Positions 1 to 64,000 of a DNA stretch of 64,000 nt are shown here, one piece after another. Position 1 is the stretch's first letter. Each line of letters opens with the position of its first letter. The position numbers were made by a program, and so were the translations under genes. Source of the stretch: Aeromicrobium endophyticum (lineage in GTDB: Bacteria; Actinomycetota; Actinomycetes; Propionibacteriales; Nocardioidaceae); contig NZ_QUBR01000003.1 of NCBI RefSeq assembly GCF_003586285.1, forward strand, positions 124,001-188,000, in the 5' to 3' direction. A model generated the notes under the pieces. It was not told the DNA's origin. It made no database searches and was given only the letters and a program-made list of their open reading frames with translations.

Positions 1-266
1 CCTTCGCCGCTGACGATGTCTCCCACACCGACGACGTCCACGCCGTCGCCGACGTCGACGACCTCCCCGACGAACTCGTGGCCGGGTACGAGGGGAGCCG
101 TGATGACCGATTGCGCCCAGGAGTCCCACTGATCGATGTGCAGGTCCGTCCCGCAGATGCCGGTGCGCAGAACCTTGATGAGCACGGACCCGTAGGCGGC
201 CTCGGGGGCAGGTACCTCTGTCATGGAGAGGCCGCGACCTGGACGGGCCTTCATCAGCGCTTTCAT
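1..266 (-). CDS. tdh: L-threonine 3-dehydrogenase, N-terminal part (cut by window edge)
   Basis: Only the first 88 codons are inside the window. The start is the ATG at 266-264. The translation begins MKALMKARPGRGLSMTEVP and carries GICGTDLHIDQWDSW, PGHEFVGEVV and GDIVSGEG, which match the zinc-dependent medium-chain dehydrogenase fold and are especially close to bacterial threonine dehydrogenase (catalytic-zinc Cys in ICGTD, then the GHE motif). The family oxidises L-threonine to 2-amino-3-ketobutyrate with NAD. It is divergent from the LysR gene at 358 and shares its short control region, so that regulator probably controls it. A sorbitol or butanediol dehydrogenase is the alternative. Confidence 0.85.
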   Translation of the reverse strand, partial: MKALMKARPGRGLSMTEVPAPEAAYGSVLIKVLRTGICGTDLHIDQWDSWAQSVITAPLVPGHEFVGEVVDVGDGVDVVGVGDIVSGE

Positions 267-314
267 GACTGCAACCTTCGGGCAGGAAAGCCGTGAAGTC
301 CATCACGAAATTCC

Positions 315-331
315 GCTTACACTTGGTAAGC
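315..331. promoter_or_regulatory. LysR-type operator between tdh and LysR gene
   Basis: GCTTAC, five bases, GTAAGC form a perfect 6-bp inverted repeat. The T-N11-A layout is the classic LysR box. It lies 48 nt upstream of the tdh start and 26 nt upstream of the LysR start, suited to control both. Seen directly; binding is inferred. Confidence 0.6.
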
Positions 332-357
332 AATTCTTCACAAGGAGAGGGCCGGGC

Positions 358-1281
358 ATGATCGATCCGCGCAGGTTGCGGGTGCTGCTGGCCGTGGCGC
401 TGCACGGCTCGGTCACAGCCGCTGCCGCGGCGCTGCACATGTCGCCGTCTGCGGTGTCCCAGCAGGTGGCCGCCCTCGAGCGAGAGGTCGGGCACGACAT
501 GTTCGAGCGCTACGGGCGCCGCCTCCGACTCACCGCCACAGGCGAGATCATGGTCCGGCACGCGAGGCGCCTCTCGGCGTTGCTGGAGGAGGCGGAGGCC
601 GATCTGGCGGCGGCGGCGCACGGTCAGGTCGGCGAGGTCTCCGTGGCAGCGTTCACGTCGGCCATCACCGAGGTCGTGGCGCCGGCAGTGGCCAGCCTGC
701 GAGAGACGTCTCCGCGAGTCCGCGTGCTCGTCAAGGACGCCGAAGGTCCCGCAGGGCGGCACCTTCTCGCCACGGGAGAGGTGGACATCGCGATCGGTGT
801 GGCGCACCAGGAAGACATGTCCGGTGCGGCGGCAGGCCAGCATCGAGCCTTTCTGTACACCGAACCATTCGACGCCTTGGTGCCACGTCGCCACCCGCTG
901 GCCTCGGCGCTCGCGATCGACGTGGCGCAGCTGGCCGGCGACCCGTGGATCATGCCCTGGCCGGGCAACCCGCTCCGCGACCTCATCGGTCTCGCGTGCG
1001 AGGAGGCCGGGTTCAGACCGGACGTCGTGAGCGTCTCCAACGACTTCCGCGCGATCTGCGCACTGGTCTCCTCCGGTGCGGGAGTGGCTCTGGCTCCTCG
1101 CTCGGCCCTGCGCGGCATCCACATGCACGGGATGAAGGTCCTGCCGCTCGACACCAGGCCGCCTACGCGCAGGGTCTTCGTCTCGGTGAGAGCGGGAGCT
1201 GATCAGCATCCGCTGATCAACCAGGTGCTCGTCGCCCTGCGCCAGCACGCGGCGGTCCTGGACTGGGAGCGCACGGGGTGA
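358..1281 (+). CDS. LysR-family transcriptional regulator
   Basis: A 307-residue protein of normal LysR length. Residues about 1-60 form the winged helix-turn-helix (LRVLLAVALHGSVTAAAAAL, then SPSAVSQQVAALE), followed by a linker helix and a periplasmic-binding-like effector domain. The ATG at 358 is preceded by AAGGAGAGG and starts exactly at the usual MIDPRRLR-type beginning; the frame is open further upstream but has no comparable ribosome site. It is divergent from tdh, so control of threonine or a related alcohol or amino-acid dehydrogenase is the simplest reading. The effector is unknown. Confidence 0.9.
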   Translation: MIDPRRLRVLLAVALHGSVTAAAAALHMSPSAVSQQVAALEREVGHDMFERYGRRLRLTATGEIMVRHARRLSALLEEAEADLAAAAHGQVGEVSVAAFTSAITEVVAPAVASLRETSPRVRVLVKDAEGPAGRHLLATGEVDIAIGVAHQEDMSGAAAGQHRAFLYTEPFDALVPRRHPLASALAIDVAQLAGDPWIMPWPGNPLRDLIGLACEEAGFRPDVVSVSNDFRAICALVSSGAGVALAPRSALRGIHMHGMKVLPLDTRPPTRRVFVSVRAGADQHPLINQVLVALRQHAAVLDWERTG

Positions 1282-1323
1282 GCTGGTGTGGATGGCTCAG
1301 GCCACCGATGTGGCGAAGAACGG

Positions 1324-2991
1324 CTACCGACTGCGATCAGGCGAACGCTGTGGCCTCCCGCGGTCCAGCACGACGCGGAGCTGCAGCATCGCCGCGAGGC
1401 GAGCCTCGGGGTCGTCGAGGTCCAGTCCGCTGACGTCCACGACACGTCTCAGCCGATATCTGAACGTGTTCGGGTGCATGAAGGTCACAGCAGACGCCTT
1501 GGCGACGTCCCCGAAGGACTCGAGCCAGGCCTGAAGGGTCTCCACGAGCTGGGACCCCTTCGACTCGTCGTGCGCCAGCAGGCGAGAGAGCGGACCCGTC
1601 GGACGGTCGCCACGCGCCGTGACCATGTCGCGGAGCTCGAGCAGCAGGGTCTCGACGTGAACGTCCTCGAAGCGTGCGACCTGGCGGTGCTCGCTCTCTT
1701 GGTCGAGCAGCACCCGAAGCACCCGATCAGCGCTGGCACGCGCGTCGGCCAGGTTCGACGGATGCTGCGCGACGGGGCCGATGCCGATGTTCGCTCGGTC
1801 GCCGCCGGTGACGCGTTCGAGGAACTGCGTGGCCACGCGCGCTGCGCGCTCCTCCGCCACCTCGGCGCCGTCCCGGCCGGCCGGCATCAGCGCGTAGCAG
1901 ACGTCCCCGATGAGCGCCGTGGCACTACGAGGGTGGACGGCCGTCAGATGCAGGGCCAACCCTGCGCTGAGCCGCTGCCCCTCCGCTCTGCGGATCGCGT
2001 GTCCCTCGACGGTGTCCGGCCCGTGCTCGACCAGTCCCATGGCGAGTATGGTCACGGCTTCGCCCGCCAGTCCGAGGCGGCGCAACGCGTTCCTCGCGCC
2101 GGATCCACCGCTCAGGGCGGTGCTCACCAGATCGGCACGCAGCTGCTGCGCCCCGTGGGAACCTCCTCGGATGCGCATCATGTGAAGGGCCACGAGCTGT
2201 GCGGCCTCGGTCAGCCCGCGAGACCGCGCCTCCGACAGAGGCTCGCGGACCACGGCCCAGATCGATCCGAGAACCTCGTCGCCGGCGCGAACAGCCACCG
2301 CCACCCTCGGAAGGTCCGTACCCGGCGGGCCCGGGGCGATCCAGACCGGCTTGCTGCTGCGGTAGAGCTCGTCGAAGATCCCGCGCTCCAACCAGGCTGA
2401 CGTGAACCGGTCAGGGACCTGGCGCCCCAGGATCGTCTCGATCCGCGACGAGTCCGCCTCGTCCTGCCGTCCGGAGAAGGCCAGCACGTGGGAGCTTCTG
2501 TCGAGGATCGTGACCGGGGCGTCGATGAGGGCCGTGATGGCATTGGCCACGGCGAACAGATCGCCGGAGGCGATGTTCCCGATGCTGTCCGCCTCGTCGC
2601 CGCCGACCAGGTCGTCGGTCGACAGCGACCGGATCATGGCGGCCAGCTGTGCCCAGGAAGCGCCCCGGGCCAAGCCGATCAGGGGGACGCCCGACTCCTT
2701 CACCGCGCGCTCGATGGATGCGTCGATCTCTTGGGGCAGGCGCACGACCAGGCCGAGAGCACGCCGGCGCCCGAGGCTCTGCAACAGCTCGACGATGTCG
2801 TCGTGCTCACGGAGGCCGACACCGAGCACCAGCGCGTCGGCAGGCAGGTACTCGTCGTCGACCGGGTCGTGGAACGCGACGCCGCCCAGCTCTGCCGAGG
2901 CGGACGGGGCTCCCTCGAGCACGGTCAGGAGGGTCTCGCTGAGCTCGTCGAGGATCCGGACGAGGGTGGTACGTGGCGAATCTTCGGACAT
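1324..2991 (-). CDS. PucR-family transcriptional regulator
   Basis: About 555 residues. The N-terminal third (LADALVLGVG, VVRLP, GVPLIGL) resembles the purine-catabolism-regulator sensing domain. A GAF-like middle follows. The last about 60 residues (LVETLQAWLESFGDV, NTFRYRLRRVVDVSGLDL) are the PucR C-terminal helix-turn-helix. The frame could start at 3036, but the ATG at 2991 begins the conserved part and is preferred. It faces the LysR gene tail to tail. No metabolic operon is attached, so its targets are unknown; family members usually activate purine, amino-acid or polyketide-type catabolic genes. Confidence 0.85.
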   Translation of the reverse strand: MSEDSPRTTLVRILDELSETLLTVLEGAPSASAELGGVAFHDPVDDEYLPADALVLGVGLREHDDIVELLQSLGRRRALGLVVRLPQEIDASIERAVKESGVPLIGLARGASWAQLAAMIRSLSTDDLVGGDEADSIGNIASGDLFAVANAITALIDAPVTILDRSSHVLAFSGRQDEADSSRIETILGRQVPDRFTSAWLERGIFDELYRSSKPVWIAPGPPGTDLPRVAVAVRAGDEVLGSIWAVVREPLSEARSRGLTEAAQLVALHMMRIRGGSHGAQQLRADLVSTALSGGSGARNALRRLGLAGEAVTILAMGLVEHGPDTVEGHAIRRAEGQRLSAGLALHLTAVHPRSATALIGDVCYALMPAGRDGAEVAEERAARVATQFLERVTGGDRANIGIGPVAQHPSNLADARASADRVLRVLLDQESEHRQVARFEDVHVETLLLELRDMVTARGDRPTGPLSRLLAHDESKGSQLVETLQAWLESFGDVAKASAVTFMHPNTFRYRLRRVVDVSGLDLDDPEARLAAMLQLRVVLDRGRPQRSPDRSR

Positions 2992-3134
2992 GGGGCGCCC
3001 TGTCGGCCGTCGGGTCGTAGTGGAATCGTACGACATCGGGCGCGGAGTCTGGCCTGTTCGACGAGACCACGCTGTCCGACGTCGACCGCTGACGATCGAT
3101 GTCGTGATCGACCGGCGAAGACGTCAGGACCGGT

Positions 3135-3893
3135 TCAGACGCGTACGACCGTCGGCCCCAACGAGGCATAGCGCTGGGCCGTGGACGGCGACAGCCTCCG
3201 GTCGGTGATGATGAGATCGAGATCCTTCACGTCCGCGACGTGGCAGAAGCTCGAGACGGCGAACTTGGCGCTCACGCCCGTGAACACTCGACGCCGGGAC
3301 ACGCGAACGGCGGTCTTCTTGACCTCGGCCACCGCTGGATCGGGGGTGGTGAGCCCGCGCTCCTGCGAGATGGCGTTCGAACCGATGAAGGCGACGTCCA
3401 CGACGAAGTTGCTCAACATGTCGATGGCCCAGTGGTCCACCGTGCCGAGCGTCGTCCCGCGTACCCGGCCCCCGAGCAGGTAGACCGAGAACAGGTCGCG
3501 GCGAGCGAGCATCGAGGCGATCGGCAACGATGCCGTGACCACTCTCATCCGTCGTTGGGGCAGACTGCGAGCGATCAGCTGAGGGGTGAAGCCCTCGTCG
3601 ATGAACAGCGTCTCGGCGTCCTCGACGTGGCGTACTGCCTCGGTGGCGATGCGTCGCTTCTCCTCCAGGTGAGTGACCTCGCGCGTCTCGAGGTCGGACT
3701 CGTAGGCGGCTGTCTCGACGGGGAAGGCCTGACCGTAGGAACGGCGCAGAAGCCCTCGCGTGTCGAGGATCGCCAGGTCGCGTCGAACCGTCTCGAGCGA
3801 CACGTCCAACAGCTTCGACAGGTCAGTCACCGCGACCGAACCCCGGTCGCGTGCCATCTGCAGGATGTGCCGTTGTCGCTCAGTGGGAGTCAT
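3135..3893 (-). CDS. DeoR-family transcriptional regulator
   Basis: 252 residues. Residues 1-55 are a DeoR winged helix (TPTERQRHILQMARDRG, then SLETVRRDLAILDTRGLLRR). The rest is the DeoRC sugar-phosphate sensor domain, with VDVAFIGSNAIS, TPDPAVAEVKK and the final DLIITD. The ATG at 3893 follows GGAGAAG; a longer open frame upstream runs into the kinase gene and is rejected. It lies 58 nt downstream of a PfkB kinase on the same strand, so it probably responds to that kinase's phosphorylated sugar. Confidence 0.9.
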   Translation of the reverse strand: MTPTERQRHILQMARDRGSVAVTDLSKLLDVSLETVRRDLAILDTRGLLRRSYGQAFPVETAAYESDLETREVTHLEEKRRIATEAVRHVEDAETLFIDEGFTPQLIARSLPQRRMRVVTASLPIASMLARRDLFSVYLLGGRVRGTTLGTVDHWAIDMLSNFVVDVAFIGSNAISQERGLTTPDPAVAEVKKTAVRVSRRRVFTGVSAKFAVSSFCHVADVKDLDLIITDRRLSPSTAQRYASLGPTVVRV

Positions 3894-3951
3894 GTGACCG
3901 TTCTTCTCCGGGGGTGATCGCACGTGCTGCCATGCACAACTGTCGCACGGC

Positions 3952-4851
3952 TCACGGCTCGTCGTCGGTGGCAAGCTCACGTGCCCACGGTGGATCTGCG
4001 CTCGGTCGTGAGCAGGTGATCGCCGCGCACGACGACGCGAACGAACCGAGCTGGTGCAGCTCTGCCTGGCTGATCGATCCAGGCCCCCGCCAGTCTCGGT
4101 CCGCCAGCCACGTCACCATGGCCGCCATGTAGGAGTCGCCGGCGCCGATGGTATCCGCGACAGCGGTCGCGCCCACATCCGTCCAGCACCCGCCCGAGCT
4201 GGTGGCCAGGTAGGACCCGTTCCGGCCGCACGTGATCGCCACCAGCGTGGTCTCGGAGGCGAGGGCCCGTGCGAGATCTGCGGGAGCGGTGCCCGGGGAG
4301 AGGACCTGCGCGTCTTCATCGCTCATCTTGAGGTACGTGACGTAGGGCATCAGCCGGGCGAAGGCGTTGCGCCAGACGCGCGCATCGGGCTCGACAGGCA
4401 GGCGCACGTTGGGATCGAAGCTGACCGGGATCCCTCGTTCTCGCGCCGCGGCCGCGAGCCCGACGACGACGGCCGCCCCAGGCTCGAGCACCGCACCGAG
4501 GGAGCCCACGTGCACGGCGTCGAAGTCGGCGACGTCGAGCTGTGTCGTCGCGTCCCAGGTGACGTCGAAGGCGTAGACGGCACTGCCGTCGTCCGCGATC
4601 TCGGCGGTCGCCACTGACGTGTCGTCGTGGGTGGGGGCGAGCAGGAGCGGGCGGACACTTGATGCGGAAAGGTGCTTGCGCACCAGCGCTCCTCGCGCGT
4701 CGCTGCCGAGCTGGGTCCCGAACGTCGTCGGGACCCCCAGGCGCGACAGACCCACCGCGACGTTGAGCGGAGACCCTCCGACGTGCTCGGTCGAACCGTC
4801 TCGACCGACGACGACGTCGATCAACGCCTCGCCCACCACCAGCACGTTCAT
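3952..4851 (-). CDS. PfkB-family carbohydrate kinase
   Basis: 299 residues, the normal size of ribokinase-fold sugar kinases. The N-terminal GEALIDVVV and GGSPLNVAVGLSRLG are the substrate-side PfkB motif. Near the C-terminus DTIGAGDSYMAA is signature 2, with the catalytic Asp in GAGD. The start is the ATG at 4851, just before MNVLVVGEALID. Fructokinase is the best guess from GGSPLNVA, but substrate cannot be read with certainty. It is followed by the DeoR gene in a probable two-gene operon. Alternatives are 2-keto-3-deoxygluconate kinase or another sugar kinase. Confidence 0.85.
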   Translation of the reverse strand: MNVLVVGEALIDVVVGRDGSTEHVGGSPLNVAVGLSRLGVPTTFGTQLGSDARGALVRKHLSASSVRPLLLAPTHDDTSVATAEIADDGSAVYAFDVTWDATTQLDVADFDAVHVGSLGAVLEPGAAVVVGLAAAARERGIPVSFDPNVRLPVEPDARVWRNAFARLMPYVTYLKMSDEDAQVLSPGTAPADLARALASETTLVAITCGRNGSYLATSSGGCWTDVGATAVADTIGAGDSYMAAMVTWLADRDWRGPGSISQAELHQLGSFASSCAAITCSRPSADPPWARELATDDEP

Positions 4852-4912
4852 ACGCCGCCCACGATCTCCCGCCTCCCGCTTCGGACTGGCCGTACCTGCG
4901 TCGACCGGCATG

Positions 4913-5536
4913 TCAGGCCAGCAGCTCCTTGGCCCTCGCGACCACCTCGGGCGACGCCGCGTGGAGTGAACCGGATCGATAGGGCGGCGAGGGCGCGTAC
5001 TCGGCCAACAGCTGCGACGTCTGAGCAGCCTCGTCGCCCGACATCAGTCCGATCAGCGTCAACGCCATGTCGATGCCGGCGGACACCCCGGCCGCGGTGG
5101 CGTACTTCCCGTCGATGACCACTCGGTCGTCTGACGGGTGGGCGCCGAAGTCAGTCAGCTCCGCGAGCGCGCCCCAATGGGTGGTCGCTCGCCGGCCCTC
5201 CAGGAGCCCGGCGGAGGCCAGGATCAACGAACCGGTGCAGGCCGACGTCGTCCACGTGCTGCTCCGGTCGACGGTGCGCAACCACTCGTGGAGGTGCGTG
5301 TTGGTCGTCTGTGCCACGTAGCCCGGCCCTCCTCCGATCACCACCACGTCGGGATCGAGCACGTCGTCGAGTCCCCGTGTCGCCTGCATGGCCAGGGAAC
5401 CGATGTCGTTCACGACCGGGCCCGCGGTGTCGGCCACGAAGACCACCTCGGCGCCGGGGACGCCGGCCAAGAAGTGATAGGGCCCGACGACGTCGAGCGC
5501 GGTGAAGTCCGGGTAGAGGACGATGGCAACCTTCAT
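4913..5536 (-). CDS. DJ-1/PfpI family protein (isonitrile-hydratase-like), paralogue 1
   Basis: 207 residues of the DJ-1/PfpI glutamine-amidotransferase-like fold. It has the N-terminal VAIVLYPDFTALDVVGP with Asp15, the PDVVVIGGGPG turn, and the nucleophile elbow TTSACTGS with Cys100 and Thr101. This Asp/Cys/Thr set is the one used by Pseudomonas isonitrile hydratase (InhA). The start MKVAIVLYP matches the two neighbouring paralogues. It is divergent from paralogue 2 across 246 nt. The true substrate is not known; cyclopropane- or isonitrile-type hydration and glyoxalase-like activity are family options. Confidence 0.85.
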   Translation of the reverse strand: MKVAIVLYPDFTALDVVGPYHFLAGVPGAEVVFVADTAGPVVNDIGSLAMQATRGLDDVLDPDVVVIGGGPGYVAQTTNTHLHEWLRTVDRSSTWTTSACTGSLILASAGLLEGRRATTHWGALAELTDFGAHPSDDRVVIDGKYATAAGVSAGIDMALTLIGLMSGDEAAQTSQLLAEYAPSPPYRSGSLHAASPEVVARAKELLA

Positions 5537-5782
5537 CGGGGCTTCCTTGCTCGGGCGAGGGACTTCTCGATCCGGTCCTTCGCCGACGACCGGATCTGCA
5601 GGAGCCGGGACCAGCGATATCGCTCGTGCCGCGGTTCAGGTGGCGCTGCTACGACGCTAGGTCCTTCAGGTTCCGGCAGGCTGGTCGGATCCGACCATTT
5701 TTCGCAGCATTATTGTCACGGACGACCACCAGGCGGTGCTGGCGGCATGTCATGGTCGAACCCCGGACCGAGGAGACCAGAC

Positions 5783-6421
5783 GTGCAGATCGCCATAGTG
5801 CTGTATCCCGAGTTCACGGCGCTCGACGTCATCGGTCCGTACGAGGTGCTGAGCCGGATCCCTGGGGCGGAGGTCGTCTTCGCGGCTCACGAACCGGGTG
5901 ACGTCGCGGACGCGACGGGGAGCCTGCTGGTCTCCGCGATGGCCTTGGACGACGTGAGCCGCCCCGACGTGGTGCTGGTCGGCGGCGGCCCGGGACAGGC
6001 GGGTCTGATGGCCGACGGGCCCGTGCATCGGTGGCTTCGCGCGGTCGACCCGACGTCGACGTGGATGTCCGCCGTCAGCACGGGGTCGCTGATCCTGGCG
6101 TCAGCCGGACTGCTCGGCGATCGCGAGGTCGCGACGCACTGGTTGGCCACGGGCCAGCTTGCGGTGCTGGGGGCGAAGAGCACGAGCGACCGGGTCGTCA
6201 TCGACGGCAAGTACGCCACAGCGGCCGGCGTGTCCGCCGGCATCGACCTGGCCTTGACGCTCGCCGGTCTGATCGCCGGTGACGAGGTGGCCCAGGCGAT
6301 CCAGCTGATCGTCGAGTACTCGCCCGAACCTCCCTACGCATCCGGTACGCCCGAGTCGGCTTCGCCCCGGGTGGTGGAGCGGGTGCTCGCCCGACGCGAC
6401 GAGCTCCTCGGCACCACGTGA
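5783..6421 (+). CDS. DJ-1/PfpI family protein, paralogue 2, catalytic Cys replaced by Ser
   Basis: 212 residues, closely similar to the divergent paralogue at 4913-5536 along its whole length (VQIAIVLYPEFTALDVIGPY; DRVVIDGKYATAAGVSAGID). The GTG at 5783 is chosen because AGGAGA lies 6-12 nt upstream and it starts at the same residue as the paralogue; an ATG at 5747 would add 12 residues without a good ribosome site. The nucleophile elbow reads SAVSTGS, so the conserved Cys is Ser99 (AGC at 6077). Asp15 and the following Thr are kept. It may be a binding or sensory protein, or an enzyme with altered chemistry. Confidence 0.85.
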   Translation: MQIAIVLYPEFTALDVIGPYEVLSRIPGAEVVFAAHEPGDVADATGSLLVSAMALDDVSRPDVVLVGGGPGQAGLMADGPVHRWLRAVDPTSTWMSAVSTGSLILASAGLLGDREVATHWLATGQLAVLGAKSTSDRVVIDGKYATAAGVSAGIDLALTLAGLIAGDEVAQAIQLIVEYSPEPPYASGTPESASPRVVERVLARRDELLGTT

Positions 6422-6525
6422 ACCATTCCCGCGGTCACCGCTCGTCAGCACAGTCGCGATCTGCTTCACCGGCCTGGCCGAGATGGCGACTGCGCTGACG
6501 ATGCGGGTCGCCGCCGGATGCCTCC

Positions 6526-6555
6526 CGCTCGTCCACCCTCCGCTCGTCCACCCTC
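6526..6555 (+). repeat. Perfect tandem duplication of a 15-nt unit
   Basis: CGCTCGTCCACCCTC occurs twice head to tail, just upstream of the third DJ-1-type gene. It is non-coding and sits about 20 nt before that gene's start, so it could alter the leader. A recent slippage event is the simplest explanation. Confidence 0.8.
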
Positions 6556-6576
6556 CAACGTGAAGGCTGCCCGAAG

Positions 6577-7281
6577 ATGACCACTCCACTGCGCATCGGC
6601 TTGCTGGTGTTCCCCGACATGACCCAGCTCGACATGACGGGACCCCTCCAAGTGTTCTCGGCGGTCCCGGACGTCGAGATCCACCTGCTCTGGAAGACTC
6701 TCGAACCTGTCCGCACCGATTCGGTGATGAGGATCAACCCGACGACGACGATCGAGAGCTGCCCTCAGCTCGACGTCATCTGCGTTCCCGGGGGTTATGG
6801 CACGGACGCCCTTCTCGGCGATCGCGACATCCTCGACTTCCTGACGCGGCAGGGCGCCTCCGCGCGCTACATCACATCGGTGTGCACGGGGGCGCTCGTC
6901 CTCGGCGCGGCAGGCCTGCTCGACGGATACGAGGCCGTCACTCACTGGACAGCGATGGACGTGCTCGGCGACCTCGGTGCGATCCCGGTCCAGGACCGTG
7001 TGGTGATCGACCGCAACCGGGTGACAGGCGGCGGCGTCACGGCGGGCATCGACTTCGCCCTGACCCTCGTCGCCGAGATCTTCGATCGTGCCACCGCCGA
7101 AGGCGTCCAGCTTCGCCTCGAGTACGTTCCGCACCCGCCGTTCGACGCGGGGTCTCCGCACACGGCGCCTCCGGAGGTCCTCGCGGGCTACCAGGCACGG
7201 ATCGGTCCGGCCAAGCGACGCCGTGCCGAGGCGGTGAGCAGAGCTGCGGCACGACTGGCGGCGGCAGCCTCCGATCAATGA
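6577..7281 (+). CDS. DJ-1/PfpI family protein (isonitrile-hydratase-like), paralogue 3
   Basis: 234 residues. It shows VFPDMTQLDMTGPLQVF with Asp19, CVPGGYGTDALL, and the elbow SVCTGA with Cys103 and Thr104. Spacing of these residues is close to that of InhA (Asp17, Cys101, Thr102), so of the three paralogues this one looks most like a true isonitrile hydratase, which turns isonitriles into N-substituted formamides. The C-terminus is extended by a basic, Ala-rich tail (residues about 205-234). Its stop codon overlaps the start of the next hydrolase gene, indicating translational coupling. Confidence 0.85.
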   Translation: MTTPLRIGLLVFPDMTQLDMTGPLQVFSAVPDVEIHLLWKTLEPVRTDSVMRINPTTTIESCPQLDVICVPGGYGTDALLGDRDILDFLTRQGASARYITSVCTGALVLGAAGLLDGYEAVTHWTAMDVLGDLGAIPVQDRVVIDRNRVTGGGVTAGIDFALTLVAEIFDRATAEGVQLRLEYVPHPPFDAGSPHTAPPEVLAGYQARIGPAKRRRAEAVSRAAARLAAAASDQ

Positions 7282-7982
7282 GGTTGCACAGCGTGAGCGT
7301 GGGCGACGGACCCAAGACGGCTGCGCTCGTGCACGGGATGACCGGCGACGGCGGGACGTGGTTCGAGGTCGCACCGTGGCTGGTGGGACTCGGCTACACC
7401 GTGACCCTGGTCGACCTGCGTGGGCACGGTCTCAGTCCACGAGCAAGCAGCTACCGCGCGTCCGACCTCGGTGACGACCTCGTGGACACCCTCCCGACAG
7501 GGATGGATCTGATCGCCGGGCACTCCCTGGGCGGGCGCGCGCTGGTGTCAGCGGTCGAGAGTCTCCGGCCCCGGAAGACCATCTACCTGGATCCCGCGTG
7601 GACCGTGCCTCGCGACCTCGTCATCAGCCGCCCTCTGCGGGAGGACGGCTCGGTCATGAGCCTGGGCGAGGCTTCAGGCTGGGCACCGGCAGGCTGGCCC
7701 CTCAGTGCCGCCCATCTTCGCAGCTCCCTGCGATCGCAGGCCCTGTTCGACGCGACGATGCTCACCGATCCGTGGTGGCCCCTGCCCGACCTGGTCCCGT
7801 GCGAGAAGCCGGTCGTGCCTTCCCTCGTCGCTCTCGCCGACCCCACCGACCTCGTGCCGCCCGCGCTCGCCGACCGACTGGGCGCAGGCGGGTACGAGAT
7901 TCGAGTCGTCCCTGGTGCAGGCCACGACCTCCACGTCACGCACCTGGACGCGCTCAAGATCACGATCGACGACTGGGTGTAG
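7278..7982 (+). CDS. Alpha/beta-fold hydrolase
   Basis: 234 residues. It begins at the ATG overlapping the upstream stop (ATGA), so it is coupled to the DJ-1-type gene. Visible features are the oxyanion-hole region VHGMTGDGGTWFE, the strand VTLVDLRGHGLS, the nucleophile elbow GHSLGG with Ser83, an acid in LADPTDLV and the catalytic His in GAGHDLHV. The set is a complete Ser-Asp-His triad. The substrate is unknown; pairing with an isonitrile-hydratase-like enzyme suggests hydrolysis of a formamide, ester or amide product, which is an inference. Confidence 0.85.
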   Translation: MRLHSVSVGDGPKTAALVHGMTGDGGTWFEVAPWLVGLGYTVTLVDLRGHGLSPRASSYRASDLGDDLVDTLPTGMDLIAGHSLGGRALVSAVESLRPRKTIYLDPAWTVPRDLVISRPLREDGSVMSLGEASGWAPAGWPLSAAHLRSSLRSQALFDATMLTDPWWPLPDLVPCEKPVVPSLVALADPTDLVPPALADRLGAGGYEIRVVPGAGHDLHVTHLDALKITIDDWV

Positions 7983-8067
7983 CCGACTGCGTGATCGCAT
8001 CAGCATCGACGAAGCGGGCCGATGACGCCCCCGACCGGTCTCCGACGCCGTGCGACGGGCGTGTCGA

Positions 8068-8259
8068 GGAGTCGGCGCCGCCTGCACGGCCCACACCCAG
8101 ATCGATCCGTCAGGGGTCGCGGGTCTCGTGCATCGTGAGCTGCTCGGCGAGCTCGAGGGGCGAGTGATGTGGCAGCAGCACGGCGCCGCTGCCGACGCGG
8201 CCCCCGCTGGTCGCCGCTGCGACCAGCGCGACCAGGACCGGTGCACTGGTGCCGGACGA
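8068..8259 (-). pseudogene. Fragment of luciferase-like (F420/flavin) monooxygenase
   Basis: The minus-strand translation SAPVLVALVAAATS, then RVGSGAVLLPHHSPLELAEQ, is a clear piece of the bacterial-luciferase-like monooxygenase family. It is followed by TMHETRDP, an in-frame TGA (8112-8110), and then RIDLGVGRAGGAD. The family motif is PGRIDLGxGRAxGxD, so the stop sits exactly where Gly (GGA) belongs, a one-base nonsense change. Both the N-terminus and most of the C-terminus are missing. Decayed remnant; no product expected. Confidence 0.75.
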
Positions 8260-8277
8260 GGTCGGTTCGTCGCCGCG

Positions 8278-8530
8278 AGTCCCTCCGTCGTTGCCCACAG
8301 CCGCGCCGCCAGGTCGAGGTCACGGGCGCGCGCCGACCGGTTGATGACCTGTGCTCCGCCGCGCATGTGGAACAGGTGTCGTGGGCCGGTGAAGGTGCCG
8401 CTGGGCAGCTCGGCGGTCGCGGCGTGCAGCACGGGCAGGGCGCCGGCATCGGGTGACTGTCCGATGATCGGCATGAGGCGATCCCAGAGGCCGGGCTTCA
8501 CCGTCGGCCGAGACGTCGTCGGCCTCGCCG
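8278..8530 (-). pseudogene. C-terminal fragment of a short-chain dehydrogenase
   Basis: The minus-strand frame reads KPGLWDRLMPIIGQSPDAGA, LPVLHAATAELPSGTFTGP, then SARARDLDLAARLWATTEGL. This is the typical C-terminal third of retinol-dehydrogenase-like short-chain dehydrogenases. The NAD-binding half and the Tyr-Lys active site are absent: upstream of about 8530 the frame is no longer recognisable and the next gene begins at 8611. It abuts the monooxygenase fragment downstream, as if a deletion fused two old genes. Confidence 0.7.
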
Positions 8531-8610
8531 CGAGGGCGTGTGTCGGATCAAAGGGCCGTGCGGGGCGACGTTCACCGCTTCGTCACTGAGGCCCGTGCGA
8601 GACTCGCGCT

Positions 8611-8859
8611 GTGACCGGCCACAGGATTCTCGAGTACCTCGGTCTGCGCCACGAGCCCGGCACCACCCGCACCGGCGCCGAGCGCGCGTTGAGCTGGGTC
8701 ATGGTCGCTGCCGTCGTCGTGGCGCTGTTCGTGACGCGGGACCTCGCCTTCTGGCCGCAGGTGGCGATCCTCGTCGGCGTCGCGCTGGTGGCGGGGCTGG
8801 CCGTTGGCGTAGTGCTGACTCGCGCGACCGCTCGGCGCGAACGCAGCCCCGACGTCTGA
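8611..8859 (+). CDS. Small membrane protein, two predicted transmembrane helices
   Basis: 82 residues from a GTG. Residues about 27-44 (SWVMVAAVVVALFVTRDL) and 49-70 (QVAILVGVALVAGLAVGVVL) are hydrophobic and end in a basic RRER tail, giving a helical hairpin. No family recognised. It stands alone, transcribed towards a convergent secreted-protein gene 9 nt away. Confidence 0.6.
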   Translation: MTGHRILEYLGLRHEPGTTRTGAERALSWVMVAAVVVALFVTRDLAFWPQVAILVGVALVAGLAVGVVLTRATARRERSPDV

Positions 8860-8868
8860 GCCCGAGAC

Positions 8869-10161
8869 CTACCGGACGCGGTGGGTGGGCCGGGACGTGC
8901 GCGTCGCGGCGTCGTAGGCCGCAGCCTTGTAGCTCACGCGCACCGTCAGGCGGTGGCGGCGGTCAGCCTTCTTGACGCGGTACGACGGGCCGTTGGCTCC
9001 GCGGATCGCCTTGCCGTCACGCAGCCAGCGGTACGTGCGCCGGCCGTTGGGCTCGGTGGCGGACGACCTCGCCTTCAGGCGTCGCCCGACCTTGGCGCGA
9101 CCGTCGATGGTGGGGCTGCTCTTGATCCAGAACGTGCCGCGGACGACGCCGCTCGGCGAGGTCCACGACGCGGAGGCCGAAGCGCGACCCGGAGACGTGG
9201 CCGTCGCCGTGATCGTGATCGTGTGACCCAGCTCGGCGGCCCTGACGACGTAGGTGGGGCCGGTGCCGAGCGGGCGTGTGCCGTCGAACCAGGCGTACGT
9301 CAAGGTGGCGGTGGCCGGGTCCCATCGCCCGGGGCGGGCCGCGAGCCTGTAGCCCACCTTCGGTGTGCCGACGAAGTACGGGGTGGTGACGTTCTTGGCC
9401 GCGCTGCCGTCGGACGCGAGCGTCACGTTCTCGGTCAGCTGGGCGCCGGCGCTGACCGACTTCGTGCAACCGAACCACACGCCGTCGCCCTGGGTGGTCT
9501 GGAAGCGCCGGACGTGGGCGTAGCCGTCGCCGGCCGGCGCCGCGACGTCGAGGCAGTACTCGGCTGGGGAGTCGAGCTGTCCGGTCAACGGGAGGTCGTA
9601 GCGTCCTGCGCCGTCCGACACCGTGCTGGCGCTGTCGTCGTGGCCGCGGACGTCGTCGGTGTGGGCGGTCACCCGCACGCCGGCCGCGGGGCGTCCCTGG
9701 GCATCGGTGAGCCGGCCGCGGAAGTGTGCCGGTGACGGCACCGGGAAGCTCGTGCCCGCACGCTTGCCGCCAGCAGCGACCCGCACCGGGGTGCCGACCC
9801 CGGCCCACGGGGTGGACGAGGGCGTGCGGTCGATGACGTAGCCGCGCTGCGCGTCGAAGCAGACGGGAAGACGGCCGGGTGCCGTGGCGCACACCTGCAC
9901 GTCCGTGCCGGCGGGCACCGTGAGGGAGTACGCGCCGTTGCTGCTGGAGGTGGCGGTCGACGACGGCTGCGTCACGTTCTCGGGGATGCGCGCGCTCACC
10001 GTGGCGCCCGCGATCGCCGTGCCGTCCGTGCCGGTGAGGGTGCCGGAGATCGTGCCGGTCGCCGCTGCGGCGGACGCCGGCGGCATCGAGACGGTCGCCA
10101 GGCCGACCGAGAGCACGAGCGCCGCGGCGCAACGATGGAAGAGGTGCGGGTGGCGTGTCAT
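8869..10161 (-). CDS. Secreted protein with carboxypeptidase-regulatory-like and repeat domains
   Basis: 430 residues. A Sec signal peptide is plain (RCAAALVLSVGLATV, then cleavage near PPASAAAA). Residues about 35-110 and 145-220 contain two carboxypeptidase-regulatory-like beta domains (TISGTLTGTDGTAIAGATV; RGRLTDAQGRPAAGVRV). The C-terminal half has two repeats of a beta module typical of actinobacterial cell-surface proteins (VGYRLAARPGRWDPA..LTYAW; VGRRLKARSSATEPN..YRWLRDG). It is probably exported and binds something at the surface. No sortase motif or C-terminal membrane anchor is seen. Confidence 0.8.
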   Translation of the reverse strand: MTRHPHLFHRCAAALVLSVGLATVSMPPASAAAATGTISGTLTGTDGTAIAGATVSARIPENVTQPSSTATSSSNGAYSLTVPAGTDVQVCATAPGRLPVCFDAQRGYVIDRTPSSTPWAGVGTPVRVAAGGKRAGTSFPVPSPAHFRGRLTDAQGRPAAGVRVTAHTDDVRGHDDSASTVSDGAGRYDLPLTGQLDSPAEYCLDVAAPAGDGYAHVRRFQTTQGDGVWFGCTKSVSAGAQLTENVTLASDGSAAKNVTTPYFVGTPKVGYRLAARPGRWDPATATLTYAWFDGTRPLGTGPTYVVRAAELGHTITITATATSPGRASASASWTSPSGVVRGTFWIKSSPTIDGRAKVGRRLKARSSATEPNGRRTYRWLRDGKAIRGANGPSYRVKKADRRHRLTVRVSYKAAAYDAATRTSRPTHRVR

Positions 10162-10291
10162 GGGAGTCCCTCGGATCGGCGGCCTCGGTCACCGACGGCC
10201 CCCGAGAATGTAGCCCGGCGGGACACCCTGTCGTAACCGGACGAAGGTCACGAGTCGCCGGCCGGCGCACGACCTCTGACACGATGGCGGC

Positions 10292-10579
10292 ATGACTGCT
10301 TACTGGATCAGCACGTACCTCGAGATCCGCGACGAGACCAAGCTGAAGGCGTATGCCGAGCTGGCCGGGCCGGCCCTGACCGGCGCGGGCGGCACGTTCC
10401 TCGCCCGGGGGCTTCCGGAGAAGGTCTACGAGCAGGGGCGCCAGCAGCGGTCGGTCCTCATCGAGTTCCCGTCGGTCGAGGCGGCGGTCGCCGCCCACGA
10501 CAGCGAGGCGTACCAAGCTGCGCTCGAGGCCCTGGGTGACGGCGTGGTGCGTGACCTGCGCATCGTTCCCGGTGCCTGA
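10292..10579 (+). CDS. DUF1330 family protein
   Basis: 95 residues, the standard DUF1330 length. MTAYWISTYLEIRDETKLKAY, GGTFLARGLPEKVYEQGR and SVLIEFPSVEAAVAAHDSEAY match the dimeric ferredoxin-like fold of this family. Function is unknown. It stands alone between the secreted protein and the LysR gene. Confidence 0.85.
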   Translation: MTAYWISTYLEIRDETKLKAYAELAGPALTGAGGTFLARGLPEKVYEQGRQQRSVLIEFPSVEAAVAAHDSEAYQAALEALGDGVVRDLRIVPGA

Positions 10580-10603
10580 CACCGCTCGACGTCCGGTTCC
10601 GGC

Positions 10604-11524
10604 CTAGTCCCTGGCGGGCGCGTGCCGCGAGACGTGCTGGATGGCGTCGAGGCAGGCCCGCACGGTCGGCCGATTGGCGGCCTCGCGCCGCGAGACGGTC
10701 AGCAGACGACGGCTCAGGCGCGGCGTGCTGAGCTGCCGGACGTCGACGGGGGCCACCGAGTCGGCCACGGCGCGGCGGGGGAGCAGGGCCACCCCCTCAC
10801 CCCGCGAGACCGCCACCACGAGCAGCAGCAGGTCGTCGGTCTCCCAGCCGACGCGGGGCTCGAACCCCGCCGCGCGGCACGCGTAGCGGGTGGCCGCGCC
10901 GCACGCGGCCCCAGCAGGCGGCAGCACCCAGGTCTGGTCCTTCAGCGTCGACAGGGACGGACGCTCGGGCAGGTCGGCACCCCGAGCGGTCACCAGCACC
11001 AGCGGCTCCGACGCGACCTCCTCGACCAGGAGGTGCGAGGGCAGGGGCAGCGGCACGTGGTCGTAGACGTCGATGACGGCGAGGTCGAGCTGGCCGCCGA
11101 GCACGGCCTCGACGCTGTGCGCCGGCTCGACCGTCTGCACCGTCATCCGCAGGTCGGGTGCGCTGCGCGCCAGCACCGTGATGGCCGGCAGGATCACCGC
11201 CGCGGCGGCCGAGGCGATCGAGCCGACGCGCACCCGTCCGGCGACCTTGCCGCTGAGCTGCGCCATGGTCGTCTCGGTCTCCTCGAGGGCGCGGACGACG
11301 TCCTCGGCCTGGGTGAGCAGAGCCTCACCCGCTCCCGTCAGCGTGACCCCGCGGGGCCGGCGCTCGAGCAGCGGCACGCCGCACTGCCGCTCGAGCTGCG
11401 ACATCTGCTGCGACACCGCCGAGGCGGTCATCCCGAGCACCCGGGCGGCGGCGCTGATGCTGCCGTGCCGCGCGACCTGCACGAAGGTGGCGAGGCGGAC
11501 TCCGTCGGCCGGCGAGGTGGTCAT
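10604..11524 (-). CDS. LysR-family regulator, probable regulator of lysine catabolism genes amaB-hglS
   Basis: 306 residues with a LysR helix-turn-helix at residues about 8-65 (TFVQVARHGSISAAARVLG, TASAVSQQMSQLE) and an effector-binding domain after it. It is divergent from the aldehyde dehydrogenase gene at 11622 with an inverted repeat TTAAG-N5-CTTAA at 11540-11554, so it most likely controls amaB-hglS and itself. The likely inducer is a lysine-pathway intermediate; that is inference. Confidence 0.85.
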   Translation of the reverse strand: MTTSPADGVRLATFVQVARHGSISAAARVLGMTASAVSQQMSQLERQCGVPLLERRPRGVTLTGAGEALLTQAEDVVRALEETETTMAQLSGKVAGRVRVGSIASAAAAVILPAITVLARSAPDLRMTVQTVEPAHSVEAVLGGQLDLAVIDVYDHVPLPLPSHLLVEEVASEPLVLVTARGADLPERPSLSTLKDQTWVLPPAGAACGAATRYACRAAGFEPRVGWETDDLLLLVVAVSRGEGVALLPRRAVADSVAPVDVRQLSTPRLSRRLLTVSRREAANRPTVRACLDAIQHVSRHAPARD

Positions 11525-11539
11525 GCCGCGACCCTACCC

Positions 11540-11554
11540 TTAAGCACGACTTAA
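11540..11554. promoter_or_regulatory. LysR-type operator between LysR gene and amaB
   Basis: TTAAG, five bases, CTTAA is a perfect inverted repeat with the T-N11-A layout. It lies 16 nt upstream of the LysR start and 68 nt upstream of amaB, a normal place for a LysR autoregulatory and activation site. Confidence 0.6.
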
Positions 11555-11621
11555 CTTGCTGGCCTCCAGCGTTCACGACCGCGAGGATGGAACGACTACC
11601 CGCCACCCAGGAGTTCCCTAC

Positions 11622-13127
11622 ATGAGTGACATCGCCCAGCAGGCCGCAGCCATCCTCGACCGTCTTGGCGCGGGTGATCCCTTCGTCACCGACGGCGACC
11701 TGATCTGCCGCTCGCCGATCGACGGCAGCGAACTCGGGCGGCTGCGCTCGCACACGGCCGACGAGGCGTCCGACGTCATCGGCCGCGCCCACGAGGCCTT
11801 CGTCCAGTGGCGGACCGTGCCGGCGCCGGTGCGCGGGCAGTTCGTCCGCGAGCTGGGCGAGCTGCTGCGCGAGCACAAGGACGATCTCGGCGCCCTGGTG
11901 TCGATCGAGGCCGGCAAGATCGTGTCGGAGGGCCTGGGCGAGGTGCAGGAGATGATCGACATCTGCGACCTCGCGGTCGGGCTGTCGCGGCAGCTGCACG
12001 GCCTGACGATCGCCACCGAGCGCCCGGGCCACCGCATGATGGAGCAGTGGCTGCCGCTCGGCGTGGTCGGCGTCATCTCGGCGTTCAACTTCCCGGTCGC
12101 GGTGTGGTCGTGGAACGCCGCGCTCGCCTTCGTCGCCGGTGACGCGGTCGTCTGGAAGCCGTCCGAGAAGACGCTGCTGACGGCGCTGGCCTGCCAGGCC
12201 CTCGCCCTCGAGGCCGGCCGCCGCGCCGGTGTGCCCGAGGGCCTGTCGGCCGTGCTGGTCGGCGACCGCACCGTCGGCGAGGTCATGGTCGACGACCCGC
12301 GCGTACCGCTGGTCTCGGCGACCGGCTCGACCCGCATGGGCAAGGAGGTCGCCCCTCGCGTCGCCGCCCGTCTCGGCCGCTCGCTGCTCGAGCTCGGCGG
12401 CAACAACGCCGCGATCGTGGCGCCGTCGGCCGACCTCGACCTGGCGGTGCGGGGCATCGTGTTCTCGGCGGTCGGCACGGCGGGCCAGCGCTGCACCTCG
12501 CTGCGGCGCATCATCGTGCACGAGTCGATCAAGGACGACCTCGTGGCCCGGCTGAAGGCCGCCTACGAGACGCTGCCGATCGGCTCGCCGCTCGATTCGT
12601 CCACGCTGGTCGGCCCGCTGGTCGACGAGGCCGCCTTCGACGCGTTCGGCGCCGCGATCGAGACCGCTCGCGCCGACGGTGGCGACCTGGTCACCGGTGG
12701 CACGCGCGCCGAGGTCGACGGCGACGGCTTCTACGTCCACCCCGCGATCGTCGACATGCCGCGCCAGAGCCAGATCGTCAAGACCGAGACCTTCGCACCG
12801 CTGATGTACGTCCTGACGTACCGCGAGCTCGACGAGGCGCTGGCCCTGCACAACGAGGTCGCCCAGGGGCTGTCGTCGTCGATCTTCACCCTCGACGTCC
12901 GCGAGGCCGAGACGTTCATGTCGGTCGTCGGCTCCGACTGCGGCATCGCCAACGTCAACATCGGCCCGTCGGGTGCCGAGATCGGTGGCGCGTTCGGCGG
13001 CGAGAAGGAGACCGGCGGCGGTCGCGAGTCGGGGTCGGACGCCTGGCGCGCCTACATGCGCCGCACGACCAACACGGTCAACTACTCCACCGAGCTGCCC
13101 CTCGCCCAGGGGGTCGAATTTGTCTGA
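11622..13127 (+). CDS. amaB: L-aminoadipate-6-semialdehyde (piperideine-6-carboxylate) dehydrogenase, ALDH7 type
   Basis: 501 residues. It has the ALDH fold with NFPVAVWSWNAA, WKPSEKT, ATGSTRMGKEV, LLELGGNN with general-base Glu257, and GTAGQRCTS with catalytic Cys291. The LSSSIFTLDVREAE and GGAFGGEKETGGGRESGSDA parts are characteristic of the ALDH7 (antiquitin) branch. The reaction oxidises aminoadipate semialdehyde to 2-aminoadipate with NAD in lysine degradation. The ATG at 11622 follows CAGGAG. hglS follows with overlapping ends, which strongly supports this substrate. Confidence 0.88.
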   Translation: MSDIAQQAAAILDRLGAGDPFVTDGDLICRSPIDGSELGRLRSHTADEASDVIGRAHEAFVQWRTVPAPVRGQFVRELGELLREHKDDLGALVSIEAGKIVSEGLGEVQEMIDICDLAVGLSRQLHGLTIATERPGHRMMEQWLPLGVVGVISAFNFPVAVWSWNAALAFVAGDAVVWKPSEKTLLTALACQALALEAGRRAGVPEGLSAVLVGDRTVGEVMVDDPRVPLVSATGSTRMGKEVAPRVAARLGRSLLELGGNNAAIVAPSADLDLAVRGIVFSAVGTAGQRCTSLRRIIVHESIKDDLVARLKAAYETLPIGSPLDSSTLVGPLVDEAAFDAFGAAIETARADGGDLVTGGTRAEVDGDGFYVHPAIVDMPRQSQIVKTETFAPLMYVLTYRELDEALALHNEVAQGLSSSIFTLDVREAETFMSVVGSDCGIANVNIGPSGAEIGGAFGGEKETGGGRESGSDAWRAYMRRTTNTVNYSTELPLAQGVEFV

Positions 13128-14349
13128 GCAGGTCTCGCCCACCGAGCTGCGGGCGCGCTTCGCAGAGGCGTTGTCGACGCTGTACGGCCGCGAGGTGCCG
13201 GCGTACACGACGTTGGTCGAGGTGTCGCAGGAGGTCAACGCCGAGGTGCTGGCCCGTGGCGGTCACGACGCCGAGCGGCTCGGCTCGATCGAGCGCGTCA
13301 CGGCCGAGCGCCACGGGGCCATCCGCGTGGGCAGCGCCCACGAGCTCGCGCAGGTCGCCCGGGTCTTCGGGGCGTGCGGCATGTACCCGGTCGGCTTCTA
13401 CGACCTGCGCGAGGCCAGGCCGGCCATCCCGGTCGTCTCGACGGCCTTCCGCCCGGTCGACCGTGCCGAGCTGGCCAGCAACCCGTTCCGGGTCTTCACC
13501 TCGGTGCTGGTGGTCGACGACCGTCGCTTCTTCGACGAGGGCACCGAGGCCGAGCTCCGCGAGTTCCTCGGCGCGCGCACCCTGTTCGCGCCCGAGCTGC
13601 TCGAGCTGGCCGACCGCATGGAGCGCGACGGCACGCTGACGTCGGGCGACGCCGACCGCTTCCTCGCGCTGGCCACGGCCGCGTTCGAGCTGTCACCCGA
13701 GCCCGTCGACCGCGAGTGGTACCAGAGGCTCGAGGCGATCTCGAGCGTCGCCGCCGACATCGGTGGCGTCGCCTCGACGCACATCAACCACCTCACCCCG
13801 CGGGTCCTCGACATCGACGAGCTCTACACGCGCATGCAGCAGCGCGGCATCGAGATGATCGACCGCATCCAGGGCCCGCCGCGCACCGACCCGGGGCACC
13901 CCGACGTGCTGCTGCGCCAGACGTCGTTCCGCGCCCTGGCCGAGCCGCGCCGGTTCCGCGAGCCCGACGGCAGCGTCGTCACGGGCGACCTGAGCGTCCG
14001 GTTCGGCGAGGTCGAGCAGCGCGGCGTGGCCCTCACCCCCGAGGGCCGCGAACTCTACGACGCCGAGGGCATCGGCAGCCTGCCCGACGACGAGGCCGAG
14101 CTCGACGCACGCGACCTCGCCTACTACGTGCGCGGTGCCGACGGAGGCCTGACGCCGATCGTCTACGAGGACTTCCTGCCCAAGTCGGCGGCCGGCATCT
14201 TCGCCTCCAACCTGACGGGGGAGGGTCGCTCCGACGCGTCGCGGCGCGCAGCCGCCCGCGACGCGGCGTGGATGCAGGACGTCCTGGGGCGTGAGCTCCA
14301 CGACCCGTACGCGCTGTACGAGGCCGAGCGGCGCGAGGCGTCCCGCTAG
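13120..14349 (+). CDS. hglS: 2-oxoadipate dioxygenase/decarboxylase (D-2-hydroxyglutarate synthase), DUF1338
   Basis: 409 residues. It matches the HglS/YdcJ DUF1338 family, a Fe(II) enzyme that turns 2-oxoadipate into D-2-hydroxyglutarate in lysine catabolism. Likely metal ligands are visible: His65 in AERHGAIR, His221 or His224 in STHINHLTP, and Glu297 or Glu299 in FGEVEQRG, near the positions known in Pseudomonas HglS. The start is a TTG at 13120 preceded by a G-rich site; it overlaps the amaB stop by 8 nt, so translation is coupled. No ATG or GTG in this frame fits. The two genes cover adjacent late steps of the pathway, separated by one transamination not encoded here. Confidence 0.88.
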   Translation: MSEQVSPTELRARFAEALSTLYGREVPAYTTLVEVSQEVNAEVLARGGHDAERLGSIERVTAERHGAIRVGSAHELAQVARVFGACGMYPVGFYDLREARPAIPVVSTAFRPVDRAELASNPFRVFTSVLVVDDRRFFDEGTEAELREFLGARTLFAPELLELADRMERDGTLTSGDADRFLALATAAFELSPEPVDREWYQRLEAISSVAADIGGVASTHINHLTPRVLDIDELYTRMQQRGIEMIDRIQGPPRTDPGHPDVLLRQTSFRALAEPRRFREPDGSVVTGDLSVRFGEVEQRGVALTPEGRELYDAEGIGSLPDDEAELDARDLAYYVRGADGGLTPIVYEDFLPKSAAGIFASNLTGEGRSDASRRAAARDAAWMQDVLGRELHDPYALYEAERREASR

Positions 14350-14687
14350 ACGGGCTCGCCGGGCTGGACGCGTCCCGACTCGTCGATCCGGTGGCCCTCG
14401 GCCAGCAGCAGCGGCGTCGCGACCTCGCGGTGTTGGCGGTACAGACGTCCGCTGGCGGGCAGCACGCGCCACCAGGGCAGCCCGGGCACGCGGCGCAGGA
14501 CGTTCGCGACGGCCTGGCCGGCACCGGGGTGGCCTGCCTCGAGCGCGACCTCCCCGTAGGTCACGAGCTCGCCCGGCTCGAGCGCGGCGACGACGGAGAC
14601 GACGTGCTGCTGGAAGGCGCTGAGCTCCTTGGGAGGATCGGGATGACCGCCGCCGGGGAGCGGCAGCACCGATTCGTCGCTGCTCAT
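14346..14687 (-). CDS. Alkyltransferase-like (ATL) DNA-binding protein, MGMT family
   Basis: 113 residues. The C-terminal MGMT DNA-binding fold is clear: SAFQQHVVSVVAALEPGELVTYGEVA, the helix AGQAVANVLRRVP, and PWWRVLPASGRL. In true O6-methylguanine methyltransferases this last stretch holds the PCHRV acceptor Cys; here it is WWRV, so it is an ATL that flags alkylated guanine for nucleotide excision repair and cannot repair it. The ATG at 14687 is chosen. It converges on hglS with a 4-nt overlap. Confidence 0.85.
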   Translation of the reverse strand: MSSDESVLPLPGGGHPDPPKELSAFQQHVVSVVAALEPGELVTYGEVALEAGHPGAGQAVANVLRRVPGLPWWRVLPASGRLYRQHREVATPLLLAEGHRIDESGRVQPGEPV

Positions 14688-14776
14688 GCGTCCAGTCAAC
14701 CGCACGGCCCAGCAGCGCGCCGGGGTGTGAGCCTTCTCGCGCGGACATCGGAGCACGTGGCACGCAGACTGGACAC

Positions 14777-15676
14777 ATGATCACGTCGCGCCTCCCGAGG
14801 ACCTCCACGGCATGGGCGCCGCTGCTCGTCCCGCTCGCGGTGCTGCTGACGTGGGACGTCGGCGTGACGATCGCCTTCAAGGTCGGCCTCGTCGAGTTCC
14901 GCGGCATCGAGATCCAGTACACGCTCTACGGCACGGCGATCGCGCTGTTCCTCGGGTTCATGGTCAACGCCTCCTACGCGCGCTGGTGGGAGGCCCGGAC
15001 CCTGTGGGGCAGCGTCGTCAACCACTCGCGCAACCTGGCCCGCCAGACCACGACGCTGCTCGACACCACGGGGCCCGGCGCACGACCGGAGATCGTCGAC
15101 CAGATGGTGCGCGCGCAGATCGCGTACGTCCAGGCGTTGCGCACGTCCCTGCGCGAGCAGCCCCTGCCGCCGGAGGTCGACGTCTACCTCGACGAGACCG
15201 CCGTGACGACCGTCCGAGCCGCCACCAACGCACCCACCGCGGTGCTGTCGCACGCGGGTCGCCTGCTGGCCGAGGCCTACCGCCGCGGCATGGTCAGCGA
15301 CATCGCGCGCGTGCAGGTCGAGTCGACGCTGAGCGTGCTGACCGACGCACAGGGCGGGCTCGAGCGCATCAAGAAGACCCCGCTGCCCGTGCAGTACCGC
15401 TTCCTGCCGTCGTTCTTCGCCCGCGCGTTCTGCGTCGTCCTGCCGTTCGCGGTCTACCAGGACCTCCAGTGGTGGACGCCCGTCGGCTCGGGGCTGGTCG
15501 GCATGATGTTCCTGCTCGCGGTGCAGGTCGGACGGGACCTCGCCGATCCCTTCCTCGACCGCGTGCACGACGTGCCGATGACGGCGATCTGCCGGTCCAT
15601 CGAGATCGACCTGCTCGAGATGATCGGCGCCGAGACGCCCGAGGCCGTGGCCCCCGTCGACGAGGTGCTGTGGTGA
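14777..15676 (+). CDS. Bestrophin-family ion channel (UPF0187)
   Basis: 299 residues. Hydrophobic helices lie near residues 10-35 (WAPLLVPLAVLLTWDVGVTI), 50-70 (YTLYGTAIALFLGFMVNASY) and 205-260. RWWEARTLWGSVVNHSRNLAR, FCVVLPFAVYQDLQWWTPV and the final DVPMTAICRSIEIDLLE are typical of bacterial bestrophins, pentameric anion or cation channels. It is transcribed alone. Confidence 0.88.
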   Translation: MITSRLPRTSTAWAPLLVPLAVLLTWDVGVTIAFKVGLVEFRGIEIQYTLYGTAIALFLGFMVNASYARWWEARTLWGSVVNHSRNLARQTTTLLDTTGPGARPEIVDQMVRAQIAYVQALRTSLREQPLPPEVDVYLDETAVTTVRAATNAPTAVLSHAGRLLAEAYRRGMVSDIARVQVESTLSVLTDAQGGLERIKKTPLPVQYRFLPSFFARAFCVVLPFAVYQDLQWWTPVGSGLVGMMFLLAVQVGRDLADPFLDRVHDVPMTAICRSIEIDLLEMIGAETPEAVAPVDEVLW

Positions 15677-15723
15677 GTGCGCGGCGGCGGGTTGCGACGC
15701 GATAGGTCGGGTACGTCGGTGGC

Positions 15724-16134
15724 ATGACCGACACCCCAGCCCTCACCCTGCGCTTCGACTTCGACTGGCAGCCGAGCTACCGGCGCGCCGCGTGGCCTTT
15801 CGGCATCACACCCCGCCGCGCCTGGGTGGAGGTGGGCGACGTGCAGCTGACCGTCCGCTTCGGACCCTGGACGCTGTCGTCGGCGCTCGACAACGTCACG
15901 GGCACCGACGTCACCGGCCCCTACGCCTTCGTCAAGACCGCCGGCCCGCCGCACCTGTCGTTCAGCGATCGAGGCATCACGTTCGCGACCAACGGCGAGC
16001 GCGGCCTCTGCGTGTCGTTCCGCGACCCGGTGCCGGGCATCGACCCGACCCGCCGCATCCGCCATCCCGGGGCGACGCTGACGGTGCAGGACGTCGACGG
16101 GCTCGCACGGGCCTTGTCGCCGCGATCGTCCTGA
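15724..16134 (+). CDS. Conserved hypothetical protein
   Basis: 136 residues, soluble, rich in aromatic and beta-type segments (TLRFDFDWQPSYRRAAWPFG; VQLTVRFGPWTLSSALDNV; HPGATLTVQDVDGLARAL). Similar hypothetical proteins are common in actinobacteria, but no function is known. No signal peptide or membrane helix. It precedes the VOC/HxlR pair and is separated from it by an operator-like palindrome. Confidence 0.65.
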   Translation: MTDTPALTLRFDFDWQPSYRRAAWPFGITPRRAWVEVGDVQLTVRFGPWTLSSALDNVTGTDVTGPYAFVKTAGPPHLSFSDRGITFATNGERGLCVSFRDPVPGIDPTRRIRHPGATLTVQDVDGLARALSPRSS

Positions 16135-16150
16135 CCGGCTCTTGACGCCG

Positions 16151-16169
16151 CACTTGTTTTTTGCAAGTG
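16151..16169. promoter_or_regulatory. Palindromic operator upstream of VOC-HxlR operon
   Basis: CACTTG, seven bases (TTTTTTG), CAAGTG. The AT-rich core in GC-rich DNA and the site 38 nt upstream of the VOC gene suggest an autoregulatory site for the HxlR regulator encoded second in the operon. Confidence 0.6.
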
Positions 16170-16206
16170 TGATGCGCACCACCTCACGCGCGATACGGAG
16201 CCCGTC

Positions 16207-16641
16207 ATGCCTCAGATGTTCGTCAACCTGCCCGTCACCGACCTCGACCGCGCCAAGGCGTTCTACGAGGCGCTCGGCTTCACGATCAATCCCCAGTTCA
16301 CCGATCACAACGCCGCCTGCGTCGTGGTCGAGGACGGGCACAGCTACTTCATGATCCTCGTGCGCGAGTTCTTCCAGACCTTCACGGACGTGCCGATCGG
16401 CGACCCGAGGACCGGCCCGACGGTGGCGGTGGCCCTGTTCTCCGACACTCGCGACGAGGTCGACGCGATGGCCGAGCGCGGCCTCGCGGCCGGCGGCTCG
16501 GAGCCGAGGGAGGCCTCCGACTACGGCTTCATGTACCAGCGCCAGCTGCTGGACCCCGACGGCAACTTCCTCGAGCTCGGCTGGATGGACCCCGTCGCGG
16601 CCGAGCAGGGCCCGGACGCCGTGGCAGGTCAGCAGGCCTGA
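16207..16641 (+). CDS. VOC-family protein (glyoxalase/dioxygenase fold)
   Basis: 144 residues, one vicinal-oxygen-chelate unit: QMFVNLPVTDLDRAKAFYEALGF, the strand HSYFMILV, and LLDPDGNFLELGWMD at the end. It resembles the PhnB/lactoylglutathione-lyase-like small VOC proteins. The exact substrate is unknown. It is followed after 5 nt by an HxlR regulator, a frequent pairing in actinobacteria, and is probably induced by a reactive aldehyde or drug that the regulator senses. Confidence 0.82.
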   Translation: MPQMFVNLPVTDLDRAKAFYEALGFTINPQFTDHNAACVVVEDGHSYFMILVREFFQTFTDVPIGDPRTGPTVAVALFSDTRDEVDAMAERGLAAGGSEPREASDYGFMYQRQLLDPDGNFLELGWMDPVAAEQGPDAVAGQQA

Positions 16642-16646
16642 CGCCC

Positions 16647-17288
16647 GTGGCCGCACGCGAGTACGGGCAGTACTGCGGTGTCACGCAGGCCCTCGAGCTG
16701 GTGGGGGAGCGATGGGCGCTGCTGATCGTCCGCGACCTGCTCGTCGGCCCCCGTCGCTACGGCGAGCTGGCCGAGGGGCTTCCGCGCATCCCCAGCAACA
16801 TCCTGGCCGCGCGGCTCAAGGAGCTGCAGGCCGCCGGCATCCTGCGGCGCGCGCCACGCTCGCGCGTCGTCGTCTACGAGCTGACGCCCTACGGCCGCGA
16901 GCTGGAGCCCGTCGTGCTGGCGCTCGGCGCGTGGGGCTTCAAGGCGATGGGCGACCCCCGCGACGAGCAGGTCGTGACGCCCGACTCGATGACGATGGCC
17001 CTGCGCACCGCGTTTCGACCCGCCGTCGCCGCCGAGCTGCCGGCGACGTCCTACGCGGCGCGGCTCGGGGCCGCCGAGCTGCTCGTGCGCGTGGACGGCG
17101 CTCGCCTCGACGTCTCGCGCGGCGACGGCCCGGTCGACCTGTCGTTCGCGGCCGGGCCGGGCATCCGCCGGCTCATCTCGGGCGAGCTGGCCCCCGACCG
17201 CGCGATCTCGACGGGCGTCGTCGAGGTGCTGCACGGCCGCGGCGACCTGCTCGCGCGGTTCGCGACCACCTTCCACCTCGCCGCCTAG
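16647..17288 (+). CDS. HxlR-family transcriptional regulator with C-terminal sterol-carrier-like domain
   Basis: 213 residues from a GTG. Residues 1-100 are a winged helix of the HxlR type (GQYCGVTQALELVGERWALL, IVRDLLVGPRRYGELAEGLP, NILAARLKELQAAGILRR). The Cys near residue 10 is the kind used for aldehyde or redox sensing in this family. Residues about 110-213 resemble the SCP2-like domain appended to many actinobacterial HxlR proteins. It probably regulates the VOC gene and itself through the palindrome at 16151. Confidence 0.85.
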   Translation: MAAREYGQYCGVTQALELVGERWALLIVRDLLVGPRRYGELAEGLPRIPSNILAARLKELQAAGILRRAPRSRVVVYELTPYGRELEPVVLALGAWGFKAMGDPRDEQVVTPDSMTMALRTAFRPAVAAELPATSYAARLGAAELLVRVDGARLDVSRGDGPVDLSFAAGPGIRRLISGELAPDRAISTGVVEVLHGRGDLLARFATTFHLAA

Positions 17289-17311
17289 CCCCTAGCCTCC
17301 TAGCCGTCTAG
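17285..17311. other. Cluster of four CTAG tetranucleotides
   Basis: CTAG occurs at 17285, 17292, 17300 and 17308, that is four times in 27 nt, partly as a CCTAGCC unit. CTAG is usually rare in bacterial DNA. It lies directly between the HxlR stop and palindromic repeat copy A. No function assigned. Confidence 0.6.
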
Positions 17312-17313
17312 CC

Positions 17314-17397
17314 CCGCGAGTGGCGCAGTTCTGCGGATCTGAGACGGCGATTCTCGCGGGACTGCGCCACTCGCGGTCGGGACTGCGCCACTCGCGG
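17314..17397 (+). repeat. Palindromic intergenic repeat, copy A (REP-like)
   Basis: CCGCGAGTGGCGCAGT at 17314-17329 and its exact reverse complement at 17361-17376 form a 16-bp inverted repeat around a 31-nt core. A further copy of the right arm follows at 17382-17397. The same element occurs at 42147 and, inverted, at 43354. It separates two convergent genes and is followed by a run of ten G (17403-17412). Confidence 0.85.
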
Positions 17398-17415
17398 GGG
17401 CAGGGGGGGGGGCGG

Positions 17416-19065
<1,650 letters not shown>

Positions 19066-19206
19066 GTGACTCTCCTTCGACCTGCTGCCCGGGTCAGGTG
19101 CCCGGCGACTGTCATTCAGCATGTGGTCGGACGGGCTCTGGGGCAAGATCAGTTGTCAGCAGGTGAGCAACGGGCTCGCCGGCCGGTGACAGGGAGGCGG
19201 CGTGAC

Positions 19207-20373
19207 ATGGGGCGCCTGGAGCGTGCGGCGGTGCAGCAACGCCTGACGGACGACCGCGAGGTCGTGACCGAGCGCATCTCTGCCGCCATCCGCGAGCAGA
19301 TCCCCGCCTACGCCTCGCTCGGCGAGACGCAGCGACGAGAGACCGAGGCCATCGTCACGTGGGGCGTCCGTCGCCTGCTCGAGCTGTGGGTCACCGACAC
19401 CTCGCTCGACGAGGCCGACCTGCAGCGCTTCCGTGGCATCGGGGCGGCGCGCGGCACCGACGGACGTCCGCTGTTCGCGGTGCTGAGGGCGTACCGGGTC
19501 GCCGGGGTCGAGACGAGTGGGCTGATCGGCGAGGCGGCGGCCGACCTCACGATCGACGACGCGCTGTCGCTCAACCGGGTCATGCTCGCCAGCCTCGACC
19601 AGCTCTCCGAGGCGTTGTTCGCCGGCTACACCTCGGCCACCGAGAGGCTGGCGGCCGATCGCGCCCAGGTCGTGCGCGACCTGGCCGACGACCTGGTGAC
19701 AGGACGCCAGACCTCGGCCGCTGCGCTGAAGGACCGGTCGGCGCAGCTCGGCATCACCCTGCCGGCGGCCCTGTCGATCACCGTCGTCGGATCCGTCGCG
19801 GGCGAGGTGACGGTCGGCGAGGTCGACGGGCTCGCAGCCGCGGTCGCCGAGTCGTCGGACGAGGTGCTGGTGCTGTCGACGTGCCGCGCGGGCCAGGGCG
19901 TGCTGCTGCACTCCGGGCCGATCGACCTGACCGCGACGGGGCAGACGGCGGCGCGCCGCACATGCACGGTGGCCGACGTGCCCCTCGCCGACCTGCCGGC
20001 CACCTGCACCCTGGCGGCCACCGCCGTCAGGCACGCGCCCGCTGCCGCCTTCGCCGGACGCTCGTTGGACGAGGCGGACGCCCTGCTGGTGGCGCTCCTG
20101 CGGGGCGAGCCGGCCGTCGATCCCCGCACGTTCGCCTCAGCCGCGCTGCATCCGCTGCTCGGCCGCGGCCAGGCGCACCTCCTGCAGGGGCTGGACGCCT
20201 ACCTGTCGGCCGGGTCGTCGGTCGAGGCCGGACGCGCCCTGGGGCTGCACGCGCAGAGCATGCGCTACCGCCTGCGCCGGGCCCGCGAGCTCACGGGGCG
20301 CGACCTCGACAGCCCGTGGGACCACCAGCTGCTGCGCACCGCCTGCACGATCCGGGGCATGGACCTCGAGTGA
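19207..20373 (+). CDS. PucR/CdaR-type transcriptional regulator
   Basis: 388 residues. The N-terminal half is helical (REQIPAYASLGETQRRETEA, LLELWVTDTSLDEADLQRF), like the RsbRD-type domain found before PucR helix-turn-helix domains. The C-terminal 60 residues (LQGLDAYLSAGSSVEAGRAL, MRYRLRRARELTGRDL) are the PucR HTH. A very long open frame begins at 17320 but its first 620 codons run antisense to the flavoprotein and are rejected. The ATG at 19207 is the first sensible start. It is divergent from the FAD dehydrogenase, which it probably controls. Confidence 0.85.
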   Translation: MGRLERAAVQQRLTDDREVVTERISAAIREQIPAYASLGETQRRETEAIVTWGVRRLLELWVTDTSLDEADLQRFRGIGAARGTDGRPLFAVLRAYRVAGVETSGLIGEAAADLTIDDALSLNRVMLASLDQLSEALFAGYTSATERLAADRAQVVRDLADDLVTGRQTSAAALKDRSAQLGITLPAALSITVVGSVAGEVTVGEVDGLAAAVAESSDEVLVLSTCRAGQGVLLHSGPIDLTATGQTAARRTCTVADVPLADLPATCTLAATAVRHAPAAAFAGRSLDEADALLVALLRGEPAVDPRTFASAALHPLLGRGQAHLLQGLDAYLSAGSSVEAGRALGLHAQSMRYRLRRARELTGRDLDSPWDHQLLRTACTIRGMDLE

Positions 20374-20392
20374 CGTCGGACCCGGTGCCGCG

Positions 20393-20833
20393 TCAGGCGT
20401 TCTCGAGCGACCGCTGGTATCGCAGCTCGGCGGTGACGCGCAGGCCGCCGTCGGTGTCGACCCGCCACGAGTCGCACAGGTGCTCGACGATCGCCAGGCC
20501 CCGGCCACGCACCGAGTAGTCGTTGAACGAGATGGCCTCGACCGTCGTCGCCTCACCGCTGTCGCACACGCTGATGCGCAGGACGTCGTCGACCAGGCAC
20601 CACGACACGTCGATCTGGCCGTGCGAGTTGGCGCGACCGTGGTCGATGCCGTTGGTGGCCAGCTCGGCCATCACGAGCTCGGCGTCGTCGATCAGGCGCT
20701 GTGGAAGGTCGTGCCGCTCGAGCTCGGCGACCATGGTCTTGCGGGCCACGCGGACGCTGCGAGGCTCGAACGGCAGGCTGAGCGTGGTGCAGGAGTCGTC
20801 CTCGTGCGAGGCGGACGTGTGCGAGGTGCTCAC
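20393..20833 (-). CDS. RsbW-like ATP-binding protein (HATPase_c_2)
   Basis: 146 residues with GHKL-type ATP-binding motifs: DAELVMAELATNGIDHGRA (N box), VCDSGEA (G1) and NDYSVRGRGLAIVEHLCDSW (G2). Such stand-alone kinases are anti-sigma factors or regulators of anti-anti-sigma proteins. The start is the GTG at 20833 after GAAGGAA. No partner sigma or anti-anti-sigma gene is adjacent. Confidence 0.85.
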   Translation of the reverse strand: MSTSHTSASHEDDSCTTLSLPFEPRSVRVARKTMVAELERHDLPQRLIDDAELVMAELATNGIDHGRANSHGQIDVSWCLVDDVLRISVCDSGEATTVEAISFNDYSVRGRGLAIVEHLCDSWRVDTDGGLRVTAELRYQRSLENA

Positions 20834-21039
20834 GACGTCATTCCTTCGTCGGTTCGTCCGGCCTGGCTGACCGGGCGGGGAGTCATGGACCGTGGGAAAA
20901 CCGCGGTGGCACCTCCACCTTGACAGAGCCCGCTCGGTCGCGCGACCGCTGAGTCGGTTCGTCCGACGCTGGGCCGCGGTGGCACGATGGACGAGTGGCT
21001 GTGTCCGCGGTCACATCGACGACGGGAGACGGGGCGCCC

Positions 21040-22683
21040 ATGACGAGCCGTGAAGCAGGACCCACCGATCTCGAGCTGCTCGAGACGACGATCGGCGACG
21101 ATCTCGCCGCGACGGTCGCGGCGCACGGCGACCGCGAGGCGCTCGTCGAGTGCGCGTCCGGTCGGCGGTGGACGTACGCCGAGCTCGCGGCCGACATCGA
21201 CGCCGTCGCGCTGGGGCTGCTCGGCCTCGGCGTGCGGCCTGGCGACCGGGTCGGCGTGTGGGCGCCCAACTGTGCCGAGTGGGTGCTGACGCAGTACGCG
21301 ACGGCTCGCATCGGTGCCGTCCTGGTGACGGTCAACCCGGCCTACCGCACGCACGAGCTGTCGTTCGTCATCGGGCAGTCGGGGATGCGCACGATCATCG
21401 CGGCCTCGTCGTTCAAGGGAGCCGACTACGCCGCGATGATCGACCAGGCTCGGGCCGAGCATCCCGCGCTGGTCGACGTCGTGCTGATCGGCGAGCCGTC
21501 GTGGGACGCGCTCGTGACGTCGGGACGGGCGGCCGACGCCGCGGTGCTCGACGACGTGGCCGGCGGGCTGTCGGGCAACGACCCCATCAACATCCAGTAC
21601 ACGTCGGGCACCACGGGGTTCCCGAAGGGCGCGACGCTCTCGCACCGCAACATCCTCAACAACGGCTGGTTCGTGGGGGAGCTGATCGACTACACCCAGC
21701 ACGACCGCATCTGCATCCCCGTGCCCTTCTACCACTGCTTCGGCATGGTGATGGGCAATCTCGCCGCGACGTCCCACGGCGCGACGATGGTGATACCGGC
21801 GCCGGCCTTCGACCCCGTCGCCACGCTGCGGGCCGCCGCCGACGAGCAGTGCACGTCGCTGTACGGCGTGCCGACGATGTTCATCGCGATGCTCGACCAG
21901 CCCGACTTCGCGTCGTACGACCTCACGCACCTGCGCACCGGCATCATGGCCGGCTCGCCGTGCCCCATCGAGACGATGAAGCAGGTCATCGATCGCATGG
22001 GCGCCGAGGACGTGTCGATCTGCTACGGCATGACCGAGACGTCGCCGGTCTCCACCCAGACCCGCACCGACGACAGCCTCGACCGGAGGGTGTCGACGGT
22101 GGGCCGAGCCGGTCCGCACGTCGAGATCCAGGTCATCGACCCGATCACCGGCGAACCGGTGCCGCGGGGGGTGCCGGGCGAGCTGTGCACGCGCGGCTAC
22201 CTGGTGATGCTCGGCTACTGGGACCAGCCGGACCGCACGGCCGAGGCCATCGACGCCGACGGCTGGATGCACACCGGCGACCTCGCCGTGATGGACGACG
22301 ACGGCTACGTCAGCATCACGGGTCGCATCAAGGACGTCGTGATCCGCGGCGGCGAGAACATCTACCCGCGCGAGGTCGAGGAGTTCCTGATGGGACATCC
22401 CGACGTGCTCGACGTGCAGGTGTTCGGCGTGCCCGACGAGCGGTACGGCGAGGAGGTCATGGCCTGGATCCGCATGCGCGGTGACGCCGCACCGCTGGCG
22501 GTCGACGACGTCCGCGAGTTCTGCCGCGGGCGCCTCGCTCACTACAAGGTGCCGCGCTACGTGCAGGTCGTCGACGAGTTTCCGATGACGGTGACCGGCA
22601 AGGTGCGCAAGGTCGAGATGCGCGAGACCGCCCAGCGGATGCTCGGGCTCAGCCCCGCGGCTCCACCTGCATCTCGCCCATGA
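21040..22683 (+). CDS. Fatty-acyl-CoA synthetase (AMP-binding ligase)
   Basis: 547 residues with the whole adenylate-forming set: the phosphate-binding loop [11 protein letters not shown], the A5-type motif [52 protein letters not shown], and the C-terminal TGKVRK lysine. The order and length fit FadD-type ligases that activate medium- to long-chain acids through acyl-AMP to acyl-CoA. The ATG at 21040 is preferred over a GTG at 20995 because of the GGGAGACGGGG upstream. The last 35 nt overlap the convergent monooxygenase gene. Confidence 0.88.
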
Positions 22684-22978
22684 GCCCCCAGTCGTCGTCG
22701 GGCACGACGGTGTTGATGATCTGAGGCGTCGAGGCGAGCCACTGCGGCATCTCGGCGGTGGCCTTCTTGAAGTGGTCGGAGCCCACGTGGGCCTCGGCGG
22801 CGTCCTCGTCGAAGGCCTCGAGCAGCACGTACTCGTTCGGGTCGTCGAGGCTGCGCGACCACATGAACCACCGGTTGCCCGGCTCGGCGCGGGTCGCCTC
22901 GGTGAACTCGCGGGTGAGCTCGGGGAACTGCTCGGCGTGCTCGGGCAGCACGTGGAATCGGACGTTGATGATGATCAT
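22649..22978 (-). CDS. Antibiotic biosynthesis monooxygenase-domain protein
   Basis: 109 residues of the ABM ferredoxin-like fold: [55 protein letters not shown]. Such proteins are cofactor-free quinol monooxygenases or haem-degrading enzymes; which cannot be told here. Its 3' end overlaps the acyl-CoA ligase gene on the other strand by 35 nt. Confidence 0.82.
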
Positions 22979-23024
22979 GTCCCCATGATGCCGATGCCTC
23001 GCCGTCGGTGCCTGTCGGCGTCCG

Positions 23025-24248
23025 TCACCGCCCGTCGGCGTCGACCAGCTCGGGCAGCTCGCGGGACGCCTCGGGGCCCGACGTCAGGCGCGACGCCACG
23101 GTCTGGACGATCGGTGCAGCCGCGACCTTGGTGCCCCACTTCAGCAGCTGGGCGCCCGCGCTGGTCTTCGGGGCGGCGAGGCGGGGCACGCCCGGCGGCA
23201 GGTCCTGGGCGTCCTCGACCAGGGGACGCATCCACTCGTCGTACTCGGCGAACGCCTGCTCGTGGTCGCCGGCCGCCGCGCGCGAGAGGGCCGCCGCCAG
23301 CACGTACGCGCCCGTGATGGCCAACGACGTCCCGCCGCCGCCGAGCGGCGTCACGCACCACGCGGCGTCGCCGAGCAGCACGACGCGTCCGCGCTGCCAG
23401 GTCGGGCAGACCACCTGGCGCAGGTAGTCGACGTAGAGGTCGTCGGAGTCGTCGAGCCCGTCGAGGATGCGCGGCACCTGCCAGCCGACGTCCGCGAACC
23501 GCTCCCGCAGCGCGGAGCGGAGCTGCCGGTCGTCCAGGCCGTCGAGCACGGGGGAGTCGGTCGTGAAGTTCAGCATCGCTCGGGTGGTTCCCTCGTCGTC
23601 GGGACGCAGGCCGGCCTGCCGCCCGCCGGGCACGACCAGCCAGTTCCACCACGCGTCGTCGTCGGGCGTCCGGTCGATCGTGGCGTACGAGCAGTACATG
23701 CCGATCGCCTTCTCGTGCGGCTCGTCGCCGAAGACGAGCCCCCGGGTGCGGGAGCCGACGCCCTCGGCGACGACCAGCACGTCGAACCGCTCGCGCGTGC
23801 CGTCGGACAGCTCGACCTCGACACCGTCGGGATCGTCGTCGACCGCGACGATGCTCGCCCCGAACCGCCACGTGACCGTGTCGGGGCACGCGTCGACCAG
23901 CACCTGCGACAGCGCACCGCGCAGGATCTCGAGCTCGGCGGTCGGACCGTCGCGCCCCTCGCCGCCCTCGCTGGTGCGCACCGGGAACTCCGACACGACC
24001 GTTCCGTCCTCGGCGACGAACCGGGTGCCGATCTCGCCGGTGTTGCGGGCGCGGACGGCGTCGACCAGGCCCATCTTCTGCAGCACCTCGCGGCCCGTGG
24101 CCCGCACGTCGATGTTCTGCCCGCCCGGTCGCAGCTCGGGCGCCTTCTCGACGACCGTCACGTCGAGGCCCGCGCGGTCGAGCCAATAGGCGGCGGCGGG
24201 GCCGGCCACGCTCGCGCCGGTGACCAGGACGCGCCGTCGGTCGGTCAC
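23025..24248 (-). CDS. FAD-dependent monooxygenase (aromatic hydroxylase type)
   Basis: 407 residues. It has the GxGxxG-type motif as VLVTGASVAGPAAAYWLDRA, the DG-type motif VLVVAEGVGSRTR, and the second FAD motif GRVVLLGDAAWCVTPLGGGG. This is the p-hydroxybenzoate-hydroxylase-like class A flavoprotein monooxygenase fold. The first glycine motif is slightly degenerate (GASVAG), as in TetX/MhpA-like relatives. The GTG start overlaps the upstream reductase stop, so the two are coupled. The substrate may be an aromatic or a drug. Confidence 0.83.
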   Translation of the reverse strand: MTDRRRVLVTGASVAGPAAAYWLDRAGLDVTVVEKAPELRPGGQNIDVRATGREVLQKMGLVDAVRARNTGEIGTRFVAEDGTVVSEFPVRTSEGGEGRDGPTAELEILRGALSQVLVDACPDTVTWRFGASIVAVDDDPDGVEVELSDGTRERFDVLVVAEGVGSRTRGLVFGDEPHEKAIGMYCSYATIDRTPDDDAWWNWLVVPGGRQAGLRPDDEGTTRAMLNFTTDSPVLDGLDDRQLRSALRERFADVGWQVPRILDGLDDSDDLYVDYLRQVVCPTWQRGRVVLLGDAAWCVTPLGGGGTSLAITGAYVLAAALSRAAAGDHEQAFAEYDEWMRPLVEDAQDLPPGVPRLAAPKTSAGAQLLKWGTKVAAAPIVQTVASRLTSGPEASRELPELVDADGR

Positions 24249-25327
24249 GGCAGCACCCGCGCGGCCCGGTAGCGCTCGACGTGGTGGAAGAAGCTCTCGC
24301 GCGAGTCACGGAAGCCGAGGAAGCCCGCGGCGCGGCTCTTGTTCATGTCGGTCAGGCTCTCGACCGTCCGCCCCAGGTCGCCGTCGGTGTGCCACCACGA
24401 CGCGACGCGGTCGATGTCGGGCTCGACGAGACCGTGCTGCTCGGCGATGCGGCGCCACGTCTCGGCCGAGTCGGCCATCGCCGTCTCGAGCGGGCGCGGC
24501 GCACCCTCGAAGCCCTCCCACTCGACGCCGAAGTGCTCGGCGATGCGGGGCCACAGCGAGCGCCAGCGGAAGACGTCACCGTTGGCGATGTTGAAGGCCT
24601 GGTCGTGCCCGGCCTCGTGCTCGGCCGCCCAGATGATCTGCTCGGCGAGCAGGTCGGCGTCGGTGACGTCGGTGACGCCGTTCCACTGCAGCTCCGATCC
24701 CGGGAACACCAGCGGCCGGCCCAGCTCGCGGCAGATCGTGGCGTAGGCCGAGATCGTCAGCACCATGTTCATGGCGTTGCCCGTCGCGAAGCCGAAGACC
24801 GTGTGCGAGCGGTGCACGCTCCAGGTGTGCCCGGTGCGCCGCGCGGAGTCGAACAGCTCGTCCTCCTGCGCGTAGTAGAAGTTGGGGTGGTCGAGGCGCG
24901 GCTCCTCCTCGCGGAACGGGGTGTCGGGCATGTCGCCCGTCCCATACGCCTCGAAGGGGCCGAGGTAGTGCTTGAGCCCTGTCATCAGGGCGACGTGCCG
25001 GACGCTGCGCGACGGCTCGAGCGCCGCCAGCACGTGTCGCACGGCCGCGCCGTTGACGGCGATGTTCTCGGCCTCGGTCTCCTGGCGCGTCCACGCGGTG
25101 ATGGCGACCAGCTCGGGGTCGACGCCCTCGAGCGCCGTCCGCAACCCATCGAGGTCGCTGAGGTCGGCCACGACCGGCGTCACGCCGTCGGCCGCGCCAC
25201 CGCTGCGCGACAGGCCGAACGTCGTCCAACCGGCCTCGACCAGCTGGGTGCTCAGGGCCTGGCCGATGATGCCGGTGGCACCGACGACGAGCGCGCGGGC
25301 GGGGGACGGGGGATGCGTCGAGGTCAT
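24245..25327 (-). CDS. PRISE-family NAD(P)-dependent reductase (progesterone 5-beta-reductase-like)
   Basis: 360 residues. An extended short-chain dehydrogenase with ALVVGATGIIGQALSTQLVE at the N-terminus. The stretches HVALMTGLKHYLGPFEAYG and HPNFYYAQEDELFD are hallmarks of the PRISE enzymes (iridoid synthase, progesterone 5-beta-reductase), where the Lys after TGL and the Tyr of NFYY are catalytic. These reduce enones, so a small unsaturated ketone or aldehyde is the probable substrate. It lies upstream of and overlaps the monooxygenase gene by 4 nt. Confidence 0.85.
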   Translation of the reverse strand: MTSTHPPSPARALVVGATGIIGQALSTQLVEAGWTTFGLSRSGGAADGVTPVVADLSDLDGLRTALEGVDPELVAITAWTRQETEAENIAVNGAAVRHVLAALEPSRSVRHVALMTGLKHYLGPFEAYGTGDMPDTPFREEEPRLDHPNFYYAQEDELFDSARRTGHTWSVHRSHTVFGFATGNAMNMVLTISAYATICRELGRPLVFPGSELQWNGVTDVTDADLLAEQIIWAAEHEAGHDQAFNIANGDVFRWRSLWPRIAEHFGVEWEGFEGAPRPLETAMADSAETWRRIAEQHGLVEPDIDRVASWWHTDGDLGRTVESLTDMNKSRAAGFLGFRDSRESFFHHVERYRAARVLP

Positions 25328-25386
25328 GGCGTGGACGGTACCCGCGCTCCCGAAGCCGAACCCGTGTCGGACGTCTCCCGCCGGCG

Positions 25387-26022
25387 TCAGCCGTGCGTGC
25401 TGAAGGCTGCCCCCGTGATGGCGCGGATCGACTCGACGTCGTCGCCGGGCGCGACATCGACGAGCACCAGCCCGTCCGGGGTGACGTCGAAGACGGCGCG
25501 ATCGGTGATGATGCGGTCGACGACGCCCAGGCCGGTCAGCGGCAGCGAGCAGTGCTCGACGATCTTCGGGCTGCCGTCCTTGGCCACGTGATCGGTCAGC
25601 ACGACGATGCGCTTGGTGCCGGCCACGAGGTCCATCGCCCCACCCATGCCCTTCACGAGGGCACCCGGCACGGCCCAGTTGGCCAGGTCGCCGTTGGCAG
25701 CGACCTGCAGCGCGCCCAGCACGGCGATGTCGATCTTGCCGCCGCGGATCATGGCGAACGACTCGGCCGAGTCGAAGAAGCTGGCGCCCGGGTTGACCGT
25801 GACGGTCTGCTTGCCGGCGTTGATGAGGTCGGGGTCCTCCTCGCCCTCGTACGGGAACGGCCCCATGCCGAGGATGCCGTTCTCCGACTGCAGCGTGACC
25901 CGGATGTCGTCGGGCACGTGGTTGGCGACCAGGGTCGGGATGCCGATCCCGAGGTTGACGTAGTCGCCGTCGGACAGCTCGCCGGCCGCGATCGCGGCCA
26001 TCTCGTCGCGCGTCCAGCTCAT
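25387..26022 (-). CDS. scoB: 3-oxoacid CoA-transferase subunit B
   Basis: 211 residues with [20 protein letters not shown], then [10 protein letters not shown] with the catalytic Glu, and [20 protein letters not shown]. This is the beta subunit of succinyl-CoA:3-ketoacid (acetoacetate or 3-oxoadipate) CoA-transferase. It overlaps scoA by 4 nt (ATGA). Confidence 0.92.
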
Positions 26023-26726
26023 GCGGGTGCTCCTTGCGTGGAGGCGGCCGAGGCGTCCGGACGTGGCCGGGTGGTGCGCTGCTCGATGTCCTTGACCCGG
26101 TCGGACGCCTGCACGACGCGGGTCACGTAGACACCCGGCGTGTGCACCAGCTCGGGGTCGACGGCGTCGACCAGGTGCTCGACCTCGGCGACCGTGACGC
26201 GCCCGCAGGTCGCCACGACGGGGTTGAAGTTGCGCGCCGCGAGGCGGTAGCGCAGGTTGCCGTGCTGGTCGCCCGTGTGCGCGTGCACGAGCGACAGGTC
26301 GGCGACGATGCCGCGCTCCTGAACGTAGGTCACGCCGTCGAACTCGGCCGTGGGCTTGCCCTCGGCGACCTGCGTGCCGACGCCGGTGCGCGTGTAGAAG
26401 GCGGGGATGCCCGCCCCGCCGGCGCGCATCCGCTCGGCCAGGGTGCCCTGCGGGTTGAACTCGACGTCGAGGACGCCGTCGAGGTACTGGCGGGCGAACA
26501 GCTTGTTCTCGCCCACGTACGACGCGATGACCTTGGCGACCTGCTGGTTCTCGAGCAGGAGGCCGAGGCCCTTGCCGTCCACGCCCATGTTGTTGGACAC
26601 GATCGTCAGGTCGGTGGCGCCGGAGTCGCGCACGGCCTCGATGAGGTCGGAGGGGATGCCACTGAGCCCGAAGCCGCCGACGGCGATCGTCATGCCGTTG
26701 CGGACGAGCTGGCTGATCTCGTTCAT
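26019..26726 (-). CDS. scoA: 3-oxoacid CoA-transferase subunit A
   Basis: 235 residues. [60 protein letters not shown] and [20 protein letters not shown] are the alpha-subunit motifs. With scoB it moves CoA from succinyl-CoA to a 3-oxoacid. It is divergent from an IclR regulator whose homologues often control 3-oxoadipate and protocatechuate genes, so 3-oxoadipate is a candidate substrate as well as acetoacetate. Confidence 0.92.
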
Positions 26727-26816
26727 CAGGCGAACGTAGCCAGGGTGTGCTGCGGGGTCAACGATCAGCGGGAGGACTGGCGGCCACTGCTCACCGGCTG
26801 GACGTATTCGCGTTCC

Positions 26817-26835
26817 GCGTCCGCTGAGTGGACGC
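26817..26835. promoter_or_regulatory. IclR-type palindromic operator
   Basis: GCGTCCgCTgAGtGGACGC is a 19-nt near-perfect palindrome (one mismatched pair). It lies 12 nt upstream of the IclR start and 90 nt upstream of scoA in the divergent control region. Confidence 0.55.
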
Positions 26836-26847
26836 TACGATCGGCAC

Positions 26848-27615
26848 ATGGCAGGAGAAGGCATCGAGGTGGTGTCGCGCGTCGGTGCGTTGCTGCGCGG
26901 CATCTCCGCCCACGAGCCGTCCGGCGCCTCGACGACCGAGGTCGCCCGCTCCGTCGGCATGGCCAGGCCGACCGCCCATCGGCTGCTGGGCTCGCTGGCC
27001 CGCGAGGGCCTGGTCGATCGCGACGAGCGCACGGGTCGCTGGCACCTCGGGCCCGAGCTGTACCTGCTGGGCACATCGGCTGCGGCCCGCTACGACATCA
27101 GCCGTCACGCGCGCGCGATCGTCCACGAGCTGGCCGAGACGACCGGCGAGAGCGCGTTCCTGTCGGCGCGCCGAGGCGACGAGACGGTGTGCCTGCTCCG
27201 CGAGGACGGCAGCTTCCCGCTGCGCTCGCACGTGCTGCACGAAGGCATCCGGTTCCCCTTGGGCGTCGCGTCCGCGGGGCTGGTCATCCTGGCGCACCTC
27301 AACGAGCGTGAGCTGGCGACCTTCCTGGACGGCGCCGACCTCGTGCCCGAGTGGGGCGAGCAGCATGCGCGGTCGGCGCTGGCCGGGCGGATCCGCGAGA
27401 CCCGCGACGCCGGCTTCGCGACCAATCCCGGTCTCGTGGTCGAGGGCAGCTGGGGGATGGGTGCGGCCGTGTTCGACGGTGCGGGGTCGCCGGCGTGGGC
27501 GCTGTCGCTGACCGGGGTCGAGTCGCGCTTCCGCGACGAGCGGCGGCCCGAGCTCGGACGGCTGCTGCTCGACCGTGCCCATCGCCTCACGCAGCTGCTG
27601 CGGCAGACGCGCTGA
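26848..27615 (+). CDS. IclR-family transcriptional regulator
   Basis: 255 residues. Residues 5-70 are the IclR winged helix (GIEVVSRVGALLRGISAHEP, STTEVARSVGMARPTAHRLL), and residues 85-250 the IclR effector domain (AIVHELAETTGESAFLSARR, GIRFPLGVASAGLVILAHL). It is divergent from scoAB and has a palindrome just in front of its own start, so it probably controls both. Confidence 0.9.
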   Translation: MAGEGIEVVSRVGALLRGISAHEPSGASTTEVARSVGMARPTAHRLLGSLAREGLVDRDERTGRWHLGPELYLLGTSAAARYDISRHARAIVHELAETTGESAFLSARRGDETVCLLREDGSFPLRSHVLHEGIRFPLGVASAGLVILAHLNERELATFLDGADLVPEWGEQHARSALAGRIRETRDAGFATNPGLVVEGSWGMGAAVFDGAGSPAWALSLTGVESRFRDERRPELGRLLLDRAHRLTQLLRQTR

Positions 27616-27657
27616 GCGGGCGGGCATGGACGGTTCGGCGAGGGGTACAGCGGTCGC

Positions 27658-28437
27658 ATGACGAGCACGAGCAGCACCACGAGCAAGACGCACGACACGA
27701 GCGGGCGGACGCTCGCGTGGGCCGTGCTCGCGGCCGCCGTGATCGAGGTCGTGGCGCCCGTCGTGACGATCAACGGCCCCGGCAGCTCGCCGGGCAGCGG
27801 GTCCGGCCCCGAGCTGCTCATCACGCCCGTCGGCTGGGCGTTCTCGATCTGGGGCGTCATCTACGCGCTCGCGATCGTGCAGGCCGTGGCAGCGCTCGTC
27901 ACGCGTGCCGACGTGCCGACGCGGCTGCAGGTCGACCTGGTCGTGCTCTACCTGGGTGGCGCCCTGTGGATCGCGCTGGCGGGCCTCGACAGCAGTGCCG
28001 CGACCGCAGGCGCCCTGCTGCTGATGCTCGTCGCCGCCGTCGACGCCGTCCTGACGGTGCGCCACGTGTCTCTTGCGCCGCACTGGTTGTCGGTGCTCAC
28101 CCAGGTGTCCGTCGGGCTGTACGCCGGATGGGTGACCGCCGCGTTCTTCCTCAACGCGTCGACCGCGTCGGTCGATGCGGGCCTGGTCGAGGCGGCCGAC
28201 GTCGGCTGGCAGCTCGTGGTCGTGGTGGTCGCCGTGGCCACGCTGATGACATTCATCGTGATGACCCGCGGCAACACCGCCTTCGCGCTGGCCGGCACGT
28301 GGGCCATGATCGGCATCGCCGTGACGGGCCGCTCGAACGGCACCGACGAGGTGCTCGTCGCGGCGGTCGTGGCCGCCGTCGTCCTGTTGGCGGTACTGGT
28401 GGCCGTGCGCCGGTCGGGCGGTCTTCGTCGCACCTAG
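27658..28437 (+). CDS. Multi-pass membrane protein, TspO/MBR-like
   Basis: 259 residues with about seven hydrophobic helices, the first near residues 18-40 and others at about 60-85, 95-115, 120-140, 150-175, 185-210 and 215-250. The stretch ITPVGWAFSIWGVIYALAI is the signature of TspO-related tryptophan-rich membrane proteins in actinobacteria. Function is uncertain; TspO relatives bind tetrapyrroles or sterols. Confidence 0.6.
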   Translation: MTSTSSTTSKTHDTSGRTLAWAVLAAAVIEVVAPVVTINGPGSSPGSGSGPELLITPVGWAFSIWGVIYALAIVQAVAALVTRADVPTRLQVDLVVLYLGGALWIALAGLDSSAATAGALLLMLVAAVDAVLTVRHVSLAPHWLSVLTQVSVGLYAGWVTAAFFLNASTASVDAGLVEAADVGWQLVVVVVAVATLMTFIVMTRGNTAFALAGTWAMIGIAVTGRSNGTDEVLVAAVVAAVVLLAVLVAVRRSGGLRRT

Positions 28438-28446
28438 GGTGCTGTC

Positions 28447-29103
28447 ATGAGCTCTCCGGTCGTCATCGTCGTCGCAGCGGGTCCAGGAGTCAGCGGGTCG
28501 GTCGCCCGGCTGCTCGCGAGCCAGGGTTGGCGCGTGGGGCTGCTCGGGTCCGACGAGGGTGCGGTGCGTGAGCTCGCCGACAGCATCCCGTCCGCCGACG
28601 ACGGCGTGCGATGGGCCGTGGCCGACGTCACCGACGAGCCTGCGGCGCGGGCGGCCGTGACGCGGCTGGCCGACGGCTTCGGGCGCATCGACCTGCTGCA
28701 CTTCAACCCCAGTGCCTACCGGGGGAGCGATCCCTTGCAGCTGACGGTCGACGAGCTGCTCGCCGACGTGGCCGTCGGGGTCGGGGCGCTGCTGACGTCG
28801 GTGCAGGCCGCGCGGCCGTTCATGTCGGACGGTGCGCGTATCACCGTCACGGGCAGCATGGCCGCCGACGAGCCGTCAGCGGGTGCCGCGTCGCTCGGCG
28901 TCCAGAAGGCCGGGGTCCGCAACCTCGTGCACAGCGTCGACGCCCGCCTCTCGGCCGACGGCATCCGTGCGGTCTCGGTGACGGTGCGGGGCGTGCTGTC
29001 CGCCGAGGGGGCCTTCACGCCCGACCGCGTGGCTGCGGCGATCGTCGCTGCGGCTCGGCAGGACCCGTCGGCCTGGCGCACCGAGGTGCCGTACAGCGGA
29101 TGA
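28447..29103 (+). CDS. Short-chain dehydrogenase-like protein lacking catalytic Tyr
   Basis: 218 residues. The Rossmann core is recognisable (VVIVVAAGPGVSGSVARLL, then VADVTDEPAARAAV and HFNPSAY, which stands where NNAG is usual). The normal YxxxK active site reads SLGVQKAG: the Lys is present, but the Tyr position holds Ser or Leu. It may be inactive, or use another residue. It lies 10 nt after the membrane protein and ends near a strong terminator. Confidence 0.75.
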   Translation: MSSPVVIVVAAGPGVSGSVARLLASQGWRVGLLGSDEGAVRELADSIPSADDGVRWAVADVTDEPAARAAVTRLADGFGRIDLLHFNPSAYRGSDPLQLTVDELLADVAVGVGALLTSVQAARPFMSDGARITVTGSMAADEPSAGAASLGVQKAGVRNLVHSVDARLSADGIRAVSVTVRGVLSAEGAFTPDRVAAAIVAAARQDPSAWRTEVPYSG

Positions 29104-29114
29104 GGCCCGGACGT

Positions 29115-29152
29115 GCGACAGGCGGCACCCCCGGAGGGGTGCCGCCTGTCGC
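29115..29152. terminator. Strong bidirectional terminator
   Basis: A perfect 17-bp stem (from GCGACAGGCGGCACCCC) closes on a 4-nt loop CGGA. It sits between the ends of the short-chain dehydrogenase (+) and the HU gene (-) and can serve both. There is no clear T tract, which is common in actinobacteria. Confidence 0.85.
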
Positions 29153-29169
29153 GGGTGGTGCTGGGTGAC

Positions 29170-29448
29170 TCAGTTGCCGGCGACGCGACGCTTGAGGGCA
29201 GCAGCCGGCTTGAACGCGGCCGACGTCGACGCGGCGATGTCGATCGACTCGCCGGTCTGGGGGTTGCGGCCCGTGCGGGCGGCGCGCTCGCGGGTCTCGA
29301 ACGTGCCGAAACCGGACAGGACGACCTGGTTGCCGTCGGCGAGCTGGTCGGCGATTCCGTCGAGCACGGCGTCGAGGGCGGCGGACGCGTCGGTCTTCGA
29401 CGAGCCGGTCTTGTCAGCGACGTGGGCGATGAGCTCGTTCTTGTTCAC
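29170..29448 (-). CDS. hup: HU family DNA-binding protein
   Basis: 92 residues, the short HU form without the basic C-terminal tail of mycobacterial HupB. NKNELIAHVADKTG, QVVLSGFGTFETRERAARTG and RNPQTGESIDIAAS show the dimer core and the DNA-clasping beta arm with its NP tip. The start is a GTG at 29448 after AGGAGA. Single gene with its own terminator; a nucleoid protein expected to be highly expressed. Confidence 0.95.
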   Translation of the reverse strand: MNKNELIAHVADKTGSSKTDASAALDAVLDGIADQLADGNQVVLSGFGTFETRERAARTGRNPQTGESIDIAASTSAAFKPAAALKRRVAGN

Positions 29449-29601
29449 AACTTCTCCTGAAGGGTAGGTCTTGTCGTGCCTGACGGCACCGACTCGACAC
29501 TAGCGGCTCTGAACGTCCAGAGGGCGGCACGGAGGGTGTTTTGCGCCTGCAATTGCGCCGAACGGGGCCGAAATACCGCCTCTGGAGCGTTCACGAGGCC
29601 C

Positions 29602-30564
29602 TCAGAGGCTCAGTCGCGCCCGGGCCTGCTCGTACTCGGCCGTCATCTGGGCGACGAGATCGGCGACCGGGACGACGTGGTTGATGGCTCCGACGCCCTG
29701 TCCGGCGCCCCAGATGTCCTTCCAGGCCTTGGCGTCGCCGGTGCTGCCCGAGCCGAAGTTCATCGCGCTGGGGTCGGAGACCGGCAGGTCGTCGGGGTCG
29801 AGCCCGGCCGCCGCGATGCTGCCTCGCAGGTAGTTGCCGTGGATGCCGGTGAACAGGTTGCTGTAGACGATGTCGGACGCGGTGCTGTCGGCGATCATCT
29901 GCTTGTACTCGGGCTGGTTGTTGGCCTCGGTGGTGGCGAGGAACGCCGAGCCCACGTAGGCGAAGTCGGCACCGGCGGCCTGGGCGGCCAGGACCGAGTT
30001 GCCGTGGGCGATGGCGCCCGACAGCAGGAGCGGCCCGTCGAACCAGCTGCGGATCTCCTGCAGGAGCGCGAACGGCGACTGCGTCCCGGCGTGGCCGCCG
30101 GCGCCTGTCGCGACGGCGATGAGGCCGTCCGCGCCCTTGTCGATCGCCTTGCGCGCGAAGGTGTCGTTGATGACGTCGTGCAGCACGATGCCGCCGTACG
30201 AGTGCACCGCGTCGTTGATGTCGGTGCGGGCGCCGAGCGACGTGATGACGATCGGCACCTGGTGCTCGACGACGACCTCCATGTCGGCCTCGAGCCGATC
30301 GTTGGAGCGGTGCACGATCTGGTTGACGGCGAAGGGGGCGGCGGGCCGGTCGGGGTGCTCGGCCGTGAAGGCGGCCAGCTCCTGCTCGATGCGGGTCAGC
30401 CACGTCGTCAGCTCGGAGGCGGGACGCGCGTTGAGTGCCGGGAACGAGCCGATGACGCCGGCCTGGCACTGGGCGATCACGAGCTCGGGGCCGGACGCGA
30501 TGAACATCGGCGACGCCACCACGGGCAGGGCGAGCGGCTGGGTCAGGATCGGGGGCAGTGCCAT
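29602..30564 (-). CDS. Nitronate monooxygenase/2-nitropropane dioxygenase family flavoprotein
   Basis: 320 residues. An FMN-binding TIM barrel: LPVVASPMFIASGPELVIAQ, GLIAVATGAGGHAG with the catalytic-His region, and GADFAYVGSAFLATTEA for FMN phosphate binding. Family members oxidise nitronates or act as NADH:quinone or trans-2-enoyl reductases. It is divergent from the AarF-like kinase with a palindrome between them. Confidence 0.87.
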   Translation of the reverse strand: MALPPILTQPLALPVVASPMFIASGPELVIAQCQAGVIGSFPALNARPASELTTWLTRIEQELAAFTAEHPDRPAAPFAVNQIVHRSNDRLEADMEVVVEHQVPIVITSLGARTDINDAVHSYGGIVLHDVINDTFARKAIDKGADGLIAVATGAGGHAGTQSPFALLQEIRSWFDGPLLLSGAIAHGNSVLAAQAAGADFAYVGSAFLATTEANNQPEYKQMIADSTASDIVYSNLFTGIHGNYLRGSIAAAGLDPDDLPVSDPSAMNFGSGSTGDAKAWKDIWGAGQGVGAINHVVPVADLVAQMTAEYEQARARLSL

Positions 30565-30705
30565 GGGGCGTCCTCTGGTGGTCGTCGGTCGGTCGGGACC
30601 ATGCTAGGCCAAGGGTGCAACTCGATGCATAGTATCTGTGACGTGCATCTCGCCGTGTTTCGTGAGCGAGGTGACGGGACGCACTCGGCGGAATGCTCGC
30701 CCATA

Positions 30706-30720
30706 CTCACAGTATGTGAG
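30706..30720. promoter_or_regulatory. Palindromic operator between nitronate monooxygenase and AarF genes
   Basis: CTCACA, three bases, TGTGAG, a perfect inverted repeat 12 nt upstream of the AarF-like start, followed by a related half CTCACGGTATGA. It contains the 8-mer GTATGTGA that also occurs twice upstream of the diiron oxygenase gene at 39113 and 39150. Confidence 0.55.
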
Positions 30721-30731
30721 ATTCTCACGGT

Positions 30732-32225
30732 ATGAACCCCTCCGAGGTCCCACCCCTGCCGCGGGTCGACGTGCTGATCCGCGAGTCGCGCCGGCTGGCC
30801 GAGATCCCCGGCCTCGCCGAGCAGGCGCTCCGCTGGCACCACGACGCCGTCGACCGGCGAGCCGTCGTGGCGCGTGAGGCGCAGCGGCTCGCGACTCCGC
30901 GGTTGTGGCCCGACACCGTCTCGTCCCTCGCGAGCACGGCCTGGCGCGTCGTCGGCGTGGCCGCCCCGGCCGCTCCGTTCCAGCTGCTCGCGGTCGCCGC
31001 GGCCGCCGTCGGGCTCCGGGTCGAGCCGCCACGGGCCAGCGCCGCAACCCTGGCCCGGGTGCAGCGATTGGTACGGGCCAGTGGGCCGGCCTACGTCAAG
31101 CTCGGCCAGTTCATCGCGACCGGCGACGGTCTGGTGCCCGACGAGTGGGTCACGGCCTTCGCCTGGTGCCGCGACGAGGCGCCGCCGCTCGAGACGGGGG
31201 TCGCGCAGCAGGTCGTCGACCGCGAGCTCGGCCCCGAGCGGCAGCGCCTGGCGTGGCTCGACGACGAGCCGCTCGCGGCGGGGTCGATCGGCCAGGTCCA
31301 TCGCGGACGCCTGACCGACGGCACCGACGTCGTGGTGAAGGTGCTGCGACCCGGGCTGCGCAAGCGGTTCCGCACCGACATCGAGACGCTCGCGCTGGCG
31401 GCCGCCGCGGCCGAGAAGGTCAACGCCGGTGCCCGCTCGGCGAATCTGACCGGATTCGTCGAGCTGTTCGCGCAGCTGGCGCTCGAAGAGCTCGACTTCC
31501 GCCTCGAGGCTGCCAACCTGGTCGACTCCAGCGCGGTGCTCGAGGCGATGGGCGCGGACGAGATGCTGGCCCCGCGCCCGATCCCCGGCATGGTCACCGA
31601 GCAGGTGCTCGTCATGGAGCTGTTGCCCGGCGTCGCCTACACACGTCTCGACCCCGCGGCCGGCCTCGACGGCGACCGCCTGCTGCGGACCGGCATCCGA
31701 GGGGTCGTCGAGGCGACGCTCAAGCACGGCGTCTTCCACGGCGACCTGCACGCCGGCAACGTGCTGGTCGACCCGGCGACGGGCAGGTTCTCGCTCGTCG
31801 ACTTCGGTATCGCCGGGCGTCTGACGGCCGACCAGCGCGCCGGGCTCGTGCACTACCTGGGCGCTTGGGCGGGCGGTGACGCGCGCGGCCAGATCGAGGC
31901 CATGCAGGCATTCGGGGCGATCGGTCGCGCCGCGAGCATCGAGCCGCTGGTGGGCGAGCTGCAGCGCGAGCTCGACGAGCTGGCGGCGCGGGCCAACGGC
32001 GACGTGACGTTCGACCAGCTGGGCGCCACGCTCGGACGCCTGCTGCAGGTGCTGGCGCGCCACGGCTTCAGGATGCCGAAGGACCTGGTGCTGTTCTTCA
32101 AGAACCTGCTCTACCTGGCCGGCTTCGCGGCCAGCGTCGCCCCGGAGGCCGACGTGCTGGCGGTCGTGCAGGACATCCTGCTCGAGCTGCTGGCCGATCC
32201 CTCGTCAGGCGTGCTGGTGGCGTGA
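30732..32225 (+). CDS. AarF/ABC1/UbiB-family protein kinase-like ATPase
   Basis: 497 residues. The UbiB-specific motif is SGPAYVKLGQFIATG (KxGQ). It is followed by the Ala-rich loop EPLAAGSIGQVHRG, the VVVKVLRPG lysine, the catalytic loop HGVFHGDLHAGNVLV and the metal motif LVDFGIAG. The family supports isoprenoid-quinone or lipid metabolism. There is no strong C-terminal membrane pair, though residues near 465-485 are hydrophobic. The ATG at 30732 is taken. Confidence 0.9.
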   Translation: MNPSEVPPLPRVDVLIRESRRLAEIPGLAEQALRWHHDAVDRRAVVAREAQRLATPRLWPDTVSSLASTAWRVVGVAAPAAPFQLLAVAAAAVGLRVEPPRASAATLARVQRLVRASGPAYVKLGQFIATGDGLVPDEWVTAFAWCRDEAPPLETGVAQQVVDRELGPERQRLAWLDDEPLAAGSIGQVHRGRLTDGTDVVVKVLRPGLRKRFRTDIETLALAAAAAEKVNAGARSANLTGFVELFAQLALEELDFRLEAANLVDSSAVLEAMGADEMLAPRPIPGMVTEQVLVMELLPGVAYTRLDPAAGLDGDRLLRTGIRGVVEATLKHGVFHGDLHAGNVLVDPATGRFSLVDFGIAGRLTADQRAGLVHYLGAWAGGDARGQIEAMQAFGAIGRAASIEPLVGELQRELDELAARANGDVTFDQLGATLGRLLQVLARHGFRMPKDLVLFFKNLLYLAGFAASVAPEADVLAVVQDILLELLADPSSGVLVA

Positions 32226-32235
32226 GCCGCGCGGC

Positions 32236-32361
32236 TCAGCGTCGGCGGTCGCGGACCTTCTGCACGGCCGACCTGATGCGGGCCTGGTTCTCGGGCTTGC
32301 GCGCCTCGGTGTAGACCTTCTTGGCGACCCCGACAGCGACGATCCCTCGTGAGAGCTTCAT
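32236..32361 (-). CDS. Small basic protein of 41 residues
   Basis: Translation starts MKLSRGIVAVGVAKKVYTEA and ends with VRDRRR; 14 of 41 residues are basic. A similar short protein (pattern ARKPENQxRI) recurs in actinobacterial genomes, but no function is known. It lies in the gap between the convergent AarF gene and the old-yellow-enzyme gene. The conserved-looking sequence argues that it is a real gene. Confidence 0.6.
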   Translation of the reverse strand: MKLSRGIVAVGVAKKVYTEARKPENQARIRSAVQKVRDRRR

Positions 32362-32416
32362 GCCGGGCAGGTACCCCGCGGGCGCGGCGCCATGCGGCCG
32401 CGCCCGCGGACAGTCG

Positions 32417-33499
32417 CTACTTCGACGCGTCGTCGAGCGTCGGGTAGTCGATGTAGCCCTCGGCCCCGCCGCCGTAGAACGTCTTCGAGTTGGGCTCGTT
32501 CAGCTCGGCACCCGTGCGCCAGCGCGTCTCGAGGTCGGGGTTGGCGATGTACTCGCGTCCGACGGCGACCAGGTCGGCGAGTCCGCCGTCGACGATCTGC
32601 TCGACCTCGTCGAGCGTCGTGACGCTGGCGAAGCCGGAGTTGGCGATCACGATGCCGCCGAAGCGGGTGCGCAGATCGGCGAACAGCTCGGTGGTCGGAT
32701 CGGCCAGCACGCTGAGGTAGGCCAGTCCCAGGGGCGCGAGGCCGTCGACCAGGCGTCCGTAGGTCGCGGCCACGTCGGCGGCGTCGTCCTCGACGACACC
32801 CTGCACGTTGTGGGCGGGCGAGATGCGGATGCCGACCTTGTCGGCGCCGATCGCCTCGGACACGGCCCGGGCGACCTCGAGCACGAGGCGCGCGCGGTTC
32901 TCGGGCGAGCCGCCGTACTGGTCGGTGCGGACGTTCGACTTCGGGCCGAGGAACTGGTGCAGCAGGTAGCCGTTGGCCGCGTGCAGCTCGACGCCGTCGA
33001 GGCCGGCCTCGATCGCGCTGCGCGAGGCGTGCACGAACTCCTCGACGATGCCGGGGATCTCGTCGGTCTCGAGCGCGCGCGGCACGGCGTGGTCGAGCTG
33101 ACCGTCAGCGGTGACGATCTGGCCCTCGAGCTGGATGGCGCTGGGCGCCACGGTCTCGAGGCCGTGCTTGTTGTCGGGGTGCGCGATGCGTCCGACGTGC
33201 ATGAGCTGGACGACGATGCGTCCGCCGCGGGCGTGCACCTCGTCGGCGACGGCCCGCCAGCCCTCGATCTGCTCGGGGGAGTGGATGCCGGGCGTGTTCA
33301 GGTAGCCCTGGCCCACTGCGCTGGGCTGGGTGCCCTCGGTGATGATGAGCCCCGCACCGGCCCGCTGGCCGTAGTAGGTGACGGCGATGTCGCGCGGCAC
33401 CTGCTTCTCGCCGGCGCGGTTGCGGGTCAGCGGCGCCATCACGAAGCGCTGCGGGAGGTCCCAGGCACCGACCTTGATCGGCTCGAACACATCTGACAT
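32417..33499 (-). CDS. Old yellow enzyme-type alkene reductase
   Basis: 360 residues. An FMN TIM barrel with FVMAPLTRNRAG, GAGLIITEGTQPS, VVQLMHVGRIAHPD, FVHASRSAIEAGLDGVELHA, ANGYLLHQFLGPKSNVRTDQ and the Tyr of the proton donor region. These reduce activated C=C bonds with NAD(P)H. The ATG at 33499 follows AGGAG and starts MSDVFEPIKVG as in the family. Confidence 0.92.
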   Translation of the reverse strand: MSDVFEPIKVGAWDLPQRFVMAPLTRNRAGEKQVPRDIAVTYYGQRAGAGLIITEGTQPSAVGQGYLNTPGIHSPEQIEGWRAVADEVHARGGRIVVQLMHVGRIAHPDNKHGLETVAPSAIQLEGQIVTADGQLDHAVPRALETDEIPGIVEEFVHASRSAIEAGLDGVELHAANGYLLHQFLGPKSNVRTDQYGGSPENRARLVLEVARAVSEAIGADKVGIRISPAHNVQGVVEDDAADVAATYGRLVDGLAPLGLAYLSVLADPTTELFADLRTRFGGIVIANSGFASVTTLDEVEQIVDGGLADLVAVGREYIANPDLETRWRTGAELNEPNSKTFYGGGAEGYIDYPTLDDASK

Positions 33500-33608
33500 G
33501 ACTGCTCCTGAACGTTGCGGAGGCACCGTCGGTGGACGCGTGCCTCACAGGTCAACACCGCGCACGCCGACCCATTCCCGGACGGCCGTGTGGCGAACCG
33601 GACACCGT

Positions 33609-34439
33609 TCAGAGTTGCGAGCCGTAGCCCTCGCGGTATGTCGGGTACTGCGGCACCCAGCCACTGGCGCGCAAACGGCCGTTGTCGAGCCGCTTGCCGT
33701 GTCCCTGCGCGGGATTGGCAGGAGGTGGCGAGGGTGGCGCGTCGGGGCCGAGGCGGGCGGCCACGAAGGCCGCCACGTCGCCGAGCAGCGACGGCTCGTC
33801 GTCGGTGCCGAGGTAGAGCCCCGACGGGGCCTCGGCCCGGGTGAGCAGGTGGACGGCCGCGGCCGCCGCGTCGTCGCGGTGGATGCGATTGGTCCAGCGG
33901 TGGGGATCGGTGACCTCGCCGCGACGCACCTGGTCGACGAGCCGCGGCTCGCCGTGCCCGTACAGGCCCGAGAGGCGCAGCACCGTGCCGCCCGGCACTC
34001 GTTCGGCGAACACCCGCTCGGCCTCGAGCAGCATCCGGCCCGGACCGTCGCCCGGGCGGCACGGGCTCGACTCGTCGAGCAGCTCGCCGGGCTCGGAGTC
34101 GCCGAACACCGCGGTGGACGAGATCAGCACGGCGCGCCGGGGCACCTGCCCGTCGGCGTCGAGGGCGTCGAGCGCGCGGGCCATGCCGTCGACGTAGGTG
34201 GCGCGGTACGACTCTTCGCTGCGCGGTCGGGCCGTCAGGGCGACCACCAGGTGCTCGAGGTCGAGCGGGGGCAGCACGGGCCGGTCGCGCGTGAGGTCGG
34301 CCGACAGCCCGTGCAGGGGAGCGGGGACCAGCTCGGCGCGCCGTCGGATCGCGACGACGTCGTGGCCGAGGGCGGCGAGCCGCAGGCCGATGTCGGCGCC
34401 CAGGTCGCCGCAGCCGACGAGCAGCGTGTCGGCGGCCAT
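33609..34439 (-). CDS. NAD-dependent epimerase/dehydratase family protein
   Basis: 276 residues. TLLVGCGDLGADIGLRLAAL is the nucleotide-binding strand; the rest (ISSTAVFGD, RLSGLYGHG, NRIHRDDAAAAAVHLL) resembles the YeeZ-like atypical short-chain dehydrogenases, in which the usual YxxxK is lost. Substrate unknown. Its start ATG overlaps the upstream SCO1664-type gene by one base, so it is the last gene of the operon starting at 36502. Confidence 0.82.
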   Translation of the reverse strand: MAADTLLVGCGDLGADIGLRLAALGHDVVAIRRRAELVPAPLHGLSADLTRDRPVLPPLDLEHLVVALTARPRSEESYRATYVDGMARALDALDADGQVPRRAVLISSTAVFGDSEPGELLDESSPCRPGDGPGRMLLEAERVFAERVPGGTVLRLSGLYGHGEPRLVDQVRRGEVTDPHRWTNRIHRDDAAAAAVHLLTRAEAPSGLYLGTDDEPSLLGDVAAFVAARLGPDAPPSPPPANPAQGHGKRLDNGRLRASGWVPQYPTYREGYGSQL

Positions 34440-35209
34440 CAGAACGGCGGCCAGGGGATCGCGGGCATCTCGCCCCGTGGTCGCGGGAACTGTCCGGCTG
34501 CCAGCAGGCGGTCGCATCGCGCAGCGAGCGCGTGGAGCTCGCGGCCGGTCAGCAGCGGGGCCAGGGACGCGCCGAGGTCGTCGGCCAGGGCCCCACGCAC
34601 GCGCTCGACGCCGTCGACCTCGGACGGGTCGAGCGGCTCGCCGACCCATCCCCACAGGACGGTGCGCAGCTTGTGCTCGGCGTGGAACGTCAGGCCGTGG
34701 TCGATGCCGAAGCGGTGGCCGCCGGGCATCTCCAGCACGTGGCCGCCCTTGCGGTCGGCGTTGTTGGTGATGACGTCGAAGACGGCCATGCGGCGCAGCT
34801 GGGCGGAGTCCTCGTGGATCAGCGACACCGGACGGTCCTGGGCGTCGTAGCCGTCGAAGACGTGGCGCCATCCGCGCTCGGGCACCTCGGACGACGCCAC
34901 CAGGTCGACGGCGTCCTGGGCCGGGTCGACCTCCTGCCACAGCTGCACCATGCCCGGGCCGAGCGGCCCGTCGCGCAGCCAGGTGCGCGGCACGACGTCC
35001 CACCCCAGGGTCTCCGACACCAGGTAGGCGGCGATCTCGCGGTGTGCGAGCTGCCCGTCGGGGAAGTCCCAGAGGGGCTGTTCGCCGGCCATGGGCTTGT
35101 AGACGACGCTCACGTCGCCGATCGTGCCGACGAACGTGGCGTTGGACGCCGACATGAGGCGTCCCTCGAGCTCGATGTCGCCGCTGGCGAGATCGGCCTC
35201 GATCGTCAC
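34439..35209 (-). CDS. SCO1664-family conserved protein (kinase-like fold)
   Basis: 256 residues from a GTG at 35209. VVYKPMAGEQPLWDFPDG, REIAAYLVSETLGWDVVPRT, VFDVITNNADRKGGHVL and FGIDHGLTFHAEHKLRTVLW match the conserved actinobacterial SCO1664 family, whose HGLTFH and NNADRK motifs recall phosphatidylinositol-kinase-like catalysis. Function unknown. It overlaps the DUF3090 gene by 4 nt in a cluster also kept in mycobacteria next to mycothiol genes. Confidence 0.85.
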   Translation of the reverse strand: MTIEADLASGDIELEGRLMSASNATFVGTIGDVSVVYKPMAGEQPLWDFPDGQLAHREIAAYLVSETLGWDVVPRTWLRDGPLGPGMVQLWQEVDPAQDAVDLVASSEVPERGWRHVFDGYDAQDRPVSLIHEDSAQLRRMAVFDVITNNADRKGGHVLEMPGGHRFGIDHGLTFHAEHKLRTVLWGWVGEPLDPSEVDGVERVRGALADDLGASLAPLLTGRELHALAARCDRLLAAGQFPRPRGEMPAIPWPPF

Positions 35210-35772
35210 CGGAACCCTTCGGGCAGCTCGCACACGTGGTCGTCGCCGTCCATCGGCACGCCGCACAGCACGCACAGGGGACGGCCGGCGCCGGCGACCT
35301 CGCGGGTGCGCTTGGCGAAGGCGCGTGCCGTGCCGACGGGGATGCGCACGCGCAGCACCTCGTCGGGCTCGATCTCGATCTCGACCTCCTGGCCCGAGTC
35401 GAGGTCGTCGACGTCGACCACCAGGAGCGGGTAGGCGTCGATCACGATCTGGAGCGTCTGCGGGTCCCAGCCGAGGCTCATCGCACCGGCCCTGAACTCC
35501 TCCTCGACGGGCTGCGCGAGGGGGTCGTTGTCGACGAGGCCCTCGGGCGTCAGAGCGGGCACGCTGTAGGGATTGCCCTGCTCGCCCATCAGCTCGTCGA
35601 GCACCTCCTCGATGCGCTCGGCGAGGGCGACGGCCTGCTCCTTCTCGAGCGAGACGCTGACCAGGCGCGAGCCCTGCTGGGCCTGGAGGTAGAAGGTGCG
35701 AGCCCCGGGCTGGCCGACCGTGCCGACGACCACGCGGTCGGGCCAGTCGAATCCATGGACGATCGGTGGCAT
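35206..35772 (-). CDS. DUF3090 family protein
   Basis: 188 residues. PPIVHGFDWPDRVVVGTVGQ, GARTFYLQAQQGSRLVSVSL, VGTARAFAKRTREVAGAGRP and the terminal CVLCGVPMDGDDHVC metal-binding-like Cys/His set identify DUF3090. Function is unknown. Its start lies 10 nt after the phosphomutase stop. Confidence 0.92.
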   Translation of the reverse strand: MPPIVHGFDWPDRVVVGTVGQPGARTFYLQAQQGSRLVSVSLEKEQAVALAERIEEVLDELMGEQGNPYSVPALTPEGLVDNDPLAQPVEEEFRAGAMSLGWDPQTLQIVIDAYPLLVVDVDDLDSGQEVEIEIEPDEVLRVRIPVGTARAFAKRTREVAGAGRPLCVLCGVPMDGDDHVCELPEGFR

Positions 35773-35782
35773 GCGATCCACC

Positions 35783-36502
35783 TTAGTCGCGCACGCCAGG
35801 AGCGTCAGGTGTGGTGGCCTCGTGGCCTGCTCCGCCGCCGACCTGGGCGTCGCCCGCGGCTGGTGCGGCGCGCAGCCACGACAGGTCGCCGGCATCGGTG
35901 TTGGTCGAGACGACGTCGGGGCGGCTCGCTCCGTAGCGCACGATCGAGACCGAGGCGGGGTTGACGCCGATGCGCTGGAACAGGTCGAGGTGCATGCCGA
36001 GGGCATCGGCCAGGATCGACTTGATGACGTCGCCGTGGCTGACCGCGACCCAGACCGCGCCGGGACCGTGCTCGGCCTCGAAGGCGGCGTCGTGACGACG
36101 GATCGCCGCGACGGCTCGCGCCTGCATCGCCTGCATCGACTCGCCGCCCGGGAACACCGCGGCCGACGGCTGCGCCTGGACGACCTTCCAGAGGTCCTCG
36201 GTCGCGAGGTCGCTGAGCGTGCGACCCTGCCAGTCGCCGTAGTCGCACTCGGTGATGCCCTTGTCGACGGTCGTGGCAGGCGAGGCGTCCTGGTGGGCCA
36301 GGATCGCGCGGGACGTCTGGCGGCACCGCTCGAGCGGGCTCGACACCAGTCCCACGAGCGGGACGACCGCGAGCCGCTCGCCCGTGCGATCGGCCTGCCG
36401 GCGCCCGGTCTCGTCGAGCTTGACGCCGGCGGTGCGGCCGGCGAGGACGCCCGAGGCGTTGGCGGTGGTGCGGCCGTGCCGCACCAGGATGACTGTGGCC
36501 AT
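35783..36502 (-). CDS. Histidine-phosphatase-superfamily protein (MSMEG_4193-type phosphomutase)
   Basis: 239 residues. The catalytic motif is ILVRHGRTTAN. Other conserved parts are SSPLERCRQTSRAI, ECDYGDWQG, FPGGESMQAMQARA and the second histidine VSHGDVIKS. A Gly/Ala-rich tail follows. It heads the phosphomutase-DUF3090-SCO1664 operon, a gene order kept across actinobacteria (the Rv2135c-Rv2134c-Rv2133c type). The role is unknown; acid phosphatase activity has been shown for relatives. Confidence 0.9.
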   Translation of the reverse strand: MATVILVRHGRTTANASGVLAGRTAGVKLDETGRRQADRTGERLAVVPLVGLVSSPLERCRQTSRAILAHQDASPATTVDKGITECDYGDWQGRTLSDLATEDLWKVVQAQPSAAVFPGGESMQAMQARAVAAIRRHDAAFEAEHGPGAVWVAVSHGDVIKSILADALGMHLDLFQRIGVNPASVSIVRYGASRPDVVSTNTDAGDLSWLRAAPAAGDAQVGGGAGHEATTPDAPGVRD

Positions 36503-36523
36503 GCCGCCGAGCCTACGGGGCGC

Positions 36524-38146
36524 TCAGCGGCGGCCCTCGAGCATCTCGTCGACCGTCGCGAACTTGACCCGCGGACGCCCGGCGGTCGTGCCCCGCGCGC
36601 GCTCGAGCTCGTCGATCTTCTTCATGCGGCGGCGACCGACGACGTCGAGGCCGCGCGATCGCAGCATCTTGGCGAACGAGCGTCCGGCGGACGGCCGGGA
36701 CGGCTCGGGCAGGCGGTGGTCACGGGCGTCCTGCAGGAGCGTCGAGACGGTCTCCTGCGCATCGGTGCGGTTGGTGCCGATGCCGCCGTACGCGCCTCGC
36801 TTGATCCATCCGACGACGTAGGCGCCGGGCACGGGCTGACCGGTGGCGAGGTCGACCACGCGGCCGCCCTCGTGGGGGACCGTGGACGTCACCTCGTCGA
36901 ACGGCAGACCCGCGACGGGTGACCCGCGGTGGCCGGTCGACCGCACCACCAGCCGGGTGCTCACGTCGACGCGGCGGTCGGTGCCGGCCCGACCGAGCCG
37001 GACGCCCTCGACGCACTCGGCTCCCGTGACCTCGTCGACCGTGCGGTGGAACGACAGCACGAGCCGGCGCCCCTGCGGCGGCGGGCTCGACCAGTCGACG
37101 TCCACCAGCGGCAGCGCGCCGAGCAGGGCCGCCTTCGACCCCGGTGTCGCGGCGGCGATCTCGTCGGCCACCTGGCCGTCGGCCTCGATCACGACGTCGA
37201 TGCCGCGCGGCATCATCAGCAGCTCGGGCCGCGTGAACGCCGCCTGGTCGGGGCCGCGGCGGCCCACCACGACGACCTCGCGCACGGGGGCGTCGCGCAG
37301 TGCCGCGAGGGCGTGGTCGGCGATGTCGGTGCGCCCGAGCGTCTCGACGTCGCCCAGCAGGATGCGCGCGACGTCGAGGGCGACGTTGCCGTTGCCGACC
37401 ACGACGACCCGATCGGTCGAGACGTCGACGGCTGCGGGGTCGACGTCGGTGTGGCTGTTGTACCAGCCGACGACCTCGGGCGATCCGTGCACGCCGCGCA
37501 GGTGCTCACCGGGCACGTCGAGCGGCCGGTCGAGGCGGGCGCCCACGGCGTAGACGACGGCGTCGTGGTGCGCGAGCAGGTCGTCGTGGTCGACGTCGCG
37601 TCCGACCTCGACGTTGAGGAACATGCGGGTGCGCGGGTGGTCGTACGTCCAGCCGAACATCTCGGCGAGGCGCTTGGTGTCGGGGTGGTCGGGGGCGACG
37701 CCGGCACGCACCAGGCCGCCCGCGACGGGCAGGCGGTCGATCATCGAGACGTGGGCCGAGGACGTCGTCAGCAGCTCGCGCGCGGTGTACGAGGCAGCGG
37801 GGCCCGTGCCGACGACCGCGATCCGCAGCGGCCGCTCGCGCGGTGCCTCCACCACGGGGAACGTCGGAGCCGACCAGGTCGCATCCACCGTCCGGTCGTC
37901 GTAGAAGGCGGCGTTGATGTCGCCGAAGACCTGCTCGTCGCCGGTCAGCAGCTCGAGCGGCTTGATCGCCGAGACGGGGCACGCGTCGGCGCAGGCGCCG
38001 CAGTCGATGCAGCTCTTGGGGTCGACGTAGACCATCTCGGTGTGCCCGAAGTCGGGCTCGCCCGGTGCGGGGTGGATGCAGTTGACCGGGCACACCGACA
38101 TGCACGAGGCATCGGCGCAGCAGGCCTGGGTGACGACGTAGGTCAT
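36524..38146 (-). CDS. Ferredoxin/ferredoxin-NADP reductase fusion (FprB-like)
   Basis: 540 residues. The first 60 residues are a two-cluster ferredoxin: Cys9, Cys15 and Cys19-Pro, then Cys46, Cys49, Cys52 and Cys56-Pro. From about 107 on it is an adrenodoxin-reductase-like flavoprotein (RIAVVGTGPAASYTARELL, VVVVGNGNVALDVARILL, GAYVVGWIKRGAYGGIGTNR). It passes electrons from NADPH to an acceptor. Only 29 nt separate it from the upstream diiron oxygenase gene, so it is almost surely that enzyme's reductase. Confidence 0.92.
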   Translation of the reverse strand: MTYVVTQACCADASCMSVCPVNCIHPAPGEPDFGHTEMVYVDPKSCIDCGACADACPVSAIKPLELLTGDEQVFGDINAAFYDDRTVDATWSAPTFPVVEAPRERPLRIAVVGTGPAASYTARELLTTSSAHVSMIDRLPVAGGLVRAGVAPDHPDTKRLAEMFGWTYDHPRTRMFLNVEVGRDVDHDDLLAHHDAVVYAVGARLDRPLDVPGEHLRGVHGSPEVVGWYNSHTDVDPAAVDVSTDRVVVVGNGNVALDVARILLGDVETLGRTDIADHALAALRDAPVREVVVVGRRGPDQAAFTRPELLMMPRGIDVVIEADGQVADEIAAATPGSKAALLGALPLVDVDWSSPPPQGRRLVLSFHRTVDEVTGAECVEGVRLGRAGTDRRVDVSTRLVVRSTGHRGSPVAGLPFDEVTSTVPHEGGRVVDLATGQPVPGAYVVGWIKRGAYGGIGTNRTDAQETVSTLLQDARDHRLPEPSRPSAGRSFAKMLRSRGLDVVGRRRMKKIDELERARGTTAGRPRVKFATVDEMLEGRR

Positions 38147-38175
38147 GGGGGGCGTCCGTTCGGGGTGGGCCGTGC

Positions 38176-39084
38176 TCAGAGCATGTGAGCGGCGCGGTAG
38201 CGACGCATCGCGGCAGGTGTGAGCAGGCCGGCCTCGGACAGGAAGTCCATGAGGTGGACGCAGCTGAGGCGCATCAGGTTGTGGTGGTGCTCGTTGGCCT
38301 TGGCGGCGGCGACGGCTCGCTTGCGGTCGAGACCGGCGGCCTCGTAGACGTCGTGGTTGACCATGCTGCGGACGATGATGAGCGCGGCGCTGGAGATGAC
38401 CCACGCGCTCTGGCGCCGGCGCAGGGCGCTGACGCCCTCCAGGTGCTCGCGGATCTCGTGACGCGCGAACTTCATGTGCCGCGCCTCCTCGACCACGTGG
38501 ATCTTGCTGGTCGTGCGCACGATGGGCAGCACGTTCTCGCCGCGCATCCAGTCGCGCTGCATGACGTCGAGGATCTCCTCGGCCACCAGGATCGAGCCGT
38601 AGGCGACCTCGTTGGCGGCGACGGACTTGAGCGCGCGCGCTGCCTCGACGATCGGGCGGGCCGGCGTGTAGTGCGGCACGTCCATGGCCTGGCAGGCACG
38701 GGCGAACATCAGCGAGTGGCGGCACTCGTCGGCGATCTCGGTGAGCGCGAACTGGAAGGACGAGTTCGTGACGTCGGCGGTGTACTGCTCGCGCAGCAGC
38801 ATCTGCTGCAGGATCATCTCGAACCAGATGCCGGTGCTCATGATCGAGCCGACCTCGTGGCGGGTGAGGACGACCCGCTGCTCCTCGCTCATCTCGTCCC
38901 AGAGGGGAGTGCCGTAGAGCGTCGACCACTCGGGGTTGAGCCCGTAGTGGGACGGGTCGAGGGGCGTGTCCCAGTCGACCTCGGTCTGCGGGTCGTACGA
39001 GAGCTTCTGCGACGACACGAGCAGGCGTGCCAGCTCGTCGTCGGGGTCGATCGAGGTGCGGAACTCATCGGCGGTGATCGTCAT
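38176..39084 (-). CDS. AurF-like diiron oxygenase
   Basis: 302 residues, a ferritin-like four-helix protein of the p-aminobenzoate N-oxygenase (AurF) family. Diiron ligands are visible as ADECRHSLMFAR (ExxH), LVAEEILDVMQR and HVVEEARHMKFARHE (HxxxExxH-like). AurF relatives oxidise aromatic amines to nitro groups or hydroxylate aliphatics. It is followed by the reductase fusion. The control region has GTATGTGA half-sites. Confidence 0.88.
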   Translation of the reverse strand: MTITADEFRTSIDPDDELARLLVSSQKLSYDPQTEVDWDTPLDPSHYGLNPEWSTLYGTPLWDEMSEEQRVVLTRHEVGSIMSTGIWFEMILQQMLLREQYTADVTNSSFQFALTEIADECRHSLMFARACQAMDVPHYTPARPIVEAARALKSVAANEVAYGSILVAEEILDVMQRDWMRGENVLPIVRTTSKIHVVEEARHMKFARHEIREHLEGVSALRRRQSAWVISSAALIIVRSMVNHDVYEAAGLDRKRAVAAAKANEHHHNLMRLSCVHLMDFLSEAGLLTPAAMRRYRAAHML

Positions 39085-39108
39085 CGTGGCCTCCGGAGAT
39101 ATATGACA

Positions 39109-39157
39109 TCACGTATGTGACATCGACGATGAACAATAGCGTACCGCGAGTATGTGA
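39109..39157. promoter_or_regulatory. GTATGTGA half-sites upstream of the diiron oxygenase operon
   Basis: TCACGTATGTGA at 39109-39120 is a small palindrome, and GTATGTGA recurs at 39150-39157. The region is AT-rich for this genome. The same 8-mer is in the operator at 30706-30720, so one TetR-type regulator may act on both. No regulator gene is adjacent. Confidence 0.45.
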
Positions 39158-39168
39158 AATGTCCAGGG

Positions 39169-39600
39169 CTACAGCCCGAGCAGTTCCTCGAGCAGGTTCC
39201 TGGGGGTCGAGGACGGCACGGGAGCCGCGGGGGTGGAGGGGGCCGCGGGCGACTCGGCCGCCGGCGCGGCGGTCGTGGACGGGCGCCGCGTGGGGGACGC
39301 GCTGGGGAGCGGTCGGGCCGCACGCGTCGGCGACGTCCGGGGGCGCGGGACGGTGGAAGGGCGGACCGTCGCGGCAGGCTCCTGCGGGGCAGAGGCGTCG
39401 GTCGTCCCGCTCCTGGGCGCCGGGGCGGCGGGCCGGGTCGGGTCGATGGAGGCAGGACCGCCCGGGCTGCTGGACGGCACCTGTGCCGCTGCCGCGGGAC
39501 GCTCGGGGGCGTCGTCCCGCGAGAAGGCGACGACGGTCGAAGCGGCGACCGTGGCCACGACGGCTGCGGCGACGAGGCGGTGAAGGCGGCTGATGCGCAT
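39169..39600 (-). CDS. Secreted Pro/Thr/Ser/Ala-rich protein
   Basis: 143 residues. RLHRLVAAAVVATVAASTVV is a signal peptide or N-terminal anchor. The remainder is low complexity (many Pro, Ala, Ser, Thr) and ends with the hydrophobic NLLEELLGL. No domain is visible. It is likely exported and disordered. It could instead be a GC-driven false gene, but the sharp signal peptide argues for a real one. Confidence 0.6.
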   Translation of the reverse strand: MRISRLHRLVAAAVVATVAASTVVAFSRDDAPERPAAAAQVPSSSPGGPASIDPTRPAAPAPRSGTTDASAPQEPAATVRPSTVPRPRTSPTRAARPLPSASPTRRPSTTAAPAAESPAAPSTPAAPVPSSTPRNLLEELLGL

Positions 39601-39752
39601 GTGGCGCTCCTGCGACGAGGTGGTGACGACCGTGCGGACGGGGCGACGCCCCGCTCAGGTCCAACGACCTGCTGTCCCGGGCGTCACGACACCGCAGGTC
39701 TCGGGGCATGCTCCGGTGGCTACCGTGGCCTGGACGACAGGGGAGGTGCCGT

Positions 39753-40562
39753 GTGGACGAGGTGGCGGTCGGCGAGGTCGCCCTCCAGCGCTCCCGGTGG
39801 CTGCAGGAGTGGCCGGAGTCGTGGTCGGACGGTGAGCGACGGGCCGACATGGTCGACCGCCACGCCTGGATCCACGCCGCGACGTCGCTCGCGCGCGGAA
39901 GGGGCGCACGCAGCCGGGTGGTGCCGTCCTGGCCGGCGTCGTCGTCCCGGCTGGCCGAGCAGGTCGTCCGCGACGAGCTCGGTGAGGCCGCGGCCGGCCC
40001 GGTCGCGCCGGTGACGGCTGAGGGGGGCGCTCCTCCGCTGCGCGTGGAGCGCTCGCGTCCTGGGTGGCACCTGACGGGCATCGCGTCGTGCACCCCGTGG
40101 TCGCCCGTGCCCCGTTCGCTGCTGGTGCTCGGCGTCGACGAGGGCGACAACGCGGTGGTCGCGCTCGTCGCCACCGAGACGTCCGGCGTCGAGGTGCGGC
40201 ACCGGGCCGGCACGGCCGAGGTCCGGTTCGCCGACGTCGAGGTGGCCGAGCGACGGGTCGCTCACTCGGCCGACGCAGGAGCTGCGCTGCGCGAGCGACT
40301 GACCGTGTTCGGCCTGCTGGCTGCCCTCGACAGGCTCGACGACGGTGCGACGACCGAGAGCGAGCGCTCCGACATCGAGCTCTGTCGCGCCGCGGTCGGC
40401 GTGGCGGCACGCTCGACGAGGTCAGGTCGTCCGCTGGCCCGTCAGCACGACGTCTCGGCGGCGGCGGTCGTGGTGTTGCTGACGTGCGCACGCCTCGGCC
40501 TCGCGTTCGACGACGTTGGGCGCCTGGCGTGGCACCGCGAGCGGCTCGCGCCGCTGCTCTGA
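39753..40562 (+). CDS. Acyl-CoA dehydrogenase-like protein, reduced
   Basis: 269 residues from a GTG with GGGGAGG in front. The middle (GWHLTGIASCTPWSPVPRSL, VALVATETSGVEVRH, VRFADVEVAERRV) follows the beta-domain pattern of acyl-CoA dehydrogenases, and the end is helical. The N-terminal helical domain is shortened and no catalytic Glu can be pointed out. It may be a diverged non-catalytic member. The call rests on pattern only. Confidence 0.5.
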   Translation: MDEVAVGEVALQRSRWLQEWPESWSDGERRADMVDRHAWIHAATSLARGRGARSRVVPSWPASSSRLAEQVVRDELGEAAAGPVAPVTAEGGAPPLRVERSRPGWHLTGIASCTPWSPVPRSLLVLGVDEGDNAVVALVATETSGVEVRHRAGTAEVRFADVEVAERRVAHSADAGAALRERLTVFGLLAALDRLDDGATTESERSDIELCRAAVGVAARSTRSGRPLARQHDVSAAAVVVLLTCARLGLAFDDVGRLAWHRERLAPLL

Positions 40563-40573
40563 CCCGGTGCCGG

Positions 40574-40771
40574 TCAGGCGTCGGTGGGGTCGGGCTCGGT
40601 CGCCGGCTCCCGGTCGGGCTCCGTGCCGGGCTCGGCGTCGGGAAGCACCTCGGGGAAGGCGGGATCGGGCAGCGCGGGAGCCTGGGGCTCGTCGGTCTGC
40701 GGCTCGTCGGTCTGGGGAGCATCCTCGCCGGGGGCGGCGGGGTTGGCGGGCTCGGGCGGGGCAACGGTCAT
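40574..40771 (-). CDS. Small acidic Pro-rich protein
   Basis: 65 residues with about 17 Asp or Glu and a similar number of Pro, including a repeated QTDEP. No signal peptide or domain. The ATG at 40771 follows GGAGGAA, a near-perfect ribosome site, which is the main reason for accepting it. Function unknown. Confidence 0.5.
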   Translation of the reverse strand: MTVAPPEPANPAAPGEDAPQTDEPQTDEPQAPALPDPAFPEVLPDAEPGTEPDREPATEPDPTDA

Positions 40772-40834
40772 GATTCCTCCGGTGGTCGGTGTCGTGGTGC
40801 CGTACCCCGGCCGTCGCCCCGCCAATCGCCGGCG

Positions 40835-40957
40835 TCAGCCCTGGCGGGCCTTCAGGCGAGGGTTGTTCTTGTTGATGACGAACGTGCGTCCGCCTCGGCG
40901 CACGACCTGGGAGCCGGGCTGGTTCTTCAGCGAGGCGAGGGAGTTGCGGACCTTCAT
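40835..40957 (-). CDS. rpmJ: Ribosomal protein bL36, zinc-free (C-) form
   Basis: 40 residues: [19 protein letters not shown], then [20 protein letters not shown]. This is the alternative bL36 whose zinc-ligand Cys residues are lost. Such copies replace the Cys-containing form when zinc is scarce and are normally repressed by Zur. A 17-nt palindrome sits 35 nt upstream. No other C- ribosomal genes are adjacent here. Confidence 0.92.
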
Positions 40958-40992
40958 GACTGTCCTCTCGGGCCGGGGACGTACCGGCACAC

Positions 40993-41009
40993 ATGACAAC
41001 CGTTGTCAT
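40993..41009. promoter_or_regulatory. Putative Zur operator upstream of rpmJ(C-)
   Basis: ATGACAACCGTTGTCAT is a perfect palindrome with one central base. Its position just upstream of a zinc-free bL36 gene and the TGANAA-type arms fit actinobacterial Zur boxes. Confidence 0.65.
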
Positions 41010-41016
41010 CTGGAGA

Positions 41017-41448
41017 CTATTCCCAGTCGCGGTTGCCGCGGCCCTGCTTGATCGATCCGCGGCGCTTTTTGGCGTCCAGGCGACGCTGCTTCGACCCACG
41101 GGTCGGCTTGGTGGCGCGGCGATGGCGTGGTGGGACGACGGCCCGGGCCAGCAGCTCCTCGAGACGCACGCGAGCAGCCTCGCGGTTGCGGTGCTGCGAG
41201 CGGTACTGCGACGACACCACCGTGATGGTCCCGTCGACCAGTCGTCCGGCCAGGCGGCTCGCGGCGAGCTCCTTCTGGGCGGGGGAGAGGGCCGTGCTGT
41301 CGTCGAGCGACCAGATCAGCTCGACGCGGGTGTCGGACGTGTTGACGTGCTGGCCGCCGGCGCCCGACGAGCGGGAGAACCGCCACGACAGCTCGCCGTC
41401 GGGCAGGGCGAGCCTGCCCGGCGACGGCCGGGGCGCGTCGTGCGTCAT
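41017..41448 (-). CDS. arfB: Ribosome-rescue peptidyl-tRNA hydrolase ArfB
   Basis: 143 residues. The release-factor catalytic loop is FSRSSGAGGQHVNTSDTRVE with the GGQ. The basic C-terminal tail (KQRRLDAKKRRGSIKQGRG) enters the mRNA channel of stalled ribosomes. It overlaps the PadR gene by 4 nt, an odd partner. Confidence 0.93.
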   Translation of the reverse strand: MTHDAPRPSPGRLALPDGELSWRFSRSSGAGGQHVNTSDTRVELIWSLDDSTALSPAQKELAASRLAGRLVDGTITVVSSQYRSQHRNREAARVRLEELLARAVVPPRHRRATKPTRGSKQRRLDAKKRRGSIKQGRGNRDWE

Positions 41449-42050
41449 CGTCGGTCGGACTCGGCGTCCGCGAGGATCAGGTACATGGCCTTGCGGGCGT
41501 CGTCGACGACCGCGGTGGCCTTCGCGCGCTGCTCGGGGGTGCCGGCCTGCGCGACCTGCTTCCAGGCGTTGATGAAGCCCTTGAGGTTGTGGGCGAACTC
41601 GTGCATCTCGTGGGACTGGTCGCCCTTGGCGGCCTCCCAGGGGGTGCCGAGCTCGTCGCGGTGCTCGTCGACGTACGTCGTGCCCTCGGGGGTGAGGGTC
41701 GCGGTCTTGCGTCCGTCGACGCGCTCGAACGAGATCAGGCCCTCGTCCTCGAGCTGCTGCAGCACGGGATAGATCGAGCCGGGGCTGGGGGTCCAGGACC
41801 CCTCGCTCCTCTCGCCGATCTCCTGGATCAGCTGGTAGCCGTGCTTGGGTGCCTCGGCCAGCAGGAGCAGGGCGGCGGCGCGCACGTCGCCGCCACGTCC
41901 GCCGCGCCGACGTCCGCGGGGACGGCCGGGGCCGCCGACGCCGAACCCCGGCCCGAAGCCGAGGTCGCCGCCGAACCCGCGGTCGGGGTTGTGCCGGCCG
42001 CGTCGGCGGTCGGACGGGTGGTGATGCTGTGAGAAGTCAGTGCTTCGCAT
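41445..42050 (-). CDS. PadR-family transcriptional regulator
   Basis: About 201 residues. A His/Gly/Arg-rich N-terminal tail of about 50 residues (including RRGRHNPDRGFGG) precedes the PadR winged helix: RAAALLLLAEAPKHGYQLIQ, SPGSIYPVLQQLEDEGLISF, KTATLTPEG. The C-terminal helix aids dimerisation. The ATG at 42050 is preferred over a GTG at 42062, whose ribosome site would be too close. The CGATATATCG palindrome upstream fits PadR autoregulation. Confidence 0.88.
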   Translation of the reverse strand: MRSTDFSQHHHPSDRRRGRHNPDRGFGGDLGFGPGFGVGGPGRPRGRRRGGRGGDVRAAALLLLAEAPKHGYQLIQEIGERSEGSWTPSPGSIYPVLQQLEDEGLISFERVDGRKTATLTPEGTTYVDEHRDELGTPWEAAKGDQSHEMHEFAHNLKGFINAWKQVAQAGTPEQRAKATAVVDDARKAMYLILADAESDRR

Positions 42051-42098
42051 GGGGTGACCCACTTTCCATCTGTCATCGGCACGTTGTCGATACCTAAA

Positions 42099-42108
42099 CG
42101 ATATATCG
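42099..42108. promoter_or_regulatory. PadR-type operator
   Basis: CGATATATCG, a 10-bp palindrome inside an AT-rich stretch 49 nt upstream of the PadR start, with a further TCGATA at 42088. Autoregulatory PadR sites often have this look. Confidence 0.5.
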
Positions 42109-42146
42109 AAAACAGATCACATTCAACCCCACGTCCCGCCCCCGTC

Positions 42147-42227
42147 CCGCGAGTGGCGCAATCCTGCGTTTCTGGGACGGCGTGTCGCGCGAGACTGCGC
42201 CACTCGCGGCCTGGAATGCGCCACTCG
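42147..42227 (+). repeat. Palindromic intergenic repeat, copy B (REP-like)
   Basis: Left arm CCGCGAGTGGCGCA at 42147-42160, right arm its reverse complement at 42196-42209, core with GGGACGGCGTGTC, then an extra partial right arm TGCGCCACTCG at 42217. Same orientation as copy A; it lies upstream of the endonuclease-like gene. Confidence 0.85.
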
Positions 42228-42312
42228 ACCGCGGGGCTGTGGACGCGGCGACGTGTCCACAGCCCCGAGAATGTCAGTGGAGCGCGACGTTCCCCGTGGT
42301 GACGGTGGAGGG

Positions 42313-43314
42313 ATGGATCCCGTCCGTCACCGAGATGCCGAGGCGCGCGGCCTCAGCCCCCACCTGCTGCGCACCTCGTGGTTCGTCCACCCCGCCGCGG
42401 GGGTCGCGCAGCTTGCCTCCACGGCGGACGACCTCGCGTCCACGTGTCGTGCCGTCGCGATGGTGCTGCCCGACGACGTGGTGTTCACGCACGTGACGAG
42501 CGCGCGGCTGCGCGAGTGGTGGATGCCGCTGCTGGACGACCTGCCCCTCGTCGCCTGCAGCTGGCGTGAAGCGCCGCACGCCGACCGCCGCGGGGTGTAC
42601 GTCCGGCGGTGCGGCATCCCGCCGGGTCACCGCGAGCGACTTGACGGCGTGCCGGTCGCCTCCGCCGAGTGGACGATCGTCGAGCTGGCCGAGCACCTCG
42701 CGCTGCTCGACCTCGTCGCGCTGATCGACTCGGCGCTGCACCTCGGGCACACCTCGGTCGACCTGATCCGGGCCACGATGGTGCCGGGCCGCAGGGGAGT
42801 CCGGGTGCTCCGGCGGGCGCTCGACCTCGTCGACGGTCGCAGCGAGTCGTGGTGGGAGACGATGCTGCGCCTGCTCCACGTGCTCTCGGGGTTCGAGGTC
42901 GAGCCCCAGCACGTCGTGCGCAACATCGCAGGCATCGAGGTCGCGCGCGGCGACCTGCGCATCACCGGTACCAACCGGCTGGCCGAGTACGACGGGTCGG
43001 ACCATCGCGAACGAGGGCGGCACCAGCGCGACCTGCGGCGCGAGAAGGCCTTGGCCCGCGAGGGCATCGAGCGGTACGGCTACACCGCCACCGAGATCAT
43101 CCACTCGCCCGAGCTCGTCGTGCGTGATGCCGAGACGGCGCGGGGGCTGGCACACGTCCCGGGACGCCTCGGGCTGTGGCGTGCGGAAGCGAGCTCGGCC
43201 ACGGTCTCGGCTGCGGGTCAGCGGGCCCTGCGTCGACGACTCCAGCGTCTCGTGCGCATAACCTCTCCCCGCGCGAGTGGCGCGAGACCGCCCGCGAGTG
43301 GCGCAACCTCGTGA
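42313..43314 (+). CDS. AbiEi/DUF559-like protein with Vsr-type endonuclease domain
   Basis: About 333 residues. The first half (LLRTSWFVHPAAGVAQLAST, LPDDVVFTHVTSARLREWWM) resembles the winged-helix and AbiEi-like region common in actinobacterial proteins of this type. The last 130 residues have a PD-(D/E)xK pattern: Glu in SESWWETMLRLLHV, Asp in RGDLRI, then LAEYDGSDHRERGRHQRDLR, as in DUF559/very-short-patch-repair nucleases. Start choice is uncertain: ATG 42313 is used, ATG 42271 and GTG 42253 are possible. The final about 15 codons and the stop lie inside repeat copy C. It stands alone between two inverted copies of the repeat. Confidence 0.75.
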   Translation: MDPVRHRDAEARGLSPHLLRTSWFVHPAAGVAQLASTADDLASTCRAVAMVLPDDVVFTHVTSARLREWWMPLLDDLPLVACSWREAPHADRRGVYVRRCGIPPGHRERLDGVPVASAEWTIVELAEHLALLDLVALIDSALHLGHTSVDLIRATMVPGRRGVRVLRRALDLVDGRSESWWETMLRLLHVLSGFEVEPQHVVRNIAGIEVARGDLRITGTNRLAEYDGSDHRERGRHQRDLRREKALAREGIERYGYTATEIIHSPELVVRDAETARGLAHVPGRLGLWRAEASSATVSAAGQRALRRRLQRLVRITSPRASGARPPASGATS

Positions 43315-43354
43315 GACACGCCGTCCCGAAAACGCGAGACTGCGCCACTCGCGG
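43272..43354 (-). repeat. Palindromic intergenic repeat, copy C (REP-like, inverted)
   Basis: Read on the minus strand it matches copy B: CCGCGAGTGGCGCA (43354-43341), core with GGGACGGCGTGTC, closing arm at 43305-43292, and a partial extra arm at 43283-43272. So copies B and C bracket the endonuclease-like gene in opposite orientation, and C supplies the gene's stop codon. Confidence 0.85.
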
Positions 43355-43386
43355 ATTCGGGGCGCGGGAAGGGGGCGGGGCGTGGG

Positions 43387-43818
43387 TCAGCCGCCGGCGA
43401 CGTAGCTGGAGAGCTGGTCGCGCTCGAACTCGAGCTGCTCCATGCGGTGCTTGACGGCGTCGCCGATGCTGAGCACGCCCACGAGCCGTCCGTCGTCGAG
43501 CACCGGCACGTGCCGCACACGGTGCTGCGTCATGATCGCCATCAGGTCGGTGAAGGCGTCGTCGGGCGAGCACACCCGCACGTCGGTGGTCATGATGTCG
43601 GCCACCCGGGTGTCGCGCGCGTTCTCGACGTCGCGCAGCTTGCGGACGACGTCGCGCTCCGAGACGATGCCGAGCATCTGTGCGCCGTCGTCGCTGACCA
43701 CCAGTGCGCCGATGTCGCGCTCGGCCAGCACGTCGAGCAGCTCACGCACCGTCACGGTCGGCGCGATCGTGAACACCTCGGTGCTTCCCTTCGAGGCCAG
43801 GACGTCGTGGACGCGCAT
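43387..43818 (-). CDS. CBS-domain pair protein
   Basis: 143 residues made of two CBS motifs: VRELLDVLAERDIGALVVSD with LGIVSERDVVRKL, and DAFTDLMAIMTQHRVRHVPV with VGVLSIGDAVKHRMEQLEFE. It is a stand-alone adenosine-nucleotide-sensing module with unknown target. It lies last after hisN on the same strand. Confidence 0.9.
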   Translation of the reverse strand: MRVHDVLASKGSTEVFTIAPTVTVRELLDVLAERDIGALVVSDDGAQMLGIVSERDVVRKLRDVENARDTRVADIMTTDVRVCSPDDAFTDLMAIMTQHRVRHVPVLDDGRLVGVLSIGDAVKHRMEQLEFERDQLSSYVAGG

Positions 43819-43877
43819 GCGGGGCTCCTTCGTCGGCTCCTCGCACTGTAACCCCGGTCACACTCCGGAGGCGAGGG

Positions 43878-44801
43878 TCAGGGAGCCTCGTCGGCCGGCT
43901 CGCGCGTGAAGTCGAAGGCACGGACGTTGTCGCGCTCGGGCGCGGTCGCCCCGTCGTCCTCCGGCTCGTCGGTCCACGACAGGTCGAGCGGGCCGTCGTC
44001 GGGGAAGTGACCGACGTACGCCATGACGGCGTCGTGCAGGCGCGTGTTGGTGGCCAGGGCGTTGTCGCCCCAGGGTCCCGGCGCTCCCGCCAGGCTCGTG
44101 AACGTGCCACCGGCCTCGCGCACGATGACGTCGAGCGCCGCCATGTCCCACAGGTTGAGCTCGGGCTCGGTGGCGATGTCGACCGCGCCCTCGGCCAGCA
44201 GCATGTACGACCAGAAGTCGCCGTAGGCGCGCGTGCGCCAGCAGCGTCGCATCAGCGCCGCGAACGCCTGACCGCGTCCGATGGCGTCCCACCCGCCGAG
44301 CGAGGCGTACGACAGCGAGGCGGCCTCGAGGTCGCTCACCTGCGACACGCGGATCTGCCGCGACGACAGCAGCGACTTGCCGGTGTGCGCGCCGGTGCCC
44401 TTGCTGGCCCACCAACGGCGTCCGAGTGCCGGCGCCGACACGCAGCCCGCCACGATCTCGCCGTCCTCCTCGAGCGCGATCAAGGTGGCCCATACCGGGA
44501 CGCCGCGGACGAAGTTGGAGGTGCCGTCGATCGGGTCGACGATCCACCGGCGTCCGCCGGGCCCGTTCGTGCCCTCCTGCTCGCCCTGCTCCTCGCCCAG
44601 GACGACGTCGCGCGTGCGCGCCGACTTGAGCGTGCGCCGGATCGCGGTCTCGACGGCCTGGTCGGACTCGGTCACGTACGTCATGTCGGGCTTGGTGTCG
44701 ACCTGCAGGTCGATCGCCAGGAACCGCTCCATCGACAAGCTGTCGGCGTTGTCGGCGAGCACGTGGGCGAGACGCAGGTCGTCGCCGTACGAGTGAGCCA
44801 T
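43878..44801 (-). CDS. hisN: Inositol-monophosphatase-family phosphatase, probable histidinol-phosphatase
   Basis: 307 residues. Metal-binding motifs are GEEQGEQEG (Glu), WIVDPIDGTSNFVRG (DPxDGT) and NLWDMAALDVIVREAGG (WDxAA). The FVRGVPVWATLIAL stretch and position next to rsgA and aroA match the actinobacterial HisN (Rv3137 type), which dephosphorylates histidinol phosphate. The C-terminal 45 residues are an acidic extension. Other small sugar phosphates are possible substrates. Confidence 0.87.
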   Translation of the reverse strand: MAHSYGDDLRLAHVLADNADSLSMERFLAIDLQVDTKPDMTYVTESDQAVETAIRRTLKSARTRDVVLGEEQGEQEGTNGPGGRRWIVDPIDGTSNFVRGVPVWATLIALEEDGEIVAGCVSAPALGRRWWASKGTGAHTGKSLLSSRQIRVSQVSDLEAASLSYASLGGWDAIGRGQAFAALMRRCWRTRAYGDFWSYMLLAEGAVDIATEPELNLWDMAALDVIVREAGGTFTSLAGAPGPWGDNALATNTRLHDAVMAYVGHFPDDGPLDLSWTDEPEDDGATAPERDNVRAFDFTREPADEAP

Positions 44802-44850
44802 GGCCCACAGGCTACGGCCTCACCGGCCCGCGGACGCCGCAGGACCCGCC

Positions 44851-45888
44851 CTAGTAGTCGTCGCGCTGGTTCATGCTGTCGAGGATGCGGCGGAACGACT
44901 CGACCCGCTCGCGGGCCAACGAGCCGTCGGCGACAGCGGCATCGAGGGCGCACTCGGGCTCGGCGGCGGTGTGCAGGCAGCCGCGCGGGCAGTCGCGGGC
45001 CGCGTCCTGCAGGTCGGGGAAGGCCTTGATGAGGTCGTCGACCTCGACGTGCGCCAGGCCGAACGAGCGGATGCCCGGCGTGTCGATGATCCAGCCGCCG
45101 AAGGGCAGCTCGAGGCTGATCGCGGACGTCGACGTGTGCCGACCGCGTCCGGTGACGGCGTTGACGTAGCTGACCGAGCGGTTGGCATCGGGGACCAAGG
45201 CGTTGACGAGCGTCGACTTGCCGACGCCGCTGTGGCCCACCAGCACGCTCGTGCGGTCGCGCAGCGCGTCGCGGACGACCTCGAGGTCGCCGCCCTGCCG
45301 CGTCACGACGACCTTCACGCCCAGGGGCTCGAGCATCGCGACGAGCTCGTCGGCCGAACCGAGGTCGGACTTGGTGAGGCACACCAGCGGCTGCATGCCG
45401 GCGTCGAAGGCGGCCACGAGGCACCGGTCGATGAGTCCTGCGCGCGGCGGAGGGTCTGCGAGCGCCGCGACGATCACGAGCTGGTCGGCATTGGCGACGA
45501 TGATGCGCTCGACGGGGTCGTCGTCATCGGCGGTGCGACGCAGGACGGTGCGCCGCGGGGTCACCTCGACGATGCGTGCCAAGGACCCCTCGTCGCCCGA
45601 CACGTCGCCCACCACGCGCACGTGGTCGCCGACCACGACGCCCTTGCGACCGAGGTTGCGCGACTTCATGGCCGTGATGACGCGGCTCTCGCTCCCTGAG
45701 CCCGTCGAAGGGTCGCTCCCGCTCCCTGAGCCTGTCGAAGGGTCGAGGGTCACGGTGTAGCGGCCGCGGTCGATCGTCACGACCCGGGCAGTGGCGGCCG
45801 CGTCGTAGTTGGGCCGCACCTTGGTGCGCGGCTTGGTGTGCCGGCGCGGGCGCTCGAACCGGTCGTGCTCGTCGCGTTCTCTGGCCAT
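44851..45888 (-). CDS. rsgA: Ribosome small-subunit-dependent GTPase A
   Basis: 345 residues. OB domain at about 35-100, then a circularly permuted GTPase: NADQLVIVAALADPPPR, CLTKSDL (G4), GHSGVGKSTLVNAL (G1), GRGRHTSTS (G2), DTPGIRSFGL (G3) and a zinc knuckle CPRGCLHTAAEPECAL. It helps mature the 30S subunit. Residues about 50-68 are two DPSTGSGSGS-type units coded by an inserted DNA repeat (45690-45745), absent from usual RsgA. The ATG at 45888 starts MARERDEHDR. It lies 14 nt after aroA and 49 nt before hisN. Confidence 0.95.
   Translation of the reverse strand: MARERDEHDRFERPRRHTKPRTKVRPNYDAAATARVVTIDRGRYTVTLDPSTGSGSGSDPSTGSGSESRVITAMKSRNLGRKGVVVGDHVRVVGDVSGDEGSLARIVEVTPRRTVLRRTADDDDPVERIIVANADQLVIVAALADPPPRAGLIDRCLVAAFDAGMQPLVCLTKSDLGSADELVAMLEPLGVKVVVTRQGGDLEVVRDALRDRTSVLVGHSGVGKSTLVNALVPDANRSVSYVNAVTGRGRHTSTSAISLELPFGGWIIDTPGIRSFGLAHVEVDDLIKAFPDLQDAARDCPRGCLHTAAEPECALDAAVADGSLARERVESFRRILDSMNQRDDY
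45690..45745. repeat. Two direct copies of a 26-nt repeat inside rsgA
   Basis: CGCTCCCTGAGCCCGTCGAA with GGGTCG after it (45690-45715) recurs at 45720-45745 with one change (CCC to CCT). The core CCTGAGCCTGTCGAAGGG is a dispersed repeat known from many actinobacterial genomes. Here it sits in frame in a coding sequence. Confidence 0.85.
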
Positions 45889-45902
45889 GACCCGGGCCGC
45901 CG

Positions 45903-47186
45903 TCAGTCGCTCGTCATGAGGCGCTCCCAGGCGGGAGCGAAGTCGGGGTAGGTCTTGGCCGTCGTGGCGACGTCCTCGACGAGCAGGTCGGGCACCCGCA
46001 GTCCGAGCACCACGGCGGCGTGGGCCATGCGGTGGTCGGCGTACGTGCGGAACGTGCCGCCGTGCAGGGGACGGGGACGCACCAGCAGGCCGTCGTCGGT
46101 CTCCTCGGCGTCTCCGCCGAGCCGGTTGATCTCGGCGACGAGGGCGGCGAGGCGGTCGGTCTCGTGACCGCGCAGGTGCGCCACGCCGGCGAGGCGCGAC
46201 GGACCGCCGGCCAGCGCGGCCATCGCCGCGACGACGGGGGTGAGCTCGCCGACGTCGTGCAGGTCGAGCTCGACGCCGTCGAGGGTCGAGCCGGCCGAGA
46301 ACACCAGGTCGTCGCCGTCGCGCTCGACGGTGCCACCGAAGGCCGGGACGATCGTGCGCCACGCGTCGCCGGCCTGGTCGGTGCGGTGCGGCCAGCTGCG
46401 GATGCGCACGCTGCCGCCGGTGACCAGGGCGCCAGCGATGAAGACGCCGGCGTTGGAGAGATCGGGCTCGATCTCGATGTCGAGGGCGCCGATCGGGCCG
46501 GGGTGGACGACCCAGCGTGCGGTCTCGGGCGTGTCGATGCGCACGCGGCGGCGGCGCAGCTCGGCGACCGTCATCTCGATGTGGGGCATCGACGGGAGGG
46601 TCGCGCCGGTGTGGCGCAGGTCGAGGCCGTCGGCGAGCCGGGCGCCCACCAGCAGCGGCGCGGACACGAACTGGCTCGACGACGAGGCGTCGATCGAGAC
46701 CGGGCCCCCACGGACGTGCCCGGTGGGCCGCACCGTGAACGGCAGCGACCCGCGGTCGTCGTCGTCGACCTCGACGCCGAGGCTGCGCAGCGTCGCGATG
46801 GTGGAGGCCATCGGACGTACGCGGGCGTGCTCGTCGCCGTCGAAGGTCACGGGGGCGTCGCCGAGGGCCGCCAGCAGGGGGACGAAGCGCATCACGGTGC
46901 CGGCGAGCCCGCAGTCGACCGTGGCGGCGCCGGAGCCCGCCGAGCCGATGGGCGAGACGGTCCAGGTCGTGCCGTCGCGATCGATGGTGGCGCCGAGCGC
47001 CGTGAGCGCCGCCGCCATCAGCTCGGTGTCGCGGGAGGAGAGGGGGCGCGTGATCGTCGACGGGCCGTCACCCAGCGCCGCGAGGATCAGCACCCGGTTG
47101 GTCAGCGACTTCGAGCCGGGCACCAGCGCCTCGCCGACGAAGGGCGAGGAGCGGTGGGGGGCGGGCCAGGGCAGCGGATCGGTCAT
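45903..47186 (-). CDS. aroA: 3-phosphoshikimate 1-carboxyvinyltransferase (EPSP synthase)
   Basis: About 427 residues. VPGSKSLTNRVLILAALGDG with its binding Lys/Ser, CGLAGTVMRFVPLLAAL (where GNAGTxxR is usual), SSQFVSAPLL, VEIEPDLSNAG-type ion loop and YADHRMAHAAVVLG are all present. It makes EPSP from shikimate-3-phosphate and PEP. The start is taken at ATG 47186; a GTG at 47195 would add three residues. It is first in the aroA-rsgA-hisN-CBS run. Confidence 0.94.
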   Translation of the reverse strand: MTDPLPWPAPHRSSPFVGEALVPGSKSLTNRVLILAALGDGPSTITRPLSSRDTELMAAALTALGATIDRDGTTWTVSPIGSAGSGAATVDCGLAGTVMRFVPLLAALGDAPVTFDGDEHARVRPMASTIATLRSLGVEVDDDDRGSLPFTVRPTGHVRGGPVSIDASSSSQFVSAPLLVGARLADGLDLRHTGATLPSMPHIEMTVAELRRRRVRIDTPETARWVVHPGPIGALDIEIEPDLSNAGVFIAGALVTGGSVRIRSWPHRTDQAGDAWRTIVPAFGGTVERDGDDLVFSAGSTLDGVELDLHDVGELTPVVAAMAALAGGPSRLAGVAHLRGHETDRLAALVAEINRLGGDAEETDDGLLVRPRPLHGGTFRTYADHRMAHAAVVLGLRVPDLLVEDVATTAKTYPDFAPAWERLMTSD

Positions 47187-47222
47187 CACCGTCACCCTAT
47201 CGGCGCGTGGCCGCGACGGGGT

Positions 47223-47708
47223 TCAGCGGCGGAGGTGGTCGAGCTGGTCGGCGGCCGAGCCCGCGGCCGCGGTGACCTTGTCCTTGGCACGGCGGCCGAT
47301 GAACTTCTTGTGCGGATCGGGGTCGAGCGTCGCCATCAGGAGCCCGCCGGTCATCGACAGGTTCTTCAGGAAGTGGATGCGCTGGTTGGTGCGCGCGGCG
47401 GGATCGGCCTCGTTCCAGTACGAGTGCCCCGCGACCGTGGTGGGGGGCAGCGTCGCGGCCAGGACGAGCGCAGCCGTCCGCGGGAAGTGGCCGGTGGCCA
47501 AGGCCAGGCCGGCGACCATCTGCACACCCCCGTTGACCCGGGTCAGGTTGGAGCCGTTGACCGGCAGGCCGGGGGAGAGCCGCTTGATCAGGTCGGCGGT
47601 GGGCTGCGCCTTGGCAGCCCGTGGGCCGGGGTCCTTGAGGGCCGCCGCGCCGCCGACGACGAACATCGAGGCGAGCATCGGACGGGCCACGGCGCGCAGG
47701 AGGGTCAT
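47223..47708 (-). CDS. DoxX-family membrane protein
   Basis: 161 residues. RPMLASMFVVGGAAALKDPG, GSNLTRVNGGVQMVAGLALA, TAALVLAATLPPTTVAGHSYW and HFLKNLSMTGGLLMATLDPD are DoxX features, with four helices. The family often pairs with thiol-redox systems; here its partner is unclear. Confidence 0.85.
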   Translation of the reverse strand: MTLLRAVARPMLASMFVVGGAAALKDPGPRAAKAQPTADLIKRLSPGLPVNGSNLTRVNGGVQMVAGLALATGHFPRTAALVLAATLPPTTVAGHSYWNEADPAARTNQRIHFLKNLSMTGGLLMATLDPDPHKKFIGRRAKDKVTAAAGSAADQLDHLRR

Positions 47709-47778
47709 GGCTCTGTCCTATCAAACATCCGGCGCGGCAGACATCCGGCGGCCGACCCGACCTGGTGGCGTGCGGGCC

Positions 47779-49458
47779 TCAGAGCAGCAGCAGCTGCGCT
47801 CCCGCGCGGAACGACACCGCGTCGTTGGCCGCGTCGGGATCGCCCGGCGAGCTGAGCCGCGCGGTGCCCTCGGGGCGGACGCCCCGTGCCGCGACGACGA
47901 GCGTCGCGCCCTGGCCGGGCGACGGCGTCGTGGTGCACACGAGCAGCGTGACGGCCCGGTCGCGCGGGGTGGAGCCGCAGTCCCAGTCGGTGCTGACGAC
48001 GTCGGTGAGCCGGACCGGACGGACGAGCTGGACCGTGATGGTGACGGGCTGCGCCGCGGCGCGTCCCGCGGTGGCCGCGACGACGGGCACCGTGAACCTG
48101 CGCTGGAGCAGGCCGTCGCCGTCGGTGACGGCAAGACCCTCGATGCCGTAGTCGGTCGGCACCACCGGCGTCTCGACAGGAGCCGGCGTCGCGGAGGGGT
48201 CGGTGTCGACCGGCTCGTCGATCTCGTCGATCTCGGCGGTCTCGGGGGAGGCGTCGGGCGACGGTGACGGTGACGGGCTCGCGTCGGGCACGGGCTGGGC
48301 CGCCGGTGTCTCGGCCGACGGCGTCGACGGGGTGGTCGCCGGCTCTGCGGACGGCTCGGCGTCGGCGTTCGTCGTCGGCGCCGAGGCCGGGCTCCCGCCG
48401 TCGGGAACGGGCGTCGGCGTGCCGGGCGCCGACGGAGCCGGAGCCAGGACGGTCCGCGCGGCCGGTCCGCGGCCGAAGTCGGTCGTGACGGCCACCGTGC
48501 CCGCCGTGGCGACGCCCGTGACGACGGCTGCCGCGACGACGCCCTGCGTGCCGGCGCCGGCCAGCGTGCCGCCGACGACCTTGAGGGGGACGACCGCGAG
48601 CTTGGCCGCACCGGCCGCCACCGTCTTGGCCCCGAGGACCGCGGCGGTGCCCGCCCCCAGGGCGGCGAGGCCGGCACCGGCGGCCACGTAGCCGGCGAAC
48701 ACCGCGCCCAGCACCGCGGGGCCGAGCACGCCCGACAGGTTGGCGTTGACCTCGCGCAGCTCGAGCAGCAGGCCCGTGCAGCGGCTGCAGTCGTCGAGGT
48801 GCGCCTCGACCTTGGCGGTGTCGCGCGCCGACATCGACTTGCGCACGTAGGCGCCGAGCATCCCCGCGGTGCGCCGGCAGCCCTCGTGCAGCGGCGGCGC
48901 CAGGTGTCCCTGGAGATAGGCCTGACGCAGACCCTCGCGCGCCCGGTACGCCAGTGCGGACACGCCGTTCGGCGTCATGCCGAGCAGGGGCGCGACGTCG
49001 GCAGGGCGGTCGCCCTCGACGTCGAGGTGCCACAGCACCAGGCGCCACCGCTCGGGCAGCGAGGCGAACGCCACCGCGGCGGCCCCGTGCTCGAACGTCA
49101 TCTCGGCCGGGTCGATGAACTCGACCACGCGGTCGAGCTCGGCCTCGTGCGCCGTCGACCAGGTCTTGTTGCGGGCGCGGATGCGGTCGATGTGCAGCCG
49201 CCTGATCGACGTCAGCAGGTAGGCCCTGAACGCCTCGTCGGGGCCTCGTCCCGACTGCAGCATCACGAGCATCCGGGTGAACGACTCGGCGACGAGGTCG
49301 TCGACGTCCGTGCCGCGCGTGAGCTGACGCGCGAGCCGCTCGGCGGCGTCGCGGTGGCGTCCGAACAGCGCGCCGAAGGCGTCGGCGTCGCCGTCGCGCA
49401 CGGCCGAGATCAGCTCGGCGTCGCTCGACTCGTCGATGGCACTCAGCATCTGCGTCAC
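47779..49458 (-). CDS. ECF sigma factor fused to zinc-binding anti-sigma-like, membrane and extracellular domains
   Basis: 559 residues. Sigma region 2 is near 25-95 (DADAFGALFGRHRDAAERLA, DVDDLVAESFTRML) and region 4 near 125-180 (FASLPERWRLVLWHLDVEGD, GMTPNGVSALAYRAREGLRQ). Residues 220-227 are HLDDCSRC, the HX3CX2C zinc motif of anti-sigma factors. About 245-315 is hydrophobic with one or more membrane helices; 320-440 is Pro/Ser/Thr/Glu-rich; the last 110 residues look like an outside beta domain. The GTG at 49458 follows GGAGG. The open frame extends far upstream but is antisense to other genes there. This resembles the ECF group in which sigma and sensor are one chain. Confidence 0.88.
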   Translation of the reverse strand: MTQMLSAIDESSDAELISAVRDGDADAFGALFGRHRDAAERLARQLTRGTDVDDLVAESFTRMLVMLQSGRGPDEAFRAYLLTSIRRLHIDRIRARNKTWSTAHEAELDRVVEFIDPAEMTFEHGAAAVAFASLPERWRLVLWHLDVEGDRPADVAPLLGMTPNGVSALAYRAREGLRQAYLQGHLAPPLHEGCRRTAGMLGAYVRKSMSARDTAKVEAHLDDCSRCTGLLLELREVNANLSGVLGPAVLGAVFAGYVAAGAGLAALGAGTAAVLGAKTVAAGAAKLAVVPLKVVGGTLAGAGTQGVVAAAVVTGVATAGTVAVTTDFGRGPAARTVLAPAPSAPGTPTPVPDGGSPASAPTTNADAEPSAEPATTPSTPSAETPAAQPVPDASPSPSPSPDASPETAEIDEIDEPVDTDPSATPAPVETPVVPTDYGIEGLAVTDGDGLLQRRFTVPVVAATAGRAAAQPVTITVQLVRPVRLTDVVSTDWDCGSTPRDRAVTLLVCTTTPSPGQGATLVVAARGVRPEGTARLSSPGDPDAANDAVSFRAGAQLLLL

Positions 49459-49577
49459 GGTGTCCTCCCAGTGCTTCAACGACCCGGCTCCGCAGCGGTC
49501 ACGTTTTTCTGGCCGGAACCGCGTCACGACCGGCCGGGTCGTCCGTCTCATGTGTGTCCGATCGCGAAAGGAGCTCG

Positions 49578-50231
49578 ATGTCCGACCAGGGAACGCACGT
49601 CGAGCGCCTGCGCGACGCCGCCCGCGGCGGCAGGTCGGACGCGCAAGGCGTTGCACACGAGGTGGGAGCGAGTGCAGCGCAGACGGGCGTCCCGCTCCAC
49701 GAGGTCCTCGACCACGTGGAGCGGGCCTACCGTCCGGACGCGCCCGACTTCGAGGTGGCTCGTGCCGCGGCGCTGGCCTGGGCCGACGCCTCGCTCGTGG
49801 GGCTGGCCGACATCTCGTGCGACGACCCGCTGACGTCGCTGGCGACGGTGCCGTACCTGAGGTCGCGCCTCGCCGAGATCTACCGCGGTGCGGGCAGCCG
49901 AGGACGTCGCGCGGCCGACTCGCACGCCCTCGTCGTCGTCGAGCTGCCCCGGGCGGCGCACGGCAACGACATCGAGCAGGCGCTGCGGGCCCTCGACGTC
50001 GCCGAGGTGCTGCGAACGGTCTTCGTCGGCGACGAGACGGTGGCTCAGCTGTCGGTCCGCCGGTTCGCGGCGCTGGCGGCGCGCGAGCGGGCCGACGACC
50101 TCGCGCTCGATCTGCTGGGGGTGCTGCTCGACCGCGCGTTCGGCGCTGGCGCACAGCCGCGCTTGTGGGTCGAGCGCCTCCCGGCCTCGGTCGACGGGGT
50201 CGCGCAGGTGCTCGCCGGCCTGGGCGAGTAG
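49578..50231 (+). CDS. Hypothetical protein, helical regulatory-like
   Basis: 217 residues from the ATG at 49578 after AAAGGAG. Mostly helical; DPLTSLATVPYLRSRLAEIYRG resembles the start of GGDEF-like domains (DxLTGLxxxxxLxxRL), but no GGDEF follows. VVVELPRAAHGNDIEQALRA and VFVGDETVAQLSVRRFAAL fit a degenerate cyclase fold, so it may be a nucleotide-free signalling protein. It is divergent from the ECF fusion gene. Confidence 0.6.
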   Translation: MSDQGTHVERLRDAARGGRSDAQGVAHEVGASAAQTGVPLHEVLDHVERAYRPDAPDFEVARAAALAWADASLVGLADISCDDPLTSLATVPYLRSRLAEIYRGAGSRGRRAADSHALVVVELPRAAHGNDIEQALRALDVAEVLRTVFVGDETVAQLSVRRFAALAARERADDLALDLLGVLLDRAFGAGAQPRLWVERLPASVDGVAQVLAGLGE

Positions 50232-50283
50232 CAGCCGCGGTCGGACCCTCGATGCTGTCGGCGCCGTGTGGCACGCTGAGCGC

Positions 50284-51006
50284 ATGTGCGGGCGATATGC
50301 GACGACCCAGACCTCGGCCACGCTGCACCAGGCCTTCGAGGCCGACCTGGCCACCTCCTTCGTCGAGCTCGAGGCCGACTACAACGTGGCCCCCACCAAG
50401 CTCGCTCCCGTCGTCATCGCACGGCGCGGCGACGAGTCGGCGTCCGCACGACGTGAGCTGCTGACCGCTCGCTGGGGCCTCGTCCCCAGCTGGGCCAAGG
50501 ACCCGTCCATCGGCAACCGGATGATCAACGCCCGCTCCGAGACCGTCGCCGACAAGCCCGCCTTCAAGAAGGCCTTCGCCCAGCGCCGCGCACTCGTTCC
50601 CGCCGACGGCTACTACGAGTGGTACGCCGCGCAGCCGCGCGAGGGCGAGAAGAAGCCGGCCAAGCAGCCGTTCTACATCACCCCCAAGGACGGCTCGGTG
50701 CTCGCGATGGCCGGGCTCTACGAGTTCTGGAAGGACCGCGAGGCCGACGAGTGGGTCGTCAGCTTCACGATCCTCACGACCACCGCCGAGGACGATCTCG
50801 GGCACGTCCACGAGCGCATGCCGCTGTTCCTCCAGCCGCAGGCCTTCGACGAGTGGCTCGACCCCGCGCCCCGCAGCACCGACGAGCTGCTGGGGCTGCT
50901 GGTCCCGGCGGCCCCCGGACGTCTCGACGCCTTCCCGGTCTCCACCGCGGTCAACAACGTCCGCAACAACGGACCCGAGCTGATCGTCCCGATCGCCGCG
51001 GAATAG
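50284..51006 (+). CDS. SRAP/YedK (HMCES-type) abasic-site DNA-crosslinking protein
   Basis: 240 residues. It begins MCGRYATT with the catalytic Cys2. [38 protein letters not shown]-region [14 protein letters not shown] with the Glu, and the His in [12 protein letters not shown] complete the active site. It forms a thiazolidine link to abasic sites in single-stranded DNA. Its 3' end holds the SigR-type promoter. Confidence 0.93.
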
Positions 51007-51025
51007 CACGTCGTCCACGGGGGTT
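51000..51025 (+). promoter_or_regulatory. SigR-type promoter of sigR (GGAAT-N18-GTT)
   Basis: GGAAT at 51000-51004 and GTT at 51023-51025 are separated by exactly 18 nt, the consensus for SigR/SigH promoters. It overlaps the stop codon of the preceding gene and would start transcription near 51032, just ahead of AGGAGG (51035-51040) and the ATG at 51045. Confidence 0.8.
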
Positions 51026-51044
51026 GAACCCCACAGGAGGACAC

Positions 51045-51758
51045 ATGCTGACACAGACCCATCCGGTGGTCGATCGCACGATCACGCCACTGCGCAGGCC
51101 GTCGGTCCCGGGAGTAGGCTGGGAGATGATGACCGTCACCCCTGAGAGCCCCGACGTTCCCGACGCACGGGAGACCGAGACCCCGGAGCAGCGCCAGGCG
51201 CGCTTCGAGGCCGACGCCCTGCCGTTCCTCGACCAGCTCTACTCGGCCGCGCTGCGCATGACGCGCAACCCGCACGACGCCGAGGACCTCGTCCAGGAGA
51301 CGTTCTCGAAGGCGTTCAGCGCCTTCCACCAGTTCAAGCCCGGCACCAACCTGAAGGCCTGGTTGTACCGCATCCTCACCAACACCTACATCAACTCGTA
51401 CCGCAAGAAGCAGCGCCAGCCGCAGCAGGTCACCGACGAGATCGAGGACTGGCAGATCGCGCGGGCCGAGTCGCACGGACCGTCCGGTCTCAAGTCGGCC
51501 GAGATGGAGGCGCTCGAGCACCTGCCCGACAGCGACGTCAAGGACGCGCTCCAGGCGCTCCCCGACGACTTCCGCTACGCGGTCTACCTCGCCGACGTCG
51601 AGGGGTTCCCGTACAAGGAGATCGCCGAGATCATGGACACGCCGATCGGCACCGTGATGTCCCGGCTCCACCGCGGACGCCGCATGCTTCGCGAGATGCT
51701 GGCCGACTATGCCCGCGACCGCGGCATGGCCGTCACGGCAGCAGGTGACAAGGCATGA
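51045..51758 (+). CDS. sigR: Redox-responsive ECF sigma factor SigR/SigH
   Basis: 237 residues from ATG 51045 (after AGGAGG), or about 209 from ATG 51129. Region 2 is [60 protein letters not shown]; region 4 is [40 protein letters not shown]. The short form matches the usual SigR start. The 28-residue extension with its own SigR promoter resembles the unstable SigR' of Streptomyces. It directs the thiol-oxidative stress regulon and is followed by rsrA with an ATGA overlap. Confidence 0.95.
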
Positions 51759-52036
51759 CCGCCGGCAGCAACCCGTGCGAGGGTCCCGACTGCGAGCAGG
51801 CGCTCGAGAACCTGTACCTGTTCATCGACCGCGAGATCGACACCGCCAGCTGCGCCGAGATCCAGACGCACATCGACGAGTGCACCTCGTGCCTGAGCGA
51901 GTACGACCTCGAGAGGGTGGTCAAGAGCCTGGTCTCGCGCTCGTGCTCCGAGACCGCGCCCGATCCGCTGCGCGAGAAGGTGCTGCTGTCGATCCGCACG
52001 GTGCAGGTGCAGATCACCGAGCAGCGCATCGTCTGA
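51755..52036 (+). CDS. rsrA: Zinc-containing redox anti-sigma factor RsrA (mycothiol system)
   Basis: 93 residues with the ZAS motif HIDECTSC (HX3CX2C), where the two Cys form the disulfide switch, plus [20 protein letters not shown] near the start. Reduced RsrA binds zinc and SigR; oxidation releases SigR. It overlaps sigR by 4 nt. Confidence 0.95.
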
Positions 52037-52054
52037 CCCTGCGTCGTCCTGCCT

Positions 52055-52096
52055 GACGCCCACGGCCTCGTCCCTCGCGGACGGGCCGTGGGCGTC
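52055..52096 (+). terminator. Terminator after sigR-rsrA
   Basis: GACGCCCACGGCC at 52055-52067 pairs perfectly with 52084-52096 across a 16-nt loop. It lies 19 nt after the rsrA stop. Confidence 0.75.
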
Positions 52097-52235
52097 GTCA
52101 TGTGCGGGGAGTGACGCAGACGACGTCGCCCGGCGCGTGAGGATCGGGCGCCTCGCGACGTCTAACGGGTGGTGCGGTCCACGCGCACCTTCCCGCGGAC
52201 GGCGCCGGTCGTCTGCCCTCGAGAACGGAACCGCC

Positions 52236-52946
52236 GTGAACGACCTGACCACCCACCCCTCCACCTCGCAGAAGCTCTCCGCCGAGCTGCTCGGCACCTT
52301 CTGGCTCGTCCTCGGCGGGTGCGGCACCGCCGTGCTGGCCGGCGACCAGGTGGGGGCGCCCGGCATCGCGGCGGCCTTCGGCCTGACCGTCCTGACCGGT
52401 GCCTACGCCTTCGGCCCGGTCTCGGGCGGCCACTTCAACCCGGCCGTCACGGTGGGCCTGGCGACCGCTCGCCGCTTCGCCTGGCGCGACGCCCCGGGCT
52501 ACGTCGTCGCGCAGGTCGTGGGGGCGACCCTCGCCGGGGCGCTGCTGCTCGCGATCGCCAGCGGCAAGGACGGCTTCAGCGCGTCCGCGTCGGGCTTCGC
52601 CTCGAACGGCTTCGGCGACCGGTCGCCCGGTGGATACGGCTTCTGGGCCGTCGTGGCCACCGAGGTCGTGCTCACCGCCTTCTTCGTCCTGGTGATCCTC
52701 GGGGCGTCGTCCAAGCGTGCCGCAGCCGGGTTCTCGGGCGTCGCGATCGGACTGGCGCTGACGCTGGTCCACCTCATCAGCATCCCGGTGAGCAACACGT
52801 CGGTGAACCCCGCCCGCTCGCTGGGTGTCGCCTGGTTCGCCGGTGGAGACGCGCTGGCGCAGGTCTGGGTGTTCGTCGCGGCACCCGTCATCGGCGCGGC
52901 GATCGCCGGGGTGGCGCACGCCCTCGTACTGGGCGACGAGGCGTAG
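52236..52946 (+). CDS. aqpZ: Aquaporin Z-type channel
   Basis: 236 residues with six helices and the two NPA boxes, GGHFNPAVTVG and NTSVNPARSLG. AELLGTFWLVLGGCGTAVLA is the first helix. The Arg after the second NPA (selectivity filter) is present. The GTG at 52236 is used; the frame is open upstream without ribosome site. It moves water, perhaps small solutes. A terminator follows. Confidence 0.92.
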   Translation: MNDLTTHPSTSQKLSAELLGTFWLVLGGCGTAVLAGDQVGAPGIAAAFGLTVLTGAYAFGPVSGGHFNPAVTVGLATARRFAWRDAPGYVVAQVVGATLAGALLLAIASGKDGFSASASGFASNGFGDRSPGGYGFWAVVATEVVLTAFFVLVILGASSKRAAAGFSGVAIGLALTLVHLISIPVSNTSVNPARSLGVAWFAGGDALAQVWVFVAAPVIGAAIAGVAHALVLGDEA

Positions 52947-52971
52947 TCGCCCGTCCCGCGCCTCGGCACGA

Positions 52972-53003
52972 CGAAGCCCCCGTCCATCAGGACGGGGGCT
53001 TCG
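52972..53003. terminator. Bidirectional terminator between aqpZ and bL37 gene
   Basis: A 14-bp stem, CGAAGCCCCCGTCC with its complement, around the loop ATCA. It serves aqpZ on the plus strand and the short ribosomal gene on the minus strand. Confidence 0.85.
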
Positions 53004-53023
53004 GTGCACGAGGTGCGCTCAGG

Positions 53024-53098
53024 TCAAGCGTTGGGACGCTTGCCGTGGTTGGCGCCCTTCTTGCGGCGTGCACGACGCTTGCGGCCGGTCTTGCCCAT
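53024..53098 (-). CDS. Ribosomal protein bL37 (24 residues)
   Basis: A 24-residue, highly basic peptide: MGKTGRKRRARRKKGANHGK followed by RPNA. The NHGKRPN ending and length match the actinobacterial 50S protein bL37 first seen in mycobacterial ribosome structures. The ATG at 53098 follows GAGGAGG, a very strong ribosome site, and a terminator closes the gene. It is too short for most gene finders. Confidence 0.85.
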   Translation of the reverse strand: MGKTGRKRRARRKKGANHGKRPNA

Positions 53099-53124
53099 GG
53101 TGTTCCTCCTCGAAAGACGTTGGT

Positions 53125-53499
53125 TCAGTCTCCCACAGGGGTGATCCGCGAGAGGAAGCGCTCCCGGTCGACGACGACTCGGCGCACCTCGCCGGACGCC
53201 AGCAGGGTGCCGGACGCGTCCTGCGCGACCACCTGGAACCGCACCAACCGGCCGTCGGTGAGCAGGACGGTCGCGGTGGCCGTGACCTCGGCGCCGACGG
53301 GGCTCGCCGCCAGGTGCTCGAGGTCGACGCGGGTGCCGACGCTGGTCTGACCGGGCTGGAGGTCGAGGGCCGCACACGTCGCCTCCTCGATCCAGGCGAG
53401 CACGCGCGGCGTCGCCAGCACCTCGAGATCGCCCGATCCCAGCGCGAGGGCGGTGTCGTCCGCCGTGACGACGTGGGTGACGCTCGCGGTCTCGATCAT
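53125..53499 (-). CDS. Thioesterase-like hotdog-fold protein
   Basis: 124 residues. VTADDTALALGSGDLEVLAT, PRVLAWIEEATCAALDLQPG, TSVGTRVDLEHLAASPVGAE and VTATATVL match small hotdog thioesterases of the fluoroacetyl-CoA thioesterase (FlK)-like family, with Thr/Glu/His in the usual places. Substrate unknown. Confidence 0.83.
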   Translation of the reverse strand: MIETASVTHVVTADDTALALGSGDLEVLATPRVLAWIEEATCAALDLQPGQTSVGTRVDLEHLAASPVGAEVTATATVLLTDGRLVRFQVVAQDASGTLLASGEVRRVVVDRERFLSRITPVGD

Positions 53500-53512
53500 C
53501 CCCCCAATCTAC

Positions 53513-54157
53513 TCAGTTCTCGGGCTGCTGGACGGGCAGGTTGTCGCGAGCCCAGAGCGCCGCGCTCGTCCGGTCGCCGACGCCGATGCGCCGAAAGACG
53601 CTGCCGACGTGGGCCTTGACGGTGCGCTCGGTGATGCCGAGACGGCGTGCGATCTGCTTGTTGGCCAGGCCGTCGGCCACCAGGCGCAGCACCTCGGCCT
53701 CCCGCGGGCTGAGCTCGGACGCGGCGACCTCCCCGGGCTCGGGCCGTCGGGGCAGGAGCGCATGGGCCACTCGAGGATCGATGGGCGTGTGGCCGAGCGC
53801 CGCCGACCGGATCGCCGCGAGCAGCTGCTCGGGCTCGCAGTCCTTCAGGAGGTATCCGATCGCGCCCGCCGCGAGTGCGTCGGCGACGCGTCCCTGGTCG
53901 GAGAACGACGTGAGGACCACGATGCGGACGTCCGGCATGGCGGCGACGAGCTGGCGGGTGGCCTCGACACCGTCCATGACCGGCATCGACAGGTCCATCA
54001 GCACCACGTCGGGCTGCAGCACCCCCGCGGCCCGCACCGCTTCGCGACCGTCGGCGGCCTGGCCGACGACCGCGAGGTCGTCCGTGCTGTCGACGAGCGC
54101 GACGAGCCCCGCGCGCACGAGCTGGTGGTCGTCGACGAGCAGGACGGACGTCGTCAT
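53513..54157 (-). CDS. NarL/LuxR-family response regulator
   Basis: 214 residues. Receiver domain with VLLVDDHQLVRAGL, phospho-acceptor Asp in DVVLMDLSMPVMDG, the switch Thr/Ser in VVLTSFSD and Lys in GYLLKDC. The C-terminal HTH is ELSPREAEVLRLVADGLANK, QIARRLGITERTVKAHVGSV. The start overlaps the histidine kinase stop by 4 nt, so they form one two-component system. Confidence 0.95.
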   Translation of the reverse strand: MTTSVLLVDDHQLVRAGLVALVDSTDDLAVVGQAADGREAVRAAGVLQPDVVLMDLSMPVMDGVEATRQLVAAMPDVRIVVLTSFSDQGRVADALAAGAIGYLLKDCEPEQLLAAIRSAALGHTPIDPRVAHALLPRRPEPGEVAASELSPREAEVLRLVADGLANKQIARRLGITERTVKAHVGSVFRRIGVGDRTSAALWARDNLPVQQPEN

Positions 54158-55527
54158 CGAGGCACCTCCAGGCGCCAGTGGGTGCCGGCGTCGTGGGTGG
54201 ACGCGACCAGCAGCGCCGCCCCGTGGCGCTCGGCAGCGTCGATGAGCAGGCGCAGGCCGAAGTGCCCCTCCTCGGGGTGCGCGAGCGCTGCGTCGACGTC
54301 GAAGCCGACACCGTCGTCGGCGACCTCGAGCGTCACGGCGTGCGCGTCGGTCGTGAACGTCAGCCTGACCTCGGTGGCCTGCGCGTGGCGGGCCGCGTTG
54401 CGCAGGCACTCCTGCGCGACCTGGAACACGAGGCGCTCGGTGTCGCGATCGAGCGTCCGGTCGGTCGCGTCGGGGAGGACCGTGCGGACGGAGATGTCGC
54501 GCGTCTGCAGGCCGTCGGCCAGGTCCCGCAGTGCCGGCACGAGGCCGGTCTCGGCCAGTGTCGGCGGGTAGATGTCGACGAGCAGGGACCGGAGGCCGCC
54601 GATGCCCGTCCGCACACCGACGGCCGCCTCGTCGAGCGTGTCGGCCAGCTCGCCGTGACCGGCGGCCCGGCTCGTGGCCGCAGCGCCGGACACGGCGAAC
54701 GAGGTCGCTGCGAGCTCTTGGACGACACCGTCGTGCAGGGTGGCCGCGATGCGTCGTCGTTCGGCGTCGGACGCGTCGAGGGCCTGGCGCAGGAGCTCCT
54801 CACGCTGGGCCTGACCACGACGCAGCCGGTCGAGCAGGCGCCAGAGCACGGGCAGCATCAGGACGAGCAGGCCGATGAGGCTCGACACCGTGATGCCCGC
54901 GAATCCGCGCCAGATATCGCCGCTGCGGGCGAGCACGACGTCGTAGGGGGCGTACGTCTCGAACAGCAGACGGTGGCCGTCGGGCGTGGTCACCGGCCGG
55001 TACACCTCGAGCAGCTTGCCCTGCCCGCGCTCGTACTCGTTCTCCGGCTCGTCGAGATCGGTGACCTCGGCGCGCGTCGCGGGATCTTTCAGCACGGCAC
55101 GCTCGTCGGGGCCGAGGTCGAACGTGCGTCCGACCAGCCGAGACTCGTCGGAGTAGACGATCGTGCCGTCCGGCAGCCAGAACTTCACCCGGACGATCGA
55201 CGCACCCAGCATGTTCGACCGCACGGCCTCGTCGAGGCGGGTGATCGCCGCGGGGTCACCGTCGACGACGCTGTCGAGGAGCGCCGGCTCGACGACGGCG
55301 TCCGCCAGGATGCCCGCGCGCTGGGCCGCGTCGTTGACGGCCTCGCGCTCGGCCACGCGTCGCGCGGCGGCCGACCCGAGGAAGCCGACGACGACCAGCA
55401 CGACGAGCGTCAGCGCGACCACCTGCAGGTAGACGCGGCGCGAGCGCAGCGGGGGCTCAGGGGGTGCCGGAGGATCTCCCGCCGACAACACGAGCCACGG
55501 CACCCCGGAGGGCGCCGTGGACGTCAT
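54154..55527 (-). CDS. Sensor histidine kinase (NarL-partner type)
   Basis: 457 residues. Two membrane helices at about 31-53 (YLQVVALTLVVLVVVGFLGS) and 205-230 (GFAGITVSSLIGLLVLMLPV) flank an outside sensor of about 150 residues. Then comes HisKA_3 (DAERRRIAATLHDGVVQELA with the phospho-His) and the ATPase (QVAQECLRNAARHAQAT, ADDGVGFDVDAA, GHFGLRLL). It phosphorylates the response regulator that follows. Two secreted-protein genes lie upstream, so it may sense an envelope signal linked to them. Confidence 0.93.
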   Translation of the reverse strand: MTSTAPSGVPWLVLSAGDPPAPPEPPLRSRRVYLQVVALTLVVLVVVGFLGSAAARRVAEREAVNDAAQRAGILADAVVEPALLDSVVDGDPAAITRLDEAVRSNMLGASIVRVKFWLPDGTIVYSDESRLVGRTFDLGPDERAVLKDPATRAEVTDLDEPENEYERGQGKLLEVYRPVTTPDGHRLLFETYAPYDVVLARSGDIWRGFAGITVSSLIGLLVLMLPVLWRLLDRLRRGQAQREELLRQALDASDAERRRIAATLHDGVVQELAATSFAVSGAAATSRAAGHGELADTLDEAAVGVRTGIGGLRSLLVDIYPPTLAETGLVPALRDLADGLQTRDISVRTVLPDATDRTLDRDTERLVFQVAQECLRNAARHAQATEVRLTFTTDAHAVTLEVADDGVGFDVDAALAHPEEGHFGLRLLIDAAERHGAALLVASTHDAGTHWRLEVPR

Positions 55528-55539
55528 GCCGTCTCGCTG

Positions 55540-56112
55540 TCAGTCGTCACTGCCGTGGTCATCCGATCCAGTATGACCGTCGCGGCGGTCGTCGTCGCCG
55601 CCGTGACGGCCGCTGTCGTCGCGTCCGTCGCGGTGCGCTCCGTCGTCGACCTTGGTGTCGTCGGTGCCGGTGTGGCGCTGCTGATGGGCTCCGTCGTCGA
55701 CCTTGGTGTCGTCGGTCCCGGTGTGGCGCTGGTGGTGGGCTCCGTCGTCGGACCCCCCGCGATCGTCGTCACGCCCTGCTCGGCGTCCGCCCTTGTCGTC
55801 GCCGGGCTCGCTGTGCCGGCCGGATCGGCGCCCGCCCTTGTCGTCGCCCGGTTCTGCGTGGCGCCCACCGTGACCGCGGTCGTCCGTGGCGGAGGGCACC
55901 GAGGCAGGCGGAGCCGCACTGGGCGTGGCCGTCGTGGGCGAGGGCGTGACGGGTGAGGGCGTGGTGGCCGAGGGCGTGGTGGGTGCGGCGCTCGTGACGG
56001 CGGCGGGCTTCAGCGGCACGCTGGTGGTCAGCGAGGTGTTGCCGACGACGCCGAGCACCGTCGGGACCGCCGCCACCACCAGTCCGGTGGCAATGATGAT
56101 GAGTCGTTGCAT
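55540..56112 (-). CDS. Secreted Asp/His/Gly-rich tandem-repeat protein
   Basis: 190 residues. A signal peptide (QRLIIIATGLVVAAVPTVLG) precedes a Thr/Pro/Ser segment (about 35-72), then repeats: GRHSEPGDDKGGRRS-type units of 15 residues (two), and DDGAHQQRHTGTDDTKV units of 17 residues (two and a part). The tail is DDRRDGHTGSDDHGSDD. The Asp/His density suggests metal or ion binding. No known family. The ATG at 56112 follows GAGAGGAA. It ends 13 nt before the histidine kinase start and is probably co-transcribed with it. Confidence 0.7.
   Translation of the reverse strand: MQRLIIIATGLVVAAVPTVLGVVGNTSLTTSVPLKPAAVTSAAPTTPSATTPSPVTPSPTTATPSAAPPASVPSATDDRGHGGRHAEPGDDKGGRRSGRHSEPGDDKGGRRAGRDDDRGGSDDGAHHQRHTGTDDTKVDDGAHQQRHTGTDDTKVDDGAHRDGRDDSGRHGGDDDRRDGHTGSDDHGSDD
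55637..55738. repeat. 51-nt tandem repeat, two full copies and a partial third
   Basis: Units at 55637-55687 and 55688-55738 are almost identical; a third begins at 55739 and fades. They encode the 17-residue repeat of the secreted protein. Copy number may vary between strains. Confidence 0.85.
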
Positions 56113-56172
56113 GATCGTTCCTCTCGTAGGTCGTGCTGGGGTCGATGTCTTTTCGAGCCTCGGTGGTGACGA

Positions 56173-56206
56173 GTCGGAGTCGCCATCGTCCGATGGTCGT
56201 AGGACC
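56173..56206 (-). promoter_or_regulatory. Shared 34-nt upstream element, copy 1
   Basis: This matches 29 of 34 positions with 57149-57182. The common core is TGGTCCGATGG-like on one strand, GTCCGATGGTC exactly in both. It lies about 60 nt upstream of the repeat-protein start. It is the likely control site of a linked regulator. Confidence 0.6.
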
Positions 56207-56223
56207 CGCCGGACGAGACGGCG

Positions 56224-57084
56224 TCAGCCGATCGGCGTCGGGTTCGTCGGCAGCGGCGGGACGGGCAGCGAGCCGCGGACCTGGTTCTGCGCCTGGCACC
56301 TGCTGGTGCAGCTCGTCGCGCCGGCCGAGAGCTCGATCGCGTCCTCGCCGAGCACGCCTCCGAGGCGTCCTCCCGGGTCGACGCCCCAGCGGGTGGTGGT
56401 GCCGTCCTGGAACAGCTTCGCGGCGACCTGGGGGCTGTCCTTGCCCAGCAGCATCTGGTGGTAGCCGGTGGCGCTCTGCGCGGGGGAGACCGCATCGATG
56501 CCGTCGCCGAAGTTGATCTTGCCGGTGTACGGGTTGACGAAGTAGAACAGCGTCGACCCCAAGGTGTGGACCAGCTCGACCTTCGACGCGAACTCCGGCT
56601 CCATCTGGAAGATGCCGCCGGTCGGCGCGTCCTTGGCCTGCACCTTCAGCGTGCCGCCCGCTGCCGCGAACGTGATGACGACGGTGCCGTCCTTGACCTC
56701 GAGCTGCTTGACCTTGGTGCCAGCACGCTGTGCGGCGGTGAGCACCGGCACCTTCGACGCGAAGATCACGGTGGGCTTGGCGACCATCCGGTCGGGGCTC
56801 GCGGCGCCGGTCAGGGAGTAGTCGTAGACGCCCAGCGTGGACGGGTCGATCCTGAACGTCACGTGGCGACCGGTGACGGCGATGGGGCCGGCCGGTGTCA
56901 CGCCGGAGACCTTGACGTCCTTGCCGGGAGCCGGGTGGTACGTCGTGCCGTTCAGGACGACGGTGAAGTCGCCGGTGGCATCGGTTTTCGCCTGCGCGGC
57001 GGACGGCACCGAGCCGACCGCGGCCACGACGGCGACCAGGGCGACAGCCGCGCGTGTGGCGCGACGGATGGAGATGGTGGACAC
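56224..57084 (-). CDS. Secreted protein of unknown function
   Basis: 286 residues from a GTG at 57084 after GGGAG. Signal peptide AAVALVAVVAAVGSVPSAAQ with an AQA cleavage site. The mature part is beta-rich (GDFTVVLNGTTYHPAPGKDV, HVTFRIDPSTLGVYDYSLTG) and ends with a Pro-rich tail. Two Cys sit in TSCTSRCQAQ near the C-terminus. No family recognised. It has the same upstream element as the next gene, and the two run towards the histidine kinase. Confidence 0.75.
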   Translation of the reverse strand: MSTISIRRATRAAVALVAVVAAVGSVPSAAQAKTDATGDFTVVLNGTTYHPAPGKDVKVSGVTPAGPIAVTGRHVTFRIDPSTLGVYDYSLTGAASPDRMVAKPTVIFASKVPVLTAAQRAGTKVKQLEVKDGTVVITFAAAGGTLKVQAKDAPTGGIFQMEPEFASKVELVHTLGSTLFYFVNPYTGKINFGDGIDAVSPAQSATGYHQMLLGKDSPQVAAKLFQDGTTTRWGVDPGGRLGGVLGEDAIELSAGATSCTSRCQAQNQVRGSLPVPPLPTNPTPIG

Positions 57085-57148
57085 GGGTACTCCCTCGTGG
57101 ACGTGCCGCGTCCCTCTGACGCGGTGGGTCCACGGTCCCGTCCACGAG

Positions 57149-57182
57149 GTCGGACTCGCCAGTGTCCGATGGTCCTAGTACC
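57149..57182 (-). promoter_or_regulatory. Shared 34-nt upstream element, copy 2
   Basis: See copy 1; here it lies about 65 nt upstream of the secreted-protein start, nearly the same spacing. Both copies contain GTCCGATGGTC and TCGCCA at fixed distance. Confidence 0.6.
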
Positions 57183-57218
57183 TGCGCGCTGCTGCGGGTG
57201 GCCGTCCTGCGACAGGGG

Positions 57219-58961
57219 TCAGGAGGACCAGGCGGACCAGAGGTCGGCGTAGCGCCCTCCAGCCTCGACGAGCTCGTCGTGCGTGCCCTCCTCGACGATG
57301 CGTCCCTCGTGCATCACGATCACCCGATCGGCCGACTGCGCCTGCGTCAACCGGTGCGCCACCACGAGTGCCGTGCGTCCCTGGGTGACGGCGATCGCGG
57401 CCTTGTCGAGCTCGCGAGCACCGCTCGAGCCGGCCTCGGCGGTGGCCTCGTCGAACACCGCGACCGCCGGGTCGTGCAGCAGCACCCGCGCCAGCGCCAG
57501 CTGCTGGGCCTGCGACGGCGTGAGCGGATGACCGTGGTCGCCGACGACGGTGTCGAGCCCGTCGGTCAGCGCCTCGACCCATCCCCGTGCACGGACCGTC
57601 GACAGGGCCGACCGGATCTGCTCGTCCGACGCGCCCGGCCGCGCCAGGTCGACGTTCTCGCGCACCGTGCCGGAGAAGACATGGACGTCCTGTGTCACCA
57701 GTGCGATGGCCGATCGGACGTGCGACGGCTCGAGCGCGTCGAGCGGGAAGCCGCCGATCGCGACCCGACCCCGCGTGGGGCTGAGCAGTCCCGCCGCGAT
57801 CGCGCCGAGCGTGCTCTTGCCCGCGCCCGTGGCGCCGACGAGGGCGACCCGCTCGCCGTCCGGGATGCGCAGCGTCACCTCGGACAGCACCCGGCGTCCG
57901 GCCACGTACTCGTGGCTGATGCCGGTCAGCTCGAGGGTGCCGGTGCGGACGGGCGAGGGTGCGTCGCTGCCGATGGTGGGGTCGAGCAGCGCCACGCCGG
58001 CGAGCCGGGCCAGCGACGCCCCGGCCGACTGGATGTCGTCGAAGATCATCAGCAGCGCGCCGATCGGGTTGAACAACCGGTGGAAGTACAGGGCCGCCGC
58101 GGTCACCGCTCCGACGGTCGTGAGGTCGCCGCGCACCAGGAAGAAGCCCGTGCCGAGCACGAGCGACAGGCCGATCAGCTCGGACCGGTTGGTGCGCGCG
58201 CCGAAGCGCAGCAGCAACGCGAAGACGTCGAGCGTGATGGTCATGGCGTTGCGCGAGTGGTGCGTGATGAGGTCGATCTGGGCCTGCTCGCGCGACAGCG
58301 CCCTCAGCGTCGAGGCTCCCTGCACGCCGCTGACGAGCACCTCGGCGCGCTCGCCCTGCGCGATGCGCTCGCGGCGGTAGTACGGCGCAGACCGGGGCAG
58401 GTACCAGCGCAGGCCGAGCGCGTAGAACGGGGCACTGGCCAGTCCGGCCAGTCCCAGTCGCCAGTCGAGGGCGAAGAGGCCGCCGGCGGTGAACACGACC
58501 GTGACGAGCGAGCCGATCAGCAGCGGGACCATCTCGGTCAGCGAGCCGGCCACCGATCGCACGTCGTCGCCCATGCGCGAGAGCAGGTCGCCGGCTCCGG
58601 CCTCTTCCAGGCGGGAGCTGTCGAGGTGGAGCGCGCGGTCGAGTGCCTGCTCGCGCAGGTCGGCCAGCGCTGGCTCGCCCGCCCGGGCCAGGTAGGCGAC
58701 CGACACGGACGTGCCGATGCCCGCGACGACGCTCGCGGCGGCGATCAGCAAGGCGCCACGCAGCACGCTCGACGAGGACCCCTCGGCGATCACGGTGTCG
58801 ACGATCTGGCCGAGGACCCACGGCGCCACGAGACCGGCCAGGCCCACGACCACGAAGGCGAGAGCCGACACGGCCAGCGGACCCCGATGGTCGCGCAGCA
58901 GCGAGACGGCGAGCCGGGTGGTCTCGCGCCGTGACGCGATCGGCAGCAGGTGACGGGTCAT
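57219..58961 (-). CDS. ABC exporter, membrane-ATPase subunit with degenerate signature
   Basis: 580 residues. Six membrane helices in residues 20-310, then the ATPase. Walker A is GATGAGKST and Walker B VAVFDEATAE (Glu kept), but the signature reads HPLTPSQAQ in place of LSGGQ. It overlaps the partner gene by 4 nt. Together they form a heterodimeric type IV exporter with one competent ATP site. Cargo unknown: lipid, peptide or drug. Confidence 0.9.
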   Translation of the reverse strand: MTRHLLPIASRRETTRLAVSLLRDHRGPLAVSALAFVVVGLAGLVAPWVLGQIVDTVIAEGSSSSVLRGALLIAAASVVAGIGTSVSVAYLARAGEPALADLREQALDRALHLDSSRLEEAGAGDLLSRMGDDVRSVAGSLTEMVPLLIGSLVTVVFTAGGLFALDWRLGLAGLASAPFYALGLRWYLPRSAPYYRRERIAQGERAEVLVSGVQGASTLRALSREQAQIDLITHHSRNAMTITLDVFALLLRFGARTNRSELIGLSLVLGTGFFLVRGDLTTVGAVTAAALYFHRLFNPIGALLMIFDDIQSAGASLARLAGVALLDPTIGSDAPSPVRTGTLELTGISHEYVAGRRVLSEVTLRIPDGERVALVGATGAGKSTLGAIAAGLLSPTRGRVAIGGFPLDALEPSHVRSAIALVTQDVHVFSGTVRENVDLARPGASDEQIRSALSTVRARGWVEALTDGLDTVVGDHGHPLTPSQAQQLALARVLLHDPAVAVFDEATAEAGSSGARELDKAAIAVTQGRTALVVAHRLTQAQSADRVIVMHEGRIVEEGTHDELVEAGGRYADLWSAWSS

Positions 58962-60676
58962 CGCAGCACCGTCTCGCGATAGTCGTCGCGGGCCGCCAGC
59001 TCGTGGTGCGTGCCGGTGGCGACGACGCGTCCGCCGTCGACCAGCACCACGCGGTCGGCGGCGGCGAGCAGGGCGGGGCTCGAGGTGATGACCAGCGTCG
59101 ACGACCTCGACCCGCCGGGGTGGCGGTAGGCGCGGATGCCGTCGGCGATGCGCTGCTCGGTCATCGCGTCGACGGCGCTCGTGGGCTCGTCGAGCACCAG
59201 GATCGGGGCCCGCGTCGCCAGCGCCCGGGCGAGCGCGACGCGCTGCCGCTGACCGCCCGAGAGCGTCGTGCCACCGGCGGAGACGACCTGCTCGAGCCCC
59301 TCGGGATGCAGGTCGACGACGTCGCTGGCCGCCGACGCGGCGAGCACCTCGGCGAGCTCGGCGTCGTCGAGCGTCCGGCCGGGGTCGATGGTCTCGCGCA
59401 GCGTCCCCTCGAAGAGGTCGACGCGGTGGTGGCACACGACGACCTGCGACCGCAGCGAGTCGATCGTCAGGTCGTCGATCGTGCGTCCTCCGAGCGTCAG
59501 CGACCCGGAGCGGTCCGCCAGGGGCACCTCGCCGCGCAGCAGGCGCACGAGGGTGTCGCCGGTCGCGGGGTCGTCGACGACGACCCCGACCAGCTCGCCG
59601 GCTCGTGTGCCGAGGTCGAGTGCTCGCAGGGGGCCGGACGTCAGCGACTCGATCGCGATCTCCGCGTCGGGATCACCGAGCACCTCGGTGCCCGACACCG
59701 CGAGCGGCGGCGTCTGAAGGACGTCGACGAGCCGCTTGGCCGATGCGAACGAGCGCGCCGCCTGGGCGCTGGTCTCGCCGAGGCCGGCGATCGGCTCGGC
59801 CAGGAACTGCGTGAGGCCGACGATCGCGATGAGCTCGCCGATGCTGATGTCGCCGTCGAGCGCGCGGGTTCCGGCGAGGTAGGCGACCAGCGCGAGGAAC
59901 AGGCCGCTGAGGGTCGCGGTCAGGCCGAACATGTACCCGACGGACCGAGCCGTGCGGATGCTCGCGTCACGGGCCGAAGCACTGTGGCCGCGGTAGCGGG
60001 CGGCGGCGACGTCCTCGGCGCCGACACCCTTCAGGGGACGCAGGCCCTTGACGAGGTCGGTCGCGATGCCGGTGGCCGTCGCGATGGTGGCCTGCTGGTC
60101 GGTCGTGTCGCGGGCGATCAGCGGGGTCACGACCTGGATCGCGACGAGCACCAGCGGCACGCCCACGAGCACGACGAGCCCGAGCACGAGGTCGATGCGG
60201 AACAGCACGACCGCGCTGACGACGACACCGATGAGGCCGGCCAGCGTGTAGCCGACGTGCCACAGCAGCTCACCGATCGTCTCGGCGTCCGAGGTGGCCA
60301 GCGAGAGCGTCTCGCCGGGCAGCAGGCCCGTGCGCGCACCGCCGGCGCCCAGCACGTGCTCGCTGACCTCGACGCGCAGCAGGTGCGTCTCGCGCTGCAG
60401 GGCGCCGACGCCGAGGCGGGCACCGAACCGGTACGAGTAGCTCAGCACGACGAACAGCGTCACGAGCGCCGCGCCCCAGACGGCCAGCTCGTGCAGCTCG
60501 CCGGTCGCGACGGCCCGGTCGACGATGACGCCGATGACGACCGGCACCAGGGCCTCGCACAGCAGCCACGACGTGATCAGCAGGTACGAGCCTGCCAGGC
60601 GGGCGCGGTGGCGACGCATCCCGCGCCGGATGAGCGCCGCCGCCGATGTCGGTGGAACGAGCACGGCGGGAGACAC
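58958..60676 (-). CDS. ABC exporter, membrane-ATPase subunit with degenerate Walker A
   Basis: 572 residues from a GTG. Membrane domain of about 300 residues, then an ATPase whose Walker A place reads VVDDPATGDT, lacking the GK[ST], while LSGGQRQRVALARAL and LVLDEPTSAVD are intact. It is complementary to the downstream subunit: the Walker A of one and the signature of the other build the single good site. Confidence 0.9.
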   Translation of the reverse strand: MSPAVLVPPTSAAALIRRGMRRHRARLAGSYLLITSWLLCEALVPVVIGVIVDRAVATGELHELAVWGAALVTLFVVLSYSYRFGARLGVGALQRETHLLRVEVSEHVLGAGGARTGLLPGETLSLATSDAETIGELLWHVGYTLAGLIGVVVSAVVLFRIDLVLGLVVLVGVPLVLVAIQVVTPLIARDTTDQQATIATATGIATDLVKGLRPLKGVGAEDVAAARYRGHSASARDASIRTARSVGYMFGLTATLSGLFLALVAYLAGTRALDGDISIGELIAIVGLTQFLAEPIAGLGETSAQAARSFASAKRLVDVLQTPPLAVSGTEVLGDPDAEIAIESLTSGPLRALDLGTRAGELVGVVVDDPATGDTLVRLLRGEVPLADRSGSLTLGGRTIDDLTIDSLRSQVVVCHHRVDLFEGTLRETIDPGRTLDDAELAEVLAASAASDVVDLHPEGLEQVVSAGGTTLSGGQRQRVALARALATRAPILVLDEPTSAVDAMTEQRIADGIRAYRHPGGSRSSTLVITSSPALLAAADRVVLVDGGRVVATGTHHELAARDDYRETVLR

Positions 60677-60725
60677 CAGGTGAGGGTACCCTCACTGGCC
60701 TGCGGGAAGATCACCCGCACCGTGC

Positions 60726-61253
60726 TCAAGCGTCGAGCGTGAGCGCGAACCCCCACAGCCGCACGCCGGGCAGCGGCGACCAGTCGAGGTCGGGACGCCG
60801 CACGAAGCCCATCGAGGCGTACAGCCGGTGCGCCGTCGTCATGTCGGTGAGCGAGCACAGCAGCACCTCGCGGAGCCCGGCCCGCCGAGCGCGCTCGACG
60901 CAGGCGGCGACCAGAGCGCGTCCGACTCCTCGACCCCGCGCGGCCGGGTCGACGGACAACGTCCTGAACTCGCCCTGGCACGCCTGCTGGGCGAGCTGGG
61001 CGGAGGCCGAGCCCGGTGGGCACCAGGTGACGGTGCCGAGCAGCCGGTCGCCGTCGACGGCCACCAGGACCTCGCTGTGGTCGGCGCGACCGGCCACGTC
61101 GCCGATCCACGCGGCGTACTCATGGTCGTAGGTGCCGTCGGGGCGCAACAGGTGGCCGTCGGCGTCGTAGCCCGCGACCGTCAGCCGCCCGACCGCGTCG
61201 TGCTCGTCGTCGCGGGCGGGACGGACGACGAGATCAGATGCCGGTGGTGGCAC
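60726..61253 (-). CDS. GNAT-family N-acetyltransferase
   Basis: 175 residues. The acetyl-CoA loop is RTLSVDPAARGRGVGRALVA; MTTAHRLYASMGFVRRPDLD ends the fold. The GTG start overlaps the preceding acetolactate-synthase-like gene by 20 nt, so translation may be coupled. Substrate unknown. Confidence 0.85.
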   Translation of the reverse strand: MPPPASDLVVRPARDDEHDAVGRLTVAGYDADGHLLRPDGTYDHEYAAWIGDVAGRADHSEVLVAVDGDRLLGTVTWCPPGSASAQLAQQACQGEFRTLSVDPAARGRGVGRALVAACVERARRAGLREVLLCSLTDMTTAHRLYASMGFVRRPDLDWSPLPGVRLWGFALTLDA

Positions 61254-62910
61254 GGGGATAGGCCGCGTCGACGTCGGTCATGACGTTGACGAGGTACGGC
61301 ACGCCGGACGCCAGGGCGCGATCGATCGCCGGCCCGATCTGACGTGGATCGGTGACCATCTCGCCCCCGCCGCCGAGCGCCGTGACGACCTGGTCGTAGC
61401 GGGTGTTCGGGGCGAGGTCGGCGGCCACGTCGTAGCCGTAGATCCACTGCATCGGCCCCTTCTCGAGGCCCCAGGCCGAGTTGTTGCCGACGACCATCAC
61501 GACCGGCAGGTCGTGCCGCACCAGCGTGTCGACGTCCATCAGCGACATGCCGGCGGCTCCGTCGCCGTACAGCAGCACGACCTGGCTCGAGGGTCGGGCG
61601 ATGCGGGCGGCCATCGCGGCGCCCATGCCGGCACCGAGGCATCCGTACGGACCGGGGTCGAGCCAGCCGCCCGGGCGCTTGGGCTCGACGAACTTGCCCG
61701 CGAACGACACGAAGTCGCCGCCGTCGCCGATCACGACGGCGTCGTCGGCCAGGCGGGGGAGCAGCTCGCCGTAGATGCGGGCGGGATGGATCGGGTCGGC
61801 CTCGGCGGTCAGCAGCTCGTCGTCGCGCGCGGTGGCCGCGGCGACCTCGTCCTGCAGGGTCGACAGCCACGGTGTCCAGTCGGGACGCGAGCCGTGCGCC
61901 GACGACCCCGTCAGGGCGTCGAACAGGCCCGTGAAGAACAGGCTGAGGTCGCCGTGCGCGGTCGCCGCGGTCGCGGCGTGCGACGAGACCTGGTCGGCCG
62001 AGTCGGCGACGTGCACCGTGCGGGCGGGCGTCGCGCCCTCCTTGCCGCCGAACACGCCGTAGCCGAGACGGAAGTCGAGCGGCGTGCCGACGACGACGAC
62101 CAGGTCGGCCCGGTTGAACGACGTCGACCGGGCCTTGGTGACGAGCTGCGGGTGGCCACCCGGGACGATGCCGCGGCCCATTCCGTTGGCGATGACGGGG
62201 ATGCCGGTCTGCTGCACGAACTGCAGCGCGGCGACCTCGGCGCGGTCGGCCCAGACGTCGGTGCCGAGCACCAGCACGGGGCGCTCGGACGTGCGCAGCA
62301 GCTCGGCGATGGCCCGCAGCGCGTCGGGATCGGGCTGCACGGGCGCCGTGGTGTTGCCCTGCGAGGGCGTGCCGACCGGGGCGCTGTTGAAGAACTCGTC
62401 CATCGGCACGTCGACGAACGCGGGGCCCCGGTGAGACGAGCCGGCCAGCGTGAAGGCCTCGTCGATCGTGGGCGCGATGTCGGCGACGGTGTGCGCCGTG
62501 GTGGCCGACTTGGAGATCGACGAGAAGATCGGCGGGTGGTCGAGCTCTTGCAGGCTGCCGGTGCCCCACCGGTTGTTGGGCGCGCGGCCGCCGACGACCA
62601 CCAGCGGCGAGCCCGAGAAGCTGGCCTGCGCCACGGCGCTGACGCCGTTGGTGACGCCGGGCCCGGCGGTGAGCACCGCGAGCCCGGGCGCGCGGGTCAG
62701 CTTGCCGATCGCCTCGGCGGCGAAGACCGCGGTGGGCTCGTGCCGCACGTCGACGATCGGCATGGCGGGCTCGGTCTTGACCGCTGCGTCGTACATCGGG
62801 AACACGTGGGCCCCCGACAGGGTGAACAGCGTCGAGACGCCGTGGGCGCGGGCCACGTCGAGGGCGAGGATGCCGCCGTGCTGCGGCTCGGAGGTCTGGT
62901 CGGTCGTCAT
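61234..62910 (-). CDS. Thiamine-diphosphate enzyme, acetolactate-synthase-like
   Basis: 558 residues. Catalytic Glu in VRHEPTAVFAAE, central FAD/ADP-like domain, and the TPP motif YGDGAAGMSLMDVDTLVRHD followed by VVMVVGNNS. It resembles the IlvX/IlvB2-like actinobacterial paralogues rather than the biosynthetic IlvB; no small subunit is nearby. The ATG at 62910 starts MTTDQTSEP. Benzaldehyde-lyase- or oxalyl-CoA-decarboxylase-type activity is possible. Confidence 0.85.
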   Translation of the reverse strand: MTTDQTSEPQHGGILALDVARAHGVSTLFTLSGAHVFPMYDAAVKTEPAMPIVDVRHEPTAVFAAEAIGKLTRAPGLAVLTAGPGVTNGVSAVAQASFSGSPLVVVGGRAPNNRWGTGSLQELDHPPIFSSISKSATTAHTVADIAPTIDEAFTLAGSSHRGPAFVDVPMDEFFNSAPVGTPSQGNTTAPVQPDPDALRAIAELLRTSERPVLVLGTDVWADRAEVAALQFVQQTGIPVIANGMGRGIVPGGHPQLVTKARSTSFNRADLVVVVGTPLDFRLGYGVFGGKEGATPARTVHVADSADQVSSHAATAATAHGDLSLFFTGLFDALTGSSAHGSRPDWTPWLSTLQDEVAAATARDDELLTAEADPIHPARIYGELLPRLADDAVVIGDGGDFVSFAGKFVEPKRPGGWLDPGPYGCLGAGMGAAMAARIARPSSQVVLLYGDGAAGMSLMDVDTLVRHDLPVVMVVGNNSAWGLEKGPMQWIYGYDVAADLAPNTRYDQVVTALGGGGEMVTDPRQIGPAIDRALASGVPYLVNVMTDVDAAYPRATTGI

Positions 62911-62948
62911 GTGACGCAGGTTACTCGACGGTACGGACCAGTTGCGGA

Positions 62949-63866
62949 TCACCCGAGCGGACGTGCCCGGGTGGTCGGCCGGTACAGCCAGGGCTGCTCG
63001 GCCCTGATCTGGTCGAGCACCGCCAGGATCAGGTCGGCTCGGTGGGCCGGCTGCTCGGCGAAGAGCTCGGCATCGGCCCGCAGGTCGTCACGTCCCTGCA
63101 CGCCGAGCGCGAGCTGGAGGTGCAGCGCCCGCAGGAACGACGACGCGTTGCGGACGCCGGGGGAGGGCCACTCGGCCTCGAGGTGGCCCCGGGTCTGCGG
63201 CGGCTTGATGCCCTGCCCCAGGCGCGCCAGCCACGGCTCGACAATCACGGGGTCGAGCTCGTTGCGGTGCAGCAGCGTCATGACGGCGTAGGCCAGGCGG
63301 TCGTCCTCGCCGTGTCGCCAGATGTACGACGTGGGGGTCAGCACGCGGTCGGCGATGACGTCGAGCAGCACCGTCAGCTCGAGCCGTCCGAAGTGCCGCG
63401 ACCGGGCGAGGGCGGCCAGCAGATCGGCGCCGTGGGCGATCGCGTTGGCCCAGCCCATCTCGGGGACCCAGCCGCGCTGGTCCTGCTCGCGGACGTACCA
63501 GGCGGTGGCCCGGTCGCCCCAGTCGAGCACCGACTCCGACGACATCAGGTGCTCGTTGTTGTCACGCCCGATGATCTCGGCCAGCATCAGCGCGCTGTAC
63601 GACCGGCGCATGACCGACACGTCGCCGTCGTGCCCCAGGCCGTAGCGCAGCCCCGGCGCGATGCCGTCGCCGAGCCCGGACAGCAGCTGGTCGTAGACCC
63701 CGCGGGTGATCCACGTCGTCAGCAGGGGATAGGCGAGGTCCTCGCGCGTGCGCGGATTGGGGTGGCCCAGCATCTCGACCAGCTCGACGGTGCACTCGTC
63801 GAGACCCCGGTCGGCGGGCACGTCCATGCCGCTCTGCATCACCGACTGCCAGTACGCCTCGGACAT
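62949..63866 (-). CDS. DUF2785 family protein
   Basis: 305 residues, all helical. HPNPRTREDLAYPLLTTWIT, RRSYSALMLAEIIGRDN, GWVPEMGWANAIAHGADLLA and RHGEDDRLAYAVMTLLHRN match DUF2785. Function unknown. It lies upstream of the acetolactate-synthase-like gene with a 38-nt gap and is divergent from the kinase at the window end. Confidence 0.85.
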   Translation of the reverse strand: MSEAYWQSVMQSGMDVPADRGLDECTVELVEMLGHPNPRTREDLAYPLLTTWITRGVYDQLLSGLGDGIAPGLRYGLGHDGDVSVMRRSYSALMLAEIIGRDNNEHLMSSESVLDWGDRATAWYVREQDQRGWVPEMGWANAIAHGADLLAALARSRHFGRLELTVLLDVIADRVLTPTSYIWRHGEDDRLAYAVMTLLHRNELDPVIVEPWLARLGQGIKPPQTRGHLEAEWPSPGVRNASSFLRALHLQLALGVQGRDDLRADAELFAEQPAHRADLILAVLDQIRAEQPWLYRPTTRARPLG

Positions 63867-63905
63867 TGCCTCATCGTGTCACGGCGGCCCGACTACGCTG
63901 CACGT

Positions 63906-64000
63906 GTGCCCACGCTGGACGACATCGCGAAGTCCCAGACATCGCTGACCGCAGACGACGTGGGCTGGCTGCACGCCCTGGTCGCCGACTGGCAGATCAT
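63906..64000 (+). CDS. PdtaS-like sensor histidine kinase, N-terminus (cut by window edge)
   Basis: 31 codons from a GTG at 63906. VPTLDDIAKSQTSLTADDVG then WLHALVADWQII is the typical opening of the actinobacterial PdtaS-type kinases (GAF-PAS-HisKA_2). The open frame runs off the window. Only the N-terminal pattern supports this. Confidence 0.6.
   Translation, partial: MPTLDDIAKSQTSLTADDVGWLHALVADWQI

Follow-up and report, generated by a model that had tools for sequence, protein, structure and literature searches.

The locus considered here raises the question of why a single gene for a nuclease-like protein lies between two inverted copies of a palindromic repeat, and whether gene and repeat belong together. 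The gene is part of a stretch of 64,000 nucleotides from Aeromicrobium endophyticum (the window), whose own genome (G000) comprises 4.03 Mb in 4 contigs. A preliminary description had placed copies B and C in opposite orientation on either side of the gene, each with an extra partial arm, and all of these coordinates are confirmed (see table). The two copies are mutually inverted over 98-nt arms that are 78% complementary, with one single gene between them. It had also been proposed that copy C supplies the end of the gene, and the reading frame indeed ends inside this copy, which contributes the last codons and the stop (TGA, 43312-43314). A GTG at 42253 is an alternative possible start further upstream. 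The flanking genes encode PadR and CBS-domain proteins according to Pfam, with an inositol-monophosphatase gene also nearby. Of the 63-nt repeat with a fixed core that had been reported, the palindrome stands, its constant unit being GAGTGGCGCA-N35-TGCGCCACTC (type 1), which measures 55 bp spanning both half-sites and to which a third half-site is usually added, 21 bp past the 3' one. The core GGGACGGCGTGTC does not hold as a general feature, the same geometry being found around unrelated centres in other genomes. Elsewhere in the window, a 197-nt inverted repeat (4933-5129 and 6187-6383, 1057 nt apart) is 77% complementary, and a 51-nt unit is present in two tandem copies that are 92% identical (55634-55735).

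Table. Features of the palindrome-flanked gene and of the solo repeat copy, in window coordinates.
Feature	Position	Strand	Remarks
Copy A, solo type-1 palindrome	17318..17372	+	Convergent 3' junction, locus L043; whole copy A 17314-17397
Copy A, extra half-site	17384..17393	-	
Copy B, 55-bp type-1 palindrome	42151..42205	+	107 bp upstream of the ATG of the nuclease gene
Copy B, arm CCGCGAGTGGCGCA	42147-42160		
Copy B, arm TGCGCCACTCGCGG	42196-42209		
Copy B, third (extra) half-site TGCGCCACTC	42217..42226	-	21 bp on, facing the gene
AbiEi/Vsr-like nuclease gene	42313..43314	+	333 aa from ATG 42313
AbiEi-antitoxin-like region (model)	42313..42834	+	Codons 1-174; 6y8q
Predicted nuclease domain	42847..43146	+	Codons 179-278; 3r3p
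Copy C, extra half-site GAGTGGCGCG	43275..43284	+	Facing the gene, within the reading frame
Copy C, 55-bp type-1 palindrome	43296..43350	-	Opposite orientation to copy B
Copy C, arms	43292-43305 and 43341-43354		

The window protein is, in its predicted fold, an AbiEi-like N-terminus joined to a Vsr/I-Bth0305I-like nuclease domain. The structure model was built from 29 aligned homologues (mean pLDDT 89). Residues 1-174 align with the AbiEi antitoxin of S. agalactiae (6y8q; Z 8.9, rmsd 5.6, 165 aligned), and residues 179-278 with I-Bth0305I (3r3p; Z 11.1, rmsd 2.7, 92 of 97 residues aligned). The latter is the top match of the nuclease domain among the solved structures listed, which also include a Neisseria endonuclease-like protein (Z 10.0) and Vsr (Z 8.6). 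With Foldseek alone, nothing matched the model at E 0.001 or better. Residues D214, E225, D227, H231, D240 and R243 are invariant across the 29 homologues. The Pfam model DUF559 (PF04480) scores 17.1 bits on the window protein versus a curated cut-off of 20.6, a value passed by three of the six relatives scanned (L011 26.9, L012 25.7 and L085 27.5 bits) and not reached by L010, L104 and L097. The AbiEi model of PADLOC matches the window protein at E 0.0022, and AbiEi models match L011, a more distant paralogue in the same genome, at E 1.2e-18. The earlier assignment as an AbiEi/DUF559-Vsr-like enzyme is thus borne out by the modelled fold. At E 1e-30, 43 of the 49 genus genomes contain between one and six genes of this family.

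The repeat is dispersed over the genome. The pattern GAGTGGCGCA-N34..36-TGCGCCACTC occurs in 19 exact copies in the 4.03-Mb genome versus none for a letter-reversed control, and a chance origin is therefore excluded. With at most one mismatch, the 14-letter arm yields 27 forward and 31 reverse matches, compared with 13 and 8 in the control. An RNA element was considered and dropped: an Rfam scan of six loci returned one match only, unrelated and below the gathering score.

Bracketing is also frequent among homologues of the gene from other Actinobacteria, where the palindromes are different, lineage-specific and ~50-70 bp long. Among 31 homologue loci (30 from a family search, the window locus included, and the paralogue described below), 24 have an inverted match of at least 40 between upstream and downstream flank, with the best of 60 shuffles per locus reaching up to 44; three of the seven misses (L094, L099 and L100) nevertheless contain the motif on both sides. 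A narrower version of this bracket test was passed by 22/33 close and 22/44 distant loci (controls 0/31, 0/29, 0/27 and 1/27 for the close set; 1/42, 3/43, 1/41 and 0/39 for the distant set). It lacked power, since the start of many matches falls within the gene; a second version therefore took in more upstream sequence and set the threshold slightly higher (named set of 80 loci, threshold 42, either orientation). In this form, bracketing is seen at 20 of the 33 close and 35 of the 43 distant loci that could be tested, versus 1/31, 0/29 and 0/27 (close) and 0/41, 5/42 and 0/40 (distant) for shifted flanks and 0/27 testable loci for a CBS-domain gene of the same genus. These two controls rule out random bracketing, and the preliminary description, which had staked its proposal on homologues being flanked more often than other genes, is upheld on this point. 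A cross-locus null was set aside, being contaminated by loci of one lineage (maximum 73). Furthermore, 13 repeat-carrying genomes at first without a homologue have distant homologues detectable by profile search, and 25 of 30 loci from these genomes reach 42 in a set without shifted control. In a second subfamily 14 of 16 loci are bracketed, and no shifted control that was measured exceeds 32. Spans of ~49-75 bp, mostly 55-68, came from a simple hairpin scan of 15 loci chosen by hand, which missed the palindrome on one or both sides at L271, L281 and L289. The 13 of 33 close named loci that failed the bracket test belong mostly to Nocardioides, Cellulomonas and Geodermatophilaceae.

Bracketing alone is not diagnostic, since in G000 a GNAT gene lies between two inverted type-1 copies and a PfkB gene is likewise found between two copies. 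The GNAT acetyltransferase locus (L017 2464-3615, C1:315963-317113 of G000), whose second type-1 copy is partly decayed in G128, represents either cargo or coincidence.

Across genomes, the presence of the repeat largely follows that of the gene. With a close homologue defined by a chosen cut-off of at least 200 bits, exact type-1 repeats occur in 15 of the 16 genus genomes that have one versus 6 of the 33 that do not (Fisher p 4.6e-7), and outside the genus, within the family, in 8/11 versus 1/185 (p 3e-11), p-values that are optimistic because the genomes share ancestry and are not phylogenetically independent. The repeats are hence not equally common in relatives lacking the gene, the outcome that had been named beforehand as speaking against a connection. 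Type-1 repeats in genomes without a close gene are those of G121 (11 copies), G140 (8), G056 (6), G115 (3), G134 (2) and G088 (1), as well as of the 62%-complete G017 (15). In G121, G056 and G088 (for example at L051, L053 and L048), an outer GAGTGGCGCA encloses a nested inner palindrome GCCCGCCACTC..GAGTGGCGGGC, again with no close gene.

The association extends to the type of repeat. A paralogue at C1:1276742, 67% identical to the window protein, is bracketed by GAGTGGTGCG elements (type 2; GAGTGGTGCR, the GTGCR pattern), of which its own genome contains 17 copies. Two gene/palindrome pairs therefore coexist in one genome, gene 1 with the 19 GAGTGGCGCA copies and gene 2 with the 17 type-2 copies, and the two types are never mixed within one core among 67 elements from four genomes (42 type 1, 22 type 2 and 3 one-letter variants). 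Genes of G142 and G153 lie between GTGCR elements (L084 and L083) in genomes with 10 and 3 copies, respectively. G128 has 3 GTGCR copies and a second homologue (C1:1020340) with GTGCG upstream and no exact half-site downstream. The GTGCR type is present in five of the other 45 genus genomes. In two of these, G094 and G138, the genome's own gene is flanked by GTGCA, and G138 combines a close gene with zero type-1 repeats. In the remaining three, G100, G106 and G171, the type fits the pairing of gene and repeat poorly, with G106 (14 copies) and the 58%-complete G171 (10 copies) lacking a close gene. A Fisher test for the GTGCR type was set aside, since G128 had been entered in it as a genome with a flanked gene.

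A third gene of the window's genome (C1:1117124) is bracketed by ATGTCGGCACTT-N31-AAGTGCCGACAT, a pattern with 5 copies in that genome, 6 in G128, 3 in G109 and a single one in G165; the other 45 genomes lack it. The 15 elements all measure exactly 55 bp in a search that allowed N28-44. The pairing is imperfect here: G128 carries 6 copies while its best homologue of the third gene (L028) is only 45% identical, and G153 has a 71% homologue and zero exact copies of the L028 repeat. Over the family, half-site type follows protein phylogeny. Half-site labels, assigned by hand to 27 of the 29 rows, require 7 changes on the protein tree (minimum 6), compared with a mean of 11.7 after shuffling, none of 200 shuffles being as low. 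In the Nocardioides group (g7), 10 genomes hold at least 8 copies of a GGTGGCGGC-type palindrome. Of these, 9 have a homologue (E 1e-20 or better), as do 63 of the 119 g7 genomes searched, so that the association exceeds the base rate only weakly. The gene does sit between listed copies of this palindrome in G125 and G141. Runs of the palindrome with a period of ~72-83 bp were seen in the same group (G067:C1:283021-283487 and G187:C1:230437-230779).

Corresponding sites in related genomes differ in their occupancy. At slot 1, a solo repeat is found in G000, G128 and G126, whereas G142 has a complete cassette of gene and two palindromes there. Slot 2 is occupied by a type-2 element in G000 and G142 and by a type-1 element in G128; in G126 it lacks a repeat, and two frames (710 and 308 codons) overlap there by ATGA. 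At slot L235 of G000, a type-1 extra half-site stands beside a type-2 core, whereas the G128 orthologue (L250) is type 1 throughout; the L235 core thus appears to have been overwritten by the other type, judging from this comparison. G103 provides an empty site for the second element of L023. The few empty sites viewed gave no sign of a target-site duplication. Two differences of 1.0-1.2 kb near slots of G126 (L263 and L267) turned out to be unrelated genes and not cassettes. In G000, ~2.9 kb separate a type-1 from a type-2 repeat (L026/L240, C1:2016357-2019327), where G128 (L247) has one repeat; the difference may be a deletion or an insertion with breakpoints at the repeats.

The junction that carries the window gene was followed through its CBS-domain neighbour, a protein with matches in 42 of the 49 genus genomes; 30 loci were read together with 1.5-kb flanks. 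The window gene is present at this junction only in G000 and G128, and 22 of the other 28 loci have a PadR match. Repeats beside the CBS gene without the window gene occur in four of the 28: a solo copy in G103, an inverted pair with no gene between in G142, and a solo copy each in G163 and G165, which possibly do not represent the same junction because both lack a PadR match. The G142 pair (L204, ~1240-1470) consists of two inverted type-2-like elements with a short spacer, and may be either a REPIN-like doublet or a gutted cassette. Ten homologue loci share the paralogue's neighbours beside the gene for ribosomal S6 (named by Pfam in G000), yet their half-site types differ; L087 shares one side only, and L083 matches over a short stretch on its right-hand side. 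The gene to the left of the S6 locus had been labelled MOSC, a label that Pfam did not confirm and that was dropped. The shared site suggests that the gene is inherited mostly vertically, though several sites are occupied.

Taken together, the gene and its two palindromes probably constitute one cassette of a homing-like nuclease/palindrome mobile system, a non-HUH analogue of REP/RAYT. The protein would bind the palindrome as a dimer on double-stranded DNA with one subunit per half-site, and the third half-site could add co-operativity or regulation. Nicking or cutting at the palindrome would then be followed by repair from another copy, that is, by ectopic, homing-like conversion. In this way palindromes, and sometimes the whole palindrome-gene-palindrome cassette, could move into or overwrite slots at the 3' ends of genes. 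By analogy with AbiEi, the upstream copy may also serve as an operator for autoregulation.

This last step leads to the alternative that the palindromes are nothing other than operators of an autoregulated AbiEi-like repressor, with the scattered copies forming a regulon or decoys and the nuclease acting elsewhere in defence or repair. The AbiEi-like N-terminus, the position of copy B upstream of the gene and the autoregulation of AbiEi through inverted-repeat binding, as reported in PMC7319586, are all compatible with it. However, the second copy usually lies downstream of the gene, and the scattered copies are found in an unexpected place for operators: a coding stop lies within 50 nt of 55 of 60 elements from four genomes, versus 58 of 944 random 55-bp intervals from the same loci, with genes called by a simple codon model. 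The empty sites, the core overwrite and the exchange of cassette and solo copy at one slot would also be left unexplained, and this alternative is considered unlikely.

The same positions could be those of transcription terminators of an actinobacterial type, spread by chance and kept by selection, with bracketing serving to insulate the gene. The 60 elements divide into 26 with a stop on the sense side only, 22 in convergent junctions with stops on both sides, 7 antisense only and 5 with neither. Of the 48 elements with a stop on the sense side, 44 have it 4-46 nt from the half-site, and both this spacing and the convergent copies suit a terminator. A crude gene finder applied to G000 predicts frames that overlap 6 of 38 elements there. 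Terminators, however, have no need of shared 10-bp half-sites, of lineage-specific half-sites that track the protein tree, or of the fixed 55-bp span seen in the third type, and they would not be expected to lack a pairing constraint at the level of the element. That the palindromes are terminators is a poorer account than the operators, and quite improbable.

Pairing was assessed at inner positions 11-20, the outer half-sites being fixed by the search pattern and thus uninformative. In the 67 elements, pairing with the element's own partner (0.476) is no better than that with another element of the same genome and type (0.471), and 1668 of 5000 shuffles are at least as high. Neither the 59 hand-chosen elements (0.554 with the own partner versus 0.559) nor the 15 third-type elements (0.592 versus 0.541; 732 of 5000 shuffles at least as high) show an excess specific to the element. 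This favours symmetric, double-stranded half-sites over selection for a hairpin, and the way in which both halves follow one family consensus is as expected for the site of a symmetric dimer. It speaks against single-strand, REP-like hairpins that are moved by another enzyme, such as an HUH transposase, with the nuclease gene as a frequent passenger. Such a scenario would account for the REP/RAYT-like layout, and the palindromes could form hairpins. However, a search of the window's own genome for PF01797 (Y1/HUH transposase) gave no match, while the control search was positive in 5 of 14 genomes, and the passenger is always of the same family, with its own half-sites; this is very unlikely to be the explanation. 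Least probable of all is a self-marking or addiction-like defence unit, in which the nuclease is directed at incoming DNA and the palindromes either regulate it or label self DNA: AbiEi models of a defence library do match and genomes carry several such genes, but the immediate neighbours of the window gene are the PadR, CBS-domain and inositol-monophosphatase genes, and the exchange at slots is left unexplained.

The mobile nuclease/palindrome cassette remains the preferred reading, and its main difficulties are the repeats without a gene, the bracketed GNAT gene, the unbracketed homologues and the many cleavable sites. The largest number of exact cognate sites in one genome is 69, fewer than is usual for REPs. 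So many sites would be dangerous with a freely active nuclease, and cutting must therefore be rare or tightly controlled. Binding, cutting and movement of the repeats by the protein are inferred steps of the proposal. A bolder generalization, possible but less likely than the cassette itself, is that of a large class of actinobacterial mobile DNA unrelated to any transposase. By extrapolation it would comprise probably thousands of AbiEi-Vsr-like genes, several per genome and each with its own symmetric palindrome of ~55 bp, where a dimeric nuclease cuts and conversion copies palindromes or cassettes between the 3' ends of genes, giving rise to REP-like repeats with no need of HUH enzymes. This amounts to a functional hypothesis for a common family of so far unassigned function (AbiEi-like/DUF559). 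The family offers a cognate site for each gene, natural specificity variants in the form of two pairs in one genome, and slots at which movement can be followed, and it represents a set of nucleases with long symmetric sites whose changes in specificity can be read from sequence.

The likeness to REP/RAYT, which the preliminary description had drawn from the layout, holds for the layout and does not extend to the enzyme or to hairpin covariation. The literature on REPtrons and REPINs describes a nuclease gene flanked by palindromes, extragenic copies and the co-evolution of protein and repeat (PMC8266576; PMC3116915; PMC3733652). All three are shared by the present family: inverted copies of a palindrome that is dispersed over the genome lie on both sides of its gene, and co-evolution is apparent from the half-site labels on the protein tree and the counts of the two types in one genome. 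In contrast to RAYTs, the enzyme is not of the HUH/Y1 kind, and the palindromes are ~50-70 bp long with symmetric half-sites and no covariation of hairpins at the level of the element. Membership is ruled out by the enzyme, with no Y1/HUH match and an AbiEi plus Vsr-like fold in the model; the system would therefore work like REP/RAYT without belonging to it.

The modelled nuclease domain shares its fold with I-Bth0305I, an EDxHD/Vsr-like homing endonuclease which, according to passages of PMC3943268, dimerises on a target of nearly 60 bp. It differs in that no intron is involved, many cognate sites are present per genome and an AbiEi-like region precedes the domain. Unlike homing endonuclease genes, moreover, the window gene lies between intact palindromes and does not interrupt its own target. 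Residues 1-174 resemble, in the model, the AbiEi of type IV AbiE systems, an inverted-repeat-binding protein as noted above. Here the AbiEi-like region is fused to a nuclease domain, repeats occur on both sides and genome-wide, and no AbiEii (DUF1814) toxin gene is found beside the window gene, both flanking genes being of other kinds. The C-terminal domain is similar to DUF559 and MTES_1575 (PF18741), with some relatives exceeding the DUF559 cut-off; searches of open-licence PMC papers pointed to no description of cognate flanking palindromes for such genes, a weak indication that none exists. For CGTC-tagged REPs and other orphan palindromic repeats, no dedicated transposase is known according to PMC3733652. 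In contrast to these repeats, a dedicated non-HUH partner gene is proposed here, offered by the AbiEi-Vsr-like family, which suggests an unrecognised kind of mobile DNA that resembles the known palindrome-spreading systems but employs an unrelated enzyme.
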